The position numbers and the translations under genes are program-made. From a virus: a stretch of 56,578 nt of DNA. Shown piece after piece: positions 1-56,578 of this stretch; position 1 is the first letter of the stretch, and every line of letters begins with the position of its first letter. Below the pieces are notes generated by a model that searched no databases, was not told the DNA's origin, and saw only the letters and a program-made list of their open reading frames with translations. The stretch is from positions 1 to 56,578 of IMG/VR virus record IMGVR_UViG_3300046616_000274. One strand, written 5' to 3'.

Positions 1-58
1 GTTCTCCCTGTATGAATTACGTTATATTACCCCCGGGTGTGTGTGCATATACGTGATG

Positions 59-108
59 TGATGTAGTGACGTTATCAACGCGTTACATTTGGCATTATTG
101 CTACATCA
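59..108. repeat. Terminal inverted repeat TGATGTAG/CTACATCA
   Basis: TGATGTAG at 59-66 is matched by its exact complement CTACATCA at 101-108, with an AT-rich centre. The sequence CATTATTG-CTACATCAG recurs at the other end of the window (56398-56417, with a 3-base insertion), so the two ends carry related motifs. Confidence 0.45.
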
Positions 109-193
109 GAATTGGTGAGCGCGCACCCCTCGGAGCGGGTCGAGACTGCCTCCATGGGGGCACTGCACATTCCGACCCATGGCCATTCCTGCC

Positions 194-239
194 CCCTCTC
201 AGACGGCATGAGAGTGCCTTAGGCGCATTGCTGAGAGGG
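194..239. other. Leader hairpin 1 (CTCAGACGG family)
   Basis: CCCTCTCAG (194-202) pairs perfectly with CTGAGAGGG (231-239). The left arm continues into ACGG, giving the 9-mer CTCAGACGG found again in two other leader hairpins. Confidence 0.5.
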
Positions 240-487
240 CATTCGGTAAGCGCTGAGTTCGCCTATGGCAGGCCCCTCAGGGTCCTATATGCATTCGGAC
301 ATATAGCACCTTGCCGGCCGAGTGCACGCAATAGGGACTACTAAACGGCCATTCAGTAGGGGAATCTAGGCGCAATTTCATACCCATATGTCCTAATCTG
401 CGCTCTACTGACTCGCCACTCAGTAAGCCTCTGAGTAATAGCCAGAGCCTTTCCGGACCCATTACTTTGGTAACGTCGCGATAACGT

Positions 488-502
488 TTGAAACTCCGGT
501 GA
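488..502 (+). promoter_or_regulatory. TTGAAACTCCGGTGA site 1
   Basis: First of three identical 15-mers on the + strand (others 614-628 and 35564-35578). TTGAAA could be a -35 box; 18 bases on lies TATGTA. Conservation extends through CTCCGGTGA, beyond a -35 element, suggesting an activator, operator or special sigma site. Confidence 0.5.
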
Positions 503-613
503 CGACGTCTTTATGTACCTCTATGTCCTATCTCTAGAGGGCCCTACAGCACTGACCACACTGTTTCTCTTTACGTGTGAGCCCGGATACCCCCGGAGCT
601 TCCCTAGGTCGAC

Positions 614-628
614 TTGAAACTCCGGTGA
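614..628 (+). promoter_or_regulatory. TTGAAACTCCGGTGA site 2
   Basis: Second exact copy of the 15-mer, 126 bases after the first, in the same noncoding leader and on the same strand. The -10 candidates 17-18 bases downstream are poor, so the motif may be an operator rather than a plain promoter. Confidence 0.5.
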
Positions 629-817
629 TGCTCTGTGCTTACTGATGACGCAACACCGACCGCGCCGAACCGGAGCGGCCACCGAGTACCGCCCCCCAAG
701 GGGGCATGGGAAAAGGGCCAGCGAAAACCGGGGGTCGCTGCGAGGGAAGACAGCAGGACCGCAGTACAGGAAGTGCCCGGAGGAAAGGCCGAGAGGCTGA
801 GTACAAAGGAAGCGTCC

Positions 818-846
818 GTTCCTTGAAAACTGAACAGTGTGCCAAA
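818..846 (+). promoter_or_regulatory. rRNA-leader-like (boxA/antitermination-type) element
   Basis: The stretch begins GTTCCTTGAAAACTGAACAG and continues GTGTGCCAAA. From memory it closely resembles the leader upstream of Streptomyces 16S rRNA (CTTGAGAACTCAACAGCG followed by TGCCAAAA), a region tied to rRNA antitermination and processing. Here it lies between putative promoters and the left-arm genes, so I infer a role in antitermination of the early transcript. The similarity was not tested by alignment. Confidence 0.45.
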
Positions 847-896
847 TGCCTAGATCAATTCAGCAGCCGCGAGTGATAGCGACTCGCCACACATTC

Positions 897-938
897 CCCT
901 CTCAGACGGTCTGTACGACGTTCTGAGACACGAGAGGG
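897..938. other. Leader hairpin 2 (CTCAGACGG family)
   Basis: CCCTCTC (897-903) pairs with GAGAGGG (932-938), and inside it CTCAGA (901-906) can pair with TCTGAG (922-927). CTCAGACGG at 901-909 matches hairpins 1 and 3. Confidence 0.5.
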
Positions 939-976
939 ACCGGTGACACCGACCGGTGCCAACAAAGGGTGTCCAC

Positions 977-997
977 CCCTCAGACGGTCACTGAGGG
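977..997. other. Leader hairpin 3 (CTCAGACGG family)
   Basis: CCCTCAG (977-983), 7-base loop ACGGTCA, CTGAGGG (991-997). The most compact of the three hairpins containing CTCAGACGG. Confidence 0.5.
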
Positions 998-1080
998 CCG
1001 CATCTCAACCATGGTGCGGAGCGTCTGTGCAGTCCTCATGCGAGGGAACACACAGCACCACCACCCGGGGTGAGTACCGG

Positions 1081-1169
1081 ATGCCTGGCAATCAGCAATG
1101 CAAGAGCGCTGTAGGCCGGATGAGTAGACCGATGGGGAATCGGCAGTGCATGAGCGTCGTATGCCCGGA
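1081..1169. repeat. Imperfect direct repeat in leader
   Basis: Two copies of about 40 bases (1081-1120 and 1132-1169) share a core of the form AATCrGCArTGCAwGAGCG followed by GTAGGCCGGA or GTATGCCCGGA. Between them lies ATGAGTAG (1120-1127), here with only a 3-bp stem. Function unknown; possibly protein-binding sites. Confidence 0.4.
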
Positions 1170-1396
1170 GGCTGCGCCTAGCACCGGAGGTAAGAGCCGG
1201 TGCAGTGAATTGCAGCATTGCCTACGGCAGACACTGACAACAAGGGATTCCGCAGCACAACGGAAGCGCACGTGACTGATACTCGCGTGACTTTGGGTTG
1301 ATGCCTAGGGCCCTGAGTCGTGTCTGTCGGGGGGAGTGTCGTCAAGGCACTTGCAAGGGCTCTGTAAGGGCCGTACGGCTATCCCTAGGGGAAGCA

Positions 1397-1702
1397 ATGG
1401 CAACAGCAGTGGTGGACGTTCCGACCGCACGTCGGAAGCGTGAGTCCATCCCCCTCCGGTCCTTCGGTTTCTGGACCGAGTACAACCGACACCCGCTCTT
1501 CCGAGTGAGCGTGCTCGGGGAGGGTGCACGAGAGCCGTTCGTCTATGACGTCCGGGCATTCGGCAACATGGTTGCGTCGGTCCGTGCATTCGCTGAGTGC
1601 GCGGGACGTACGAGCCTGTTGACGGCGGGACTGGCAGACATCTACCGCACCGGGTACGGAGTGGTGAACGGGTACCAAATCCGAGTCACCCCCCTTTCCT
1701 AA
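1397..1702 (+). CDS. Hypothetical protein, first left-arm gene
   Basis: 101 residues. The start is ATG 1397, preceded by AGGGGAAG; an in-frame TTG at 1298 would add 33 residues of leader-like composition and is not preferred. The N-terminus is basic (RRKRES), followed by a mixed alpha/beta-looking body with FGFWTEY and a C-terminal YGVVNGYQIRVTPLS. No family recognised. It is the first gene after the long leader and is followed 24 bases later by an ATGAGTAG-loop hairpin. Confidence 0.7.
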   Translation: MATAVVDVPTARRKRESIPLRSFGFWTEYNRHPLFRVSVLGEGAREPFVYDVRAFGNMVASVRAFAECAGRTSLLTAGLADIYRTGYGVVNGYQIRVTPLS

Positions 1703-1725
1703 GTCGGTAGGGCAGTAAGTCAGTC

Positions 1726-1762
1726 GGGGGCAGGTGCGGAATGAGTAGACGTTCCTGCCCCC
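1726..1762 (+). terminator. ATGAGTAG stem-loop 1
   Basis: GGGGGCAGG (1726-1734) pairs perfectly with CCTGCCCCC (1754-1762); the loop carries ATGAGTAG (1741-1748). It begins 24 bases after the preceding stop. There is no T-run, so it may be an RNA end, stability or factor-dependent termination element. Confidence 0.6.
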
Positions 1763-1847
1763 CTCCACTCGAATTTTCCAGCGTGGCCGGCACCGGGGGA
1801 GGGCTCTGCCCAAAACCGGTCGGCACGCAAGTGCAAGGGGACACAGC

Positions 1848-2222
1848 ATGCGTAAGGCAAAGACGTTCCACGGGTACCGCTACGCGGCCAGTTACAACGG
1901 CCCGAGCTACTCGGGGAGCATGGACACTCAGACCGAGTTGTTCCGCAGCATCGACGCGGGCAGGGACGCTTACCGGTCGCGTCAGACAGGGTCGGGAGCG
2001 TGGCCCGAGCGCGTTGTGAGCGTGGACATGGAAGACGGCGCACTGAGCGGTGAGCCCGTTACGGAGTACCTCTGCTTTCCCGCTACGTCCACCGAGGACT
2101 ACATGGACTTGCACCCCGTTTTCTGGGATGAGCGTTCCCAGTGCTGGACTTTCGACTATGACGCGGGAGTCCGATTCACTGCCGGGGCACGTGAGGGCTA
2201 CGTCATCACTGAGCGGTTCTGA
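1848..2222 (+). CDS. Hypothetical protein
   Basis: 124 residues from ATG 1848. Rich in aromatic residues (Tyr, Trp, Phe) and acidic overall; YRYAASYNGPSYSG near the N-terminus and many Asp/Glu in the second half. No membrane segment or recognised motif. A single-gene unit bounded upstream by an ATGAGTAG hairpin and downstream by a 13-bp hairpin. Confidence 0.7.
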   Translation: MRKAKTFHGYRYAASYNGPSYSGSMDTQTELFRSIDAGRDAYRSRQTGSGAWPERVVSVDMEDGALSGEPVTEYLCFPATSTEDYMDLHPVFWDERSQCWTFDYDAGVRFTAGAREGYVITERF

Positions 2223-2247
2223 GTACCTAGTCCGCTGAATAGGTATC

Positions 2248-2283
2248 GGATGCATGAGGGATCACTAGGCCTCTCATGCGTCC
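2248..2283 (+). terminator. 13-bp hairpin after 2222
   Basis: GGATGCATGAGGG (2248-2260) pairs with CCTCTCATGCGTCC (2270-2283) through 13 pairs including two G-T wobbles. It starts 26 bases after a stop codon, like the ATGAGTAG hairpins, but its loop is different. Confidence 0.45.
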
Positions 2284-2333
2284 CCTTACCTACTGCGTAC
2301 AGGAAATGCAGTAGCGCAATGAAAGGCAGTCAC

Positions 2334-2726
2334 ATGACCGCATGGAAAGAAGCGGGACGTAAGGCGCAGAGGTACTTGGGGACGTCCGTCCCCGCTCAGT
2401 ACCTCCGTAGGGGAGACGTCCTCACCGGGTGGGGAAACGGCGCGGTGAACGTCGTTGAGTCCTCCCCTACTCCGCACCCGACACAGGCCGGATGGTGGCT
2501 TGTGGAGGTGGACGGCCCGTACGGGGTCGGCACGCGAGTGTTCGGGGACCACATGACGGCTTCCGTGGGACGCGTTCCGCTCCGGAACCTGGACGCTAAC
2601 GGCTACTCCATTCTCGGCAATTGGGTTGCCCCCTGCGGATGCAAAGTCAGTGAGGGGGAGCACTGCGAGGAATGCGGCCCGTACAACGGTGCCTCCCCTC
2701 TGTGCATGAACCGAGTTCACCCGTAG
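2334..2726 (+). CDS. Hypothetical protein with C-terminal Cys cluster
   Basis: 130 residues. ATG 2334 is chosen because AAAGG lies 8 bases upstream; ATG 2319 and a start at 2250 are alternatives. The C-terminal 30 residues carry a probable zinc-binding cluster (CGCKV, HCEECG, LCMN). The middle is Gly- and Trp-rich. No family recognised. An ATGAGTAG hairpin begins 19 bases after its stop. Confidence 0.7.
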   Translation: MTAWKEAGRKAQRYLGTSVPAQYLRRGDVLTGWGNGAVNVVESSPTPHPTQAGWWLVEVDGPYGVGTRVFGDHMTASVGRVPLRNLDANGYSILGNWVAPCGCKVSEGEHCEECGPYNGASPLCMNRVHP

Positions 2727-2744
2727 TCCGCAGCACAAGGCATA

Positions 2745-2779
2745 GGGACGCGTCGCAAATGAGTAGGGCTACGCGTCCC
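2745..2779 (+). terminator. ATGAGTAG stem-loop 2
   Basis: GGGACGCGT (2745-2753) pairs perfectly with ACGCGTCCC (2771-2779); the loop includes ATGAGTAG (2759-2766). It begins 19 bases after a stop codon. Confidence 0.6.
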
Positions 2780-2806
2780 GTTCAACTCAGAACGGAGACA
2801 GGCAAC

Positions 2807-3121
2807 ATGGCAACTGCGGTACGTGAAACCCGTTGGATGGAATCGGACAACGGGAAGCGCTTCAAGGCAGAGCAAGTGACCCCGGACGAACTGAATCCGG
2901 GTGACCGAGTGTTCTATCACTCGCACATTGACGGGTGCGTGGAGGTTGCCTTTATCGGGCAGTCCTCGGCACCGAGTGAGGTCTACCCGGGTACGACCGT
3001 CAACTACCGCCACGTTTACGGCAACTGGGATAACTGGGGGTACGTGGAGTCCTGGAAAGTGCGCGTGGACGGCGTCACCTTCTCTCGCATCATCGAAGAA
3101 TCCGCCCCGGTCACCCGCTAG
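2807..3121 (+). CDS. Hypothetical protein
   Basis: 104 residues from ATG 2807, with GGAGA upstream; longer in-frame versions have no ribosome binding site. The middle reads like a small beta-rich domain (PGDRVFYHSHIDGCVEVAFIG). No family recognised. It is the first of a closely spaced run of four small genes up to 3824. Confidence 0.65.
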   Translation: MATAVRETRWMESDNGKRFKAEQVTPDELNPGDRVFYHSHIDGCVEVAFIGQSSAPSEVYPGTTVNYRHVYGNWDNWGYVESWKVRVDGVTFSRIIEESAPVTR

Positions 3122-3145
3122 TTCCGGCACTCAGGAGAGACAGCA

Positions 3146-3448
3146 ATGAACACAATGCGTATGCGTGTCGGCATGCTCGCGCTCGCGGCCCTCAGCATCC
3201 TTGCTGGGGCCGTCCGGGCGGAAGCGGCACCGATTGCCCACCACAAGCCGCGAGCGTCCTATACGGCCCGTGTGGTGGCCGGAACGCTGCACTACCGACC
3301 GTGCGTCACGCTCCGGAAGACACATGAGGGACGTCTCTGGTACCGGGACATGGTCAGTGACAACACAGATGAGGGTCACAAGCGAACGGTCCGCGCACAG
3401 ATTCACTACGTACGCACCGGGTGCGTTTCCATGACCGAGGACCGGTGA
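3146..3448 (+). CDS. Predicted secreted small protein
   Basis: 100 residues with a classical signal peptide: basic MNTMRMRV, hydrophobic core MLALAALSILAGAV, and a likely cleavage site after AEA (about residue 27). The mature part has two Cys (TLHYRPC and RTGC) that could form a disulfide. ATG 3146 follows GGAGAGA. A secreted phage protein could act in the envelope, but no family is recognised. Confidence 0.6.
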   Translation: MNTMRMRVGMLALAALSILAGAVRAEAAPIAHHKPRASYTARVVAGTLHYRPCVTLRKTHEGRLWYRDMVSDNTDEGHKRTVRAQIHYVRTGCVSMTEDR

Positions 3449-3450
3449 CC

Positions 3451-3636
3451 ATGCGCACTCTCGCAATCGCTCTTATCACTGCCCTGGTTACGGCAGTGCT
3501 CTCGGTCGGATTGACCGTGCACCACATGAACTCGGAGGTATTCCGAGTGAAGGTGGACAGTTTCAACGACGGATTCAAAACGGGTGCCTGCCAGAACGGT
3601 GAGGACGGGTTCGGGCACCTCTGCCAGGAAGGCTAA
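3451..3636 (+). CDS. Small N-terminally anchored protein
   Basis: 61 residues from ATG 3451, two bases after the previous stop. Residues 3-22 form one hydrophobic segment (LAIALITALVTAVLSVGLTV), either a membrane anchor or an uncleaved signal; the remainder has two Cys (GACQ, HLCQ). The adjacent 3146 gene is also exported, so the pair may act together at the cell envelope. Function unknown. Confidence 0.55.
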   Translation: MRTLAIALITALVTAVLSVGLTVHHMNSEVFRVKVDSFNDGFKTGACQNGEDGFGHLCQEG

Positions 3637-3638
3637 GC

Positions 3639-3824
3639 ATGGGCAGGCATTACGCGGTTGTCCGCTGGACCGGTTCCGACGGGCAGACCTATGCAGAGGT
3701 CAAGTCGAGTTGGCTTTCCCGTGAACGGGCCGAATCCTCGGCACATCAGTTCACGCGTCAACTTGCACCGGGCACAACGCATTCCGTGGAGTACCTCGGA
3801 GAGAACGGCATGACTCGTTACTAG
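3639..3824 (+). CDS. Hypothetical small protein
   Basis: 61 residues from ATG 3639, two bases after the previous stop and so probably translationally coupled. Short and soluble, with a beta-strand-like start (YAVVRWTGSDGQTYAEV). No family recognised. Confidence 0.55.
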   Translation: MGRHYAVVRWTGSDGQTYAEVKSSWLSRERAESSAHQFTRQLAPGTTHSVEYLGENGMTRY

Positions 3825-3837
3825 CGCTTGACCTTAG

Positions 3838-3886
3838 GGGGCATGGGGAGGTCACCCGGATAACCGGGCGGGATCACTCGTGCCCC
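3838..3886. other. Intergenic nested hairpin
   Basis: GGGGCA (3838-3843) pairs with TGCCCC (3881-3886) around an inner hairpin CCCGG-ATAA-CCGGG (3855-3868). It follows the 3824 stop by 13 bases. Likely an RNA end or termination structure. Confidence 0.35.
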
Positions 3887-3939
3887 ACTAGGCCAGTCTC
3901 TAGAGACAGTCTCAGGGACGTAGGGAAAGGTGACAACAC

Positions 3940-4290
3940 ATGGCATCGGTCATATTCGAGCGCAAGAGTTTGGCAGAGGTAGACCTCATGCTGAATGCCG
4001 TCAACCGGTATCGGCGCGTCGTCCTCATCCCTCAGGGAGTTGACCCCCGGAACTACGCTCCCGCCAATAGCGAGGGTGCCGGGTTCGGGTGGGACGCGAT
4101 TGTCCGCGCCGTCCGTGGAATGTATGACGGGCACTTGACGTACATGTCCATTCGCATGGCGGAGGCTATCCGTAAGGCTCTCGACAGTAAGGCGGAGGGC
4201 ACCACAAGCGCGGATGCGCGGGACATGGCGCGTGACTTGTCCTCCCGTATGACTTGGGCGATTCAGCGCGCGATGAACGGGGGCAATTGA
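3940..4290 (+). CDS. Hypothetical protein
   Basis: 116 residues from ATG 3940 (AGGGAAAGG upstream). Mainly alpha-helical by composition in the C-terminal half, with many Ala, Met and Arg. No motif recognised. Its TGA is followed directly by the ATG of the next gene, so the two are coupled. Confidence 0.65.
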   Translation: MASVIFERKSLAEVDLMLNAVNRYRRVVLIPQGVDPRNYAPANSEGAGFGWDAIVRAVRGMYDGHLTYMSIRMAEAIRKALDSKAEGTTSADARDMARDLSSRMTWAIQRAMNGGN

Positions 4291-4932
4291 ATGCTTAGGC
4301 GTCGATGGGTGTTGGCCGCAAATGAGGCGGACGCAATCAGACTCGCATGGTCGTCCATTCAGGCGGAGTCGGACGGCTCCCCTCTCGGAGAGATAGGCAA
4401 GGGAGTTGTGTTCCTTGCTCCCGAGGACATGTGGGGCCTGTGGGCTTCCTGGGGGAAGCGGAACGATCCCCAGAGGCAGCGCTACCCGCTCGCCTTTGAC
4501 GTCTACTGGCTTTGGTATCGGCCGGAATGCGAGCCCGACCACAAGCACAAGGTGAGTGCTGGGGATGGTAAGTGCCCGTCCATAAAGGTGCGGCGGGAGG
4601 TCACCCAAACGAAGCTGTGGAACACCCCCACGGGCTTCCCTCCGCGCCGTGACCCTGATTGCTCGGAAGCAATGGGCAACGGGATTCGTTGCGCCGTCTG
4701 CTGGCACGGAAACATAGGGCACGGGTACGCCGGTAACGGCCTCTGTGCCGCGCACGTAAACGAGGACTTCAACGACTACACACAGGTTGTGCCCATGACC
4801 TGTGGTGCCTGTGACGGGACGGTCAAGGTTGTGCAGCGGGATTGGCGGCGGGAAACGTCCGTTCCTTGCCCGCACTGCCCGGACGGCGGAGTTGACTTGG
4901 TTCACGCGCGGCGACACGCAGACGACTTCTGA
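4291..4932 (+). CDS. Hypothetical zinc-ribbon-like protein
   Basis: 213 residues from ATG 4291. Rich in Trp in the N-terminal half. Several Cys/His clusters are visible: CEPDHKHK around residue 80, CAVCWHG near 139, and a C-terminal ribbon-like MTCGACDG...PCPHCPDG around residues 170-200 of the DnaJ or zinc-ribbon type. A nucleic-acid-binding role is plausible but not shown. Confidence 0.65.
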   Translation: MLRRRWVLAANEADAIRLAWSSIQAESDGSPLGEIGKGVVFLAPEDMWGLWASWGKRNDPQRQRYPLAFDVYWLWYRPECEPDHKHKVSAGDGKCPSIKVRREVTQTKLWNTPTGFPPRRDPDCSEAMGNGIRCAVCWHGNIGHGYAGNGLCAAHVNEDFNDYTQVVPMTCGACDGTVKVVQRDWRRETSVPCPHCPDGGVDLVHARRHADDF

Positions 4933-4953
4933 AACACGAGAAAGGCACGCACC

Positions 4954-5265
4954 ATGAATGAGGACACCCCGGAGCTTCCGGAGCTTGACCCGGTACTCAA
5001 GACCGGTTTGAGCGCTCGCAACATCGCTGCGGCAACTAAGGCTCTCGCCCGTATCGCGGAGCTTGGTTGGGAGCCGCTGGCCCCGTACCCGGGCAGTGAC
5101 ACGCACTGGAAGGTTCGTTGCCTTCTCGGCTGCACCCCCCAGAAAACCAACTGGGAAGGGGTCATGTTCTACAGCCACATGCGCCGCGAGCGCCGCCACG
5201 CGGGATGCCTGCCCAAGGGCACCCGCGAGACGGCCATAGAGGCTCTCAACAACGCACGTCGCTAG
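4954..5265 (+). CDS. Hypothetical protein
   Basis: 103 residues from ATG 4954 (GAGAAAGG upstream). Two Cys (VRCLLGC) and a Trp-rich centre. The C-terminus is helical and basic. No family recognised. An ATGAGTAG hairpin begins 14 bases after the stop. Confidence 0.6.
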   Translation: MNEDTPELPELDPVLKTGLSARNIAAATKALARIAELGWEPLAPYPGSDTHWKVRCLLGCTPQKTNWEGVMFYSHMRRERRHAGCLPKGTRETAIEALNNARR

Positions 5266-5278
5266 TCGCTGGACGGTA

Positions 5279-5311
5279 GGGAGGCAGTCACATGAGTAGG
5301 GGCTGCCTCCC
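5279..5311 (+). terminator. ATGAGTAG stem-loop 3
   Basis: GGGAGGCAG (5279-5287) pairs perfectly with CTGCCTCCC (5303-5311); the loop includes ATGAGTAG (5292-5299). It begins 14 bases after a stop codon and ends 19 bases before the next start. Confidence 0.6.
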
Positions 5312-5329
5312 CTTCACAGGGGAGGACAC

Positions 5330-5671
5330 ATGCAAGCGGTCACGGAGGAAACGGCGACTCACTGTGCGGCAGGGGGGATCGGTGAGCCTCTGGATTTGAT
5401 CATTCGGGTGTACTGGTCCGCCGGCACCTCGGGGGCCCGGCTCGTGCTCTCGGATTTGGAGACCCGCGAGGAGTACGGGCATTGGGACGTCGAGACGCTC
5501 GACCCCATGCCGGGGGAGACGCTCGCGGACGCGGAGCTTGACCGCCTGGTGGGGACGCACCTCCAGAAGTGGTCTATGCCCGGCACCGGTTGGGCCACGG
5601 ACCCGATATCCCTCGCAGCCTTCTATTCCCTGGAATGGGGCTGGAAGTGGAAGCCGGAAAAGCTGGTCTAG
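5330..5671 (+). CDS. Hypothetical acidic protein
   Basis: 113 residues from ATG 5330, preceded by GGGGAGGA. Acidic, with a beta-rich centre (DLIIRVYWSAG...ARLVLSDLE) and a Trp-rich C-terminus. No recognised family. Confidence 0.65.
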   Translation: MQAVTEETATHCAAGGIGEPLDLIIRVYWSAGTSGARLVLSDLETREEYGHWDVETLDPMPGETLADAELDRLVGTHLQKWSMPGTGWATDPISLAAFYSLEWGWKWKPEKLV

Positions 5672-5682
5672 CTCGGAGCATG

Positions 5683-5710
5683 CGGGACCGTTCCTTGGGG
5701 GTCGGTCCCG
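5683..5710 (+). terminator. 8-bp hairpin after 5671
   Basis: CGGGACCG (5683-5690) pairs with CGGTCCCG (5703-5710), 12 bases after the stop of the preceding gene. No T-run; the loop lacks ATGAGTAG. Confidence 0.4.
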
Positions 5711-5754
5711 TGTGCCCAGCGTTGGAATGGCTGGACACAACAAGGGGAGGACGT

Positions 5755-6000
5755 ATGGGAGCTGTGAGGGAATGGGCCGAGGACGTACGCGCGGCCCGTA
5801 GGGGCGCAAGGGGGGCCGCTAGCCTGCCTTCCCCCTGTGAGCGGCTGGCAGCCCTCACGCTGGTCTTTCAGGACTTGGGAGAGGCCTCTACTCGGTACGC
5901 GGACCCGCATAAGGCAGCGGTCACCTTGGTACAGGTGGCTGTCAGGGAGTTCCGGGTGTCTCGCCCGGTGCGAGTGCTGGAAATGGCGGGGGTCAAGTGA
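5755..6000 (+). CDS. Hypothetical helical protein
   Basis: 81 residues from ATG 5755 (AGGGGAGG upstream), rather than a much longer frame opening at 5569 inside the previous gene. Rich in Ala and Arg, helical by composition. It starts a tightly overlapping five-gene run (5755-6704) in which each stop overlaps the next start by 1-4 bases. Confidence 0.6.
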   Translation: MGAVREWAEDVRAARRGARGAASLPSPCERLAALTLVFQDLGEASTRYADPHKAAVTLVQVAVREFRVSRPVRVLEMAGVK

Positions 6001-6176
6001 AGACGTACCGGGTGTGCTTGCACATGACCGTTTCGGTTTGGGTGACCGTGGAGGCAATCAACTCGACGGAAGCCAACCGGAAAGCCATTGAGGCGGCACC
6101 GAAGAAATTCCCTGGTGTGACTGCGGACAAGTGGACACCCGTCATGACGTGCGACATGAACAGGAAGAGCCTGTGA
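5997..6176 (+). CDS. Hypothetical small protein
   Basis: 59 residues from GTG 5997, overlapping the preceding stop as GTGA. Begins MKTYRVCLHM and contains VWVTVEAINSTEANRKAIE, a pattern resembling small phage proteins with one strand-helix unit. The tight overlaps on both sides support it as a real gene. Function unknown. Confidence 0.6.
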   Translation: MKTYRVCLHMTVSVWVTVEAINSTEANRKAIEAAPKKFPGVTADKWTPVMTCDMNRKSL

Positions 6177-6331
6177 TGGACCCTCGGAACGGCTGGACCG
6201 AAGAGCAGGTTGCCGAAGCAACAGGCGTAGACGTGAGCGATGTTCGGAGAAACGAACTCGGCGTCTGCACCATTGACGGTATGACGTGGTGGGAGTGGTT
6301 CCTCTACGTCCTCGGGGGAGAGAAGGCATGA
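6176..6331 (+). CDS. Small helix-turn-helix-like protein
   Basis: 51 residues from ATG 6176, overlapping the previous TGA by one base. TEEQVAEATGVDVSDVRRNELGV looks like the recognition part of a small HTH DNA-binding domain, followed by a Trp-rich tail. A regulator or DNA-binding accessory is possible, with moderate support only. Confidence 0.5.
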   Translation: MDPRNGWTEEQVAEATGVDVSDVRRNELGVCTIDGMTWWEWFLYVLGGEKA

Positions 6332-6621
6332 GCCTGGAAGGGATGGACGCAATGACGGAAGCCATGGTGCGGGCCGACCGCATCATCCGCGAGGCAATCG
6401 AGTTCACCGAAAGGCACGGGTTCAAGTCGTACCGACTCGGCATGGGAAACTCGATCGGTACCTCTAAGTACCACCTGGGGGAGGTTCACGCGAACGTGAA
6501 CGCTTGGGCTTTCCGGGGGTCCAAGGTCGAGTTTGACGAAGAGGCCGGAACTATTGCTATCACGCACCCTGACGCCCTCGGCCGTCACCCGTTCACCTAT
6601 CACGGACGGAAGTCCAAGTGA
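6328..6621 (+). CDS. Hypothetical protein
   Basis: 97 residues from ATG 6328, overlapping the previous stop as ATGA. Helical first half (VRADRIIREAIEFTERHG), then beta-like segments. No recognised family. Confidence 0.6.
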   Translation: MSLEGMDAMTEAMVRADRIIREAIEFTERHGFKSYRLGMGNSIGTSKYHLGEVHANVNAWAFRGSKVEFDEEAGTIAITHPDALGRHPFTYHGRKSK

Positions 6622-6704
6622 CGGGGCCCGAGTTGGCTTGGTTCGTAATCGGGTTCCTGCTTGGCACCCTGGTTACGGTTGCGGCTATGAAGCAAGGTAG
6701 GTAA
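6618..6704 (+). CDS. Single-helix membrane mini-protein
   Basis: 28 residues from GTG 6618, overlapping the previous stop as GTGA. Almost entirely one hydrophobic helix (LAWFVIGFLLGTLVTVAAM) with a basic end (KQGR). Small size limits confidence, but the overlap and an ATGAGTAG hairpin 24 bases after its stop support it. Confidence 0.45.
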   Translation: MTGPELAWFVIGFLLGTLVTVAAMKQGR

Positions 6705-6727
6705 GCGGCTCTGAGCTGCTTTGGTGA

Positions 6728-6756
6728 AAGCCGGGCGGATGAGTAGTGCCCGGCTT
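6728..6756 (+). terminator. ATGAGTAG stem-loop 4
   Basis: AAGCCGGGC (6728-6736) pairs perfectly with GCCCGGCTT (6748-6756); the loop is GG-ATGAGTAG-T (motif 6739-6746). It begins 24 bases after a stop codon. Confidence 0.65.
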
Positions 6757-6814
6757 GACCCATGGACGCTCACACCGAATGTGGACGTGCAACAGAACCG
6801 ACTAGGAAGGCACT

Positions 6815-8416
6815 GTGGAAACGCAAGGACGATTTGATGACATGGCCTATGGGCCCATCGGAAAGGCAGTAAGCGACGCGATGCCGCACACCGAGGCGGA
6901 CCCTATCGGGGTTCTCGCGGGTGTGCTCGCGCTCTACTCGGCTGCATTGAACGGGCACGTCTTCCAGCCCAACGGCCGCCCGGTCGTGGTGTGGACGGCC
7001 CTTGCTGGACGCTCCAAGATCGGCCGTAAGGGCTATGCCCTCTCGACGGCTGAGGCCATCCTGAAATCGAGCATTGGTGACTTCCTGTCCGTCCACCGAC
7101 GGCAGGGAATCAGCTCGGGTCCGTCTCTCGTCAACGTGCTCGCGGAGCAGGTTGACCACTCGCTCACCACCGAGCACGGGGCAGACGGGCGAGTGATCAT
7201 CATTGAGGAGGAGTGGCAGACACAACTCAAGCGTACGAACCGCTGCCCTACCTTCTCGGGGGTGTTCCGCTCCGCTTGGGACGGAAAACCTGTGGTGAAC
7301 ACGACCAAGGGTAAGAAGCCGGGGGAGCGGGACGAACAGAGGGTGGACCGTCCTCAACTCGGTTTCCACGCACACATTCAGCCCGGCTCGTGGTCCCGGT
7401 TCATCTCCATTGCGGAGGCTGAGGGAGGTTCGTATAACCGCATCCTCCCGGTGATGGTCGAGCGGTCCAAGCTCCTGGAAACCATGGACGAGAACCCGCT
7501 TAACCACATTCCCGTTTCTCGCGCTCTCAAGAGCGCGTATGAGTGGGCCCGCAAAGAAGAACGCATCATGGTCTTGGGGCAGGCTGCCAGGAAGCGTTAT
7601 GACCAACTCCGTGCGCAGTATGAAGACGACTTGGCCGAACTGCCCGAGGCTGTCTCGTGCTTCATCGAGAGGTCTGACGAACAGGTGTTGCGGGTGGCTG
7701 CGGTATTCACTGCCGCTGCCAAGCGGACCACGATCAGTGTTGAGGCTCTTGAGGCTGCCCGCGCGTTCGTTGAATTCAGCATCGCGAGCGTAAAGCAGCT
7801 CATCTCCAACAAGGCCTCTGAGGCTGGCCGCAAGTTCGTCCCCCTGGACGACCGTATCCGGCGGGCACTGGTCACTCACGGGGGAGAGCAGACGCTCTCT
7901 CAGCTCTACCGGGTACTCGGGTCCGGCCGTTTCACCGCTCCGCAGATCAGGGCAGAGGTCGAGGCCATGCCTGATGTTGAGGTGGAGGTGATCACGGACC
8001 GGAGCACGGACGGGGGCAAGAGGACAGCAGGTTCCAAGCCGACCGTCGTTCGCCTGATCGACGTCCCCGAGGTGCCCGAGGCACCTGAGGCCGTGTCGGT
8101 CCCTGCCCCTCGTGCCAGTGAGGCAGAGGAACTCTTGGAGCTGTACGCGGCATGGGCCAGCAAGCCCGCCAACAAGGGGAAGAGCCTGGGGGACTTCCTG
8201 AGCAGTGCTCAGGGACAGGCCAAGCCTGTGGCGCGTAAGACCCCTGCCAAGCGGGCAGCGGCCACCAGGAAGGCCAGCACCACGGCCAGCAGCTCGGCCA
8301 CCAGGACGAGCGGCACGGTCACGGCGAAGGCCCGGAAGGCCCCCGCCCGAAAGGCTCCCGCGAAAAAGACCGTCCCTGCACAGAGGGATAATGCTTCGGC
8401 TACGGCTTCCGCCTAG
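6815..8416 (+). CDS. DUF3987-like primase-helicase ATPase with Lys/Ala-rich tail
   Basis: 533 residues from GTG 6815 (AGGAAGG upstream). Residues about 55-75 (VVVWTALAGRSKIGRKG) look like a variant Walker A loop and VIIIEEEW about 60 residues later like Walker B, in the layout of the DUF3987/YfjI ATPases of plasmids and phages. A helical middle domain follows. The last 90 residues are low-complexity and highly basic with PAKRAA- and KAPARKAPAKK-type repeats, like histone H1 or actinobacterial DNA-binding tails. I infer a DNA-bound ATPase in replication. The atypical P-loop (RKG in place of GK[ST]) may mean altered or lost ATP hydrolysis. Confidence 0.6.
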   Translation: METQGRFDDMAYGPIGKAVSDAMPHTEADPIGVLAGVLALYSAALNGHVFQPNGRPVVVWTALAGRSKIGRKGYALSTAEAILKSSIGDFLSVHRRQGISSGPSLVNVLAEQVDHSLTTEHGADGRVIIIEEEWQTQLKRTNRCPTFSGVFRSAWDGKPVVNTTKGKKPGERDEQRVDRPQLGFHAHIQPGSWSRFISIAEAEGGSYNRILPVMVERSKLLETMDENPLNHIPVSRALKSAYEWARKEERIMVLGQAARKRYDQLRAQYEDDLAELPEAVSCFIERSDEQVLRVAAVFTAAAKRTTISVEALEAARAFVEFSIASVKQLISNKASEAGRKFVPLDDRIRRALVTHGGEQTLSQLYRVLGSGRFTAPQIRAEVEAMPDVEVEVITDRSTDGGKRTAGSKPTVVRLIDVPEVPEAPEAVSVPAPRASEAEELLELYAAWASKPANKGKSLGDFLSSAQGQAKPVARKTPAKRAAATRKASTTASSSATRTSGTVTAKARKAPARKAPAKKTVPAQRDNASATASA

Positions 8417-8439
8417 TCGTACTTCTAGAAAGGCACAAC

Positions 8440-8928
8440 ATGAGCAACGAGACCCCCCGCTATTCCGTCAAGATGCCCAACGGCGTTCGGGAATGGCTGG
8501 ACGGAACCGGCGTAATGCAGGGCTCGGACGAGGGGGAACGGCCCTGCGTCAAGGAGGAGTTGGAAGGGCTCAAGTGGAACGCCAAGGGTGCATCGGGTGA
8601 GGTGAGCCTCTACACCCTCAGGTGGCTGGCAGACACGGTCTCGACCTACCTGGACTTCCCCGACCTCTCGACCTCCGCCCGGAAGGCGGCTCAGGCAGCG
8701 GCTGAGCGGTACGCGGCTGCATACGAGGAAGGCCGTAAGGCGGAGGCCCCGAAGGAGCCCGCCGGCACCACTCTGTCTGACGGCCTGGTGGTGCCTCCCT
8801 TCTACGGGAAGCCCGTCTATCACGTAAGGGACAAGGGGCGGATCGTCGGCTTCCTCTCGGTTGATGGCTTCGCCGCCATTGAGGACGTGCGGGAAGCACT
8901 GGGGAAGCTGAGCGGCACCAATGAGTGA
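8440..8928 (+). CDS. Hypothetical protein
   Basis: 162 residues from ATG 8440 (AGAAAGG upstream), 23 bases after the ATPase gene. The middle is Ala-rich and helical (ARKAAQAAAERYAAAYEEGRK), and the last part (YHVRDKGRIVGFLSVDGFAAIEDVREALG) looks like a small alpha/beta domain. No family recognised. Confidence 0.65.
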   Translation: MSNETPRYSVKMPNGVREWLDGTGVMQGSDEGERPCVKEELEGLKWNAKGASGEVSLYTLRWLADTVSTYLDFPDLSTSARKAAQAAAERYAAAYEEGRKAEAPKEPAGTTLSDGLVVPPFYGKPVYHVRDKGRIVGFLSVDGFAAIEDVREALGKLSGTNE

Positions 8929-9217
8929 GGCACCTCCCCTGAGGGTCCGCAGGAAGGAGTACCCGCCCTTTGGGGCTATGCCCCAAGACATTGAGTGGCT
9001 CGACCACACGACGGATTGGGAGGGCGCAATAGAGAGCATGGCGGAACAGGCAAAGGTGATCCGCTATGCGGGACGACTCGGGGAGTACACGGTTCGCCTC
9101 GGGTGGAACAAGAACGAGTGGGAGGTGATCCTCACGCATCGAGAGACCTTTGATGCGGCGGGGCAGCCTACTCGACGTCACGAGTTGAGAAGGAAGGGAA
9201 AGCAGCGTGCCGCGTAA
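8921..9217 (+). CDS. Hypothetical protein
   Basis: 98 residues from ATG 8921, overlapping the preceding gene by 8 bases. Basic C-terminus (RRHELRRKGKQRAA). Overlaps at both ends indicate translational coupling. No family recognised. Confidence 0.6.
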   Translation: MSEAPPLRVRRKEYPPFGAMPQDIEWLDHTTDWEGAIESMAEQAKVIRYAGRLGEYTVRLGWNKNEWEVILTHRETFDAAGQPTRRHELRRKGKQRAA

Positions 9218-9557
9218 GAGCGCGACGGTTTACCGGTTCCCGGTATTCCTGAAAGAGGGAGACTGGCAGTACCTCATATCGGGGTGGGAGGCACGGCGTA
9301 GACGCCTCCGGTCGGCTAAGTCGATGGAGCGTTACTCGTCCATTGACCGGGAACTCTCGGCCACCACGGCGGATGCCTACCCCGATAAGGACGAAACGAA
9401 GTACGTGGTTTACCTCCGCATGGAGGACTTCAAGTACGTAACGGACTCGGTCCGCTTCGTGCCTGTCATGAGTAGGGACAGGGACGCGGTGGACAGGATC
9501 GCTCAGGAGATCGCCGGATCACACGGGGACGCGACTCCGTGGGAAACGGAGGACTGA
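9207..9557 (+). CDS. Hypothetical protein containing an in-gene ATGAGTAG hairpin
   Basis: 116 residues from GTG 9207, overlapping the previous gene by 11 bases. Basic first half (WEARRRRLRSAKS), acidic second half. No family recognised. The codons for VMSRDR near residue 88 coincide with a perfect 6-bp ATGAGTAG stem-loop (9462-9482), the only member of that family found inside a gene. Confidence 0.6.
   Translation: MPRKSATVYRFPVFLKEGDWQYLISGWEARRRRLRSAKSMERYSSIDRELSATTADAYPDKDETKYVVYLRMEDFKYVTDSVRFVPVMSRDRDAVDRIAQEIAGSHGDATPWETED
9462..9482 (+). other. ATGAGTAG stem-loop 5 (within a gene)
   Basis: CCTGTC (9462-9467), loop ATGAGTAGG (9468-9476), GACAGG (9477-9482). Same loop as the intergenic members but with a shorter stem. 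Confidence 0.5.
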
Positions 9558-9560
9558 GAC

Positions 9561-9695
9561 GTGTCAGCGACTGACAAAAGCGTGCCCCCTCCGGGTCCCT
9601 CGGGGATGCCCCAGGTAAGACCCCTCAGAGCGGTACAGGGCAGGTACACGCAACTTTGCCGGAAGTGGTCGGCAGAGGCTCAGAGACAGCAATAG
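9561..9695 (+). CDS. Possible small protein
   Basis: 44 residues from GTG 9561, three bases after the preceding stop, with GGAGG about 8-10 bases upstream. Pro-rich start and basic end (CRKWSAEAQRQQ). The start lies on a small hairpin (TGTCAG-CGA-CTGACA), which weakens the case. The remaining bases to 9821 hold two further hairpins and the Lsr2 gene leader. Confidence 0.35.
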   Translation: MSATDKSVPPPGPSGMPQVRPLRAVQGRYTQLCRKWSAEAQRQQ

Positions 9696-9821
9696 ACACG
9701 GCGTGTCAATGTCGTAGTTCAATCTTCACGCAATCGATACAGGGCCCCCGGCAAAGAGTGCTCGGGCGGCCCTTCTTTATGGTTCCCTTATGGGGAACCC
9801 GGAACGAAAGAGGCACCTGTT

Positions 9822-10172
9822 ATGGCTCAGAAGGTCATCACCACCCTGATTGACGACCTGGACGGCGGAGAGGCTCACGAGTCGCTTACCTTCGGCCTTG
9901 ACGGCAAGTCGTATGAGATCGACCTGTCCGAGGTCAACGCGGACAAGCTCCGGGAGCTGCTGGCCCCGTTCGTCAAGGTGGGACGTCGCAAGTCCTCCGC
10001 CGGCACCCTGCCCAAGCAGGTCACTCGGGGGGCGAACAAGACCGTGAGCAGTGCGCTTGGTGTCGACCCGCAGGAAGCCCGCGCATGGGCCAAGGAGAAC
10101 GGCTTTGAGGTGAGCGACCGGGGCCGCGTCCCGCGTCCGATCCTGGAGGCCTTCGCCAAGGCCACCGCGTAA
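9822..10172 (+). CDS. Lsr2-family nucleoid-associated protein
   Basis: 116 residues from ATG 9822. The N-terminal oligomerisation domain (MAQKVITTLIDDLDGGEA...TFGLDGKSYEIDLS) and the C-terminal AT-hook-like DNA-binding domain (ARAWAKENGFEVSDRGRVP, with the RGR minor-groove motif) match actinobacterial Lsr2 at full length. Lsr2 is an H-NS-like silencer of AT-rich foreign DNA. A phage copy could silence prophage or host genes, or interfere with host Lsr2 by forming mixed oligomers. It has its own leader and is followed by a strong hairpin. Confidence 0.9.
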   Translation: MAQKVITTLIDDLDGGEAHESLTFGLDGKSYEIDLSEVNADKLRELLAPFVKVGRRKSSAGTLPKQVTRGANKTVSSALGVDPQEARAWAKENGFEVSDRGRVPRPILEAFAKATA

Positions 10173-10195
10173 CCCTCAGTTCCACCACTGGCAAC

Positions 10196-10226
10196 GGCCT
10201 CCCGCCCTCACAATGGGCGGGGGGCC
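10196..10226 (+). terminator. Terminator-like hairpin after Lsr2
   Basis: GGCCTCCCGCCC (10196-10207) pairs with GGGCGGGGGGCC (10215-10226), followed by GCTTTC. Probably ends or attenuates the Lsr2 transcript. Confidence 0.55.
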
Positions 10227-10253
10227 GCTTTCGTCTCCGGGAGGGGAAAGAGC

Positions 10254-10568
10254 ATGAGCACCATTTCGCAGGAACGTAAGTACTTCCTTGAGGACCTGAC
10301 GGAGAAGTACGGGAAGGCCTATGCCCGCGTCATCGGGACCATGGGAGGCCTTGAGTACCGAGGCAAGGACGAGAAGAACCGCACCTCCCGCCGTGTCCTC
10401 GGGGCCCGGCTCGACGGCTTCCGACAGTCCGCAGTGATCATCTTGACCTCGGACGAGTACAACGAGGTCCAGAACGAGGACCAGGGCGAGGAGCTGGTGA
10501 AGCGTCACCGGGCCGGTTTCGCTGAAGCCATCGCCAAGGACGAAGCGGACCGGGCGGCCTGGATATGA
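10254..10568 (+). CDS. Hypothetical protein
   Basis: 104 residues from ATG 10254 (GGGAGGGG upstream). Charged, helical; begins MSTISQERKYFLEDLTEKYGKAYARVIG. Its last bases overlap the next start as ATGA. No family recognised. Confidence 0.65.
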   Translation: MSTISQERKYFLEDLTEKYGKAYARVIGTMGGLEYRGKDEKNRTSRRVLGARLDGFRQSAVIILTSDEYNEVQNEDQGEELVKRHRAGFAEAIAKDEADRAAWI

Positions 10569-10756
10569 GCAAGGCTCGCACGGTTGAGGAAGTCCAGGTG
10601 GGAGACCTGATCGACGCGGGTCGACCGGAGGGGGACGCGGTATGGGTGACAGTGGTTGCCGTGGAGATCGGCGAACAGGTGGAGACTCCCGTACTCATTC
10701 ACACCGAGGAACTGGCCTTTCCTCTGGTGGCACAGTTCGGGGAAGAGATTGACTGA
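10565..10756 (+). CDS. Hypothetical small protein, last left-arm gene
   Basis: 63 residues from ATG 10565. A small acidic beta-rich protein (VQVGDLIDAGRPEGDAVWVTVVAVEIGEQVE). It ends the rightward left-arm genes, 17 bases before the bidirectional terminator. Confidence 0.6.
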   Translation: MSKARTVEEVQVGDLIDAGRPEGDAVWVTVVAVEIGEQVETPVLIHTEELAFPLVAQFGEEID

Positions 10757-10773
10757 CTAGGCCTGAAACGACG

Positions 10774-10805
10774 AAAAGCCCCCTGCCAAATGGCAGGGGG
10801 CTTTT
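10774..10805. terminator. Bidirectional intrinsic terminator
   Basis: AAAAGCCCCCTGCC and GGCAGGGGGCTTTT form a near-perfect stem around a 4-base loop, with T-runs on both strands. It lies between the convergent left-arm genes (+) and lysis cassette (-) and can stop transcription in both directions. Confidence 0.9.
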
Positions 10806-10856
10806 CTGTTTTCTCTCTCACCCTAGACGGACCCCTCCGCCTAAGACGTTGGGGGA

Positions 10857-11096
10857 CTAGTCGAGTCCCTTGACCTCATCCGCAAAGGGAGAGTCGGCGT
10901 ACAGGGCCCGCACGGTCTTGGTGTCCTCGTGCACCGAGGCAATCACACCGACACCGAGAAGGGCCGCAGACGTGCTTACGAGGGCCTCCCACGGGACGTT
11001 AGGCCACAGGAGCACGAGGGCCGGAACGAGGGCCGAGAGAACGGCGTAGACGCGTACGCCGTGCTTGGACAGGAAGGAGCTAAGAGCGCTGATAAG
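10857..11096 (-). CDS. Holin-like protein lacking a standard start codon
   Basis: An open frame of 79 residues directly after the endolysin, with two predicted membrane helices (VYAVLSALVPALVLLWPNV and ALVSTSAALLGVGVIASV), a basic start (SKHGVRVY) and the charged tail HEDTKTVRALYADSP typical of small actinophage holins. Nothing in frame is ATG, GTG or TTG; a stop lies just upstream. GAGG is suitably spaced from an ATC at 11093. Alternatively, removing one C of the CC at 11096-11097 would put ATG 11100 in frame (M-L-I-S-A-L). So it is either a rare AUC start, a +1 shift, a broken gene or a sequencing error. Confidence 0.6.
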   Translation of the reverse strand, partial: LISALSSFLSKHGVRVYAVLSALVPALVLLWPNVPWEALVSTSAALLGVGVIASVHEDTKTVRALYADSPFADEVKGLD

Positions 11097-11128
11097 GCAT
11101 CACCTCTGAGAACTGGGAAGGGCAGGGG

Positions 11129-11992
11129 TCAGGAGAACAGGAGCTTCCAAGTGAGCGGACCGGGGTAGCCGTCCGCGTCCCCCTTGAGTTCCTTGTGAGC
11201 AAGCTGGAAGGCCTTAACCGCAGCCTTGTCCACTGCGGTCCAGGTCGGGCCTGGACCCTGCTTGTAGAAGCGTCCATAGCCCTTCTTGACGAGCTGCGTA
11301 CCGAGCTGAGTTACGTACTTGTTCTTCGCTCCCGCGCGGAAGTACACGGCCCCAGGGAAGGCAGGGACGGACGGCTTAGGGGCTGGCTTCGTCGGTGGCT
11401 TGCTGGTCCCCGTCGATGCCTTAGGGGCCGCAGCAAACAGAGCCTTGACGTCAATGTGCCCGGGGTCCCAGTGGTCATTTCCAGGAATGTTGCAGTGCCC
11501 GTAATGGCCACCCTCGGTGAGCCAGACATCGCGAGTGCGCTTGGCGCCAGCATCGCCGTACTTGCTCGCCAGAGCACCCATGGGGAAAACGTCGGGGACA
11601 CCCCAACCGCGGATTGCCTCCATAAGGGCCTTGAAGTTCTTTCCAGGCTTCCAATACCCGGTGAATGGGGTACCCGCCTTACCGAGAACCTCAATCTGAA
11701 TACACACCTTGCCCACGCGGTTCGTACGCGTGGAGCCGTCATTCGCGAGAGCGCGAGCGGACTCGTTCAGGGGGCCGAACTGTCCAAGTCGGTCGGTCGT
11801 TGGGTCGTACAGGATGTGAGGCTCAAAGGTCTCCGCGATCAGGTACTTAGCAACGGAGTTGAAAGCAGCGTCGCCGGCACCGGACTCGGTGGTGTGCCAG
11901 ACGACACGGGCAGGGGAATTCGGCTTGTCCATCGCGCCACCGATAGAGCCGTCTCCGAGACGCTCAGCGCCAGGAATCCACAGGGTACCCAT
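11129..11992 (-). CDS. Endolysin: N-acetylmuramoyl-L-alanine amidase
   Basis: 287 residues. The N-terminal two-thirds is an Amidase_2/PGRP-type zinc amidase: VVWHTTESG gives the first zinc His (about residue 33), GHYGHCNIPGNDHWDPG (about 162-178) the later His and catalytic region. A Pro/Lys-rich linker (PPTKPAPKPS) follows, then a C-terminal peptidoglycan-binding domain (VTQLGTQLVKKGYG...AVKAFQLAHK). It cleaves the amide between muramic acid and the stem peptide at lysis. ATG 11992 overlaps the upstream stop as TAATG, within a lysis cassette with a membrane protein upstream and a holin-like frame downstream. Confidence 0.9.
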   Translation of the reverse strand: MGTLWIPGAERLGDGSIGGAMDKPNSPARVVWHTTESGAGDAAFNSVAKYLIAETFEPHILYDPTTDRLGQFGPLNESARALANDGSTRTNRVGKVCIQIEVLGKAGTPFTGYWKPGKNFKALMEAIRGWGVPDVFPMGALASKYGDAGAKRTRDVWLTEGGHYGHCNIPGNDHWDPGHIDVKALFAAAPKASTGTSKPPTKPAPKPSVPAFPGAVYFRAGAKNKYVTQLGTQLVKKGYGRFYKQGPGPTWTAVDKAAVKAFQLAHKELKGDADGYPGPLTWKLLFS

Positions 11993-12276
11993 TAGTCCTC
12001 CAAGGGGTCAGAAGTCATCCGCAGTGCGGTAAGTCGTGTGGGGTCGAGAGAAGTAAGAAGGGTGATCAGACGGGCGTTATCCCGCTCAATGTGCGTAAGC
12101 CGGTTCTTGATCTCCTTGAGGTCGTTCTCAAGGCGTTCAGCACGGGCCTTCTGGGCTTCGGCCTCTTCCTTCCAGACCCGAGCGGTATTGGTTCGGAAGG
12201 CTGCGAGGATCACGACCAGGGCCGCAATGAAGGTCGCTACTGGACCCGAGAAGGAGAAGAATTCAGACAGGGTCAT
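11992..12276 (-). CDS. Lysis-cassette membrane protein with coiled coil
   Basis: 94 residues from ATG 12276, chosen for GGAGG 5 bases upstream. One N-terminal membrane helix (GPVATFIAALVVILAAF) precedes a long charged coiled coil (EEAEAQKARAERLENDLKEIKNRL). This architecture and its place before the endolysin suggest a second holin, antiholin or spanin-like factor; the exact role is not evident from sequence. Confidence 0.7.
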   Translation of the reverse strand: MTLSEFFSFSGPVATFIAALVVILAAFRTNTARVWKEEAEAQKARAERLENDLKEIKNRLTHIERDNARLITLLTSLDPTRLTALRMTSDPLED

Positions 12277-12298
12277 GAGGCCTCCACGAGGCATGCAA

Positions 12299-12322
12299 AA
12301 GGCGGCCCCGAGGGGCCGCCAT
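12299..12322 (-). terminator. Intrinsic terminator before lysis cassette
   Basis: On the minus strand GGCGGCCCC pairs with GGGGCCGCC (12301-12320) and is followed by TTTT. It lies between the CHAP-peptidase tail gene and the lysis genes and could reduce read-through into lysis. Confidence 0.65.
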
Positions 12323-12342
12323 TACGTGTGGGGGAAGTCTGC

Positions 12343-13326
12343 TTACGCAGGTGCAATCGTGGTGACAGTGCCGCTAGAGCCTCGCCACTTGAGTGCACCG
12401 GCCTGAGAGAACAGGACTCCGCCACCCGTCGCATTCGTGGTCGGGGCAGTCGTAGCGTTCTTGATGCCGATTACGCCGGAACCTCCACCAACATCCGCAG
12501 TCGCAGAACCGAACTGAGCGTTAGTGGAGAACGAGGTAGTACCTCGGTGAATGACTTCACCGGTACCCGTGATCTCGAACCGGGCAATGCCGTCAGCGTC
12601 CTTGACTAGGACGAGCTGAGCCGGACCGTTCAGGGTCGTGAAGCCCAGGATCTCCAGAGCGACCGTCAGAGCCTCGTTCTGCTGGATGTAGTTACGGCCT
12701 GAGTGAGCGGCGCCGTTGACCGTGAGCGTCTCGGCCACGAGGTTCTGAACCGCCACAGCACCGGCAGTCAGCTCAGCGGGACCAGGGCCCGCGTGTGCAA
12801 CCGCGTAGGTGTAGCCGGCAACACCCTTCTTCGCGGTGTCAGCCGTGATAATGCCTTCCGCGTACGCGGGCAGCCCGTATCCGTAGACATTCGCGTCAGA
12901 GCGCTTGCGCTTACGGATGTAAACCCCGTCGCCCTCGGCGCTTCCGTTGTCGTTTGTATTGGCCTCTACGGCCCAAATGTAAGTTGCGTCGTAGGCAATT
13001 ACGATCCCGGTATGGTCCTGTCCGGAAGTGCCGTACATCGCTTGCGCGCCAATAGCGGGATACCAGGACCAGCGACCCGCAGTGTTGAACCACGTCACCG
13101 CAGCGGAGCAATCCGCAGTGCGAGGGAAGAGTGAAGCCACACCAGCTCGCATTGCAACCCAACTCGTGAACGTCGCGCACCAGGACTGGCCCTGTGCCCA
13201 AGTCAGGCCGGGCACCTCAAGGGCGTATCGGGTGACATTGTTCCAACCACCCTCTACATATCCCTCGCGTACACCGACCTGAGACTTAGCAACGGCAATA
13301 ACCTGTGCCATCTGAGAATTTGCCAT
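12343..13326 (-). CDS. Tail-associated CHAP-type peptidase with fibre-like C-terminus
   Basis: 327 residues. The N-terminal half resembles a CHAP/NlpC-type amidohydrolase-peptidase: catalytic Cys in QSWCATFTSWV (about residue 49), His in GQDHTGIVIAY (about 105), then EANTNDNG. The C-terminal half is a phage tail-fibre type region ending TTAPTTNATGGGVLF...LKWRGSSGTVTTIAPA, which I recognise from Streptomyces phage minor tail proteins. It could degrade peptidoglycan during entry rather than at release. It sits between the other tail genes and the lysis cassette. Confidence 0.75.
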   Translation of the reverse strand: MANSQMAQVIAVAKSQVGVREGYVEGGWNNVTRYALEVPGLTWAQGQSWCATFTSWVAMRAGVASLFPRTADCSAAVTWFNTAGRWSWYPAIGAQAMYGTSGQDHTGIVIAYDATYIWAVEANTNDNGSAEGDGVYIRKRKRSDANVYGYGLPAYAEGIITADTAKKGVAGYTYAVAHAGPGPAELTAGAVAVQNLVAETLTVNGAAHSGRNYIQQNEALTVALEILGFTTLNGPAQLVLVKDADGIARFEITGTGEVIHRGTTSFSTNAQFGSATADVGGGSGVIGIKNATTAPTTNATGGGVLFSQAGALKWRGSSGTVTTIAPA

Positions 13327-13337
13327 GGGTCCCCCTA

Positions 13338-14867
13338 TTAGCTGTTGAGGAGAGCGGTAAGCACTCCCGCCATGTAGGAGTGACCAGCGTCAGAAACAAG
13401 CACGGCGTCAGTTCCTGCCGTGCCGGGGGCAGACGAGTTGCCCCAGTAGCCGAGCGAATTCCAGAAGTTCCAGGAGTTACGGCCGAGATTCCAGAAGTCG
13501 ACCACCGCGGCTTCAAATGTGTTCGCCAGGGCGTACGTCCGGTCAGCGAAGTCCTGGAATCGGTACCCCTGCAAGTCGGCAAGGCCGATGTGAGGCAGCA
13601 CAAAGACAATGTCAGTGGCTCCCGTATTCGAACCGCCGTCCTTGACCTGGGAAAGGTGCTGACGGACCTGGGAAGCCCAGGTGTCGACGGCAACACCGTC
13701 AATGACGTCCTGAACGCTTACGCCATAGATCAGGAGATCAGCAGGGTACTGGCCCCCACCGTTCCAATCGACCTTCCCACTCGGGAGGTACTGAGCGGCA
13801 TTCGCATTCTTCTTACCGAAGTTGTTGACCACAACGCCGGACGAGTTCTCAGCGCTCACACCACAGAGGGAGAGGTACTTTCCAGCGGTACCCGTGTGCG
13901 TGATCTTGACCGTGTGGGAACCGGCGCTCAGGCCGGTGACAGTCGTCTTGAGGACCGTCAGACCGGTAGAGGTCGAGTCGGTGACAGTGACCGCCGTAGC
14001 TCCGTCGATGGAGTACGTCCAGGAGGAGCGGTTCCCGTCGCCTCCCAGGGTGTAGATGGTCACCGAGGTGCCGCGTACGGTCCAGGTCATCGAGCTGCCG
14101 TTGGTCGAGCTGTAGACGTAGCCCCAGCCCGGTCCTACGGGGTAGCCACCGACCGCCCAAGTGCCCGTCTGGGCAACGAGGCCTCCACTGGAAGTCCATT
14201 GGGTGATAGCCGCTGAGTCGTTGCCCGCAATGCCGTTGGCGCTGACGAGAGCGGAGACGAAGCCTGAGCCCCCATCTCCGTTGACGCTCTGGACACTGGC
14301 CCCCAGGACACCGGGCCAAGACTTGGTCACGAGGTTGGAGGCGTAGAAGCCGACAGCGGTAGAGCCTCCGATGACAGCAATGGACGCCTTACCCGTTCCG
14401 GCCTTCGCTGCGGCCCTCTTGGGGCGCCAGAACTCCCCCCACTGTCGAGGGACGGCAACACCCTTACCGGTGGCCTTGCCGTTGGGGGTCACCAGCCAGC
14501 CGGCATCCGAGAGCTTCACGAAGGTGGCGTCCGCGTAAGCCCGGTCCCCGTGAGGGTCCGGGACGAGGTTCGCAACGTGGTTCTTCAGTCGGGTGCCGAT
14601 GTCGATTGGGGTGATGGCGACTCGGCCAGCCCCAAAGTCCACCCACAGAACCTCAACACCATCCGGACCGTTGAAGGTTGGGATCATTCCCTGATCGTTG
14701 GCAACGAGCTGACCAATCGCATTGCCGTTAGCGTCGGTAAGGTCCGTGAGCTGTGCCGCGCTCATTCCAGGACCGTCCCAGACGGTACCCATTGCACCTG
14801 GCACACGAGAGCCGTTGACGCTCTCGGCTACGTCAGAGGCAGTGCCCCCGAACTGATTACGAGCCAT
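13338..14867 (-). CDS. Minor tail protein with SGNH/GDSL hydrolase domain
   Basis: 509 residues. An N-terminal structural part (to about residue 150) leads into an SGNH-hydrolase-like domain: IAVIGGSTAVGFY (block with nucleophile Ser, about 165) and a C-terminal DAGHSYMAG (DxxH, about 494). A beta-rich insert (about 240-330) interrupts it. Such tail domains deacetylate or de-esterify surface glycans at adsorption. It lies in the baseplate/fibre cluster. Substrate unknown. Confidence 0.7.
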   Translation of the reverse strand: MARNQFGGTASDVAESVNGSRVPGAMGTVWDGPGMSAAQLTDLTDANGNAIGQLVANDQGMIPTFNGPDGVEVLWVDFGAGRVAITPIDIGTRLKNHVANLVPDPHGDRAYADATFVKLSDAGWLVTPNGKATGKGVAVPRQWGEFWRPKRAAAKAGTGKASIAVIGGSTAVGFYASNLVTKSWPGVLGASVQSVNGDGGSGFVSALVSANGIAGNDSAAITQWTSSGGLVAQTGTWAVGGYPVGPGWGYVYSSTNGSSMTWTVRGTSVTIYTLGGDGNRSSWTYSIDGATAVTVTDSTSTGLTVLKTTVTGLSAGSHTVKITHTGTAGKYLSLCGVSAENSSGVVVNNFGKKNANAAQYLPSGKVDWNGGGQYPADLLIYGVSVQDVIDGVAVDTWASQVRQHLSQVKDGGSNTGATDIVFVLPHIGLADLQGYRFQDFADRTYALANTFEAAVVDFWNLGRNSWNFWNSLGYWGNSSAPGTAGTDAVLVSDAGHSYMAGVLTALLNS

Positions 14868-14878
14868 GTGCTACCGCC

Positions 14879-15943
14879 TTATTCGTTGAACTCGTTTGCC
14901 TCAATCACTCCTGAGATGGAGAAGGTTGAGCGGGCAGGGAACTGTCGAAGGCCGTCGAGACCTTCGGCAAGGTTGTTGTAGTTCTGTGTGTTGAGGAAAA
15001 GGATGTTGGAGCCCGGCTGAGTGGTGGCGGTAATGGCCAGCATGTTGGGCAGTCCGCCGCTGTAGTACGGGTTCGACAGGTAGCCGTGAAGGACCTGAAT
15101 CGACTTGGGGTTGCAGTTGATAGGCAGGGTGATGCCGGCGCGGGTATTGCTACCGGTCACCCCAATGCCCTGATCCTCGTAGTCATTGACGATCGTTGCC
15201 GAGAACCAATAGGTATTCGGTGCGATCCAGCGGTACCGTCCACGCCTGTTGGCAGTCGGCACAGAGCCGACGTACAGAGCGCTCGGGGTGTACGTGGAAC
15301 TCTTGCTGAAGTCCCGAGTCTTCACGTAGCCGTCTCGGCCCCTCCAGGACTCGCGCTGAACTCCACCACCGTTGTTGTCCATGTCGATGGAGAAGGCGCC
15401 GCGAGGCGTCAGAGCGGCGCTGTCATCCGCGTTCCAGGGGAAGGCGACGGTAGGCGGCACGAGGTACGGGCCACGGCGAGAGACGGCAACGGTGCCGTTG
15501 TTGGCGGGGACGTCCACCGAGTAGAGCGGCATTTCCCAGGCTGCACCGGACTGCCGGGACGGAGTTGGGTCGAGGGGAGTCGTCGCCGCGATGCCCTGTA
15601 CGACGGCGAGTTGAACCGCGCTCTTAGCCATGTCGGCCCGGATGACTACCAGGTCCTTACGGCCCTTCGCAGTGTTGTTGTCGGCAATGGTGAACGTCTT
15701 GGTACCGGTGAGCTTGTAGTAGAAGCCCCCGACCCAAGCGGTACCCGCACCGATGGTGACGTTGCGGCCGTTCGTGGTCGCGGTAAAGGGCAGATCGGCA
15801 GTCGCATAAGTGCTGTTGACTAGCGGGAAGTCCAGGTGGTCATTCGTCCACGCAAGGGCCATCTGTTGCCACTGCGTCTGGGAAACAGCCTGTGCCCCAC
15901 CATTGGCGTTGTCCGCATCAAAGGGGTAACTCAGCTCAGTCAT
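14879..15943 (-). CDS. Minor tail protein
   Basis: 354 residues, beta-rich and Gly/Asn/Thr-rich, starting MTELSYPFDADNANGGAQAVSQTQW, an N-terminus typical of actinophage baseplate or receptor-binding proteins that join the tail tip. No enzyme motif. It lies between the Gp37-like protein and the SGNH-hydrolase tail protein, so it is probably a fibre or adaptor component. Confidence 0.7.
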   Translation of the reverse strand: MTELSYPFDADNANGGAQAVSQTQWQQMALAWTNDHLDFPLVNSTYATADLPFTATTNGRNVTIGAGTAWVGGFYYKLTGTKTFTIADNNTAKGRKDLVVIRADMAKSAVQLAVVQGIAATTPLDPTPSRQSGAAWEMPLYSVDVPANNGTVAVSRRGPYLVPPTVAFPWNADDSAALTPRGAFSIDMDNNGGGVQRESWRGRDGYVKTRDFSKSSTYTPSALYVGSVPTANRRGRYRWIAPNTYWFSATIVNDYEDQGIGVTGSNTRAGITLPINCNPKSIQVLHGYLSNPYYSGGLPNMLAITATTQPGSNILFLNTQNYNNLAEGLDGLRQFPARSTFSISGVIEANEFNE

Positions 15944-15949
15944 GGGGCC

Positions 15950-17203
15950 TCACATCCTGGATTCAAGCCGTCGGAGCTTCTTTTGCATGTCAGAAACGGT
16001 CTTGTAGAGGTTCAACGGCTCGCCTGAACCCTGCTGCCCGATCTTGGGGGCAACGTCATTGGTATTTCCTGCGTCGTCCACGGAGATAGTGACCTCACGT
16101 ACGACGTCTGAGTACTCGGTGCCGTCCACGGCAACCGTCACCACATCGCCCACGAAATAGTGCTTCCCGAAGGCGCACTCTGCGGTGTCAATGGGGTAGA
16201 TCTGGAAGTTGCCGTCCCCGCCGTTCTCCGTGAATACGGCGTCCGCCGCTTCTTCCACGGACTTAACGGCTGCGTCGTAGTCGTCTCCAGTCATCGCAGC
16301 ATCCGCCTTGATAGGGGCGCCTGTACTGGTGTCGACCTTCAACGGGATATCTCGCCTGTCCACGAAGGACTCAATGGAGATGCCCCATTCAGCCTCAGCG
16401 GCTGTGTCAACCTTCTGGTAGTAGTAGCGCTCTGCCTTCTCACCGGCACAGCCGACGATTGCCCGAGTCACCTTGGGAGCCGTCAGGGTCCAGATGTATT
16501 CACGCAGATTTCCCAGCTCAGGACTGAAGCGAACCGTCTTGGAGAGGTCCCGCGGCCTGAATATCTCCAGGTCAACCTTTTGATCCTCGGCGTTGTAAAT
16601 GAAGCGGTAGGCGGCATTCTTGGCCTTGAACCACTCTTCAATCTTGGTGCCGATGTTGTCCATACGGAGCCAGTCCGTTGTACGGGGCCAAAGGGTGATA
16701 GGTGGGCCCACTGGCTCAGAGCCGAAGTCGAGGCCGGCAACCCGTCGATTGGACAGAGCCATAGGGCCAAGAGCCTTGTTCAGCTCCTCCCAGATGACTT
16801 CCTCCATGGACTTCAGAGGGTTCACGAGACGCTGATACCGGGGAGACTGGTACTGCTTGTCCACGGCCTTGGAAGGGTCCGGGAAAGCCAACCTCCGGTA
16901 GGCCAAGGTGTTGTGGCACTTGCCCGCGATATACAGCGAGCCGGGCCCCGTGTGCTGGAGCTTCGTAAAGTACTTCTGGAACGTATCCACGGGACCGCTC
17001 AGGATCGGCTTATCAACCCCGTCTTGCCAAATGGCGATACCGCCACCCTGTTGGATGAGTTCAGACTGAGGGGTGCCGTCCTTTATAAGGAGCTGCCAGA
17101 TACCCTCTTGGGCCAGGCGGACAGTGAAGTCAAGCGAGATCCATTGGTCAATCTCGCCAATGCGCTTTAGGTCCTTGTCGAACACTTCAATGCGGTATGC
17201 CAC
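15950..17203 (-). CDS. Gp37-like minor tail (baseplate hub) protein
   Basis: 417 residues. MAYRIEVFDKDLKRIGEID and the following layout match the Siphovirus ReqiPepy6 Gp37-like family of tail-tip proteins. The last 30 residues form a short coiled coil (KTVSDMQKKLRRLESRM) that may mediate trimerisation. It follows the distal tail protein gene with 9 bases between, in the usual order for siphovirus baseplates. Confidence 0.8.
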   Translation of the reverse strand: MAYRIEVFDKDLKRIGEIDQWISLDFTVRLAQEGIWQLLIKDGTPQSELIQQGGGIAIWQDGVDKPILSGPVDTFQKYFTKLQHTGPGSLYIAGKCHNTLAYRRLAFPDPSKAVDKQYQSPRYQRLVNPLKSMEEVIWEELNKALGPMALSNRRVAGLDFGSEPVGPPITLWPRTTDWLRMDNIGTKIEEWFKAKNAAYRFIYNAEDQKVDLEIFRPRDLSKTVRFSPELGNLREYIWTLTAPKVTRAIVGCAGEKAERYYYQKVDTAAEAEWGISIESFVDRRDIPLKVDTSTGAPIKADAAMTGDDYDAAVKSVEEAADAVFTENGGDGNFQIYPIDTAECAFGKHYFVGDVVTVAVDGTEYSDVVREVTISVDDAGNTNDVAPKIGQQGSGEPLNLYKTVSDMQKKLRRLESRM

Positions 17204-17212
17204 ATGACCCCC

Positions 17213-18214
17213 TTAGACGTACGACGCGTAACGCGGATAGAAGGACAGCGTCACGGAGGCCTTTCCGACACCCGCCACTACAACTACGTTCACCTCTGTT
17301 TCACCGGGCTCGACAGACCAGAATTCGGGGTTGGTGTCGAGCACGGGCCAATAGTTGGTGCCCAGATCGTCCATGACCGTCTTATAGCCGGGCCGAGTGT
17401 CGATGGTGAGCACTCGGTTAGCGGCGACGAGATCAGAGCCGTCAGAAGGCGGAGAAGCCTTTACAAGCTCTCCGTCAGGGCCACCGAGGGAGAAGGACCG
17501 GATAGGGCCCTTGAGGGTCCACACGGGCCAGGCCTCTACGTCTCCCGGGTTGTCGATGATGATTCCTTGGCCGGCACCCATGACGCCCTGAGAGATCTTC
17601 AAGGGCAGGAACGCGGCGGAGCTGCTGAGGAAGGCACTTCCTGTGCCGAATCCCCATCGGGTCACTACCTCGCGTTCGGGGTAGAACCAAGGGTCCATGG
17701 CAGTGAAGGTGAGCCCGTACTTAACCCAGGTGAACCCTGCGGTATCGGTGGACTCTGACCCCTCCATGCCGCCCTTGTAATAGGCCTTGAGGAGCCGGGT
17801 AGTGCCGTCGCCCTCGGTGAACTTGAGGACGCAATACCCGCGCTTCGGATTGAGGGACTGGAACAGCTTCCGCTTGAGGAGATTGACGTTCCTGCGGTCG
17901 GGGCCGTTCAGGTAGACGGGGAGCATGACCTCTCGTGCAGCGGCACGAGCATTGCGGTAAATGGAGCCGTCGAGATTGGGGGAGTCGTCAGAGAAGAGCG
18001 CATACGGAGGCATGTCGAGCCCGGTTGCTCCGGGCTGCAAGATGATTCCGGGCCAATCCGGGGTAGAGAAGCCGGTGAGGGGGATTTCCTCCCCCTCACC
18101 GTTGCTTCCCAGTACCGAAACACTCGTCTTACCCCACGGCACCCGGAAGGGCGGGTGCGGTATTCGTGCCAACTCCGGGACTACGACAGTCCTTGAGGGA
18201 ACGGGAATCGGCAT
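17213..18214 (-). CDS. Distal tail protein (Dit-like)
   Basis: 333 residues. Position directly after the tape measure and motifs such as TWVKYGLTFTAMDPWFYPE fit the phage tail (Dit/T4 gp-like) family, which forms the hexameric ring linking tail tube to baseplate. It starts MPIPVPSRTVVV after GGAGG. Family assignment rests mostly on order and this motif. Confidence 0.75.
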   Translation of the reverse strand: MPIPVPSRTVVVPELARIPHPPFRVPWGKTSVSVLGSNGEGEEIPLTGFSTPDWPGIILQPGATGLDMPPYALFSDDSPNLDGSIYRNARAAAREVMLPVYLNGPDRRNVNLLKRKLFQSLNPKRGYCVLKFTEGDGTTRLLKAYYKGGMEGSESTDTAGFTWVKYGLTFTAMDPWFYPEREVVTRWGFGTGSAFLSSSAAFLPLKISQGVMGAGQGIIIDNPGDVEAWPVWTLKGPIRSFSLGGPDGELVKASPPSDGSDLVAANRVLTIDTRPGYKTVMDDLGTNYWPVLDTNPEFWSVEPGETEVNVVVVAGVGKASVTLSFYPRYASYV

Positions 18215-18223
18215 GGGGCCTCC

Positions 18224-21200
18224 TTACAGAGTCGTGTAAAGGGCCTCCGCAGTCTGGAGAGCCCTTAGCACGGCCTGAGGCGTCGGCTCGGTACGAGCCT
18301 CGTGGACGTGAATTTCGTACTTCTTTCCATTGAGGAGACCTTCGGTTTCCTGGTTATCGAACACCCGCTCACCACCACCGAAAGCGACGAGTTCACGGCC
18401 TCGCTCACCCACCACGGCAAGGCCGGGTGAAGCGGAAAGGGTGCCCGTCGCGTAGCCCTTGTTTCCGGCTAGAACTGACTGCCAGGAATTCGGGTACCGG
18501 TGGGTTGCATAGTTGAGTCCGGCGTAGATATTGGCCAATGGGTCAATGGACGTCCCGAACTTAAACGGGCCCTTCTTGGCGAAGGGGCCAGCCCAGCGCT
18601 TGAACGTTGGGCCGATAACCTGCATGAGGCCAACGGAAGGTGTGCCCATCTTCGCGTTGGAGTCCCAGTCATTGACGATGCCGGGGTTACCCCCAGACTC
18701 GACGCCAATTCGGTGAAGGACCGTTCCCAATGCGCTGGCCGGCATGTGGAGCATTCCCATTGCGGTCTTGGCTACTGGAGCCCAGCGCTTGACTCCCTTA
18801 CCCGAGCCCGGTTCAACAATGGAGTTGACCATGTCCGGGATGTCGGCCTTGATCTTCTCGCCCTTGTCGAAGTCAAAGAGGCCCTTGGTATTGGGCATTG
18901 CATCCTTGGCTTCGTCCAGGAAGTTCGAGCCAACTCGGCTCGCGTACTCCATAGGGTTCTGAGTGATCTCCTTGACCGTCTCGACCATTCCCACGTAGCG
19001 GTTATAGGTACCTGAGACGATCTCGCCGATTGAGTCGAAGGCGCCAGTAAAGGCCCCTATGGGGTCTTGGATCGTGTCCCAAATGGCGCTGGCACTTTCG
19101 CTTACGCCTCCCCACAGGTTGTCCCAGACGGACCCCAGGGTCTTGGTGCTGAACACGTCGCCCATGTAGGCCTTACCACGGTCAACGATGTTCCCCTTGC
19201 CCTTCCAGACGTCATCCCAGAAGTAGTCTCCGAGAGTCGGGGAAAGGGCACCACCGAGAACACCGGCAATCTGACCAACGAGGCTAGGAACTCGACGTGC
19301 GAGCTTAAAGACGTCCTTGGTCATGAAGCCGTACATATCCCGGAACTTGTCAGCGGCCACCGAACCGCCAAAGCGGGCGGATACGTCGCCAGTTCTGAGA
19401 ATGCCACCCTGAGTCGAACCTCCGAGATCATCAGAGGTTGCGTCCATGCCCATTGTCTTGAGCATCGCCGTACCGATAGGAGCGATGTTCTGGAGGTCAA
19501 TCAGTTCCCTGATCTGGTCCAGTCCCATACGCCCCGCGGACCCGGTTCCGCGAGCGTGACGTGAGATCTTTCCTCGGACAGCAAGAGCGTTCCAAGTATT
19601 GATCTTGTCCTCACCAATGGCGTTAGCCACCTCGGGACGGAGAACAGCCTCACCAGGAGTGAGCAGAGTTGGGATGGTGTCGGCCCATGGCTGATAGCCG
19701 GGCATGACATCCGTTTCCCGCATCAGACCACCACGGGCACGCTTCTTCTTCTTGGTCGACCCACCAGAGGAGCCACCACCGGGAGACTTCTTGCCGATCC
19801 GGTCGAGTGCTCCGTCAAGGTCATCGCCCTCGTCCTTGGCCTTCTTGAGGGCCTTCGCAAGGTCGTTGACAGCCCCGATGATCTTGCTAAGGGAACGGCC
19901 ATTCAGGAGACCGATACGGCCAGCGAGGGAGGTTGCTCCCGTACCCTGGCCAACCATCTTGAAGGCCTTCTCAGCACCGTCATGGAGCTTCTTGAACTCG
20001 TGTATGACGTCGGTCAGTCGACGCTTATTGAGGTTGGCCGTACGGCCAGAGGTGGACGACGACATAGCGCCATCGCCGATCTGATCCGCAGCCCGCTTGG
20101 CTTCCTTCGTCAGGTCATGAACCGAGGCAGTAACGCCCTTGACGTCCTTGCCGTTCAGATTTCCCACCCGCGTGTTAGCGCTGGTGATCTTCTTACCGGC
20201 GTCGTCCGCTTCGGTCTTGAGGGAGCTGAATTCGGAATGGACCTTGCTCAGCTTCTCGCCATTGATGGAGTTGACCTTGTCGTGAACGTGGCCGAGAGAG
20301 GTGTGAGCCTCATCAGCCGACTTCTTGACCTTGTCAATCTCCTGGACGAGCTGACCGAGGTTTCCCCGGTTGGTCTGCTGGACCTGTGTCTGAACCTGGT
20401 TCACAGCGTTCTGTGCAGTGGTCGCAGCACCGGTGACGTTCCCGTTCCCGCTGCCCCCCAGGGCGTCAGCGATCTGACGCATGGTGGTGCGGTTGAGGTC
20501 GGTCAACTCCTGCTGAAGCTCAGCCACACGGCGTTCTGCCTGCCGTACGGAGTCCTCCAGGCCCCGGAGCTGGTCCGTCTGAGCCGACCCGTTGTTACCG
20601 GTGACTCGGTCGAGGACCCTTCGGCCGGCACTTCGGGTATCCCCTGTCTGCTGGACTCGGGTGTCCCTGCTGGCCTGCCGTCCGGCCCTACGAGCGTCCC
20701 TACGGCTTCCACCGGCATCCAAGGCAGCCTGACGGGCCGAGGAGCGGGCAGAGCGACGCTCACGGACATCTGAGCCGTTGACAGCGTCATAGGTGCGGAG
20801 CACTCCACGGCCAGCAGCTCGGGCAGGCGCCATGAGCGCCCCACCGATCTTGAGCACCTTGCCGAAGAGCTTGGTAATCAGCCCTACCGCGAGGATCATC
20901 GGTCCCCACTCGGCAAGGAACTTGCCCACCGAAATGGCCACCTTGTCGAGCCCGGTTTCCTTCAGGAATCCAGAAACCTTGTCGATCATCCCGACAAACT
21001 TGGAGACCGCGTCAAGGAATGCCCCTAGGAACTTCTCAACGTCGGGAGCGTACTTCTTGGCGATGTCCTGGACCTGATTGAGGATTCCGCCTTCATTGCG
21101 GTAACCGGTGAGAGTCTGGGCGCCGTCCTTAGGATCGGTCTTGTAAACGGGAACCCGCTTACCCATGATCTTCTCGCCGAGCTTGGTGTAACCGTACTGA

Positions 21201-23017
21201 CCGCCCTTGCCTTCCTTGACAAACATGTTGCCAAGCTCAAAGACAGAGCGCTCCTTCATCTGCTCAATGCGGCCCGTGATGGTCTCAGAGGTCATCTTCT
21301 CCGCGTAGCCCTTGGAGCCCTCGCCCTTATACCGACCCTGATACTTGTTAGGGTCCCAGTAGTTCAGCATCGAATTAGCGATCTGAACACCGGTCACGCC
21401 TCCGCCATCCTTGGCAGGGGTACCAATGATCTTCCACATTTCCGTGGAGTTCTTGAATCCCAGGAGCTGAGCAAGCTCAGAGGCAGGCATACCCGTGGAC
21501 GAAGCGAGTTGCTTGACGTTACGCGTAGGCGCACGGTCCATGTCCATGATCATGTCCATTGCGTACATGGCGCGACGGAACATGTCGGGGGAGAGGTTAC
21601 CGGCTCGGGACATCGAGTCACCGATAGCCATGATGATATCGGTCGTACGGTCCGCAGCCTTATTGGCCGCAGTCGTCTTGGTCTTGGCGTTGGGTGAGTA
21701 CCAATCCTTGTCCGCACCGGCAACGGAGCGAATCATCTTCATTTGGTACTCGTGCATGACGTCGATAGAGAACGGCGTAGCAATGGCGTACTGCTGCATG
21801 CGCTGCATTTGGTTGGCAGACTGAGACTTAGACACACCAGCAGCCGAAAGACCGAGCTGACCGAGAAGACGCTTATCAGCGTTGGTCACACCGATAGCCG
21901 TCAGGCCGGCACCAGCAAGAGCCAGAGGAGCCAGGAACTTCGTGGACAGGATGTTTCCCGCCTCGGAGATGGCAATTCCGACCTCGTGGAACCATGTACC
22001 CATCTTCTTCGTACCGGTCTCAAACCGCTTGAAGTACGAGGAAGCCTGAGTGGTCGAGTCCGCCATAGTGCGGCGGAGTGTGGCAATCTCACCTCGGGTG
22101 TCACGGATAGCGTTCCGCTGTGCCGTGATGTTGTCCCGAATGGTGTTCCGTTCGGCCTCAGCCATCGACCGAATAGCGGCGACTTGCTGAGTGGCAGCCT
22201 CACGCTGAACCCGGAGGGTCTCTCGGATTGCAGCCTGATTGCGCTTCTCGTTCTCGGCATAGGCCTGAGCAACACTTACGCGGTAGGCCTTCTCTTCCCG
22301 GGCAGTGGTCTCAGCTTCCTTACGCTTCCGGCGCTCATTTTCCGCGTAGGCCGTGTAAAGCATCTTGTCGTACTTGAGCTGATCGGAAGCCGTCTGCTGA
22401 GCTTCCTTGCGCTTACGTCGCTCGTTCTCCGCGTAAGCGTCATAGATCATCTTGTTGTAACGCGTGACGGACTTAGCCGTCTTCTCTGCGTCGGTCTGCT
22501 CCCGCTTGGCCGCCGTCTCGGAATCCTTGATGCGCTTCTGCGTGAGCTTCGCTCGCTCACCCTCAGCCTTAGACCAGCGCTGGGCAGAATCCTTAGCAGC
22601 GCGGGTCTCGGAGGCCACCACATCGCGTAGAGCCTTCTTCGTGCTGGACGAAGTCTTCTCAACGAGCTTGAGCTTTTCCTTTTCGAGCTTCTGCGCTTCC
22701 TTGAAGCGGTCCGCGGCTTCCTTTCCGTACTGCTTCGTGAGTTCCTTAGCAATACGGGTCAGAGTCTTCTTGGAGTCCAGTGCTTCCTTTTCGGTGGCTT
22801 CCTTGGCCTTCTTAGCCTGCTTGGCCACCTCGCCCGGAAGACCCGCGAGACCCTTGGTTACGGCCCCCTTCATCTCCTTGGAGGCCGCTACACCGATCTT
22901 CTCCAGTTCGGACGTGATCTTTGTCCGGAGTTCCGCCATGTCCTTTGCGAGGACCTTGGGAACGATCTCGACGTAACCAGAGCCGACCTTGATAGGTCCG
23001 TGCTGTCCCTCAGCCAT
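18224..23017 (-). CDS. Tape measure protein with lytic transglycosylase domain
   Basis: 1,597 residues, the longest gene. Residues 1-320 are charged coiled coil with repeats (AYAENERRKRKEA three times). Hydrophobic segments follow around 360-380 and 680-730. An Ala/Arg-rich coiled region runs from about 740 to 1080. A C-terminal SLT transglycosylase-like domain (VLHRIGVESGGNPGIVNDWD...GLMQVIGPTF, about 1440-1520) carries the catalytic Glu in GVESG. It sets tail length; at about 1.5 angstrom per residue the tail would be near 240 nm. The SLT domain would open peptidoglycan at DNA entry. Confidence 0.93.
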   Translation of the reverse strand: MAEGQHGPIKVGSGYVEIVPKVLAKDMAELRTKITSELEKIGVAASKEMKGAVTKGLAGLPGEVAKQAKKAKEATEKEALDSKKTLTRIAKELTKQYGKEAADRFKEAQKLEKEKLKLVEKTSSSTKKALRDVVASETRAAKDSAQRWSKAEGERAKLTQKRIKDSETAAKREQTDAEKTAKSVTRYNKMIYDAYAENERRKRKEAQQTASDQLKYDKMLYTAYAENERRKRKEAETTAREEKAYRVSVAQAYAENEKRNQAAIRETLRVQREAATQQVAAIRSMAEAERNTIRDNITAQRNAIRDTRGEIATLRRTMADSTTQASSYFKRFETGTKKMGTWFHEVGIAISEAGNILSTKFLAPLALAGAGLTAIGVTNADKRLLGQLGLSAAGVSKSQSANQMQRMQQYAIATPFSIDVMHEYQMKMIRSVAGADKDWYSPNAKTKTTAANKAADRTTDIIMAIGDSMSRAGNLSPDMFRRAMYAMDMIMDMDRAPTRNVKQLASSTGMPASELAQLLGFKNSTEMWKIIGTPAKDGGGVTGVQIANSMLNYWDPNKYQGRYKGEGSKGYAEKMTSETITGRIEQMKERSVFELGNMFVKEGKGGQYGYTKLGEKIMGKRVPVYKTDPKDGAQTLTGYRNEGGILNQVQDIAKKYAPDVEKFLGAFLDAVSKFVGMIDKVSGFLKETGLDKVAISVGKFLAEWGPMILAVGLITKLFGKVLKIGGALMAPARAAGRGVLRTYDAVNGSDVRERRSARSSARQAALDAGGSRRDARRAGRQASRDTRVQQTGDTRSAGRRVLDRVTGNNGSAQTDQLRGLEDSVRQAERRVAELQQELTDLNRTTMRQIADALGGSGNGNVTGAATTAQNAVNQVQTQVQQTNRGNLGQLVQEIDKVKKSADEAHTSLGHVHDKVNSINGEKLSKVHSEFSSLKTEADDAGKKITSANTRVGNLNGKDVKGVTASVHDLTKEAKRAADQIGDGAMSSSTSGRTANLNKRRLTDVIHEFKKLHDGAEKAFKMVGQGTGATSLAGRIGLLNGRSLSKIIGAVNDLAKALKKAKDEGDDLDGALDRIGKKSPGGGSSGGSTKKKKRARGGLMRETDVMPGYQPWADTIPTLLTPGEAVLRPEVANAIGEDKINTWNALAVRGKISRHARGTGSAGRMGLDQIRELIDLQNIAPIGTAMLKTMGMDATSDDLGGSTQGGILRTGDVSARFGGSVAADKFRDMYGFMTKDVFKLARRVPSLVGQIAGVLGGALSPTLGDYFWDDVWKGKGNIVDRGKAYMGDVFSTKTLGSVWDNLWGGVSESASAIWDTIQDPIGAFTGAFDSIGEIVSGTYNRYVGMVETVKEITQNPMEYASRVGSNFLDEAKDAMPNTKGLFDFDKGEKIKADIPDMVNSIVEPGSGKGVKRWAPVAKTAMGMLHMPASALGTVLHRIGVESGGNPGIVNDWDSNAKMGTPSVGLMQVIGPTFKRWAGPFAKKGPFKFGTSIDPLANIYAGLNYATHRYPNSWQSVLAGNKGYATGTLSASPGLAVVGERGRELVAFGGGERVFDNQETEGLLNGKKYEIHVHEARTEPTPQAVLRALQTAEALYTTL

Positions 23018-23025
23018 GGGACCTC

Positions 23026-23436
23026 CTAAAGGCTATTCATCTGCCCGAAGAAGGCCGAGACTTCCTGACCGGAAGCCATTACCGGGGCCGGTTCGGGCTG
23101 TGGCTCCGGATCACCGGGCCTCGGGATTGGAGTAGGTGTTTCAAGGTCGTCAGCGTCCTCACCGGCATTGGCCTTGATGAAGAGGAAGTTGGAAAGCTCA
23201 AGTGCGTCAGAGACACGAGCTAGGAGATAGTCCGATTCGGACCAGGAAGAGCGCTCATCCATGGCCATCAGGAGAACGGATCTCCCGGTCTTTCTCATGA
23301 GTGAGTCAATCAGTACGCCGATACGGCGCAACGAGAGTTGCCCGCGCCAGAGGTCGAGCAGATCGACCCCAAAGAACTCCAGGAGATCAGCCTCTAGCTC
23401 ATCTTGGAATTCTCGGATGACACGGGCAACGGCCAT
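23026..23436 (-). CDS. Tail assembly chaperone, frameshift (T) part
   Basis: 136 residues as a separate frame, but almost certainly made mainly as a -1 frameshift extension of the upstream gene. The shift at GGGAAAC (23445-23439, minus strand) reads AAC then CTG ATG GCC, joining the frames without loss and giving about 240 residues. The C-terminus is Pro-rich (PTPIPRPGDPEPQPEPAP). Chaperones of this type keep the tape measure soluble and recruit tail protein during assembly. Confidence 0.85.
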   Translation of the reverse strand: MAVARVIREFQDELEADLLEFFGVDLLDLWRGQLSLRRIGVLIDSLMRKTGRSVLLMAMDERSSWSESDYLLARVSDALELSNFLFIKANAGEDADDLETPTPIPRPGDPEPQPEPAPVMASGQEVSAFFGQMNSL

Positions 23437-23747
23437 CAGTTTCCCGCGTCAGCGTCCCGCCCACGAGCCTCGGACATGGCCTCAACGAGGTCATAGAAGT
23501 CACCCACACTCGGGTTAGTGGCAACGAACGCCGCCCACTGGTCTTCACCCAGGACCAGCGACGTAGCAACAAGTTCGTCGTCCGTCTGAAGAACTGCGAG
23601 GGGGAATTCACGAGGGTCGGTCGGAACCTCGTAGGTAAGGCCCTTGAACTCGAAGACAATCGGCTCATGCTTGGCCTCCGCAGCCGCAGCAGCAGCCTTC
23701 GGCGCGGCAGGCTTACGGGAAGTGGACTTACGTGCAGGAGTAGACAT
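23436..23747 (-). CDS. Tail assembly chaperone (G)
   Basis: 103 residues. Ala/Lys-rich N-terminus (RKSTSRKPAAPKAAAAAAEAK), then a compact domain (FEFKGLTYEVPTDPREFPLAVLQ). It ends GAC GCG GGA AAC TGA: the slippery heptamer G GGA AAC is in the correct phase for -1 slippage directly before the stop. It lies between major tail and tape measure genes, the universal position for this frameshifting pair. Confidence 0.88.
   Translation of the reverse strand: MSTPARKSTSRKPAAPKAAAAAAEAKHEPIVFEFKGLTYEVPTDPREFPLAVLQTDDELVATSLVLGEDQWAAFVATNPSVGDFYDLVEAMSEARGRDADAGN
23439..23445 (-). promoter_or_regulatory. -1 ribosomal frameshift site GGGAAAC
   Basis: Canonical X-XXY-YYZ heptamer (G GGA AAC) in frame with the G chaperone, followed at once by TGA. 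Slippage by -1 enters the downstream chaperone frame. Confidence 0.85.
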
Positions 23748-23784
23748 AAGGGGTCTCCAAATGGGGTGGGGTAAGAGAGAGGGT

Positions 23785-23809
23785 GCCGGGGGCGTAACCC
23801 CGCCCCGGC
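23785..23809 (-). terminator. GC hairpin after major tail gene
   Basis: GCCGGGG (23785-23791) and CCCCGGC (23803-23809) can pair, between the major tail gene and the chaperones. No T-run; it may lower expression of downstream genes relative to major tail protein. Confidence 0.4.
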
Positions 23810-23821
23810 TCAGGGCATTAC

Positions 23822-24427
23822 TCAGGGGGTGTCGGTGATGTCGTCGTTGGTGAGGACGTAACCGAGGCTTCCGTCAAAGTCCATGGCTTCGATGGTCAGC
23901 TCGTACTTGCCGTTTTCGGTCCGGTTGAGCTGGATAGCTCCACGGTCCGAGATCATGGCGCGAGAAACGACACACCGGTTTCGGATGGAACCCTGGTTCC
24001 AGTCAATGACAATCGAGATCTCATCCAGCTCAGGAGTGCTCGACAGGTCGAGTCGGTACGTGCCGGTAGGCGTAGGGGTCTGACCCTCGGTCATGACCTC
24101 AACCCACTTGGCACCCCAGAAAAGCTCAGTCGTGAGCTGGTTGGTCTCCTGGAGCGTCGCCTTAATGGAGAAGGAAGCCGACTGGACGTTGTAGAGAACT
24201 GGTACAGCGCTCTGCCATGCGTTGACGGGGTTCGTCTGAATGGTCGGCGTAAGCGTCACGCCGCCCTCGTCCACATAACCAAGAGCCTTGTAGCCGGCAG
24301 GGGCAGTGTTGGCCGTGCCCAGATCCTCCGGGACGACCGTTCCACCGGTAGCACCGAGGACAGGAGCAGGGGCAATGTAGATGGCGCCGTTGGGCGCAAA
24401 ACGAATCTTCTGCGGAGAGTTAGCCAT
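23822..24427 (-). CDS. Major tail protein
   Basis: 201 residues from ATG 24427 (CGGAGG 8 bases upstream; a start 18 bases earlier lacks this). A beta-rich protein between the tail-terminator gene and the chaperone pair, the expected position of the tail-tube subunit. Sequence features such as APNGAIYIAPAPV and EISIVIDWNQGSIRNRCVVSRAMI fit the actinophage major tail family. It is preceded by an intrinsic terminator at 24453-24472. Confidence 0.82.
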   Translation of the reverse strand: MANSPQKIRFAPNGAIYIAPAPVLGATGGTVVPEDLGTANTAPAGYKALGYVDEGGVTLTPTIQTNPVNAWQSAVPVLYNVQSASFSIKATLQETNQLTTELFWGAKWVEVMTEGQTPTPTGTYRLDLSSTPELDEISIVIDWNQGSIRNRCVVSRAMISDRGAIQLNRTENGKYELTIEAMDFDGSLGYVLTNDDITDTP

Positions 24428-24447
24428 GTGGCCTCCGGAGGGCATAG

Positions 24448-24472
24448 AAAAAGCCCCCCACGAGTGGAGGGC
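24448..24472 (-). terminator. Intrinsic terminator upstream of major tail gene
   Basis: On the minus strand GCCCTCCAC pairs with GTGGGGGGC (one mismatch) and is followed by TTTTT. It sits between tail-terminator and major tail genes, so the major tail gene may have its own promoter or rely on antitermination. Confidence 0.65.
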
Positions 24473-24488
24473 AACGGCAAAAGGGGGA

Positions 24489-24875
24489 TCAGGCGGAAGT
24501 GAAGTAGACCTCTACTTCTCCGCCGTACATGTGCTCACGAGAGGACTCGTCCGGGTAATAGCGGGGGAGGGCGATGTCTCGCACGTCCAGCACCTCAGCA
24601 CCGGCAACGGCCGTTCCTGGAAGCTCTTCTAGGAGCGTCTCGCGGACCAGCAAGGCGAGATCAATGCAGTCCTTACGGTCGAGTGAGTACACGTCGTACT
24701 CGACGTGAGCGCAGTCCTCTGCATCACGGACAACCCGGTAACCCCCGGATGTCTCAAGGTAGATGCAGGTATCTCCGGTCACATGCTCTGTCATGTCGCC
24801 GATGGGGGCGCCTGTAGGGATATCAGGATGGTTCCTGAGGAACGTCACGAGAAACTCGACGGGATCTAGTCTCAA
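24489..24875 (-). CDS. Tail terminator (head-tail joining) protein
   Basis: 128 residues. Position between the gp10-like connector and major tail gene, and an opening MRLDPVEFLVTFLRNHPDIPTGAPIGD, fit the tail-terminator family that caps the tail tube. Start ATG overlaps the upstream stop by 4 bases. Confidence 0.7.
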   Translation of the reverse strand: MRLDPVEFLVTFLRNHPDIPTGAPIGDMTEHVTGDTCIYLETSGGYRVVRDAEDCAHVEYDVYSLDRKDCIDLALLVRETLLEELPGTAVAGAEVLDVRDIALPRYYPDESSREHMYGGEVEVYFTSA

Positions 24876-25228
24876 TCCATCCTCGCCTTCAGTAGTGCAC
24901 CCTTGAGCCAGCGTCGGCCGGGGTGCCGGCGGCCCCCTCGGTCGGTGAAGCCCTTTTCCAAGAGCATGGCGTGTCGGACTCGGTCATTGGCCTCGGTGTA
25001 GACACCCGCGTACCAACCGTCTTTGTCCATGGCCACAGTGGATGCGATCTGATTTCGAATCGAGTTCCACGAGGAGCGGGCTCCCGCACCGCGCTTAGGA
25101 GAGTCGCCCTTAGCTCGGGCCTCAATCCGTTTGGCTGCGTACTCCAGAAGCTCCTTGGTCCCAAAGGACGAGTACAGCTCCTTTTCCCAGCCCCTCCGGA
25201 ACGTGACCTTTGCTCGGGCCTCGCTCAC
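24872..25228 (-). CDS. HK97 gp10-like head-tail connector
   Basis: 118 residues from GTG 25228, chosen because GGAGGG is 7 bases upstream and GTGA overlaps the previous stop. Basic, with the C-terminal RHAMLLEKGFTDRGGRRHPGRRWLKGAL pattern common in gp10/minor capsid connectors. Confidence 0.68.
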   Translation of the reverse strand: MSEARAKVTFRRGWEKELYSSFGTKELLEYAAKRIEARAKGDSPKRGAGARSSWNSIRNQIASTVAMDKDGWYAGVYTEANDRVRHAMLLEKGFTDRGGRRHPGRRWLKGALLKARMD

Positions 25229-25548
25229 TTCAGTGCCCTCCAAGCCGTCAGCTTGATGTGCCGACGAGAGGTCTGTGTGTGGTGGCGAGGCTCTCCGTCG
25301 ATCTCGAACCAGTGGCCTTCGAGCTTGAGCCTGTCTGTGGCTGTCACGTCGACGTCCAGGGGGAGGAAGACAGACCGACGTTCCTGGGAGACGGACCGGT
25401 TGGGGGTGTAGGACTCGTAGGCCTTGTCAGGCTGGACACTGCCCAAGCCATCCCAGAGCTTCACGGCCTGGTCCCAGTCCTTGCGGCTGGTGTAGGCGTT
25501 CTGAGAATCCGCGGTGGTCCGCCAAACCTCAACAGGGTCAGTGAACAT
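25225..25548 (-). CDS. Head closure (stopper) protein
   Basis: 107 residues. The third of four connector genes in conserved order after the capsid gene. A small beta-rich protein (SVFLPLDVDVTATDRLKLEGHWFEIDGEP) consistent with SPP1 gp16/HK97-type stoppers. Family call is by size, order and fold-like pattern. Confidence 0.65.
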   Translation of the reverse strand: MFTDPVEVWRTTADSQNAYTSRKDWDQAVKLWDGLGSVQPDKAYESYTPNRSVSQERRSVFLPLDVDVTATDRLKLEGHWFEIDGEPRHHTQTSRRHIKLTAWRALK

Positions 25549-26104
25549 ACGGTGGGCCCTCTCTGCGGAGGGTGATCACACCGACGCCTCGACGTCGGTA
25601 CGGCTTGAGGGCCGTCCTCGTGAGGGCTGACAGGGCCTGAGTGCTGGACGCTCCGGAGAACTCCACCTCAACCTCTCCAACCCTCTCCCTGGTGACACCA
25701 GGAGAGACGGCCAGCCAGCGCATGACCTCACTACAGGCAACGGCCTTGAGGGAGGCCGGGGGAGTGGGGTAGCCCCAAGAGGCTGTGAGGCTCACAGGAC
25801 CCTCGGGCCAGTTGTCGGCAACGAGCTGCCTGCCGTTGAAGGTCCAGCCCTCTACGGCCTGCCCGTCGATCTCGACAGCCGACACGGTCAGGAAGGTGAG
25901 GTATCGGGACGGCACGTTCAGCCGGCACCCGCCCTCAGAGATGAGGACAAGCTCTTGGTCCTGGCGCCGCGCGAGGTCCCTACCGCAGTAGTCCTCTATC
26001 AGGCCTGTGACGTCATCAAGAAAAGCAGTAATGCGGGGGGATTCACCCGGAGAGACGGGCTGCCCAAGACGGGCAGCCACGTCCTCAGCGGTAGCCAATG
26101 GCAT
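25538..26104 (-). CDS. Head-tail adaptor protein
   Basis: 188 residues. Starts MPLATAEDVAARLGQPVSPGE...ITAFLDDVTGLIEDYCGR, the helical opening of gp6/gp15-like adaptors that dock on the portal. Followed by a beta-rich region. First gene after the major capsid protein. Confidence 0.75.
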   Translation of the reverse strand: MPLATAEDVAARLGQPVSPGESPRITAFLDDVTGLIEDYCGRDLARRQDQELVLISEGGCRLNVPSRYLTFLTVSAVEIDGQAVEGWTFNGRQLVADNWPEGPVSLTASWGYPTPPASLKAVACSEVMRWLAVSPGVTRERVGEVEVEFSGASSTQALSALTRTALKPYRRRGVGVITLRREGPPYVH

Positions 26105-26136
26105 TAGACCTCCCTCAGTGGTTAAGGGAGGCCTAC

Positions 26137-27219
26137 TTAGCTAGCGCTCTCCGTAATGGTGATCTTCAGACCACGAACGAACTTCTCACCGATGACCGTG
26201 CCCCGGACGTTGTAATCCGGGTCTTCCTTGACGGTCGCAATGCCGTACATGGTGTCAAGGCCGATGGTGTCCATCTTCTTGCCGTAGTCGTAATCGACCA
26301 GCATCCGGGTAGCAATGCCGTTCACGTCCTGGACGGAACCGGTAACCGCACCCATCGGCAGGGCCGGGCAAGCCGACGCAATGAGCATCGCGGACTTGTG
26401 GAAGAGGTACATCTCCAGGCCGAAGGAGTTGTGAATCACGATGTCGAAACCGTAGATCCGGCCAATGGTGGCCCGACGAAGGGCATTGGTGTCACCGCTG
26501 TAGTCCACCGAAACGAACTCGGGGTCCTTCAGGAGAATTGCCTCAACCTCAGGGCCACCGATGAGATAGCGCTCCGAGGTGGGAACCTGGGCAAGGTTCA
26601 TGTTCATACGGGCGTCGACCAGAGCCGTACGCACGTTGAGAGCACGCTGAGAGAGCTTCGCGGCAGTACCGTCCGCAAGCGGGATGGTAACCGTGATGTC
26701 ACCGCCAACCGCGTTCTTCTGGCCCGCAGTCAGGCCGGAACGGTTGATGTTCGCCTTGATGAACGCTGCCACGGTGTCGTCAAAGTACTCCGCGAAACCT
26801 CGGGTCAGCTTGCTCAGAACCTGAGAGCCGAACTGCCGAAGGTCGAAGGCAACCGACTCCATGCCGAGAGCGGTCGCATTCTGGGCAAGCGTGGTGAGCT
26901 GGACCGGGAAACGCGACTCGTTGACGAAGCCGTTAGGGGCCCGACGGTCGGCAGTCGGAAGGGGACGATCCGAAGCCGCAGCAAAGACGTTCTTGTCACC
27001 CGTAATTGGGTTCACGATCGGTGCCGAGATACCACCGGCCACAACCGGAATGCCTCGGGACTCACGGTTGACGTTGATGACGTCACCAATGCCACCTCGG
27101 AAATTCAGCTCCGAGTACCGGGCCGGAAGACCACCAAGGGTGAGCTGCCGATCCAGGATGCCCAGGGCCGCAATGGTGACCTGAACTGGATCAAGATTAA
27201 AGTGATGCTGAGTAGCCAT
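26137..27219 (-). CDS. Major capsid protein
   Basis: 360 residues starting MATQHHFNLDPVQVTIAALG after GGAGG. The fold-related features of actinophage capsid subunits are visible (FDDTVAAFIKANINRSG, RYLIGGPEVEAILLKDPEF, YGFDIVIHNS). It lies after the scaffold gene and before the connectors. No protease gene is seen, in keeping with scaffold-type assembly. A T-run terminator precedes it. Confidence 0.88.
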   Translation of the reverse strand: MATQHHFNLDPVQVTIAALGILDRQLTLGGLPARYSELNFRGGIGDVINVNRESRGIPVVAGGISAPIVNPITGDKNVFAAASDRPLPTADRRAPNGFVNESRFPVQLTTLAQNATALGMESVAFDLRQFGSQVLSKLTRGFAEYFDDTVAAFIKANINRSGLTAGQKNAVGGDITVTIPLADGTAAKLSQRALNVRTALVDARMNMNLAQVPTSERYLIGGPEVEAILLKDPEFVSVDYSGDTNALRRATIGRIYGFDIVIHNSFGLEMYLFHKSAMLIASACPALPMGAVTGSVQDVNGIATRMLVDYDYGKKMDTIGLDTMYGIATVKEDPDYNVRGTVIGEKFVRGLKITITESAS

Positions 27220-27238
27220 TCAGCCTCCAAGAGGGCAT

Positions 27239-27266
27239 AAAAAAAGCCCTCCGGGTGGGGAGGGCT
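27239..27266 (-). terminator. Intrinsic terminator upstream of capsid gene
   Basis: On the minus strand AGCCCTCC pairs with GGAGGGCT, followed by TTTTTTT. It separates the scaffold and major capsid genes, an unusual place in a late operon. Confidence 0.75.
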
Positions 27267-27287
27267 GAGAAGAGGAAGAGGTGAGGT

Positions 27288-27848
27288 CTAGAAGAAAGAC
27301 CCGCCTGAGATGTAGTCGGCAAGCTCGGCAGGATCGGTGCTGGTGAAGGAGCCACCGTTACCGCCCTTGTTGTGGCCGGCACCCGCAAGATGCGGGAAAT
27401 CACTGCCGGGAGCCTGCTTAGGCAGCGACTCAATGAACGCCTTCACCGCGTCCCGGTTGGGACGCTCGTTCTCACCCTTGAAGCGGGTCAGGTCGAGGAA
27501 GGAGAGGTCTGGAAGCTCGGCCCGCTGAGACAGGGCCTGGAGCTGAAGTTCAGCCGTAACCAGCTCCGTGGAGACCTCACCAAGAGCGGACGTCCGGCCC
27601 TCGGTTCGTGCGGCCTCAATGGCGGCCTCTCGGTCCGCCTGGACCTGCTGAAGCTCCGTGCGCGTCGCGTTGTAGTTCGTCTCGTTCTGTCGAGACAGCG
27701 CCTTCCAGCGGTCTCGGTCAGCGGCCAGCTCCTCTACCGTCGGCGTTGCCGGGGGAGTCGGAGGAGTCTGCGGAGTCGTAGGAGGATTGCCCTCGCTCGA
27801 CGTGCTACCAGGCTGACCAGGGGTGCTCTCATTGTTCTGAGTCGTCAT
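27288..27848 (-). CDS. Capsid scaffolding protein
   Basis: 186 residues from ATG 27848 (ATG 27860 is an alternative; neither has a strong ribosome binding site). Disordered Thr/Pro-rich start (PPTTPQTPPTPPATPT), a central coiled coil (LAADRDRWKALSRQNETNYN...), and a Gly-rich end. This is the classical layout of a scaffold between portal and capsid genes. Confidence 0.8.
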   Translation of the reverse strand: MTTQNNESTPGQPGSTSSEGNPPTTPQTPPTPPATPTVEELAADRDRWKALSRQNETNYNATRTELQQVQADREAAIEAARTEGRTSALGEVSTELVTAELQLQALSQRAELPDLSFLDLTRFKGENERPNRDAVKAFIESLPKQAPGSDFPHLAGAGHNKGGNGGSFTSTDPAELADYISGGSFF

Positions 27849-27890
27849 ATGGGATTCCATTTCGGAAGGGACCTATGCCATTTCGGCGGG

Positions 27891-29318
27891 TCAGTTCTTA
27901 GCCTCGTTGATCTTCCGGTTTGCGTTCCCGGAGTTGCCCTGCGGAGGCTTGATTGCAGGATTCTGAGGTTCGGGCTGGGGCATGAGCTTCTGAACTTCGG
28001 CAGCCGCCTTGGCGTCTTCCTTACGCATTTCGCGGAAGGAGTCGATCTGTGCGGCAGAGAAGCCAGCCTCAGACCAGAGGATTTCCTCAGGTACGTTGAG
28101 CTGCTTGAGCTTGAGAAGTGCGTCAATGTGCTGTGCTTCGGTCCGGTACTCGGGGTCTCGCCAACGAGTCTCCATCTCAAAGGCCTCTTGCCGCTTGTCT
28201 CCCTTAACTCGGAAGCAAAGCCGGATGACCCTTTCCCAGGACTCACCGAAATGCAGCATGCGTTCCCGGACCTTGGCCACTAGACCGGCCTCGGCCGAGA
28301 TAATGGCCTCACCGGAAGGGGTGGAGGCCGAGTTCACGAGGAAGTAATGGGAGGGGACTCGGGAGACGGAAGCTAGGTGCTGGACAAGCATGTCCACCAG
28401 GACCACGTAATTCTTGAGGTCCGCAGCCTGGAAGACACCGAAACTCGCCCCGGGGTCCTCGGCTTGAAGGAGCTTGTCCAAGCCGACGTTGAACGGAGCC
28501 ACAGGCTTACCGTTCTCGTCTTCCTGGATCTCAAGGCCCGTGACCCAACGCTGTGGGTATGCCGCCATCTCAGAAGCCGTCAAGGCGTCCATGGTGATCT
28601 TGTTGATTGCGTCCTGAATGGGAACGCAGTTGGCAAGATCGGAGTACGGCTCACCAGCGAGACGAGACCGATTCTCAAAAGGCACCACTGGGACGACACC
28701 CAAAGGATTTCGCTCCCGGGTTCCCCGGTCCCATTCGGTGGTTCCGTAGGCCACCTCGTACACGTAGTCCTCGGTCCACAAGGTGACTTGCTGTCGACCC
28801 CATGAGTCCGTCTCGAACCTTGCTGCGGCCTCCAGCTCCCAGAGGGAACCGGCCTTGTAGCAGACCGCCATACGGTCGGCTGCCACAGGCGTGATGGTGG
28901 GCTCCCCGTCCTTGTCGGCCCACACCACGACGTACGCCCGACCCTGGATTAGGGCCTCAAGGTGTACGGCGTTGCTGTAGGCATCCATGGAGGAGCGCTG
29001 CCAGAAAACGCGGGCGTCCTTGTCGGTGCCGGCGTCACCTGGAATGCGGAAGCTGTCGACATTGAGACGCTCGTTCGTGGCGTCCACGATCATTCCGCAG
29101 AAGTTGTCTCGCCACTGCTCAAAGACCGAAGCGAACGCCTGCTTATACCGCATCTGAGAAAACGCTAGCTTCTGCTGATCACCCTCGTAGTACCTGCTGA
29201 ATTCCGCAGACGGAGCATGAGGCCCGAGAGGGAGCTTTCCGTACAGGTACATGAGCCACTGTTCGGGAGTATCGGGCTTGCCGATAAACGCCGTGTGGCC
29301 ACCTGGGGGAACGATCAT
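27891..29318 (-). CDS. Portal protein
   Basis: 475 residues from ATG 29318, with AAGGAGG 6 bases upstream; a longer frame to 29417 overlaps the terminase and is not used. An SPP1-type phage portal: LMYLYGKLPLGPHAP, EWDRGTRERNPLGVVPVVPFENR, NSASTPSGEAIISAEAGLV are characteristic. It forms the dodecameric DNA channel at one capsid vertex and docks the terminase. Confidence 0.9.
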   Translation of the reverse strand: MIVPPGGHTAFIGKPDTPEQWLMYLYGKLPLGPHAPSAEFSRYYEGDQQKLAFSQMRYKQAFASVFEQWRDNFCGMIVDATNERLNVDSFRIPGDAGTDKDARVFWQRSSMDAYSNAVHLEALIQGRAYVVVWADKDGEPTITPVAADRMAVCYKAGSLWELEAAARFETDSWGRQQVTLWTEDYVYEVAYGTTEWDRGTRERNPLGVVPVVPFENRSRLAGEPYSDLANCVPIQDAINKITMDALTASEMAAYPQRWVTGLEIQEDENGKPVAPFNVGLDKLLQAEDPGASFGVFQAADLKNYVVLVDMLVQHLASVSRVPSHYFLVNSASTPSGEAIISAEAGLVAKVRERMLHFGESWERVIRLCFRVKGDKRQEAFEMETRWRDPEYRTEAQHIDALLKLKQLNVPEEILWSEAGFSAAQIDSFREMRKEDAKAAAEVQKLMPQPEPQNPAIKPPQGNSGNANRKINEAKN

Positions 29319-29329
29319 AGCGGGCCTCC

Positions 29330-30895
29330 TTAGAAGCCCACTACGCGTGACCTTCTGATTTTCAGTCGTCCATCTGCGATGGCATCGGCTCTGGCCTCCA
29401 GGGCGAGAACGGAACAAACGGCAAGGTCAATTTTTCGCTTGGAGCGAGGAGAGTCCTTCTGAATGAGGACTCCCTGAGACACCTCACGAGTAACGGCGTT
29501 CAGGACATGTCGAGTAAGCCGGGGGTCCTGCTCATGCTTGAGATCCCCAACCATTACGGCGCTACGGAAGCGTTCAACGGCCTGCACCATTCGAGTTGGC
29601 TTGTTGGTCCAGAACTCAAAGACGAAGTCTTCGCCGTGTTCAATGGCCCATCGCCCGATAGCCTCTTGCCAGTAAGGCGGGTCCGCGTACATCCACTCAA
29701 CGCGGTACGTCTTGAATGCATTGGCCACCGCGGCTTCGACCGCGAGAACGTCAACTTCCCAATCGTCGTGGGCATTCTCGGGACGTTCCCAAACGCCGAT
29801 GATGAAGAGCCGGGCATCTCGGAGGCGAACACCGACAAGGCCTGTGGCGTCCCCTCGGATCGATCCGTCAAAGCCAATGGCTATCTGATCGCCCGGCATG
29901 ATGGGGTCGGCTTCCTCGGCCGCACAGGCGTCCCACTCGCTCTTACTCATCCAGCCGTCTGAAGACTCAGCGATCTGATTGAAGAAGAAGCGGCAATAGG
30001 TGCTGTCAGGCGTCGTACGGTCGTAAAGGATCGTCCGCGTAAGCCCGTCGATGTCGGCCCAAACGGCGTCGCCGTAGGCCTCCCTGAGAGCCCGCTGAAC
30101 CAGGGACTCATCCCTGATGTCCTCTACCTCAATGCCACCCTCAAGGCAGTCATAGAGCCAATAGCCTTGCTCCACCATGTCTGACTCGTGAATGATCTGA
30201 GCCACCGAGTCTTCATTGGGGTTGTACGCGTTCGTCGTGCACACCCATCGAGAACCGGCCTTGGTGGTCTTCTCAATGTTTCGCTTAAGCGTCTGGTAGA
30301 AGTCCGGGCCTCCATTGCTGGAAACCCAGTGGTGGACCTCGTCCATCAGAGCAAAGGTGGGGCGGTTACCCTCGTTCGTCCTGCCGGCGGTGGCCTTCGG
30401 CTTGATACTGCCGGGCTTACCGCTCTTGAACTGGATCGTGGACTTGGTGATCTCTAGGCCGAACTCCCGCTCAGCCGGACTCTCCGAGAGCATTCCTCGG
30501 ATGAAGTCCACTGTCTGTTCCGTCTGGTCAAGAGCGGTGGCACCGATCTGGACGACAGGCAGGGGCACACGCTTACCGACCGGAAGGCCGAAAGCGTCGT
30601 AGTGGGAGAACCGACAGGGACCGAGAAACTCCACGATGGCGAGAGCGGCAAGGAGAGGTGTCTTCCCCCAGCCCTTTGCCCGCCTTAGCGTGGCGGCTGA
30701 GTACTTCCAGGAACCGTCAGGGTTGATGGCGTAGAACCACAACACGAAGCGAAGTTGCTCGGGAGTGAACTTCCAGGACTCACCCGCCGTGTCTCCGTCC
30801 GGCTGGACGATGTACTTCTGACACCAACGAATGATTCCGTAACCGAGCGTCTCAGTGGGCTTGGGAACCCCCGCAGGCAGATTTCCAGTCTGCAA
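29330..30895 (-). CDS. Terminase large subunit
   Basis: 521 residues from TTG 30895, the only start available after an in-frame TGA. ATPase domain: Walker A RRAKGWGKTPL (71-81) and Walker B FALMDEVHHW (about 182-191). Nuclease domain acidic residues appear in IAIGFDGSIRGDAT and MYADPPYW. It pumps DNA into procapsids and cuts concatemers. Confidence 0.93.
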   Translation of the reverse strand: MQTGNLPAGVPKPTETLGYGIIRWCQKYIVQPDGDTAGESWKFTPEQLRFVLWFYAINPDGSWKYSAATLRRAKGWGKTPLLAALAIVEFLGPCRFSHYDAFGLPVGKRVPLPVVQIGATALDQTEQTVDFIRGMLSESPAEREFGLEITKSTIQFKSGKPGSIKPKATAGRTNEGNRPTFALMDEVHHWVSSNGGPDFYQTLKRNIEKTTKAGSRWVCTTNAYNPNEDSVAQIIHESDMVEQGYWLYDCLEGGIEVEDIRDESLVQRALREAYGDAVWADIDGLTRTILYDRTTPDSTYCRFFFNQIAESSDGWMSKSEWDACAAEEADPIMPGDQIAIGFDGSIRGDATGLVGVRLRDARLFIIGVWERPENAHDDWEVDVLAVEAAVANAFKTYRVEWMYADPPYWQEAIGRWAIEHGEDFVFEFWTNKPTRMVQAVERFRSAVMVGDLKHEQDPRLTRHVLNAVTREVSQGVLIQKDSPRSKRKIDLAVCSVLALEARADAIADGRLKIRRSRVVGF

Positions 30896-30912
30896 GGGGC
30901 CTCACCACCTGT

Positions 30913-31344
30913 TCAGTTTTCGCTAAGGAACTTGAATAGCTCCTCATCGGAGACTTGGGATTCGGTCGGACCGTCGGCCGGCACCTCTTCAGAGGGCTCG
31001 TCCTCGGTGTCTTCAATCTTCATTCGGAGGCGGTTACGGTCTTCAACCGTCGCGCCCCACTTGGCAACTCTCTGCCGGATCTCACCAGCGAGCTTCACGT
31101 CACCCTTGAAGAACTCATCCACGAGCTTCGTGGTGATTTCGAGTTCAGCCCAGTCGGTCTCAACCCAAGTAGCTGTCTGGGGAGCCGTGGACCAGGTCTT
31201 CCAGAACCGTTTGCCGCCCCCTGAGGTGACCCCCAGGGCTCTTGGAAGCTCACGGCCTGGACGAGTAGCAGGAGTCAGCTCCTGAGCGTGTTCATGGACG
31301 TTGCGCCTGGTGGCGTTCGGCTTGGGGGAAGGGCCTCGGGTCAC
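30913..31344 (-). CDS. Terminase small subunit
   Basis: 143 residues from GTG 31344, overlapping the previous stop as GTGA. Position directly upstream of the large subunit and the layout (basic Pro-rich start, TWVETDWAELEITTKLVDEFF, helical middle, acidic tail) fit the P27-like small terminase family, which binds the packaging site. Confidence 0.7.
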   Translation of the reverse strand: MTRGPSPKPNATRRNVHEHAQELTPATRPGRELPRALGVTSGGGKRFWKTWSTAPQTATWVETDWAELEITTKLVDEFFKGDVKLAGEIRQRVAKWGATVEDRNRLRMKIEDTEDEPSEEVPADGPTESQVSDEELFKFLSEN

Positions 31345-31496
31345 AGCCGCACCACCGGGAGGCCGGGGTACAGCTCTGAGAGGTCTTCCAGCTCGAACAG
31401 AGCCTCTTGACGCCAACTGCGGTCCCGCTCAGCCCGGTTGGGCTGGCCAGCGTCCCGCAGCCGTGGGCCGTCAGGGGCCTGATCGTCCTCGTACAT
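31341..31496 (-). CDS. Small hypothetical protein at operon start
   Basis: 51 residues from ATG 31496. Highly charged (PRLRDAGQPNRAERDRSW). Overlaps the terminase small-subunit gene and is the first gene of the leftward late operon. No family recognised. Confidence 0.5.
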   Translation of the reverse strand: MYEDDQAPDGPRLRDAGQPNRAERDRSWRQEALFELEDLSELYPGLPVVRL

Positions 31497-31530
31497 CTCT
31501 GCATCACCCCTGATGTAGTAACAACAACAA

Positions 31531-31550
31531 AGGCCCCTCCGAGGGGGCCT
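31531..31550 (-). terminator. Terminator between tRNA array and late operon
   Basis: AGGCCCC (31531-31537) pairs with GGGGCCT (31544-31550); on the minus strand it is followed by TTTGTTGTTGTT. It ends the leftward tRNA transcript before the terminase genes. Confidence 0.55.
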
Positions 31551-31558
31551 CATGACGG

Positions 31559-31632
31559 TCTGACTGGCAGGTCTCGAACCTGCCGCCTCTCGCTCCCAAA
31601 GCGAGCGCTCTACCTACTGAGCTACAGCCAGA
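31559..31632 (-). tRNA. tRNA-Pro(TGG)
   Basis: Acceptor TCTGGCT/AGTCAGA, D-arm AGCTCAGTAGGTAGAGC, anticodon stem CTCGC/GCGAG with loop TTTGGGA giving TGG, T-arm GCAGGTTCGAGACCTGC. CCA is not encoded. Confidence 0.92.
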
Positions 31633-31634
31633 AG

Positions 31635-31727
31635 ACGGGGAGCCGGACTTGCACCGGCCCCCCTCCTGTTCCCCGAGGTGACTAGCCTTGGCTACTAGGG
31701 AGGGGCTCACTCGTGAGCTTTCCCCTT
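31635..31727 (-). tRNA. Degenerate class II tRNA-like sequence
   Basis: About 93 bases: acceptor AAGGGGA/TCCCCGT (one mismatch), D-like arm GCTCA-CGAG-TGAGC, a long variable region, and T-arm GCCGG-TGCAAGT-CCGGC (G in place of the usual second T). The anticodon arm is odd: CTAGT/GCTAG with loop AGCCAAG has no T33, so no isotype can be assigned. Likely a decayed or highly divergent tRNA. Confidence 0.4.
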
Positions 31728-31768
31728 GCCCTATCGTTGCGGCGGTCAGGCCGCTATTTTCGGACCGA

Positions 31769-31844
31769 GCTGGGCGGGCCGGAATCGAACCGACGCCTTT
31801 CGGTTTTGGAGACCGATTGTGCTTCCATTTGACACAACCACCCA
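31769..31844 (-). tRNA. tRNA-Trp(CCA)
   Basis: Acceptor TGGGTGG/CCGCCCA, anticodon stem TCGGT/ACCGA with loop CTCCAAA giving CCA, T-arm GTCGGTTCGATTCCGGC. CCA end not encoded. Confidence 0.9.
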
Positions 31845-31846
31845 TT

Positions 31847-31905
31847 GCGAGGAAGCCGCTGTCTCACAGCGCCCGGGGAGTGCATGCCCCACATATGTTC
31901 CTCGC
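31847..31905 (-). ncRNA. Structured spacer: three-way-junction fold
   Basis: Between tRNA-Trp and tRNA-Lys, GCGAGGAA (31847-31854) pairs perfectly with TTCCTCGC (31898-31905). Inside lie CGCTGT-CTC-ACAGCG (31857-31871) and GGGG-...-CCCC (31875-31890). Sixty bases thus fold into a closed three-way junction. It may be a processing element or a tRNA remnant. Confidence 0.4.
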
Positions 31906-31909
31906 TCCG

Positions 31910-31982
31910 TGAATCTGGTTGGACTTGAACCAACGGCACCAGGATTAAGAGTCCCGTGCTCTACCAACTGAGCTACAGATTC
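31910..31982 (-). tRNA. tRNA-Lys(CTT)
   Basis: Acceptor GAATCTG/CAGATTC, D-arm AGCTCAGTTGGTAGAGC, anticodon stem CGGGA/TCCTG with loop CTCTTAA giving CTT, T-arm GTTGGTTCAAGTCCAAC. Confidence 0.92.
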
Positions 31983-32138
31983 AAGGACCCTCCTCCAGGG
32001 TCGAGCTGGAGTGTGAGGGCCTGCGCCGATTTCCCCGGCTCTGAATGTCCGGGCCACCTCGTGAACGCCAGGGTGCTTGCAGTCCCCGCATGCCCCCAAG
32101 TCGACCTATGGGGCAGAGGTGAAGACTGCGACTTCTTG

Positions 32139-32210
32139 GGCGCGTTACGGGATTCGAACCCGCGTTGCCTCCTTGAGGGGAGGAGTCCTGAGCCACTAGA
32201 CGAAACGCGC
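32139..32210 (-). tRNA. tRNA-Glu(CTC)-like with 6-base anticodon loop
   Basis: Acceptor GCGCGTT/AACGCGC, D-arm GTCTAGTGGCTCAGGAC and the flanking layout match actinobacterial tRNA-Glu. The anticodon stem CCTCC/GGAGG closes a loop of only six bases, CCTCAA, one short of normal. If T33 has been lost the anticodon is CTC (Glu); TCA is another reading. Function uncertain. The 150-base spacer before it (31983-32138) shows no gene. Confidence 0.65.
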
Positions 32211-32266
32211 GGTTCCTCCGTCACCTGATCAGGGCGAGTTTCAGAACCCGGGGAGCTACCCCACTG

Positions 32267-32339
32267 CTGACATGGCTGGACTTGAACCAGCAACACGCGG
32301 ATTAACAGTCCGCTGCTCTGCCAATTGAGCTACACGTCA
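32267..32339 (-). tRNA. tRNA-Asn(GTT)
   Basis: Acceptor TGACGTG/CATGTCA, D-arm AGCTCAATTGGCAGAGC, anticodon stem GCGGA/TCCGC with loop CTGTTAA giving GTT, T-arm GCTGGTTCAAGTCCAGC. Confidence 0.93.
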
Positions 32340-32349
32340 TTGGTACTTG

Positions 32350-32422
32350 CGCCCCTTACCGGATTCGAACCGGTAACCACCGGCTCGACAGGCCAGCGCT
32401 CTATCCGTTGAGCTAAAGAGGC
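32350..32422 (-). tRNA. tRNA-Asp(GTC)
   Basis: Acceptor GCCTCTT/AAGGGGC with wobble, anticodon stem CTGGC/GCCGG with loop CTGTCGA giving GTC, T-arm ACCGGTTCGAATCCGGT. Confidence 0.93.
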
Positions 32423-32471
32423 AGTGCCGGGGAGTAACGCTTTCCGGCTAGCGGGCGGGCGAGTTTAGACG

Positions 32472-32497
32472 TAGGAGTGTTGCCGCCATCACTCCTA
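32472..32497 (-). other. Hairpin in tRNA spacer
   Basis: TAGGAGTG (32472-32479) pairs perfectly with CACTCCTA (32490-32497), between tRNA-Asp and tRNA-Ile. Possibly a processing or termination signal. Confidence 0.4.
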
Positions 32498-32498
32498 G

Positions 32499-32573
32499 TT
32501 GGCCATCCAGGATTTGAACCAAGGACCTCCGCCTTATCAGGGCGGCGCTCTAACCTGACTGAGCTAATGACCA
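32499..32573 (-). tRNA. tRNA-Ile(GAT)
   Basis: Acceptor TGGTCAT/ATGGCCA, D-arm AGCTCAGTCAGGTTAGAGC, anticodon stem CCGCC/GGCGG with loop CTGATAA giving GAT, T-arm CTTGGTTCAAATCCTGG. Confidence 0.93.
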
Positions 32574-32576
32574 TTG

Positions 32577-32645
32577 GACGGTAGGGGTTGGGCTGCGGTC
32601 CAACATCGCATACACCTACCGTCGTCCCGTGTTCATAGACACGGG
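32577..32645 (-). other. Double hairpin in tRNA spacer
   Basis: GACGGTAGG (32577-32585) pairs perfectly with CCTACCGTC (32615-32623) around an inner TTGG/CCAA pairing; a second hairpin CCCGTGT/ACACGGG follows at 32626-32645. It lies between tRNA-Ile and tRNA-Phe. Confidence 0.4.
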
Positions 32646-32656
32646 AACCTCGTCTG

Positions 32657-32730
32657 CCGGACCCAATGGATTCGAACCATTGACCCCCGGGATTTCACTC
32701 CGGTGCTCTGTCCAACTGAGCTAGGGCCCG
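32657..32730 (-). tRNA. tRNA-Phe(GAA)
   Basis: Acceptor CGGGCCC/GGGTCCG, D-arm AGCTCAGTTGGACAGAGC, anticodon stem CCGGA/CCCGG (last pair A-C mismatched) with loop GTGAAAT giving GAA, T-arm AATGGTTCGAATCCATT. It abuts the HNH gene stop directly. Confidence 0.9.
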
Positions 32731-33066
32731 CTATCGGCTGTGCCGATCTCGTACTGACTTCTCTTTGTGGCAGCCGGCACACAGCGTCTGAGCATTCTCC
32801 AGAGTCCAGGTGCCGCCCTTGGCAATAGGCACAACGTGGTCGACCTCCAGGCCCTCACGGGCTCCACAGAGGACGCAGGCGAAGCCGTCGCGAGCGAGGC
32901 ACCGGGGCCGGATCACTCGATCCCATGCCCGCTGAGCAGGGCCCTTCTCGCGGTTCCTCGCGCTCTTGGTTTCCCAGGCCGGGGGAGCGTGCTCCTGGCA
33001 GCGGCCTCGGTAGTAGGTGCGCTTGGTGCATCCCCGGACAAGGCAGATCGAAGCAGCACGAGGCAT
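32731..33066 (-). CDS. HNH endonuclease
   Basis: 111 residues. A Cys pair at the N-terminus (CLVRGC) and the HNH/beta-beta-alpha-metal core: RDGFACVLCGAREGLEVDHVVPIAKGG...NAQTLCAGCHKEK, with paired CxxC zinc motifs and catalytic DH. Phage HNH proteins next to terminase genes assist DNA cutting at packaging. Here it heads the leftward tRNA transcript, its stop directly beside tRNA-Phe. Confidence 0.9.
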   Translation of the reverse strand: MPRAASICLVRGCTKRTYYRGRCQEHAPPAWETKSARNREKGPAQRAWDRVIRPRCLARDGFACVLCGAREGLEVDHVVPIAKGGTWTLENAQTLCAGCHKEKSVRDRHSR

Positions 33067-33119
33067 CCGGAGTCACCCGCCCAAGTCGCGAAGATCGAAC
33101 TTCTATGGTTATGGTCTAG

Positions 33120-33140
33120 ACCTCTCGACATTAGAGAGGT
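33120..33140. other. Hairpin upstream of HNH gene
   Basis: ACCTCTC (33120-33126) pairs with GAGAGGT (33134-33140), directly beside a second, stronger hairpin. Confidence 0.4.
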
Positions 33141-33179
33141 GGTGGCCCCGGCGGGTTCTGGTCTAGCACCGGGGCCACC
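33141..33179. terminator. 11-bp GC hairpin
   Basis: GGTGGCCCCGG (33141-33151) pairs perfectly with CCGGGGCCACC (33169-33179). Together with the preceding hairpin it may insulate divergent transcripts. Confidence 0.5.
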
Positions 33180-33386
33180 GTCCCTCAGGGCCTGCCACCT
33201 GGGACCCCATTGGGGTGCATCCAGGGAGGCTCATCAGAGGGAAGAATCGGCACGTAAAGGGTTCCCTGACCCGCCGTCAAAGACTCGTTACGTCAGACTT
33301 AATGAGTCCCTAAGGGTAGTCACTTTAAGTTACAACATTGGTACTTACTGATTATTGACACTCTCTTACTTTGTCTCTCACTAAGT

Positions 33387-33402
33387 ATGTAGGTGTCCTC
33401 TG
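33387..33402 (+). repeat. 16-base repeat, copy 1
   Basis: ATGTAGGTGTCCTCTG here is identical to 56349-56364, in the same orientation 23 kb away. Both copies follow AT-rich sequence in noncoding DNA, suggesting a shared promoter or operator. Confidence 0.55.
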
Positions 33403-33568
33403 GCAACCTTCCGGACTGCCGTACCTTAGGATGAGAGGTAGGTCACACGGAGGGGTATGAACGCACTTCGACCCTTGATCGTCAATTAAGGTGAGCCTCC
33501 CCGCGCATGCAAGTGACGGGTTCAGGTCAAGTGATTAACCGGTAACCAAGACAGAGGAAAGAACCAAA

Positions 33569-34060
33569 GTGGCTGCACTCCCTGAGAGCGACATGGATTT
33601 GCAAAAGCTTCTTTCCGCTGGCAAGACGGCTTCCGAGATTGCCGCGATCTATGGTGTTCGGGTCTCGACGGTTTCCATGCGTCTTTCCAAAATGAACATT
33701 CGCCTGATCGGCCCAGGCAGCCCTATCACTGATGCGCTCCCCTGGGATATCGCGCAGCACCCTGATAAGAAGCGTCTGACGAACCAAGCGCCGTTCAGGG
33801 GACTCCGGTACTACCTCCGTAAGCGCATGGGCGAGTCGCTCTCTGAGAGAGCTGAGCTGGACCTAAGAGCGTTCCTGAACCGCGTCAGGGACGGTCACGT
33901 CCTGGCCCTGGTAGAGGGCGACGGCTTCACGTACGTCCCTCGGGAGGGCCGTGACGGTCGTCTCGTCGTCCGCTGGCCGGAAGGCGTCCCACAGGGGCCG
34001 AACGTGGCTCTCTTCGAGGAGCCGGCAACCTCTCAGCAAGGTGAACAGCCAGTGAACTAG
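33569..34060 (+). CDS. Helix-turn-helix DNA-binding protein
   Basis: 163 residues from GTG 33569 (GAGGAAAG upstream). Residues 8-45 hold an HTH: LQKLLSAGKTASEIAAIYGVRVSTVSMRLSKM. The rest is basic then acidic, without a known domain. First gene of the rightward arm, alone between a regulatory region and a strong terminator, so it is a candidate early regulator or repressor; the evidence is positional. Confidence 0.7.
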   Translation: MAALPESDMDLQKLLSAGKTASEIAAIYGVRVSTVSMRLSKMNIRLIGPGSPITDALPWDIAQHPDKKRLTNQAPFRGLRYYLRKRMGESLSERAELDLRAFLNRVRDGHVLALVEGDGFTYVPREGRDGRLVVRWPEGVPQGPNVALFEEPATSQQGEQPVN

Positions 34061-34120
34061 GGCCTCCCGGCTCCTTCACATACCGTTGCTGACAACGACG
34101 TCAGGAACCCGCGTATCAGC

Positions 34121-34155
34121 AGGCCCGGCAGGTTATGACCTGTCCGGGCCTCTTT
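34121..34155 (+). terminator. Intrinsic terminator after HTH gene
   Basis: AGGCCCGGCAGGT pairs with ACCTGTCCGGGCCT (one bulged T) around loop TATG, followed by CTTTT. Confidence 0.85.
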
Positions 34156-34184
34156 TGGTTGCACTGTGAAGGTGAAGTGAAGAA

Positions 34185-34198
34185 GTGACATGAGTCAC
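34185..34198. promoter_or_regulatory. Candidate operator GTGAC-N4-GTCAC
   Basis: Palindrome GTGACATGAGTCAC in the 259-base gap before the next gene. The same half sites recur at 35492-35506 (spacer of 3). The rest of the gap shows no convincing gene. Confidence 0.35.
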
Positions 34199-34319
34199 AC
34201 CAAAAAGGAGGCATGGCTTCCGGACACGCAGGGTTAGAGTCGGTGACCGGAACAGCTCGCACACAGGTTCGGAAGGAGCCGAGCGGGCAGCACAGCGCTA
34301 GGTCGAGGGGGCAAGGCTC

Positions 34320-34691
34320 ATGGTTGGTGGAGACACCGCAGCACAGTGGGCGACGCGAGAACAGGCCGTAGCGCTCCTGAACAGAGCTTCAGTAGTGAGC
34401 CGGGTGGACCAGTACCGGTCTGAGTGCCTGATCATCGTCAGGTGCCAGACGCTCACGGCAGGAACTTATTTCGTTGTCACTGAGGCGGACGTCCTGTTTC
34501 CTGAAGACATCGACGCTCTTGAAGTCCTCGGAGCCGAGGTCGGCGAACCGTGGCGTATGAAGGTCCTGGAGACCGACGTCTACGGCACTCCGCATCCTCA
34601 CCTTCCTATGTCCAGCACTTTCCGAGTGCACGTAGTGCACCCGTCCGTTCCCGAGGGAACACCTAGAAGGAGGATTGCCCTTGCTGGATAG
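34320..34691 (+). CDS. Hypothetical protein
   Basis: 123 residues from ATG 34320 (GAGGGGG upstream). Alpha/beta in character (ECLIIVRCQTLTAGTYFVVTEADV). Overlaps the next gene by 11 bases. No family recognised. Confidence 0.65.
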   Translation: MVGGDTAAQWATREQAVALLNRASVVSRVDQYRSECLIIVRCQTLTAGTYFVVTEADVLFPEDIDALEVLGAEVGEPWRMKVLETDVYGTPHPHLPMSSTFRVHVVHPSVPEGTPRRRIALAG

Positions 34692-35478
34692 GCTCGAACG
34701 AGTAAAGACCATGACGCGCTCCGTTTCTCAGACGGAGCAGTACAACGACAAGTGCGCATGGCAGTACTACCTACGCCGGGTTGAAGGGGTTATCCCTCGC
34801 CCGGCTGCTTGGTCTATACAGGGCACTGCCTTTCACGGAGCCATCGAGACGTACGAACTTGGTGGCCGGCAGCTCTCCGAAGAGGCCACCGCGGATCTGT
34901 TCAGTCAGGACTACGCGGCCTCCGTCAACAAGGAGTTGGACAAGGAGCCGAACCTCAATCGTTGGATGACGGCAGGGCCTGAAGGTGCCACCGACATTGA
35001 GGACAGGTACGTCCTGGGACGTTCCCAGACGGCTGCCTACGTCCAGTGGGCACAGGAGAAGGGGCCGAGCCTCTGGAAGGACGCTGAGGGCCGTCCTGGG
35101 GTGGAGCTGCACCTCAAGGCCGAGATCGGAGGCGTCCCAGTACAGGGCTACATTGACCAGCTCGTACAGGAGCCTGACGACTCGGTCAGAATCCGGGACC
35201 TGAAGACAGGGTCCACGAAGAGCCGGTTCCAGTTGGAGACGTACGCAATCCTCGTACGGAAGGCTCTGGGGCTTGAGGTCAGCAAGGGCGATTGGTACAT
35301 GGCCAAGAGGAACGGCCTGTCCCGTCCGCTCGACCTGTCGGCAGTCTCAGAGGACGAAGTGGGACAGAAGTACGCGGAAATGGATGCAGGCGTGAAACGT
35401 GGCGATTTCCCGGCAAGGCCGGGTTTTGGTTGCCGTTTCTGTGATGTGTCCCACGCTTGCTCCTTTAAGCGTGCCTAG
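34681..35478 (+). CDS. PD-(D/E)XK (RecB/Cas4-like) exonuclease
   Basis: 265 residues from TTG 34681, chosen because AGAAGGAGG lies 7 bases upstream; TTG 34675 is too close and ATG 34711 has no site. Starts with the RecB-family pattern SVSQTEQYNDKCAWQYYLRRVEG; catalytic residues in GYIDQL and IRDLKTGS (DxK); C-terminal Cys set FGCRFCDVSHAC with the upstream Cys could bind Fe-S, as in Cas4/AddB-like nucleases. Likely in phage recombination or DNA end processing. Confidence 0.8.
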   Translation: MLDRLERVKTMTRSVSQTEQYNDKCAWQYYLRRVEGVIPRPAAWSIQGTAFHGAIETYELGGRQLSEEATADLFSQDYAASVNKELDKEPNLNRWMTAGPEGATDIEDRYVLGRSQTAAYVQWAQEKGPSLWKDAEGRPGVELHLKAEIGGVPVQGYIDQLVQEPDDSVRIRDLKTGSTKSRFQLETYAILVRKALGLEVSKGDWYMAKRNGLSRPLDLSAVSEDEVGQKYAEMDAGVKRGDFPARPGFGCRFCDVSHACSFKRA

Positions 35479-35481
35479 GAA

Positions 35482-35507
35482 TTGAACTTGCGGTGACGAT
35501 GTCACCG
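35482..35507 (+). promoter_or_regulatory. Degenerate copy of the 15-base motif plus palindrome
   Basis: TTGAACTTGCGGTGA (35482-35496) differs from TTGAAACTCCGGTGA at a few positions and overlaps the palindrome CGGTGAC-GAT-GTCACCG (35491-35507). An exact copy of the motif follows 82 bases on. Confidence 0.4.
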
Positions 35508-35529
35508 GCATATGCTGAAAGCAGATCAC

Positions 35530-35552
35530 CCGCCGAGCCTGGCGGTTTTTTT
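35530..35552 (+). terminator. Intrinsic terminator
   Basis: CCGCC-GAGCCT-GGCGG followed by TTTTTTT, after the exonuclease gene. Confidence 0.85.
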
Positions 35553-35563
35553 ATCCGCAAGGA

Positions 35564-35578
35564 TTGAAACTCCGGTGA
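35564..35578 (+). promoter_or_regulatory. TTGAAACTCCGGTGA site 3
   Basis: Third exact copy, directly after a terminator and 33 bases before the next start codon. This placement strongly suggests a transcription start signal shared with the left-end leader. Confidence 0.55.
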
Positions 35579-35611
35579 CGCGGGTGATCGGAACAGAAGG
35601 GAGGGGAAGCG

Positions 35612-36439
35612 GTGTACTCACTGACGCAGTCAGTTGACATCAGGGGTGCGGCAGGGGAGCCGATCCCCCACAGTTTCAAAAGTCTTTCCAGGCTCGAAGT
35701 CGAGTTCAGACGGTCCGAGTTCTCTTTGGTGGCTGCTGGTCCTGGCACAGGCAAGAGCCTCTTTGCCGCCATGATGGCCACTCAGGGGAATGTGCCGTCC
35801 CTCTACTTCTCGGCCGACTCCTCGCCGGCAACCCAGATGGCCAGGGCAACCGCCATGATCACCGGGGATGACGCGAAGGTTGTGAAGGACGCTCTCTTGG
35901 GCGGGGACTTCTCCCAGTACGCCAAAGTCCTTGGGGCTCGTTGGTGGCAGCGCTATAGCTATGACGCTCGTCCCAAGCCCTCGGACCTGGAGAGGGACCT
36001 TCTGTGTTACTACGAGGTCTTCAACACCAATCCGCATCTCATCATCGTGGACAACATCACGAACGTGGATACGGGTGTTGTGGGGGATGCCGAGAGCTAC
36101 ACATTTGGTCTTGAGGGCCTGTGTGAGTACCTCTCGGAAATGGCTAGGGTCACAAACGCTCATGTGCTAGGACTGCACCACGTCACCGGAATTCACTCCG
36201 ACGGACTTTCCCCGATCCCGCTCAGCGGCGTAAAGGGTCAGGTGCACCGAGTACCTAACGTGATCCTCACCATTCACAAGGAGATCGACGGCATGAACAG
36301 CCGAATCCTCCATGTGAGCCCGGTCAAGAACCGGGACGGTTTCGAAGATTCGTCGGGTGGGACCTTCGCTAGCTTCCGACTCAACCGCAGCAATCTGCGG
36401 TTGGAAGAGGTTGACGAAGAACTCCCGGCAATGCTTTAA
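35612..36439 (+). CDS. RecA/DnaB-like ATPase (helicase or recombinase)
   Basis: 275 residues from GTG 35612 (GGGAGGGGAAG upstream). Walker A AAGPGTGKSLFA (about residues 41-52) and Walker B HLIIVDNITNV (about 142-152) in a RecA-type core; LGLHHVTG and SGVKGQVHRVPNVIL match DnaB-like motifs. Lacks the DnaB N-terminal domain, so it is a short phage helicase or recombinase. It opens the DNA-replication gene run. Confidence 0.8.
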   Translation: MYSLTQSVDIRGAAGEPIPHSFKSLSRLEVEFRRSEFSLVAAGPGTGKSLFAAMMATQGNVPSLYFSADSSPATQMARATAMITGDDAKVVKDALLGGDFSQYAKVLGARWWQRYSYDARPKPSDLERDLLCYYEVFNTNPHLIIVDNITNVDTGVVGDAESYTFGLEGLCEYLSEMARVTNAHVLGLHHVTGIHSDGLSPIPLSGVKGQVHRVPNVILTIHKEIDGMNSRILHVSPVKNRDGFEDSSGGTFASFRLNRSNLRLEEVDEELPAML

Positions 36440-36472
36440 CGAACAATCTCAGTCGCAGGGGTAAGGGGAACC

Positions 36473-36835
36473 ATGAACATGGGTTGCGCGGCACCGGTCA
36501 AGGGCTTCAAGCAGCACACGGGCGGATTTAAGGCCAACCGGGAATTTGGGTTCGCTCTGGCGGACATGTTCCCGACCCTGGATCTGTCCGAGGTGGACAC
36601 CGAAGGTGCGGCCCTCGTGGTGGAAATCCCCAACCCTCGTGCTCTGCACCTGCACAAGCTGAGCCGGTTCGTCATCGGGGCCGCCAAGGGCGGAGTGAAG
36701 ACGGCGGTTGTCAGCATCCCCAGTCGGGGCCTGTTGGCTGCAATGCCCATCTTCAACCTGTTCGCCGTGGTGGAGCAGAACGCGGAACTCAAGGACATGA
36801 AGCGTCTTGAAAGGGCGATGCGACAGGGGGGCTAG
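36473..36835 (+). CDS. Hypothetical protein
   Basis: 120 residues from ATG 36473 (AAGGGG upstream). Alpha/beta pattern (AALVVEIPNPRALHLHKLSRFVIGAAKGGVKTAVVSIP). Its TAG overlaps the next GTG. No family recognised; context implies a replication or recombination accessory. Confidence 0.6.
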   Translation: MNMGCAAPVKGFKQHTGGFKANREFGFALADMFPTLDLSEVDTEGAALVVEIPNPRALHLHKLSRFVIGAAKGGVKTAVVSIPSRGLLAAMPIFNLFAVVEQNAELKDMKRLERAMRQGG

Positions 36836-37272
36836 TGCCCGAACCGAAAAAGGGTTACCGCGAATGCGGGAAGTGCGGTAAGAACAGATCTGAGAAGTTC
36901 TTCACTTCTTCTCGGGGGAAGATCTGTTCTACCTGCCGGAAGTCCTCCCGACGGACGGCAGCGAGAAACAACCGAATATTTCAAACCTACGGACTCACCG
37001 CAGACGAGTACCAAAAACTCTTTGACTACCAAGATGGTCGCTGCGCAATCTGTAGAGAGACCCGCAAAACCAATTTGGCCGTGGACCACTGTCACAAGAC
37101 AGAGGCAGTTCGCGGCCTTTTGTGTGCCCGCTGTAATGGCCAGCTCCTAGCGCGGGGGGCTAGGGACCGGCCGGAAGTTCTACGGCGGGCAGCCGATTAC
37201 CTGGAGAGCTACCCGGCTTGGGAGCTACTCGGACCGCGATACACCTTTGACAAGGATAATGACAATGGCTGA
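36835..37272 (+). CDS. Recombination endonuclease VII
   Basis: 145 residues from GTG 36835. N-terminal zinc motif (ECGKCGKNRSEKFF...ICSTCRK), then the endonuclease VII core: YGLTADEYQKLFDYQDGRCAICRE...LAVDHCHKTEAVRGLLCARCN, with paired CxxC and catalytic DHCH. Resolves branched DNA before packaging. Full-length for the family. Confidence 0.93.
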   Translation: MPEPKKGYRECGKCGKNRSEKFFTSSRGKICSTCRKSSRRTAARNNRIFQTYGLTADEYQKLFDYQDGRCAICRETRKTNLAVDHCHKTEAVRGLLCARCNGQLLARGARDRPEVLRRAADYLESYPAWELLGPRYTFDKDNDNG

Positions 37273-37549
37273 GGTCAAGAACACTTTCGTTGAGAAGTCC
37301 GTTACCAAGGTTGAGAAGGTTCCGGCCTACGCGCTGACCCTTTCCAAGGACGAGGCCCTTGCCGTCATGGTCCTCGTGGGCAACGTAACGGGCAGTTCTC
37401 AGGACTCGCCCCGGAAGCACGCTGACGCCGTTTACGCGGCCCTCTACAAGGCCGGGCTGAGCGTCGTCGGCACGGACCTCCAGCGGCAGCTTCAGGGCTC
37501 GATCCGCTTCAACGTTTCCCCGAAGCCGAAGCCCTCGTACCACTTCTGA
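37265..37549 (+). CDS. Hypothetical protein
   Basis: 94 residues from ATG 37265 (AAGG upstream; ATG 37259 also possible), overlapping the endonuclease gene. LTLSKDEALAVMVLVGNVTGSSQDSPRKHADAVYAALYKAG suggests a compact helical domain. No family recognised. Confidence 0.6.
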   Translation: MAEVKNTFVEKSVTKVEKVPAYALTLSKDEALAVMVLVGNVTGSSQDSPRKHADAVYAALYKAGLSVVGTDLQRQLQGSIRFNVSPKPKPSYHF

Positions 37550-37710
37550 TGGCTCAGGACACCGGCAAAGGCCCTGGCTGGTCTCGCGAGTGGCGCGGGA
37601 CCAATCAGACCTGGCGAAGGGCCTACACGCAGGAATACCGCTTTCCGGTGACGACCTACAAGGTTGGTGCCAACGGTGAACGAATCCCAGTCGAAGCCGT
37701 CAATCGTTAA
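37549..37710 (+). CDS. Small hypothetical basic protein
   Basis: 53 residues from ATG 37549, overlapping the previous TGA by one base. Trp/Arg-rich (GWSREWRGTNQTWRRAYTQEYR). Tight overlaps at both ends support it. Function unknown. Confidence 0.55.
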   Translation: MAQDTGKGPGWSREWRGTNQTWRRAYTQEYRFPVTTYKVGANGERIPVEAVNR

Positions 37711-38074
37711 GGTCCTGGCGCACTTCTACGGATTCGAAACAGACGCCGGAAGGGGACGGGTGAAAATCCCCTGTCCCCTTCCGGACCATCCGGACTCGAA
37801 TCCCTCTGCGAGTGTCGACCTGGATAAGGACCGCTGGAACTGCTTCGGGTGCAGCCTTTCCGAGGACAGTTACGCGGTGATCATGAGGGAGAGAGCTTGT
37901 GGCTTCCTTGAAGCCAAAGAATTTGCGAATAGCCAATTCGGTGGAAGTGGCCCGGACGTATCACGAGACGTACGAGGGCAGCCCGGCACAGGCCTACGTA
38001 ACGGCTCGGGGCCTGGGGGACGCGGCAACAGGGTTCGGCCTGGGATACGTCGCTTCGGCGATTCCTGGTCATGA
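37676..38074 (+). CDS. Primase, zinc-binding (CHC2-type) frame
   Basis: 132 residues if read to its stop, from GTG 37676. Residues about 30-60 form a CHC2-type primase zinc finger: IPCPLPDHPDSNPSASV...RWNCFGCSL. From about residue 75 (after SYAVIMRERACGFLEAKEFA) the frame becomes Gly/Arg-rich and looks non-native, while the TOPRIM frame is open on the same bases. So the natural product is either a short zinc protein or, through a +1 shift near 37886-37950, a two-domain primase. Confidence 0.75.
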   Translation: MNESQSKPSIVKVLAHFYGFETDAGRGRVKIPCPLPDHPDSNPSASVDLDKDRWNCFGCSLSEDSYAVIMRERACGFLEAKEFANSQFGGSGPDVSRDVRGQPGTGLRNGSGPGGRGNRVRPGIRRFGDSWS

Positions 38075-38597
38075 GCGCTACCGAGGGCATCTCACCATTC
38101 CGTATCTGCGGCCGGCAGGCGGCGAAGATTCGGTAGCCACAGTGCGGTTCCGCTGCATTGACGACAAGTGCGTCAAGGACTCGGATGGAACGTACTTCTT
38201 CGAGAAACAGCAGAAAGAGCAGCACGAGGGGCACGGCAAGTACTTGACCCTCCCTGGAGATCCTCCCCGGATCTTCAACACCTCGGCTCTCATCCGCCCT
38301 TCACCCGTCTTGGTCGTCGTAGAGGGCGAGTTCGACGCCATGACATGGGACCTGTGCGGGGTGGCCTCTGTGGGGGCTCCTGGAGCTGGCTCCTGGCGTG
38401 ACTACTGGTCCCCGGCATTCAGGGGCTACAAGACGCTCTATCTGATCTCCGAAGACCCTGCCGGGTTCAAGTTCATGGAGACCCTGGCTGCCGAAATGCC
38501 CAATGCCAAAATCATTGAGATGGCGGGGAATCTCGACAGCAACTCCACTTATCTGCTGGAAGGCCCCGAGGGCCTCCGGGAAAGGATCGGGCTGTGA
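37899..38597 (+). CDS. Primase, TOPRIM-domain frame
   Basis: 232 residues from GTG 37899 (GGGAGAGAG upstream). VEVARTYHETYEGSPAQAYVTARGL is a typical primase linker; LVVVEGEFDAMTW gives the TOPRIM Glu and LISEDPAG the DxD-like motif. It overlaps the zinc-finger frame by 176 bases; in that overlap this frame is the native-looking one. Together they supply a DnaG-like primase in two pieces. Confidence 0.75.
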   Translation: MASLKPKNLRIANSVEVARTYHETYEGSPAQAYVTARGLGDAATGFGLGYVASAIPGHERYRGHLTIPYLRPAGGEDSVATVRFRCIDDKCVKDSDGTYFFEKQQKEQHEGHGKYLTLPGDPPRIFNTSALIRPSPVLVVVEGEFDAMTWDLCGVASVGAPGAGSWRDYWSPAFRGYKTLYLISEDPAGFKFMETLAAEMPNAKIIEMAGNLDSNSTYLLEGPEGLRERIGL

Positions 38598-39001
38598 AGT
38601 TCAAACACCGGGACAAGGTCCGAATTCTGATCGGTGAGCACAAGGGAAAGGTGGGCGTCATCTCGGCAGTCAATGCCGCGTACACGGCCCCCTACCCCTA
38701 TCAAGTCAAGTTGGTTCTTGGGGACAGCGTCCGACACCTGGCCTATGGAGAAGGCGAGTTGGAGATGTGGGCGGCTAAGTCCGAAGACCTAATCAACCAC
38801 CCGAGTCACTACCGCCTTGCCAACGGGGTTCAGGTCATCGATCTGACTGAGCTTCTCAACTTCAACCGTGGCAACGCTGTGAAGTACCTGAGCCGTGCGG
38901 GCCGCAAGGACCCTGCAACAGAGGTGGAAGACCTCAAGAAGGCTCGTTGGTACGTCGACCGCGAGATTTCCCGTATCGAGAAGGGCAACGGCAATGGCTG
39001 A
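38594..39001 (+). CDS. KOW-like plus DUF3310 protein
   Basis: 135 residues from GTG 38594, overlapping the previous stop. N-terminal HRDKVRILIGEHKGKVGVIS resembles a KOW motif; the C-terminal half (INHPSHYRLANGVQVIDLTELLNFNRGNAVKYLSRAGRKD...EDLKKARWYVDREI) is a clear DUF3310 domain, common in phages and loosely called nucleotide kinase-like. Exact role unknown. Confidence 0.8.
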   Translation: MKFKHRDKVRILIGEHKGKVGVISAVNAAYTAPYPYQVKLVLGDSVRHLAYGEGELEMWAAKSEDLINHPSHYRLANGVQVIDLTELLNFNRGNAVKYLSRAGRKDPATEVEDLKKARWYVDREISRIEKGNGNG

Positions 39002-39248
39002 ACTCCTCATCAACATCCAGCACAAGACCGCAGAAGGAAAGGTGGCGTACTTCTCCACCAGCCTCGCGGATGTTGGCGCCAAGGACTTTGACCGGGAGGT
39101 CAAGGAGGGTGCGGAAATCCTTCTTGAGGATGGGTTCTGCACTGAAGTGGAGGACGGGCATTACGTGTTCGTTCCGCCGCACGCGATCTACCGAGCGGAC
39201 TTCGAGCTGATCACGGAGCCGGTTCCCGATGGGGGGAAGACCATTTGA
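38994..39248 (+). CDS. Hypothetical protein
   Basis: 84 residues from ATG 38994, overlapping the preceding gene by 8 bases. Acidic alpha/beta protein (FDREVKEGAEILLEDGFCTEVEDGHYVFVPPHAIYRADFELI). Coupled to the next TTG start. No family recognised. Confidence 0.6.
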   Translation: MAELLINIQHKTAEGKVAYFSTSLADVGAKDFDREVKEGAEILLEDGFCTEVEDGHYVFVPPHAIYRADFELITEPVPDGGKTI

Positions 39249-40054
39249 AGCGTGTTGTAGTTATCTCAGACCTACAGGTTCCGTACCACGACCCACGGGC
39301 CCTGAAGAACGTCATCAGCTTCATTGGTGACTATCAGCCTGACGAGCTTTATCAGATCGGTGACCTGAACGACTACGAGACTCCGAGTCGTTGGAACGAG
39401 GGCACCAAGTACGAGTACCGACAGCAGGTGCGGAGCGACTCGGACGCTACGAAGAAGTGGGTTCTGGAGCCTCTCCGGAAGGTGTATGACGGCCCCTTCG
39501 GAATCCTGGAGGGGAACCATGATCTACGTCCCCGTACGTACCTCTCTGCCAAGGCTCCTGCCCTGGCCGAGTACGCGGATGAGTTCCACTTCTCCAAGCT
39601 TCTGGAGTTCGACGCCTTCGGCATCGATCTGACGCCGCCGTTCCACAAGGTGGGGCCGGACACGGCCCTTATCCATGGGCACGAGATCAAGGGCCTGTCC
39701 AGCATCGCCGGCACCACTGCCTATGGCCATGCGAGTAAGGCCACGATGAATCTCGTCATGGGCCACACTCACCGGCTCGGAGTTCGACGTCATGGCCCTT
39801 CGCATCTCGGGGGAATGCGCTGGGGAATGGAAGTCGGACACATCATGGACCCGAGGAAGGCTCAATACCTCGGCCCTGGTGCGGTGGCGAACTGGCAATC
39901 CGGCTTCGGTCTCCTCTACGTGGGAGATAACGACGTCTCGCCGGTTCCAATCGACATTCGCCGAGACGGCTCCTTCGTGGTCGAGGGAACGAGGTACGGA
40001 AAGGTAGCGCGGGGCGCCGGGGGGCGTTTCGCCAAGCGGGGGGAAGCAGCATGA
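39245..40054 (+). CDS. Metallophosphoesterase
   Basis: 269 residues from TTG 39245, overlapping the previous stop as TTGA. Calcineurin-like phosphoesterase motifs are all visible: VISDLQVPYH (DxH-like), IGDLNDY (GD), LEGNHD (GNHD), LIHGHE and MGHTHR (GHxH). Cleaves phosphoester bonds using two metals; the phage substrate is unknown. The tail is basic and Gly-rich. Confidence 0.88.
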   Translation: MKRVVVISDLQVPYHDPRALKNVISFIGDYQPDELYQIGDLNDYETPSRWNEGTKYEYRQQVRSDSDATKKWVLEPLRKVYDGPFGILEGNHDLRPRTYLSAKAPALAEYADEFHFSKLLEFDAFGIDLTPPFHKVGPDTALIHGHEIKGLSSIAGTTAYGHASKATMNLVMGHTHRLGVRRHGPSHLGGMRWGMEVGHIMDPRKAQYLGPGAVANWQSGFGLLYVGDNDVSPVPIDIRRDGSFVVEGTRYGKVARGAGGRFAKRGEAA

Positions 40055-40605
40055 CCGTAGTCAACTGGGAACGTATGGCGGAGGTGGCTGACAAGGTCGC
40101 TCGATCCATTGCTCTTAGCTGGGCCGTTGTCGAAAAGGACGACGTGAAGCAGCACATTCTCATGAACTCTTACGAGCGCCGTAAGGACCTTGAGAAGCAC
40201 TGGGGGGATGAGGCCTTTGTCTATGCCTTCTGCAAGAAGCTGGGCAACCAATACGCCTCGGCTGAGCGAGATGCTCGGGACGTCGAGGACGGTCAGTACT
40301 ACTACACCCCTCTAGAGGCACGGCAGGCCCTTGAGACGTTCGTGTACTCGGATGACGAGATGGGCCAACTTCTCGGACGAGAAGACGACCTCTTGAGGAC
40401 TCGCATTACAGACAGCCTGATGACGGCTCGCATGGATGCCTCCATGGCCCTTAACCGCCTTCCGAAGGCCTCTCAGGCAGTGCTTATGAAGCGCTACGTC
40501 TATGGCCTGCCGGCCGCAGATGATGCCGAGCGTAAGGCAGCGAACCGAGCCGTTGACAACCTGGCTCGTCAGATGAACCGGGACCTACGAAAGATGAATG
40601 CATGA
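40051..40605 (+). CDS. Sigma-factor-like helical protein
   Basis: 184 residues from ATG 40051. Helical, with a C-terminal part LPKASQAVLMKRYVYGLP...RAVDNLARQMNRDLRKM resembling sigma-70 region 4. It might direct transcription, but the resemblance is weak. Its stop overlaps the reductase start as ATGA. Confidence 0.5.
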   Translation: MTVVNWERMAEVADKVARSIALSWAVVEKDDVKQHILMNSYERRKDLEKHWGDEAFVYAFCKKLGNQYASAERDARDVEDGQYYYTPLEARQALETFVYSDDEMGQLLGREDDLLRTRITDSLMTARMDASMALNRLPKASQAVLMKRYVYGLPAADDAERKAANRAVDNLARQMNRDLRKMNA

Positions 40606-42641
40606 GTTTTTCTACCGAGACCGCAGAGACGGTATTCAAGCGGACCTATTCCCGAGTCAAGCCGAATGGCCAGCAGGAGACTTGGGAGGAAACCACCGAG
40701 CGAGTTGTAGACGGGAACCTTGCTCTTGTGGCACCGCGCTACGTTGAGGACCAGGAACGGGAAAAGCTCCTAGAGCTGATCCGCGGCTTCAAGGTTCTCC
40801 CTGCTGGCCGGCACCTGAAGTCTTCCGGCGTCAATGACTTCGCTCTGAACAACTGTTGGGCGGCCGGATGGACCCCGGAGAAGCCTGAAGAGCACTTCAC
40901 CTTCACCCTGTTGAGGCTTGCTGAGGGTGGAGGGGTAGGGGCCAACTACAGCAGCCGCTACATGGAGGCCTATCCCTCCGTCGTCATCCCGGTAGACGTC
41001 CATATCGTCTGCAACCCCGAGCACGCTGACTATCTGGACCTCGTAGAGGCTGGGCTCATCAGCACGGAGTACAGCCACGAATGGACCGGGGCCTACGAGG
41101 TGGGAGACAGCCGAGAGGGCTGGGCTGAGGCCCTGGGGGACCTCATACGGACCGCCATGGACCCCAAGACGACCCACACGGCCCGTGTCTACGACGTGAG
41201 CCGTGTACGGCCCAAGGGAGCCCCCCTGAAAAAGTTCGGGGGAACTGCCAGCGGTCCAGCTCCCTTCGCTCAGATGCTCAAGGCCGTGGGCCTGGTCCTG
41301 AAGGACAAGGTATGGGTAGACGACACCGACCCTGACGGGCTGGTCCGGTACGTGGGGTCCCAGCTCCACGGCATCGACGCCATGCGCATTGATCACGAGA
41401 TCGCTCAGTGCATCGTCTCTGGTGGTGTCCGTCGATCTGCCCGAATGTCGATCATGCATTGGCGTGACCCTCTCATCTGGTCATTCCTGCGAATCAAGGC
41501 GGAGGGGGGCCACTGGACCACAAATATCAGTGTCGAGATTGACGACGACTTCATTCGTCTTCTCGGCAAGATGTCTTCCCCGTCCATGCCGATCTTCCGT
41601 GAGATCGTCAAGGGCATGTTGCGGAATGGCGAACCAGGAATCTGGAACTCTTCGCTTACTTCCGTGGGAGAGGTGGACGGCACTTACACCACTAACCCAT
41701 GCGGTGAGGCAACTCTTACGCCGTGGGAGCCGTGCAATCTCGGCTCCGTCAATCTCGGTGCATTCGTTGAAGATGACGGTTACGTTGATCTTGAAGGAAT
41801 GCTAGAGGCTCACCGGTACCTGACTCGGTACCTGATCCGTGCCACCTTTGCGAAGGTGGCCGATCCCAAGTCGGCTGAGGCCATCGCCAAGTATCGGCGA
41901 ATCGGTGTTGGTCACCTGGGGTTCGCTGACTACCTTGTGAAGCGCGGTACCAAGTACTCGGAGGCCTCGAAGAAGGTCGGGGTTAGTTTCGACCTGGAGG
42001 ACTGTGCCTCTGCCGTAGATGCTGCTGCACGAGAGTACGCAAACGAATTGCGTATCCCGGTTCCAATTAAGTCGCGGGTCATCGCCCCGACTGGTACAAC
42101 GTCGAAGCTAGCCGGTGTTTCCGGCGAAGCAACCCACCCACCCTTTGCCGGTTACTTCATCCGTCGAATCCGTTTCTCTGACCTGGAGCCCACCGAGGTT
42201 GCCCAGGTTGCCGAGTACAGGCGAAAGGGCTATCACGTAGAGCCCGACAAGATGGCGGCAAATACAAGCATCGTCAGTATCCCTACGAAAGACCCTCTGG
42301 TGGAGATCGGAAACGGCACCTTCCAGGATGCCGGGGACCTGACGCTCAAGGACATGCTGAACGTCCAGTCCCTCTACCAAGAGGTATGGGCGGATCAGGC
42401 AGTCTCTTACACCATCAACGTTGACCCTCAGAAGTACTCGGCTGATGAACTGATAGAAGCCCTGAGGCCGTACCTGCCTCGGCTCAAGGGAACCACGGTG
42501 TTCCCGGAAATGAGCTTCGAGCAGCCGCCCTATGAGCGGATCGACAAGGCCACGTACGAAAAGCTCATCGCTGGTATTGGTGAGGAAACCACCGACACCA
42601 GTTACGACGAGATCTGTGCATCTGGGGCCTGCCCCATCTAA
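40602..42641 (+). CDS. nrdJ: Class II (B12-dependent) ribonucleotide reductase
   Basis: 679 residues from ATG 40602. Matches the monomeric adenosylcobalamin-dependent ribonucleoside-triphosphate reductase type: redox Cys in NNCWAAGW (about residue 85), radical-loop NPCGEATL (about 367), and a C-terminal shuttle pair in ICASGACPI. Makes deoxynucleotides without an iron subunit or oxygen. It stands beside ThyX and near dCMP deaminase as a nucleotide supply set. Confidence 0.93.
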   Translation: MSFSTETAETVFKRTYSRVKPNGQQETWEETTERVVDGNLALVAPRYVEDQEREKLLELIRGFKVLPAGRHLKSSGVNDFALNNCWAAGWTPEKPEEHFTFTLLRLAEGGGVGANYSSRYMEAYPSVVIPVDVHIVCNPEHADYLDLVEAGLISTEYSHEWTGAYEVGDSREGWAEALGDLIRTAMDPKTTHTARVYDVSRVRPKGAPLKKFGGTASGPAPFAQMLKAVGLVLKDKVWVDDTDPDGLVRYVGSQLHGIDAMRIDHEIAQCIVSGGVRRSARMSIMHWRDPLIWSFLRIKAEGGHWTTNISVEIDDDFIRLLGKMSSPSMPIFREIVKGMLRNGEPGIWNSSLTSVGEVDGTYTTNPCGEATLTPWEPCNLGSVNLGAFVEDDGYVDLEGMLEAHRYLTRYLIRATFAKVADPKSAEAIAKYRRIGVGHLGFADYLVKRGTKYSEASKKVGVSFDLEDCASAVDAAAREYANELRIPVPIKSRVIAPTGTTSKLAGVSGEATHPPFAGYFIRRIRFSDLEPTEVAQVAEYRRKGYHVEPDKMAANTSIVSIPTKDPLVEIGNGTFQDAGDLTLKDMLNVQSLYQEVWADQAVSYTINVDPQKYSADELIEALRPYLPRLKGTTVFPEMSFEQPPYERIDKATYEKLIAGIGEETTDTSYDEICASGACPI

Positions 42642-42652
42642 TGGAGGACCGC

Positions 42653-43168
42653 TTGAGTTTTCCCAACCCATTTGACGGCCCCAATCCTTGGGGCGAGGAA
42701 AAGCCGGAGGCAAAGCCTATGACTGAGACCGCTACCCCTGCTCTGAACAAGTTCGTGATCGGCCTGACCCTGAAGGCCGGCACCGGCTTTGAGTGCGAGT
42801 GGGTTACCCCGAAGGTCTACGGCTCGACTGCCGACGAGGCAGCGCAGAACACCATTGACCTCATCAAGGCCCTGGCGGACAAGGGCGTTGTGGAGATGGC
42901 TTCCAACGCGGCTGCGGCTGTCCGAGGAGCCCACAAGGGCTCGGGTGGGGGCAACGCTTCCCGTGGCGGAGCTGCGGCCCCCAAGACTTTCCAGGGCGGC
43001 AAGGTCCAGGCGAAGCCCTCGGCCGACGGCGACACCTGCCAGCACGGCCGGACGCTCCGAGAGGGCCAGGGCTCGAAGGGCCCGTGGGCGGCCCTCTTCT
43101 GCGGGGCTCGTGAGAAGTCCGAGCAGTGTGACCCGCTGTGGCGGCAGAAGGACGGCTCTTTCTCGTAA
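42653..43168 (+). CDS. Probable ssDNA-binding-like protein with C-terminal zinc finger
   Basis: 171 residues from TTG 42653 (GGAGG 5 bases upstream; ATG 42641 overlapping the reductase stop is the alternative). Central compact domain, a Gly/Ala-rich linker, then DTCQHGRTLREGQGSKGPWAALFCG...EQCDPLW, a Cys/His module I associate with actinophage replication and ssDNA-binding proteins. Family not certain. Confidence 0.6.
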   Translation: MSFPNPFDGPNPWGEEKPEAKPMTETATPALNKFVIGLTLKAGTGFECEWVTPKVYGSTADEAAQNTIDLIKALADKGVVEMASNAAAAVRGAHKGSGGGNASRGGAAAPKTFQGGKVQAKPSADGDTCQHGRTLREGQGSKGPWAALFCGAREKSEQCDPLWRQKDGSFS

Positions 43169-43196
43169 GAGCTGACCGCTTGAACTAGGCACCTCA

Positions 43197-43227
43197 GGGG
43201 GCCGGGGTATTCCTCGGCCCCCTTTTT
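43197..43227 (+). terminator. Intrinsic terminator
   Basis: GGGGGCCGGGG pairs with TCCTCGGCCCCC (one G-T pair), followed by TTTTT, between the zinc-finger gene and thyX. Confidence 0.88.
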
Positions 43228-43239
43228 CATGGAGAAATC

Positions 43240-43947
43240 TTGTCAGATATCAAACTCCGGTCCGATGTGACAGCAAAGCTCGTCAACGTCTCGGCCAACG
43301 ATGCAATGGTTGCCAAGGCTGCCAGAGTCTCGACCATCGGCAAGGAATCGGCTGCGGACAGCCTTCCATCCGAGGGGCTTATCAACTACCTGATGCGGGA
43401 CAGGCACGGCAGCCCTTTCGAACACACCACGTTCACTTTCCTCGTTGAGGCCCCGATCTTCGTTGCCCGAGAACACATGAGGCACCGTGCCGGCTGGTCT
43501 TATAACGAGGAGTCAGGAAGATATAAGGAGCTTGAGGGCACCTTCTATCAGCCGGGTTATGACCGGAACCTTGTTCAGGTCGGTAAGGCCGGGGCTTACC
43601 GGTTCGAGCCGGGGAACGATGCTCAAAAGCACGTTGTTGAGCGGGACTTCTATTCGGCCTACTCCTGGAGCTTCCAGCACTACACAGGAATGCTCAACAG
43701 GGGCATTGCCCGAGAAGTGGCCCGGATGGTTCTTCCTGTAGGGCTCTTCACGTCCTACTACGCGACGTGTAACGCGCGGTCCCTCATGCACTTCCTGAGC
43801 CTCCGCACGATCAACGAGGACTCCAAGTTCCCGAGCTTCCCTCAGCGTGAGATCGAGATGGTTGCCGAGCAGATGGAGAAGGAGCTTTCCCTCTCCATGC
43901 CTCAGACCTATGCCGCCTACGTCAAGAACGGCCGCGTAGCGCCGTAA
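43240..43947 (+). CDS. thyX: Flavin-dependent thymidylate synthase
   Basis: 235 residues from TTG 43240 (GGAG upstream). The ThyX signature RHRxxSxNE appears as RHRAGWSYNEES (about residues 80-91), and SPFEHTTFTFLVEAPIFVAREHMRHR is typical. Methylates dUMP using methylenetetrahydrofolate and FAD. Located between replication genes and a DNA methyltransferase whose frame continues in phase after its stop. Confidence 0.95.
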   Translation: MSDIKLRSDVTAKLVNVSANDAMVAKAARVSTIGKESAADSLPSEGLINYLMRDRHGSPFEHTTFTFLVEAPIFVAREHMRHRAGWSYNEESGRYKELEGTFYQPGYDRNLVQVGKAGAYRFEPGNDAQKHVVERDFYSAYSWSFQHYTGMLNRGIAREVARMVLPVGLFTSYYATCNARSLMHFLSLRTINEDSKFPSFPQREIEMVAEQMEKELSLSMPQTYAAYVKNGRVAP

Positions 43948-43959
43948 GGGGGTCGGGGG

Positions 43960-44598
43960 ATTCGTAAGCTACTCGACCTTTATTGCTGCCAGGGGGGCGC
44001 AAGTAAGGGTTACCGAGATGCGGGCTTTGAAGTGGTGGGGGTCGACATCTCCCCACAGCCGAGATACCCGTACGAGTTCGTACGAGCGGAAGCTATTCAG
44101 TTCCTACTCACGTACGGACACCGATTCGACTTCATCCATGCCTCTCCGCCATGTCAGCTCTACAGCAAGACACAGCGGATCAGGCAGAACGAGCACCCCG
44201 ATTTGCTGGGGCCGACACGGGACGCACTGAACGCCGTGGGGGTCCCTTGGGTGATCGAGAACGTCATGGGTGCCTCAGACCAGATGAAGGACCCCAAGCT
44301 CTTCTGTGGTGCTCATTTCGGCCTCAACACCTACCGGCATCGCCTTTTTGAGGCTGGGGGCTGGGATCTGCCTGAACCAGATCACCCGGTACATGAAAGG
44401 CGTCAGACCAAGATGGGTCGCCGTAGAGAGCCTGGAGAAATGGGCATCTACGTAGGCAACTTCATTGGAGTGGACGACGCCAAGGAAGACATGAACGTCA
44501 AGTGGATGTCCCGTGAGGGAATCCGCGAATGCATCCCACCTGCCTATACCGAGTTCATCGGTACGGCATTCCTTCAGCAACTTGGAGATCTGTCATGA
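43960..44598 (+). CDS. C5-cytosine DNA methyltransferase, non-standard start
   Basis: 212 residues if translation starts at ATT 43960. Motif I LLDLYCCQGGASKGY...VVGVDI, motif IV HASPPCQLYS (catalytic Cys), motif VI VIENVMG and motif VIII YRHR are in the normal order. A GTG at 44032 would delete motif I, so the true start must be upstream, but no ATG, GTG or TTG exists before the thyX stop 12 bases away, in the same frame. AAGGGGG precedes ATT suitably. Target sequence unknown; probably protects phage DNA from restriction. Confidence 0.8.
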   Translation: MRKLLDLYCCQGGASKGYRDAGFEVVGVDISPQPRYPYEFVRAEAIQFLLTYGHRFDFIHASPPCQLYSKTQRIRQNEHPDLLGPTRDALNAVGVPWVIENVMGASDQMKDPKLFCGAHFGLNTYRHRLFEAGGWDLPEPDHPVHERRQTKMGRRREPGEMGIYVGNFIGVDDAKEDMNVKWMSREGIRECIPPAYTEFIGTAFLQQLGDLS

Positions 44599-44675
44599 GC
44601 GAAGTCCTGTGGGTCTTGTTCTGGTTCTTCATCGGTTGGGCAGTCGGGAAGCTGCTTCTCGGGGACTGGCATTGA
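44595..44675 (+). CDS. Membrane mini-protein
   Basis: 26 residues from ATG 44595, overlapping the methyltransferase stop as ATGA. One hydrophobic helix rich in Trp and Phe (VLWVLFWFFIGWAVGKLLL). Overlaps on both sides support it. Role unknown. Confidence 0.5.
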   Translation: MSEVLWVLFWFFIGWAVGKLLLGDWH

Positions 44676-44845
44676 GAAGGGGCACCGCGGATCGAGTTCT
44701 CTCCGCTTTTGCAGCCCTAGCGCTGGTCGTCTTCATCGTGGGGTCCTGCCTGATCTGGACTAAGGCCCCCTGCGGACTCTGGAAGTTCGCCAAGGCAGGA
44801 GAAACGCCCGCCCGATGCATTGCTGAGGTGGTCAATCACAAATAG
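44672..44845 (+). CDS. Small membrane protein
   Basis: 57 residues from TTG 44672, overlapping the previous stop as TTGA. One membrane helix (LSAFAALALVVFIVGSCLIW) and three further features: two later Cys and a basic tail. Role unknown. Confidence 0.5.
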   Translation: MRRGTADRVLSAFAALALVVFIVGSCLIWTKAPCGLWKFAKAGETPARCIAEVVNHK

Positions 44846-44859
44846 AGAGCGGTGGAACT

Positions 44860-46656
44860 GTGCGAAGCATTCACTACAGGATCAAGGGGAGCCCGGTCCA
44901 TATCCGGGTAGTCGAGACTGAGGAAGACCTCCCGCAGTTCCATGACTGGCTCCGCCGGCACCGGATAGCCGGGTTCGACACGGAGACCACCGGGCTTAAC
45001 TGGTGGGACGCTGACCGAGGCTTCCGTATCCGCCTCGCTCAGTTCGGCAACGGCTCTGAGACGTGGGTTCTCCCCGTCGAGAAGGGTCAGGCCTTCGCAG
45101 AGGCCACCAGGGAAGCCCTCCACCGGCTTGAGTGGCTCGTAGCCCACAACGGCACCTTTGACCTTCACGCCGTGGAGGCCTGCCTAGGCATCCCCATGGA
45201 GGAGCTGGCTCCCAAGACATGGGACACGGCCCTTCTGGCTCACCTGGTGGACGGCAGACCGGTCAAGGAGAAGGGGCCCGGCCTCAAGCTCGAAGAGCTG
45301 GTCAAGTACTACATAGACGCCGAGTCAGCCCAGCAGGTAAAGGGCTCGATGACCGCTATTGCCAAGCGGTACAAGACCACCAAAGAGAAGATCTGGGGTC
45401 TTGTCGAGATCACGGATGAGGAGTATCTCCTCTACGCAGGTATGGACCCGGCTTGGGCCTATCGGCTCTTCCAGATCCTCTACAAACTGGTTCCGTTCCG
45501 GAGTAAAGAGCGCGGTCTCATCGGGTGGGAACATCGCCTCTCCCATGTGACAGCGAAGATGGAGCGGACCGGGTATCTCCTGGACGTCGAGTACGCCGAA
45601 AAGCGTTGTGCCGAGCTGACAGCGGAGCAAGAGAAGTGGTCTACCGTCGCCAAGTCCTTTGGCGTCGAGAACCCGAACTCTGGTCCTCAGCTCGTTGAGG
45701 CATTCCAGGCTCTCGGTATCAAGCTGACCAAGAAGACGGCTAAAGGTCAGTTGGCCATGGATGACGATGTCCTCTCGGGACTGCATCACCCCATGGCCGA
45801 TGCGGTAATCAAGTCGCGCAAGGCTGGCAAGTGGCGTAAGACGTGGTTTGAGCGGGCTTTGAACGGTCGTGACTCCCAAAATCGGGTGCATGCGAGCGTG
45901 AATAGTCTTCAGGCCAGAACGTCAAGGATGTCCATATCCGGGAGCATCCCGGCACAGACGTTCCCTTCGGGGGACGGCTATGTCCGGCACATGTTCCTTG
46001 CCGATGAGGGGCACGTCTCGTGCTCTATCGACTTCGGCAATATGGAGTTGCGCTATCTGGCCGCATTCTCCCGTGATCCCCGAATGCTTGGCGCCTTCGT
46101 CAACAATGAGGATCTGCACCAGATCACGGCGGATGCGGCTGGGGTTGGCCGCAAGGTCGGGAAGATGGCGAACTTCCTAACCGTGTATGGGGGTGGCTGG
46201 TCTGCACTCATGGACCAAGCCAACGTAGATGAAGCTACGGCCCGTGCTGTTCTAAAGGCCTTCGCCGAGACGTACCCGGGTGTTGGAGCATTCGGTAAGC
46301 GGCTCGCCGAGGAAGCCAAGAAGACGGGTTACGTCTACACGGCTACCGGTCGTCGTCTTCCGGTTGACCCCGGTAAGTGGTTCCGGGCCCTCAACTACTT
46401 CATTCAGGGTGGCAGCCGCGATGTAACGGCCCGAGCCCTCTTGGAACTCGACCGTGCAGGCTTCACCCCTTACATGCGCTTGCCCATTCACGACGAGATC
46501 GTATTCAGCTTCCCCGAGAAGGAAGCAACGGAGATGGCCCGTGAAGCAGCGCGACTCATGCAGTTCCCCGTACAGGGTCTTTTGATCCCAGCAGATGCGG
46601 AAATCGGTGGACGTTCCTGGGGGAGCGTCCTTGAACTCGAAGAGAGCAAGCATTGA
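44860..46656 (+). CDS. DNA polymerase, family A with 3'-5' exonuclease
   Basis: 598 residues from GTG 44860. Exonuclease motif I GFDTETTGL (about residues 38-46) and later exo residues (VAHNGTFDL, YAGMDPAW). Polymerase motif A SIDFGNMELRYLA, motif B RKVGKMANFLTVYGGG, motif C LPIHDEIVF, all intact. No 5'-3' nuclease domain. The phage replicative polymerase. Confidence 0.95.
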   Translation: MRSIHYRIKGSPVHIRVVETEEDLPQFHDWLRRHRIAGFDTETTGLNWWDADRGFRIRLAQFGNGSETWVLPVEKGQAFAEATREALHRLEWLVAHNGTFDLHAVEACLGIPMEELAPKTWDTALLAHLVDGRPVKEKGPGLKLEELVKYYIDAESAQQVKGSMTAIAKRYKTTKEKIWGLVEITDEEYLLYAGMDPAWAYRLFQILYKLVPFRSKERGLIGWEHRLSHVTAKMERTGYLLDVEYAEKRCAELTAEQEKWSTVAKSFGVENPNSGPQLVEAFQALGIKLTKKTAKGQLAMDDDVLSGLHHPMADAVIKSRKAGKWRKTWFERALNGRDSQNRVHASVNSLQARTSRMSISGSIPAQTFPSGDGYVRHMFLADEGHVSCSIDFGNMELRYLAAFSRDPRMLGAFVNNEDLHQITADAAGVGRKVGKMANFLTVYGGGWSALMDQANVDEATARAVLKAFAETYPGVGAFGKRLAEEAKKTGYVYTATGRRLPVDPGKWFRALNYFIQGGSRDVTARALLELDRAGFTPYMRLPIHDEIVFSFPEKEATEMAREAARLMQFPVQGLLIPADAEIGGRSWGSVLELEESKH

Positions 46657-46919
46657 GCGAGAACGAGCACGAGAACGCAGACGAACTTTTCGGGGATCTC
46701 ATCGGGGGCCTTGAGGACCAGTTCAACGAAAAGATCCTTGAGAAGAAGTCGACGTTCGCCGTTGCCTGTGCCCGAGTCACCGGAACGGTGTTCACCGAGG
46801 CTGTTGCCTCCGGGGTGCCGGCTGAACTTGCTCAGGACATGGCAACCGATACATGGATGAGCCTCATGGGCTTCCAAATGCCTCAGATCATCAGCGTCAC
46901 CGCGAAGGATGAGGAGTAG
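46653..46919 (+). CDS. Hypothetical acidic protein
   Basis: 88 residues from TTG 46653, overlapping the polymerase stop as TTGA. Very acidic N-terminus (ENEHENADELFGDLIGGLEDQF), helical. No family recognised. Confidence 0.6.
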   Translation: MSENEHENADELFGDLIGGLEDQFNEKILEKKSTFAVACARVTGTVFTEAVASGVPAELAQDMATDTWMSLMGFQMPQIISVTAKDEE

Positions 46920-46924
46920 CGCTC

Positions 46925-47125
46925 TTGAGGCGGCTTGCAATGGCTTTGGGTGCCGTGGTCCTGGTGGCGGTCCTCTCCGGGTGTGAGGGGGATGACGGCA
47001 GGCCTTGTATCCGGTCTCACTCAGAGCTGATGCCCATATCAATGCCGGGCCCGAACGGCACGACATCCATTCAGTGGATGCCCTACGACGTTTGCGACGA
47101 GTACGGGCCTGCCCCAACTCCGTGA
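46925..47125 (+). CDS. Predicted small lipoprotein
   Basis: 66 residues from TTG 46925 (GAGGAG upstream). Signal peptide MRRLAMALGAVVLVAV followed by a lipobox LSGC, so Cys 20 should be lipidated; the mature part (about 47 residues) has two more Cys. Phage lipoproteins often block superinfection at the membrane, but that is inference. Confidence 0.65.
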   Translation: MRRLAMALGAVVLVAVLSGCEGDDGRPCIRSHSELMPISMPGPNGTTSIQWMPYDVCDEYGPAPTP

Positions 47126-47490
47126 TTCGGGTTCTCTTGACCGGGTCTCGTCTGTGGGCTGACAGAGACCTGATCGAAGCCGAACTAGCCCACCTCGTAT
47201 GGCTGGCCGGCAGGCCCCGTGACGTCGTCCTCGTTCATGGGGCCTGCCCCCAAGGGGCGGACGCAATCGCAGATCGGTTCGGCCTTGCTGTCGGACTGGA
47301 AATAGAGCGTCACCCTGCCGACTGGAAGCGCTGGAAGAAGGCGGCAGGGTTCCGGCGCAATGCCGAAATGGTCAGCCTTGGTGCTGACCTGTGCTTGGCC
47401 TTTATCAAGGCCGGAAGCCGTGGAGCTTCCATGACTGCGGATCTGGCATCAAACGCCGGTATCCCCACTATCACTTACAAGGAGACGTAA
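47122..47490 (+). CDS. DUF2493 (SLOG-fold, YspA-like) protein
   Basis: 122 residues from GTG 47122, overlapping the lipoprotein stop as GTGA. RVLLTGSRLWADRDLIEAEL and VLVHGACPQGADAIADRFG are the hallmarks of DUF2493, a Rossmann-like nucleotide-binding SLOG family; members may sense nucleotides or modify them. Function in phage unknown. Confidence 0.85.
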   Translation: MIRVLLTGSRLWADRDLIEAELAHLVWLAGRPRDVVLVHGACPQGADAIADRFGLAVGLEIERHPADWKRWKKAAGFRRNAEMVSLGADLCLAFIKAGSRGASMTADLASNAGIPTITYKET

Positions 47491-47750
47491 TGCCGAGCTT
47501 CATTCCGCGATACGGCCAGGATGGCATGTACGAAAACCGCTACATCGACCTCCGGAATATCCCTCGCGAACAGGTCACGGTCACTGTGAGCGTGAAGGAT
47601 GAGCGGATCACCGAGGCACTTGAGGCGAAGCTCAAGCAGCTCAGGGATTCCAAGACTCAGGCAGTCGACGCCGAACAGTGGGCTGTGGTGTATCGGGTGT
47701 CCGTGAAGATCAGCGTTCTTGAGGAGATCCTCCGGAAGGCGGGTTTCTGA
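47490..47750 (+). CDS. Hypothetical protein
   Basis: 86 residues from ATG 47490, overlapping the previous TAA. The C-terminal half is helical (VSVKDERITEALEAKLKQLRDSKTQ...VSVKISVLEEILRKAG). No family recognised. Confidence 0.6.
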   Translation: MPSFIPRYGQDGMYENRYIDLRNIPREQVTVTVSVKDERITEALEAKLKQLRDSKTQAVDAEQWAVVYRVSVKISVLEEILRKAGF

Positions 47751-47956
47751 TGGGGCTTCTTGTTACCGCCCTGGTCGTGGTCGTGTGGATCGTTTGGGGC
47801 CTGCTTATCGACCGGGTCACCAATGACGGTCGAGATGACGTCTTTGAGCGGGGTACGACAGTGGTTTTCGGTCCCCCGATTCTCCTGGTCATATCCCCGT
47901 TCATCGTCCTGGGATACCTGGCGCAGAAGAGCGGAAAGGCTGGCAAGCGTGGTTGA
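47750..47956 (+). CDS. Two-helix membrane protein
   Basis: 68 residues from ATG 47750, overlapping the previous TGA. Two hydrophobic segments (LLVTALVVVVWIVWGLLI and VFGPPILLVISPFIVLGYL) with a basic tail. Role unknown. Confidence 0.6.
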   Translation: MGLLVTALVVVVWIVWGLLIDRVTNDGRDDVFERGTTVVFGPPILLVISPFIVLGYLAQKSGKAGKRG

Positions 47957-47973
47957 GGATATGGAGATGGACT

Positions 47974-48240
47974 GTGAATGACTCCCTTGGAACTCCCCTT
48001 GAGATCGGGGATCTCGTTGTCTCGACCTCTTCCGCCAACGGACGAACCAAGTTCGGCCGAGTAGAGCAGGGGCCCAACGGCCTCCGAATGCTGATCACAG
48101 CGTCTTTCTGCTGGGGCAAGCGGGAGAGTTTTGAAGACCTCCGACGCCACCCAAAGCGCCAGGCCTTCGGTGTCAACGTGATCGTCCTGGAGCGGGCTGA
48201 CGGCGCCATTCCTGACAACCTGGGGGGACTCTATGGTTAA
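47974..48240 (+). CDS. Hypothetical protein
   Basis: 88 residues from GTG 47974 (GGAGATGG 7 bases upstream; TTG 47953 is the alternative). A small beta-rich protein (LEIGDLVVSTSSANGRTKFGRVEQGPNGLRMLITASFCWG). Overlaps the next gene by 8 bases. Confidence 0.6.
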   Translation: MNDSLGTPLEIGDLVVSTSSANGRTKFGRVEQGPNGLRMLITASFCWGKRESFEDLRRHPKRQAFGVNVIVLERADGAIPDNLGGLYG

Positions 48241-48451
48241 CCATCCAACTCACATCATCGAGTCTGACAAATACGGCTGGAACGGCGGCCGGTTCCGACT
48301 GGCCTTCGGAGACGACAACGTTCGGAACAGTATCCGGGGCCTGCTGGTCCATTACCCGGATGCGGAAGTCACTGTCTGGTCCCTGAGCCGTCTGGACAAC
48401 GAGACCCATCGGTTCCTGATTGGAGAGTCCAAGGATGTCGCGCCTTTCTAA
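48233..48451 (+). CDS. Hypothetical protein
   Basis: 72 residues from ATG 48233. Alpha/beta (GGRFRLAFGDDNVRNSIRGLLVHYPDAEVTVWSLSR). Overlaps the following start. No family recognised. Confidence 0.6.
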   Translation: MVNHPTHIIESDKYGWNGGRFRLAFGDDNVRNSIRGLLVHYPDAEVTVWSLSRLDNETHRFLIGESKDVAPF

Positions 48452-48635
48452 TCCTCACAGCCTTGCTCTGAAGACCTTTCTTCGCGAGCTGAGCGAGATC
48501 AGCGACCGATACGGCTTCACGATCACAGGTCGAGCCGATTACGAGGGCTACAGGGAACTCCCGGAAATCCGGGGGAACGGTGTCTCCCTGGATCTGCTCT
48601 ACGACGAGAACCGAAGGGTGTACGAAGCTGTCTGA
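48435..48635 (+). CDS. Hypothetical protein
   Basis: 66 residues from ATG 48435, within the end of the previous gene. Helix then strands (LKTFLRELSEISDRYGFTITGRADYEG). Overlaps the deaminase frame at its end. Confidence 0.55.
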   Translation: MSRLSNPHSLALKTFLRELSEISDRYGFTITGRADYEGYRELPEIRGNGVSLDLLYDENRRVYEAV

Positions 48636-49062
48636 GAGGCCTTCGTGGGATCAGTGGGCCCTAGGGATAGCTGACGCCGTAGCGGAACGAGGGGACTGCA
48701 CCAGGAGCAAGGTTGGTGCGGTCCTCTTGGACCGCGAGAAGCGCGTTTGTGCTTCGGGGTACAACGGCACCGTTTCGGGCGAGAAGGGCTGTCTAGCCGG
48801 GGCCTGTCCCCGAGGACGCCTGACCTATGACCAGGTGCCGGCGGGCTCCGACTATGGGAACTGCATCTCCATTCATGCTGAAGAGAACTTGCTGATCCAT
48901 GCCCGGCGGGAAGACCTCGTGGGCGGCACGGTCTATGTGACCCGAGCCCCTTGCTACAGGTGCTTGCCCCGTTTGAAGGCCGCTGGGGTCTTCCGGGTTG
49001 TGTGGCGCACAGAGACCGACTGGGACGCCAAGGTGTTGGACTGGGGGAGAAAACCTTGTTGA
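48580..49062 (+). CDS. dCMP deaminase
   Basis: 160 residues from GTG 48580 (GGGGG 4 bases upstream). The zinc deaminase signatures are clear: SIHAEENLL (HAE) and APCYRCL (PCxxC). The family normally starts close to SERPSWDQWALGIADAVA, i.e. at a CTG (48628) overlapping the previous stop; either the GTG adds 16 residues or a CTG start is used. Converts dCMP to dUMP to feed ThyX. Confidence 0.9.
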   Translation: MSPWICSTTRTEGCTKLSERPSWDQWALGIADAVAERGDCTRSKVGAVLLDREKRVCASGYNGTVSGEKGCLAGACPRGRLTYDQVPAGSDYGNCISIHAEENLLIHARREDLVGGTVYVTRAPCYRCLPRLKAAGVFRVVWRTETDWDAKVLDWGRKPC

Positions 49063-49226
49063 TGAGTCCGGATCAGGCCGCCGAGTTCCTGAGCGTTCCC
49101 AAGCGCTCTCTGATGGACTCCTACAAGCGGTGGGGACTGCCTTACGTGAAGGTGGGGAAGCACATCAGATTCCCAACTGAGGGTGTTTCCAAGTGGGTTG
49201 ACGCTCAGTTGAAGGCCATGGAATAG
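49062..49226 (+). CDS. Excisionase-like (MerR/HTH_17) DNA-binding protein
   Basis: 54 residues from ATG 49062, overlapping the deaminase TGA by one base. SPDQAAEFLSVPKRSLMDSYKRWGLPYVKVGKHIRFPTEGVSKWV is a classical winged-helix excisionase pattern. Placed directly before the integrase, it is the likely recombination directionality factor. Confidence 0.82.
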   Translation: MSPDQAAEFLSVPKRSLMDSYKRWGLPYVKVGKHIRFPTEGVSKWVDAQLKAME

Positions 49227-49273
49227 TCAACGACTGTCAGCACCAAGGTACTTGAACCTGTAGGAGGTTCTGA

Positions 49274-50467
49274 GTGGCAACAGTCCGCAAAGAAGACTGC
49301 GCCTGCCCCAAGGCCAAGAAGGCGACGTGCCGCCACAAGCCGTGGAAGGTCCGTTACCGGGCTCCGGGTGGCCGTGTCGGAAAGCAGCTTGAGGCGTCCT
49401 TCAAGCTGAAAGGTGACGCCGACGAGTTCGCTACGAAGGTGGAGCGGGACAAGTCCGTTGGGACGTATATCGATCCCAAGACAAGTGGTCGTCTGTTCTC
49501 CGATGTCTGGGATGAGTGGCTCGCGGCCGGCACTCGGGAGGCGTCCACCTTCGCCTCCTACAGGTCCACGTACCGGAATCACCTTGAGAAGCGCTTTGGG
49601 CCCAAGCCCATGGGCGCCATCACAGCGTCCGAGATTGCGGCGTGGAAGCGGGAGCAGGACGAGCGGTATGCAGCCTCTACGGCGCATCACCGCATGGTGG
49701 TCCTGAAGACTGTTTTTCGCTATGCACACGAAATGGAGATAATCGCGCGTAACCCTGCCCTCAGTCAGAGGCAGCGTGGGCGTACTACTCCTATCGCTCG
49801 GCAGGTCAAGCCGACCGAGATCCCTACAACGGGAGAGGTGACCGAGCTATTCGAGGCCATGTGGGGCCCTCTCCGGGCCTCCATCTGGATTCAGGCGGGA
49901 TCGGGTGCCCGAGTCGGGGAGAGCCTCGCAGTCAGCCGCACATCCATTGAGGCACAGCCGGGCCTCTTGAAGCTCTGGCAGCAGCTCACGACTCACGGAC
50001 AGAACGACGGCAAGAGCCGGGGGGTGGCCTTCAAGGACGAGCTGAAGTGGTCGCGAGAGGCTCGCATGACTCCGCTGAGCTACACCGTTCAACAGGCCAT
50101 CGACAGGCACAGAGAGGAGTACGGGGAGTGGGGAGACCATGGCTGGCTCTTCCAGAGTCCCAAGTACGCGGGTAGTCCCATCTCGTTCAAGTCGTACTCG
50201 GACCACTGGAACAAGGCTCTCAAGAAGGCCGGGCTGGAAGGCAGTGGGTACACCCCCAAGAGCCTTCGGCACTACTTCGCCTCTGTGTGCATCGCGGGGT
50301 CTGTGCCTCTGTTCGAGGTGGCTCAGTGGATGGGGCACAAGTCGACTCGGGTCACTGAGACGACGTACGCCCACCTCCTCCAGGACGCTCACACGAGGAC
50401 GATGGACGCGGTTGAGGTAGCAATCTTGGAGCATGCTCGACTCATGCTGTCCTCGCGTGCTGCGTGA
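49274..50467 (+). CDS. int: Tyrosine integrase
   Basis: 397 residues from GTG 49274 (GTAGGAGG upstream). N-terminal arm-binding part with a CACPKAKKATCRHK Cys/His motif, core-binding domain, then catalytic residues: Arg in GSGARVGESLA, Arg-His in SLRHYFAS, His in WMGHKS and Tyr in TTYAHL. The usual first His of HxxR is Lys here (TPKSLRH), as in some actinobacterial integrases. Inserts the phage genome at attB. Confidence 0.93.
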   Translation: MATVRKEDCACPKAKKATCRHKPWKVRYRAPGGRVGKQLEASFKLKGDADEFATKVERDKSVGTYIDPKTSGRLFSDVWDEWLAAGTREASTFASYRSTYRNHLEKRFGPKPMGAITASEIAAWKREQDERYAASTAHHRMVVLKTVFRYAHEMEIIARNPALSQRQRGRTTPIARQVKPTEIPTTGEVTELFEAMWGPLRASIWIQAGSGARVGESLAVSRTSIEAQPGLLKLWQQLTTHGQNDGKSRGVAFKDELKWSREARMTPLSYTVQQAIDRHREEYGEWGDHGWLFQSPKYAGSPISFKSYSDHWNKALKKAGLEGSGYTPKSLRHYFASVCIAGSVPLFEVAQWMGHKSTRVTETTYAHLLQDAHTRTMDAVEVAILEHARLMLSSRAA

Positions 50468-50899
50468 TGGCAGTCGGGAGCCGTACTGGCTCCGTGATGG
50501 GTGTCAGACCTCTGCGTGACGTTTCCGCAGGTCAGGGCATCTAGGTTCGTTTACAACCACGAGAACATCGAAGGGGGCTCCTATGGGGGTCCCCTTCGGT
50601 GTTTGTGCAGGTCAGAGGCTTACGGGCTCTGTTGCTGACTCTCAGCACAACCACGCGTTAATACCGGTTCAAACTGGACTTTGCTGGGCTTCGTGCTGGC
50701 CTTGTGCTGGCAGTCATGACCCCCTCTGAGGGCCCCTGATCCTGGTCTGTCCCAGAGTGCTTGTGCTACCTTCCCTGATCACCGCAGTTTCAACGACTGC
50801 GGCAGCAACAGAACGACCCCCAGAGGTAGCAGCCTCCGAGGGTCGTGAGCCGACCGGTAGCAGCCGGGCGGCAGGTACACCCAGGGAGTAGAGCCCTAG
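50468..50899. other. Intergenic region after int; candidate attP
   Basis: 432 bases without a gene. It has direct repeats GTTTCCGCAGGTCAG (50521-50535) and GTTTGTGCAGGTCAG (50601-50615), a 9-mer ACAACCACG near 50554 and 50647, and GTGCTGGC twice near 50693-50711. Such clustered short repeats beside int suit integrase arm sites. No core can be picked without the host sequence. Confidence 0.45.
50565..50602 (+). terminator. Terminator after integrase
   Basis: ACATCGAAGGGG pairs with CCCCTTCGGTGT (12 pairs, one wobble). No long T-run, but it lies 100 bases after the int stop. Confidence 0.6.
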
Positions 50900-51721
50900 A
50901 TGCGCGTCCAGCGTACCCGTCACACGGGTAAGTACGTCCAGGTCCCTAACGGGATCGCACAGAACCACAGCCTGAGCCTTGAGGCCCGAGGCCTGCTGAC
51001 CTATCTCCTGTCGCTCCCGGACGCGAACCGCGCCACGGTCGAGCGCATCACTGCCTTGGTCCCCAACGGACGTCGGTCCGTCTCCAACGCCATGAGCGAG
51101 CTTGAGGCGGCGGGTCACCTCAAGCGTGCCCGCGTCCAGGACCCTGAGACGGGCCGTTGGGTCACCCTTACGTCTGTCTCTGACTCCCCGACCGACCACA
51201 TGCCGACGGTCGGTGTTCCGACTGGTCAGGTTGTCGGCTCTCATCCCAAGGAAAAAGACCTTGGGTGCAATGACCTCCCTACCCCGGAGCCCGAGGAGAC
51301 CGAGCAGCGGCCGGAAGGCCGCGCCGGATCGGGGGAGGGGGAGAAGTCCTCTTCCCAGGAGACGAACCCGCTCACAGAGCGAGCGGTGACGCTCCTGGAG
51401 AGGCTCGCCATTCACAACCACCGAGTCATGCTGTCGAGCCGAGAAGCTCGACGGCTTGCCCCGCTGGCCGCTGAGTGGCTCGCAGAGGGCATCCAAGAGA
51501 AGCAGCTCACTCAGGTGCTGACTGCTGCTCTCCCGAGCGCTGGTGTGGCCTCTGCTGCGGCTCTGGTGACCTATCGCCTCCGCAACCACCGACCGGAGCC
51601 GGTACACGCTCCGGAGACCTCTCAGGCCCCTTCCCGGGCTGTTCTGAGGCAGAAGTGCCCTGAGTGTGAAGTGATCTTCCCTCTCGGCCACCCCGGCGGC
51701 ATCTGCCGCTCTTGCCGCTGA
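50900..51721 (+). CDS. Winged-helix protein with C-terminal zinc finger
   Basis: 273 residues from ATG 50900. The N-terminal domain (YVQVPNGIAQNHSLSLEARGLLTYLLSLPD...VPNGRRSVSNAMSELEAAGHLKR) is a winged helix like those of plasmid replication and helix-turn-helix proteins in Streptomyces. A disordered Pro/Glu-rich linker and a helical domain follow, and CPECEVIFPLGHPGGICRSC closes with a zinc finger. Host- or plasmid-type rather than phage-type; role unknown. Confidence 0.7.
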   Translation: MRVQRTRHTGKYVQVPNGIAQNHSLSLEARGLLTYLLSLPDANRATVERITALVPNGRRSVSNAMSELEAAGHLKRARVQDPETGRWVTLTSVSDSPTDHMPTVGVPTGQVVGSHPKEKDLGCNDLPTPEPEETEQRPEGRAGSGEGEKSSSQETNPLTERAVTLLERLAIHNHRVMLSSREARRLAPLAAEWLAEGIQEKQLTQVLTAALPSAGVASAAALVTYRLRNHRPEPVHAPETSQAPSRAVLRQKCPECEVIFPLGHPGGICRSCR

Positions 51722-51766
51722 CCCTTCAGCCGGCACCACTCCCCAACCCACTGAGATAGGACTCTC

Positions 51767-52543
51767 ATGTCTAGAGCTGTGCCCTGGTACATCAAGGCCG
51801 TGCTGTACGTCGCTATCCCTGCGGCCTGTGCCGCAGCGCTGTACCTCTCGATCCCGGGAGAGATCGCCCTAGCCAAGACGGCTGGTTGGTCTCACAGGTA
51901 CGCCCCTGCCATGCCGGTGTGTCTCTCGGTCTACGCCGCTGCGGCTGGTGCCATCTCGGGATACAGGAAGGCTCTCAAGCTCCCTGGCCAGAAGACGGCT
52001 CTCATCGGTGGCGTGATGGCTCTCGCTCTGGCGATGTCCGCTCAGTCGATCTCTCACCTGATCGAACAGGGGTACATGGAGACCTCCGCCAAGCTGGTGG
52101 TAGCTGTCTCATGCATCCCGCCTCTCGTGATCGCCCACCTGATCCACATGGCTGAGACTCCCTCTCAGGCCAAGAGCGCCACGGAGGAGCTGGAGGAGCA
52201 CCGCGGATTGGTCGAGTACCTCACGACTGCCCTCGTTGCCTCTGAGGCGGGCAGCGTCCTGACGTACGCCTCTCAGGTCCGGGTGAAGGTCGAGAGGGTC
52301 ACAGGGGAAGTGGCAGACCTCTCGGAGGACACCGGACGTCTCACGGTTGAGCTGGAAGAGGCCCTCACCGAGGCTGAGAAGGCCTCGGAGGAGAAGCGGA
52401 AGGCTCTCGTTGCCAGCCGCGAGGCCATCGAGAGGACTCGCAAGCAGCTTGAGAGGGCAGGCACTGAGAGAGTCACCGTCGCCAAGATCTGTAAGACGCT
52501 TGGGATCTCATCGGCTACCTATCACCGACACATGGCGGTCTAG
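51767..52543 (+). CDS. DUF2637-type membrane protein
   Basis: 258 residues from ATG 51767. Four hydrophobic segments in the first 130 residues (AVLYVAIPAACAAALYLSI, AGAISGYRK.., LIGGVMALALAMSA, LVVAVSCIPPLVIAHLIH), a long charged coiled coil (160-235), and a C-terminal HTH-like end (VAKICKTLGISSATYHRH). DUF2637 proteins occur in actinomycete plasmids and integrative elements near transfer genes. Followed 22 bases later by an ATGAGTAG hairpin. Confidence 0.75.
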   Translation: MSRAVPWYIKAVLYVAIPAACAAALYLSIPGEIALAKTAGWSHRYAPAMPVCLSVYAAAAGAISGYRKALKLPGQKTALIGGVMALALAMSAQSISHLIEQGYMETSAKLVVAVSCIPPLVIAHLIHMAETPSQAKSATEELEEHRGLVEYLTTALVASEAGSVLTYASQVRVKVERVTGEVADLSEDTGRLTVELEEALTEAEKASEEKRKALVASREAIERTRKQLERAGTERVTVAKICKTLGISSATYHRHMAV

Positions 52544-52564
52544 CGCGTAGCCGCTGAGACAAGA

Positions 52565-52601
52565 CGAAGGCCCCCGTCATGAGTAGGGACGGGGGCCTTC
52601 G
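52565..52601. terminator. ATGAGTAG stem-loop 6
   Basis: A 14-bp perfect stem (CGAAGGCCCCCGTC / GACGGGGGCCTTCG) with loop ATGAGTAGG (motif 52579-52586), between convergent genes. The longest member of the family, inside the accessory region. Confidence 0.75.
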
Positions 52602-52615
52602 CGGTTCTCAGTATG

Positions 52616-52828
52616 TCAGAGGCCCTGAGACTGGGCGAACGAGATGAACGAGGACCAGGCGCCGGGGCCGAAGGTGAGAGTCCCCGCCGCAGGGTCCTTG
52701 CTGTCCCGGACCGGAACGAGGGAGAGGCCGTCAACGACCTCAAGGCAACTCCCGTTGTCGCCCCCGCTATAGCTGCTCTTACGCCATCCCGTGAAGGCCG
52801 CTGTGTCTTGGATCTTGTCAGGAGTCAT
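52616..52828 (-). CDS. DUF397 protein
   Basis: 70 residues from ATG 52828. TGWRKSSYSGGDNGSCLEVVDG...VPVRDSKDPAAGTLTFGPGAWSSFI is a textbook DUF397 domain. Its start overlaps the stop of the XRE gene (ATGA), the usual pairing in Streptomyces, where these pairs regulate development or secondary metabolism. Confidence 0.92.
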   Translation of the reverse strand: MTPDKIQDTAAFTGWRKSSYSGGDNGSCLEVVDGLSLVPVRDSKDPAAGTLTFGPGAWSSFISFAQSQGL

Positions 52829-53700
52829 GTTTCGTAGTCCTCCGCCACCGATTCGAGCAGGTCTAGGGATGCATCCGGCGACATCGCAGCAGCCCGAGCC
52901 AGATCGTATGCGTCACGGCACTTCTGGACCATCGCCGGATCGTCAATGAGGTTGCCCGTGTGGAGGGCTTCGACGTACGCCAGCTCTGGAGCGTCTGCGA
53001 ACCGCATCAGACTGAGCATTGAACCCATGGTGGCATGTGCCCCTGACGAGTGCGGAACCACCTGAATACGGGTACGTCCAGACCGGCCCAAAGTGACGAT
53101 GTGGCGGAGCTGTTCCGCCATGACCTTTGCCCCTCCAACCTGCGCCCTTATGACGTTCTCGTTCAGGATGAACCACAGGGTGGGAGAAGCCGGGTCGTTG
53201 AGGATCTCAGCCCGCTTGAGCCTGTTGACAACCTGCCTGTCAACATCGGAGACCACGAAGTTCGGGCGTTGAGCGCGGTAGACCGCGAAGGCGTAGTCCC
53301 TGGTCTGAAGCAGGCCCGGAACCAGTGAGACGGCGTACTCACTGATGGAGAGCGCCTGTTGCTCCCATTCGAGTGCCTCGGCGAAGTGGTCCGCCACCGG
53401 GACGATGCTCAGCGTCCCCAGGAACCCCACGAAGAACCCGTCTGCGTCGAGCACCTCGTCAAGACGCTCAGCGTCCTTGACCTGCGGAAGCCGCCTCCCA
53501 GCCTCCATGTGGGCAATCATCGAAGCGGACATGGCCAGGAGCGCGCCCAACTCTGCTTGAGTCAGGCCCTTCGCCTCGCGTAACCGCTTCAGGTGCTGCC
53601 CGTAGCGCTCCCGGTTCGTTGCCTGACGCTCCTCGTTCGCAGAACTCGCCACAGAACGGCTCCTCTTGACAGTTGCATTGGAGAGCTGAGGGTCCTTCAC
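52825..53700 (-). CDS. XRE-family regulator with DUF5753 (Scr1-type) domain
   Basis: 291 residues from GTG 53700. HTH LKRLREAKGLTQAELGALLAMSASMIAHMEAGRR (about residues 37-70), then a DUF5753 domain with SEYAVSLVPGLLQTRDYA and QIQVVPHSSGAH-type features. Forms the classic two-gene regulatory unit with DUF397, sometimes compared to toxin-antitoxin pairs. It is divergent from the small-gene run leading to the graspetide locus and is a candidate regulator of it. Confidence 0.9.
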   Translation of the reverse strand: MKDPQLSNATVKRSRSVASSANEERQATNRERYGQHLKRLREAKGLTQAELGALLAMSASMIAHMEAGRRLPQVKDAERLDEVLDADGFFVGFLGTLSIVPVADHFAEALEWEQQALSISEYAVSLVPGLLQTRDYAFAVYRAQRPNFVVSDVDRQVVNRLKRAEILNDPASPTLWFILNENVIRAQVGGAKVMAEQLRHIVTLGRSGRTRIQVVPHSSGAHATMGSMLSLMRFADAPELAYVEALHTGNLIDDPAMVQKCRDAYDLARAAAMSPDASLDLLESVAEDYET

Positions 53701-53770
53701 ATGCTACGGCGCGAGAGCAACGCTTGGGGTACACAGAGTGAGCACGTCCCCCACGGAAGGTGTGCCGGCG
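53701..53770. promoter_or_regulatory. Divergent intergenic region
   Basis: Seventy bases between divergent genes (XRE leftward, small gene rightward). Must contain both promoters or overlap them; no clear consensus boxes are visible. Confidence 0.35.
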
Positions 53771-54037
53771 ATGGCCTCCCAGAGCAGAGACAACGAACTC
53801 CCGGCCACCTTGGTTGTTGAGGTCATGGAGATCACCAACGCCCTTGCGGGGGTGCTGGAAGAGGCTGGGATCAAGCTCCCTCAGTTCCATGCTCGGTTCG
53901 CACCGACCGAAAGCCGTGAGTGGGTTGTCCGACTCGGGGACTGCAACGTCCATGTTGGTCAGGCCCTCGTCAACCTCTGCCGGGACGGTGTGACCCTTCG
54001 GCAGAAGCACCCTGAGGAGTCAATCAATGCCAGGTGA
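53771..54037 (+). CDS. Hypothetical protein of Streptomyces type
   Basis: 88 residues from ATG 53771 (GGAAGG upstream; GTG 53738 is possible). ELPATLVVEVMEITNALAGVLEEAGI...WVVRLGDCNVHVGQALVNLCRDG resembles small proteins seen next to XRE/DUF397 genes in Streptomyces chromosomes. Function unknown. Confidence 0.6.
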   Translation: MASQSRDNELPATLVVEVMEITNALAGVLEEAGIKLPQFHARFAPTESREWVVRLGDCNVHVGQALVNLCRDGVTLRQKHPEESINAR

Positions 54038-54107
54038 CCCGAAGGACGTCTCAGAGAAGACCAAAAAGAAGAACGAGGAGAGCGAACACCAGTGGGGACG
54101 AAAGTAG
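54027..54107 (+). CDS. Small charged peptide
   Basis: 26 residues from ATG 54027, overlapping genes on both sides. Highly charged (EKTKKKNEESEHQWGRK). Supported only by tight overlaps. Function unknown. Confidence 0.4.
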   Translation: MPGDPKDVSEKTKKKNEESEHQWGRK

Positions 54108-54277
54108 GCCAGTGGCCTCCGGAGATCCGGCAGCGAGAGAACACCCCCCGATTACGGCGAGGTTGGAAGATCTCGCGGGATGGCTCCTTCTGGGGAGGCA
54201 TCCTGCTTGTACTGATCGCCGGGTCAATCATCTGCTACGTACTCGCACTGCTCCTTGAGTTGCGACAGGGACCATGA
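54092..54277 (+). CDS. Small membrane protein
   Basis: 61 residues from GTG 54092. A basic N-terminal half and one membrane helix (FWGGILLVLIAGSIICYVLALLL). Its stop overlaps the next start as ATGA. Role unknown. Confidence 0.55.
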   Translation: MGTKVGQWPPEIRQRENTPRLRRGWKISRDGSFWGGILLVLIAGSIICYVLALLLELRQGP

Positions 54278-54528
54278 CGCAAGAACCGGAGCAGGGGAGC
54301 AACCCCCTGGACGACCCTGACGCGCTCCGGCTGGTTCAGAAGCTATATCTCCAAGCCCGAGTCATGGCGAACGAGCTGAATGACCCTGAATACGTAAGCG
54401 ACACCTCGGCCGCCGACTGGCAGGAGTACGCCATCGGCCTTGGTCAAGCATTCCGAGGGCTCGATTTGCTCCTGATCCAGGGTGCCCCCTTCCCCGAAGA
54501 GTGGGTCTTGGGCATCACAACCCCATAA
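54274..54528 (+). CDS. Hypothetical protein
   Basis: 84 residues from ATG 54274. Acidic, helical (DALRLVQKLYLQARVMANELNDPEYV...EYAIGLGQAFRGLDLLLIQG). Last of the four-gene run that starts at 53771 and directly upstream of the graspetide locus. Confidence 0.6.
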   Translation: MTQEPEQGSNPLDDPDALRLVQKLYLQARVMANELNDPEYVSDTSAADWQEYAIGLGQAFRGLDLLLIQGAPFPEEWVLGITTP

Positions 54529-54714
54529 GTTCCGTCCCCATCGGACGTATTCGATCGATGGCTCTCCCAAACCAAGACCGGAAATCCCGGTGGGGACGGG
54601 TTAGACCCCTCCCAGTCGTCATGCCACCCCCGTGAAGACACAGGTAGGCGGCTGGGAGGGACGGCAAGGCGGCGCGGAGAACGAATCTCCGCAGTGCACG
54701 ACAGAGGAGACAGC
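54529..54714. promoter_or_regulatory. Leader of the graspetide locus
   Basis: 186 bases without a gene. GTCCCCA/TGGGGAC (54533-54539 / 54590-54596) and GCGGAGA-ACGAA-TCTCCGC (54673-54691) can form hairpins, the second just before the precursor gene. The precursor promoter probably lies here. Confidence 0.4.
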
Positions 54715-54906
54715 ATGGCAGCGTTTGCCCTGGCCTACGCCGAGCCCCGACAGGCGGAGGTCCCTCCGCCGTATGCGTTCGACCCCGAGCAGCAGGTGAA
54801 CGTACTTCCGGGCGGCGAGAAGGCCTCCGAGGATCTCGTCATCCTCATGAGTACGGGGGCGACGTCGAGCACGGCCGGCAGCAAGACCCACAACGACGAC
54901 GACTGA
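54715..54906 (+). CDS. Graspetide (ATP-grasp-modified RiPP) precursor peptide
   Basis: 63 residues from ATG 54715 (AGAGGAGA upstream). The leader has the conserved PYAFDPEQQ box of precursors paired with SAV_5884-type ATP-grasp ligases, followed by NVLPGGEKASED. The C-terminal core is rich in Ser/Thr and ends in acidic residues: STGATSSTAGSKTHNDDD, providing hydroxyl donors and Asp acceptors for omega-ester cross-links. Four bases separate it from the ligase. No protease or exporter gene is seen nearby. Confidence 0.85.
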   Translation: MAAFALAYAEPRQAEVPPPYAFDPEQQVNVLPGGEKASEDLVILMSTGATSSTAGSKTHNDDD

Positions 54907-54910
54907 CACC

Positions 54911-55873
54911 ATGACCGTTCTCATCCTCACGTCTGAGGAAGACGTCACCGCGGATCTGGTAATCAACCAGCTCGTTTCGCTGGGAACTCCGGTGATGCGC
55001 ACTGATCCTGAGCACTTCCCCGGCCGTGTGGATCTCACCGCCCGCGTCACTGCGGGCGGTGGGGTGGTTGGTCACATAGCCGACGACCGCCGCAGGGTCG
55101 AACTGGCCGACATACGGTCCATCTGGTGGCGTCGCCCTGGCCCTCCGGGGCATCTGGCGAACGAACAGAAGGAATGGGTATCCCTGGAGTCTGAGCGGGC
55201 GTTCTATGGAGCGCTTCGAGCGCTCGACGTCCCTTGGATGAACCACCCCGACGCCCGGAACCAGTCCCATTACAAGCTCTGGCAGCTCCGGACGGCCTCA
55301 AGGACCGGTCTGAAGGTGCCACAGACCCTGATGACCACGGTTCCCGGGGCTGCTGAGCAGTTCTCCGCTGGTGTGGGCCCCCTGATCGTCAAGTCAGTGT
55401 CCGGCCGACACCCGGAAGAGCCTCCCCTCACCCTCTCTACGTGTCGAGTGCCCTCCGATGCCGACTTCTCCCGGGTGGCAGAGGCCGCTACGTGCCTTCA
55501 AGAGGAGATCGACAAGCGCAGTGACGTCCGGCTCACCGTCGTAGGTGGCCACATGATCCCCTGTGTCATCACGAGCCCTGGCGCACTGGACTGGAGGTTC
55601 CTTCCGGTCGAGGAGTGCACGTGGGAGCTTGGAGACGTCCCCAAGGACGTTCGGCCGGCAGTGCTTCGGTACATGGAGGCCGCAGGGCTGGTGTACGCCG
55701 CCTTTGACTTTGCGGTGGACGCAGACGGCTCCTGGTGGTTCCTGGAGGCCAACGCTGGTGGGCAATTCGGCTTCGTGGAGATCGCCACAGGTGCCCCAAT
55801 CTCCCGCACCGTCGCAGAGTGGTTGACATGCCCTGGAGTACCGAGGCCGGGACGCGGTACCGTCGAGTCATGA
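54911..55873 (+). CDS. ATP-grasp peptide ligase (SAV_5884-type graspetide maturase)
   Basis: 320 residues from ATG 54911. The hallmark IRSIWWRRP (about residues 67-75), NQSHYKLWQLRTASRTGLKVPQTL, IVKSVSG, LQEEIDKRSDVRLTVVG and the ATP-grasp core AAFDFAVDADGSWWFLEANAGGQFGF (Asp, ExNxxGQ) are all present. By family it forms ester or amide macrocycles between Ser/Thr/Lys and Asp/Glu side chains of the precursor, via acyl-phosphates. All catalytic motifs look intact. Confidence 0.92.
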   Translation: MTVLILTSEEDVTADLVINQLVSLGTPVMRTDPEHFPGRVDLTARVTAGGGVVGHIADDRRRVELADIRSIWWRRPGPPGHLANEQKEWVSLESERAFYGALRALDVPWMNHPDARNQSHYKLWQLRTASRTGLKVPQTLMTTVPGAAEQFSAGVGPLIVKSVSGRHPEEPPLTLSTCRVPSDADFSRVAEAATCLQEEIDKRSDVRLTVVGGHMIPCVITSPGALDWRFLPVEECTWELGDVPKDVRPAVLRYMEAAGLVYAAFDFAVDADGSWWFLEANAGGQFGFVEIATGAPISRTVAEWLTCPGVPRPGRGTVES

Positions 55874-56250
55874 GCGCTCCGGGAAGCCACACCGCCTACA
55901 ACCCCTTGGTTGCCAAATACCCGATGAGTTGGCCTCCGCGAGGGTGTAACTGGTGTGGCGACGAAGAAATGATCTGGGCCTATCCCGTCGGCCATGTCAA
56001 TTTCCCCCGCGTAAATCCCGCAGATGGGGAAGAACTCACCATCGGGAATCATGCACAGCAGTGGTATGCCTGTGCACGATGTAAGACGCATATTGACGAA
56101 GGCCGCTTGGATGAATTGGCCGAAATCCTGGGAAAGCCTCAAGGCTACTGGGACCCCCTTATTGAGGCCAAACTCCAGCGTGCCGGAACGACCTGGGGGA
56201 TGTCCTGGACCAGGCGCAGGATGAAGGGGAACCGAGCGAACCCCCGCTAG
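55870..56250 (+). CDS. Small protein with paired Cys motifs, third gene of the graspetide locus
   Basis: 126 residues from ATG 55870, overlapping the ligase stop as ATGA, so co-translated. CNWCGDEE (about residue 25) and CARCKTHIDEGR (about 66) form a likely zinc ribbon. It holds the place where related loci often have a methyltransferase, but shows no SAM motif. Role unknown; could be a partner, tailoring or immunity factor. Confidence 0.65.
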   Translation: MSAPGSHTAYNPLVAKYPMSWPPRGCNWCGDEEMIWAYPVGHVNFPRVNPADGEELTIGNHAQQWYACARCKTHIDEGRLDELAEILGKPQGYWDPLIEAKLQRAGTTWGMSWTRRRMKGNRANPR

Positions 56251-56270
56251 ACAGTTGCTGTACCCAGGAG

Positions 56271-56296
56271 GCCCCGGCTCTAGTTGGCCGGGGCTT
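56271..56296 (+). terminator. Terminator after the graspetide locus
   Basis: GCCCCGGC (56271-56278) pairs with GCCGGGGC (56287-56294), followed by TTC. Confidence 0.65.
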
Positions 56297-56318
56297 CGTT
56301 GTGTCTAGAGGTCTCTGA

Positions 56319-56341
56319 GAGGGGGGTATAAAACCCCCCTC
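56319..56341. other. GC hairpin with AT-rich loop
   Basis: GAGGGGGG (56319-56326), loop TATAAAA, CCCCCCTC (56334-56341). It lies between the terminator and the 16-base repeat. Confidence 0.5.
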
Positions 56342-56348
56342 AATATAA

Positions 56349-56364
56349 ATGTAGGTGTCCTCTG
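56349..56364 (+). repeat. 16-base repeat, copy 2
   Basis: ATGTAGGTGTCCTCTG, identical to 33387-33402 and on the same strand. It follows AATATAA, an AT-rich stretch, again in noncoding DNA. Confidence 0.55.
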
Positions 56365-56578
56365 AGGCAGATCGGGACAGCAGTGTGAGGCACGGAACAT
56401 TATTGTTGCTACATCAGTAGTTGATGCAACGTTCCGAGGCCGGCAGGGCCCCAAGAAGGGGCCAGAAGGGCCCGAAAGGGACAAGAATCGGGTAACAGCA
56501 CAGCAACAAGTGATGTAACGTTCCCCGCGGCTTGTGCCCTTGTGAAATTGTTGATACCCGTACACGATGGAAGAAACA

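Follow-up and report, generated by a model that had tools for sequence, protein, structure and literature searches.

What are the genes of a peptide-modifying pathway doing at the end of a phage genome, do they really belong to it, and what could their product bring to a lysogen? The stretch of DNA analysed here (the window) is an IMG/VR virus record of 56,578 bases, collinear from end to end with the Streptomyces phage Success (NC_073472) in inverted orientation, and its positions 54715-56250 are occupied by a compact three-gene operon made up of tgmA, tgmB and a gene encoding a four-cysteine protein. It is, in our judgement, quite likely that this operon is a functional graspetide cassette carried as phage cargo; that judgement leaves aside any role in excluding other phages, no product has been seen, and expression in the lysogen is inferred.

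All three open frames are on the plus strand, exactly at the positions that the first-pass annotation had given. The precursor gene tgmA (54715..54906, 63 aa) starts with an ATG at 54715, with GAGGAGA immediately upstream, and stops at 54904-54906. It is followed by tgmB (54911..55873), an intact frame of 320 aa for the graspetide synthetase, an ATP-grasp ligase, and by the four-Cys gene (55870..56250, 126 aa), whose ATG at 55870 overlaps the tgmB stop (ATGA); this overlap and the CxxC...CxxC motif agree with the co-translated Cys-motif protein proposed from the first inspection. A terminator-like hairpin closes the operon (56268..56297, plus strand; 12 pairs, RNA z=-3.5), and a sigma-70 scan of 52500-56578 found no promoter. 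Chance frames were considered and ruled out, all three genes recurring jointly in four other elements, mostly with low dN/dS.

The assignment to graspetides rests on the precursor and the ligase. TgmA has the leader box PYAFDPEQQ and a core with the C-terminal sequence ...TGATSSTAGSKTHNDDD, in which STAGSxTHxDDD is conserved across five phage loci (see below); it matches PF14404 (Strep_pep) at 66.7 bits (E=2e-18, cut-off 25) and TIGR04186 at 25.6 bits, barely over the cut-off of 25. TgmB matches TIGR04187 with E=2.2e-97 and 326 bits, under the curated cut-off of 350, and its profile matches the solved graspetide ligases 9bou (best, E=7.5e-104), 5ig8, 5ig9, 7drm, 7m4s and 7mgv. In an alignment of nine ligases, K122, K161, R207, D266, E279 and N281 of TgmB are invariant, residues that we take to be catalytic from what is generally known of ATP-grasp enzymes. 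The precursor and intact ligase that the first-pass annotation had recognised from motifs are thus borne out by model searches and by alignment to solved ligases, and what is expected of a graspetide locus is present: an adjacent precursor with a conserved leader box, Ser/Thr donors and Asp/Glu acceptors, together with a ligase homologous to the MdnB/MdnC/PsnB/TIGR04187 enzymes with intact catalytic residues. The graspetide assignment is therefore supported, while cross-linking itself is inferred from homology. A weak similarity of TgmB to RimK (TIGR00768, 45.6 bits) would allow the ligase to act on another substrate, by the chemistry of RimK-type protein glutamylation, with tgmA only incidental to it; this is very improbable, as the similarity to graspetide ligases is far stronger and the ligase is strictly paired with a conserved precursor. 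Relatives of tgmB carry no annotation beyond 'MvdC/MvdD family ATP grasp protein', probably because the ligase falls below the NCBIfam threshold. Single-protein 8-mer patterns retrieved no close tgmB relative from IMG/VR and GTDB, and a search of IMG/VR with the A1 alignment of tgmB gave two loci. Distant ATP-grasp relatives of the window ligase (27% identity) occur in a Leptospira phage (KF114876.1, 59120-60067) and in a faecal phage record (MT835913.1, 8836-9795), and are possible further phage-borne graspetide ligases.

Does the segment belong to the phage? The first matched gene of the window (1298-1702) corresponds to Success gp92. On the cassette side, a gene for an HTH_36 replication-initiator-like protein (50900..51721, +) and one for a DUF2637-like membrane/HTH protein (51767..52543, +), which form the conserved phage flank of the slot, are followed by those for a DUF397 protein (52616..52828, -) and its partner, an XRE-family regulator with a DUF5753 domain that is divergent from the cargo operon (52825..53700, -). 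These four are the counterparts of Success gp9, gp8, gp7 and gp6, in conserved order, with 51% identity for the DUF397 protein and 81% for the XRE regulator. The tyrosine integrase (49274..50467, +) is 44% identical to that of Success and 86% to that of contig L028. The last 23 bases of the window (ACCCGTACACGATGGAAGAAACA, 56556..56578, +) recur at the physical ends of Success and Ponzi, and the end of phage Ibantik resembles them less strongly. In addition, in a related prophage (L014), whose terminase is 86% identical to that of the window, the joined phage end comes after the trio, and beyond it lie relatives of the opening genes of the window and Success, so that phage genes lie on both sides of the trio. 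Its terminase large subunit is split across two overlapping frames (G001 13989-15550), and this prophage may be decaying, or the split may be a frame error of the assembly.

Since Streptomyces commonly has tgm loci and XRE-DUF397 pairs, the segment could in principle be host DNA joined by misassembly or imprecise prophage excision, and the cassette an ordinary chromosomal tgm locus. Such an origin is scarcely credible in view of the conserved regulator pair, the end of the record at the phage terminus, the phage genes around the L014 trio and a third gene found in phage elements only. Host contamination is thus excluded, as far as sequence allows, by the synteny with Success, the shared terminus and the L014 flanks; the phage location given by the first-pass annotation stands, and the chimeric assembly with host DNA that it had named as a possible refutation is contradicted.

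The cassette is not restricted to one phage type. When plasmids were searched by tblastn, three Streptomyces records had the ligase, at 64-71% identity, and these three alone had the four-Cys gene. The trio is present in five Streptomyces elements, namely the window, L014, the NBC_01240 and NBC_01238 plasmids, and pRLB1-9.1. The NBC_01240 'plasmid unnamed3' carries terminase, major capsid, tape measure and ParA/ParB genes, and NBC_01238 unnamed3 is its near relative (as judged from the region around the cassette only); a portal protein (E=1e-137) and a baseplate are encoded by the 154-kb pRLB1-9.1, which is itself an IMG/VR record. All five elements are phages or phage-plasmids, of at least three lineages: the window terminase has no match in the phage-plasmids, which separates at least the Success, the 88-90 kb and the 154 kb types, the last two not having been compared with each other. 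In a tree including the ligase of a Streptomyces chartreusis plasmid (L009, 48% identity) and methyltransferase-associated ligases (35-37%), the five phage ligases form one clade (support 98/0.998). The window ligase is closer to that of pRLB1-9.1 (70%) than to that of L014 (60%), which is of the same phage type, and this suggests from sequence comparison that the cassette moves between phages; the node joining the window and pRLB1-9.1 has weak support (54). Values of dN/dS range from 0.17 to 0.39 for tgmB (mostly 0.2-0.4), from 0.29 to 0.80 for tgmA, where 0.8 comes from the near-identical NBC_01240/NBC_01238 pair with very few changes, and from 0.27 to 0.65 for the third gene where unsaturated, several comparisons being saturated. 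With most tgmB values at 0.2-0.4 and most of those for tgmA and the third gene at 0.3-0.65, they indicate purifying selection on the genes of the trio.

The third gene sets these loci apart. Its product, of 112-134 aa across the phage loci, bears the motif C26xxC29 ... C68xxC71, in which 38 residues separate the CxxC pairs; it accompanies tgmAB in all five phage elements, and was found in no other locus searched. No convincing family match was obtained in Pfam, NCBIfam or PHROG, the predicted structure is poor (pLDDT 56) and gave no Foldseek match at E<0.001, and Padloc returned no defence model for either tgmB or the four-Cys protein. A profile search of GTDB genomes yielded nothing confirmable, which is weak evidence, because the search hangs on two short patterns. 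The protein is probably zinc-binding, on the basis of the CxxC pairs alone, and it may be a partner of the ligase or peptide, or an immunity or target-binding factor, as inferred only from its position and co-occurrence. For a partner role there is a precedent in rosaritide, with its MirC (PMC13097080), but it is no more than an analogy.

In all five loci the four-Cys gene occupies the place that the methyltransferase (TIGR04188) has in ordinary loci. The window, L014, Success and the three plasmid records all lack a TIGR04188 match above cut-off; NBC_01240 gave a single match of 16 bits, below it. In conventional plasmid loci, by comparison, the methyltransferase comes directly after tgmB (4/4 checked), and in conventional tgmB loci of IMG/VR (L069-L081, host flanks not excluded) a PAMT-like frame overlaps or follows tgmB in 12 of 13, the thirteenth stopping at the contig edge. 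The graspetide reading of the first-pass annotation thus gains the support of family models but has to be refined: the cluster lacks the PIMT/PAMT methyltransferase of group 13 graspetides (graspimiditides) and has the four-Cys gene in its stead, and the ligase scores below the NCBIfam cut-off. Graspetides themselves are known; what is new here is a phage-borne cassette that lacks the methyltransferase and encodes a new protein beside the ligase.

How does this compare with characterized systems? Group 13 loci (fuscimiditide, amycolimiditide, albusimiditide; tgmA-tgmB-tgmC) share with the window a TIGR04186-type precursor, a TIGR04187-type ligase and the same order, and some also have DUF397/DUF5753 neighbours (PMC13097080, PMC13001092), but they encode a methyltransferase where the window has the four-Cys protein, and the methyltransferase-associated ligases sampled share no more than 35-37% identity with that of the window. 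The S. chartreusis plasmid locus L009, with its core ...TTTSTAGSKTHFDD, has the ligase at 48% identity, yet it lacks the four-Cys gene, is in no recognised phage and has a ligase above the TIGR04187 cut-off. In the partner-dependent rosaritide mir locus (group 21), an extra protein is co-encoded with the ligase, as in the window (an analogy only); that partner is a predicted PpiC-type isomerase (TIGR04500), whereas the four-Cys protein matched no NCBIfam model, and mir includes a PCAT exporter.

The cassette lies in a slot between the DUF397/XRE pair and the genome terminus, and the content of this slot varies among relatives. In the window the trio is preceded by three small genes on the plus strand, at 53738..54037 (with a homologue, 66% identical, in the same slot of L043), 54092..54277 and 54274..54528 (both with homologues in L040 and L043). 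Success shares the collinear genome, slot, terminus and regulator, but instead of the graspetide trio its slot (266-2380) contains a radical SAM gene (gp3), a gene for a 38-aa peptide ending in GCGDDNPYN (gp2) and an APH-like kinase gene (gp1), annotated 'oxidoreductase', 'hypothetical' and 'kinase', which looks like a second RiPP-type cassette. Plasmid loci L019 and L021 have the radical SAM-peptide-kinase order too, and in five loci of this kind the peptide has a tail like (G)C-G-x-DNP(Y/F/H). A radical SAM protein 91% identical to that of Success occupies the slot of L040/L047, and L040 has the peptide and kinase as well. A different radical SAM/SPASM protein overlaps a TIGR04188-like methyltransferase (251.8 bits, cut-off 380) in L034 (13533-15774); it has a Cys-rich tail ending in ACNPAYN, possibly a fused precursor. 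Of the six XRE-DUF397 slots examined, five (window, L014, Success, L040 and L034) thus have a RiPP-type cassette, of three kinds in all, and the sixth, L043, has the pair without a clearly recognised RiPP cassette. Ponzi, L039, L042 and L045 have no DUF397-XRE pair there, and no RiPP cassette was detected in them by same-reference BLAST or annotation, without a family-model scan.

The cassette therefore meets what is asked of phage cargo (a moron), being inside a phage genome, with phage flanks, in a slot whose content is replaced in Success, L034 and Ponzi, and the accessory status claimed for it at the outset is strengthened by the other RiPP-type cassettes in this slot. It is tempting to go further and to see RiPPs as a dedicated accessory class of temperate actinophages, with a slot that exchanges maturation cassettes (graspetide and four-Cys protein; radical SAM, CGxDNPY-ending peptide and kinase; radical SAM and PAMT) whose products protect the lysogen from phages or competitors, but this remains tentative. 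Sixteen IMG/VR contigs (L047-L062) have a strong relative of the Success radical SAM protein; the next frame ends in C...(D/E/N)NP(Y/H) in 13 of them, and a kinase is found by BLAST in 10. TldD-type proteins mature some RiPPs; Success gp10, annotated 'metalloprotease' (L002 6456-6788, 110 aa), is similar to TldD/PmbA (PF19289) in the C-terminal part alone and may be a chance frame.

What would the cassette make? In the proposed scheme, a temperate Success-type Streptomyces phage would bear a swappable graspetide cassette between XRE-DUF397 and the terminus, in which the PYAFDPEQQ leader would be recognised by TgmB; this ligase is predicted to phosphorylate Asp side chains at the C-terminal end of the core. 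Ser/Thr hydroxyls would then attack the Asp phosphates and close as many as three omega-ester rings around SSTAGSKTHNDDD, a mass change of about -54 Da; these steps are modelled on known graspetide ligase chemistry (PMC13097080, PMC12291112). One to three rings are expected by inference from the three C-terminal Asp and the conserved Ser/Thr of TSSTAGSKTH, and a fourth would be possible if the C-terminal carboxylate participates. The four-Cys protein, probably zinc-binding, would replace the aspartate methyltransferase, acting as a partner or as an immunity or target-binding factor. The leader would presumably be removed by a host protease, since no peptidase or exporter was recognised among the family-scanned genes of the 50.9-56.3 kb segment.

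The biological function can only be inferred. The product would most likely act inside the lysogen or mycelium, for example by excluding other phages, and intracellular anti-phage lanthipeptides of Streptomyces offer a precedent (PMC12360287). Superinfection exclusion, or another intracellular benefit to the lysogen, is our first choice, though no more than a best guess that has not been shown. Could the product instead be a secreted, bacteriocin-like weapon that the lysogen turns on competing actinomycetes, the four-Cys protein conferring immunity? Weapons encoded by phage-borne BGCs have been reported (Dragos et al. 2021, as cited in the available excerpts of PMC10023795), and a unique third gene without known relatives, which could encode immunity, is co-encoded in all five loci; the scanned segment offers neither the exporter nor the peptidase of a bacteriocin cluster, and rosaritide, made by a TIGR04187-type ligase, gave no growth inhibition on its panel (PMC13097080), so that a weapon is possible but doubtful. 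It seems rather unlikely that the product or precursor is a signal or regulator read by XRE-DUF397 and tuning lysogeny or host development. The pair does adjoin the RiPP-type cassettes of the window, L014, Success, L040 and L034, and in S. coelicolor pairs of this type control both antibiotic production and differentiation, according to excerpts of PMC10364602, but L043 has the pair without a recognised cassette, and XRE-DUF397 may do no more than control the operon, or may be a regulator of the phage. Location of XRE-DUF397/DUF5753 genes near graspetides was already known (PMC13097080, PMC8939145).

Small BGCs in prophages, as in the window, were documented by a survey of actinobacterial prophages, in which antiSMASH detected BGCs in only 0.6%; class I lanthipeptides and T3PKS are named, and graspetides are not, in the excerpts available of that survey (PMC10023795). 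The literature on graspetides and phages, as far as its accessible text goes, yielded no report of a phage-encoded graspetide, which is not proof of novelty, and the word 'phage' is absent from the graspetide phylogenomics paper. Linking aspartimide RiPPs to biological function has been described as the bigger challenge (PMC13001092). The function of Streptomyces-type graspetides being open, a copy on a temperate phage provides a clean test, in which lysogens that have the cassette are compared with lysogens that lack it. One variant, lacking the methyltransferase and encoding a new protein, recurs in unrelated phages, which points to a function of relevance to the phage, and the alternation of radical SAM cassettes in the same slot suggests that small RiPP operons are under-counted as phage cargo. 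Ring-closed peptides look like regular phage cargo, because the trio recurs in unrelated Streptomyces phages and the slot of relatives holds other peptide-modification genes.

Two minor observations concern the rest of the window. The 15-mer TGTAGGTGTCCTCTG occurs in identical copies at 33388-33402, before the early genes, and at 56350-56364, near the right terminus; it is a possible operator, yet two matches (with up to three mismatches) are within chance, even though both copies are exact. Like Success, the window has eight tRNA genes, which lie at 31557-32730 (Pro, Trp, Lys, undetermined, Asn, Asp, Ile and Phe).
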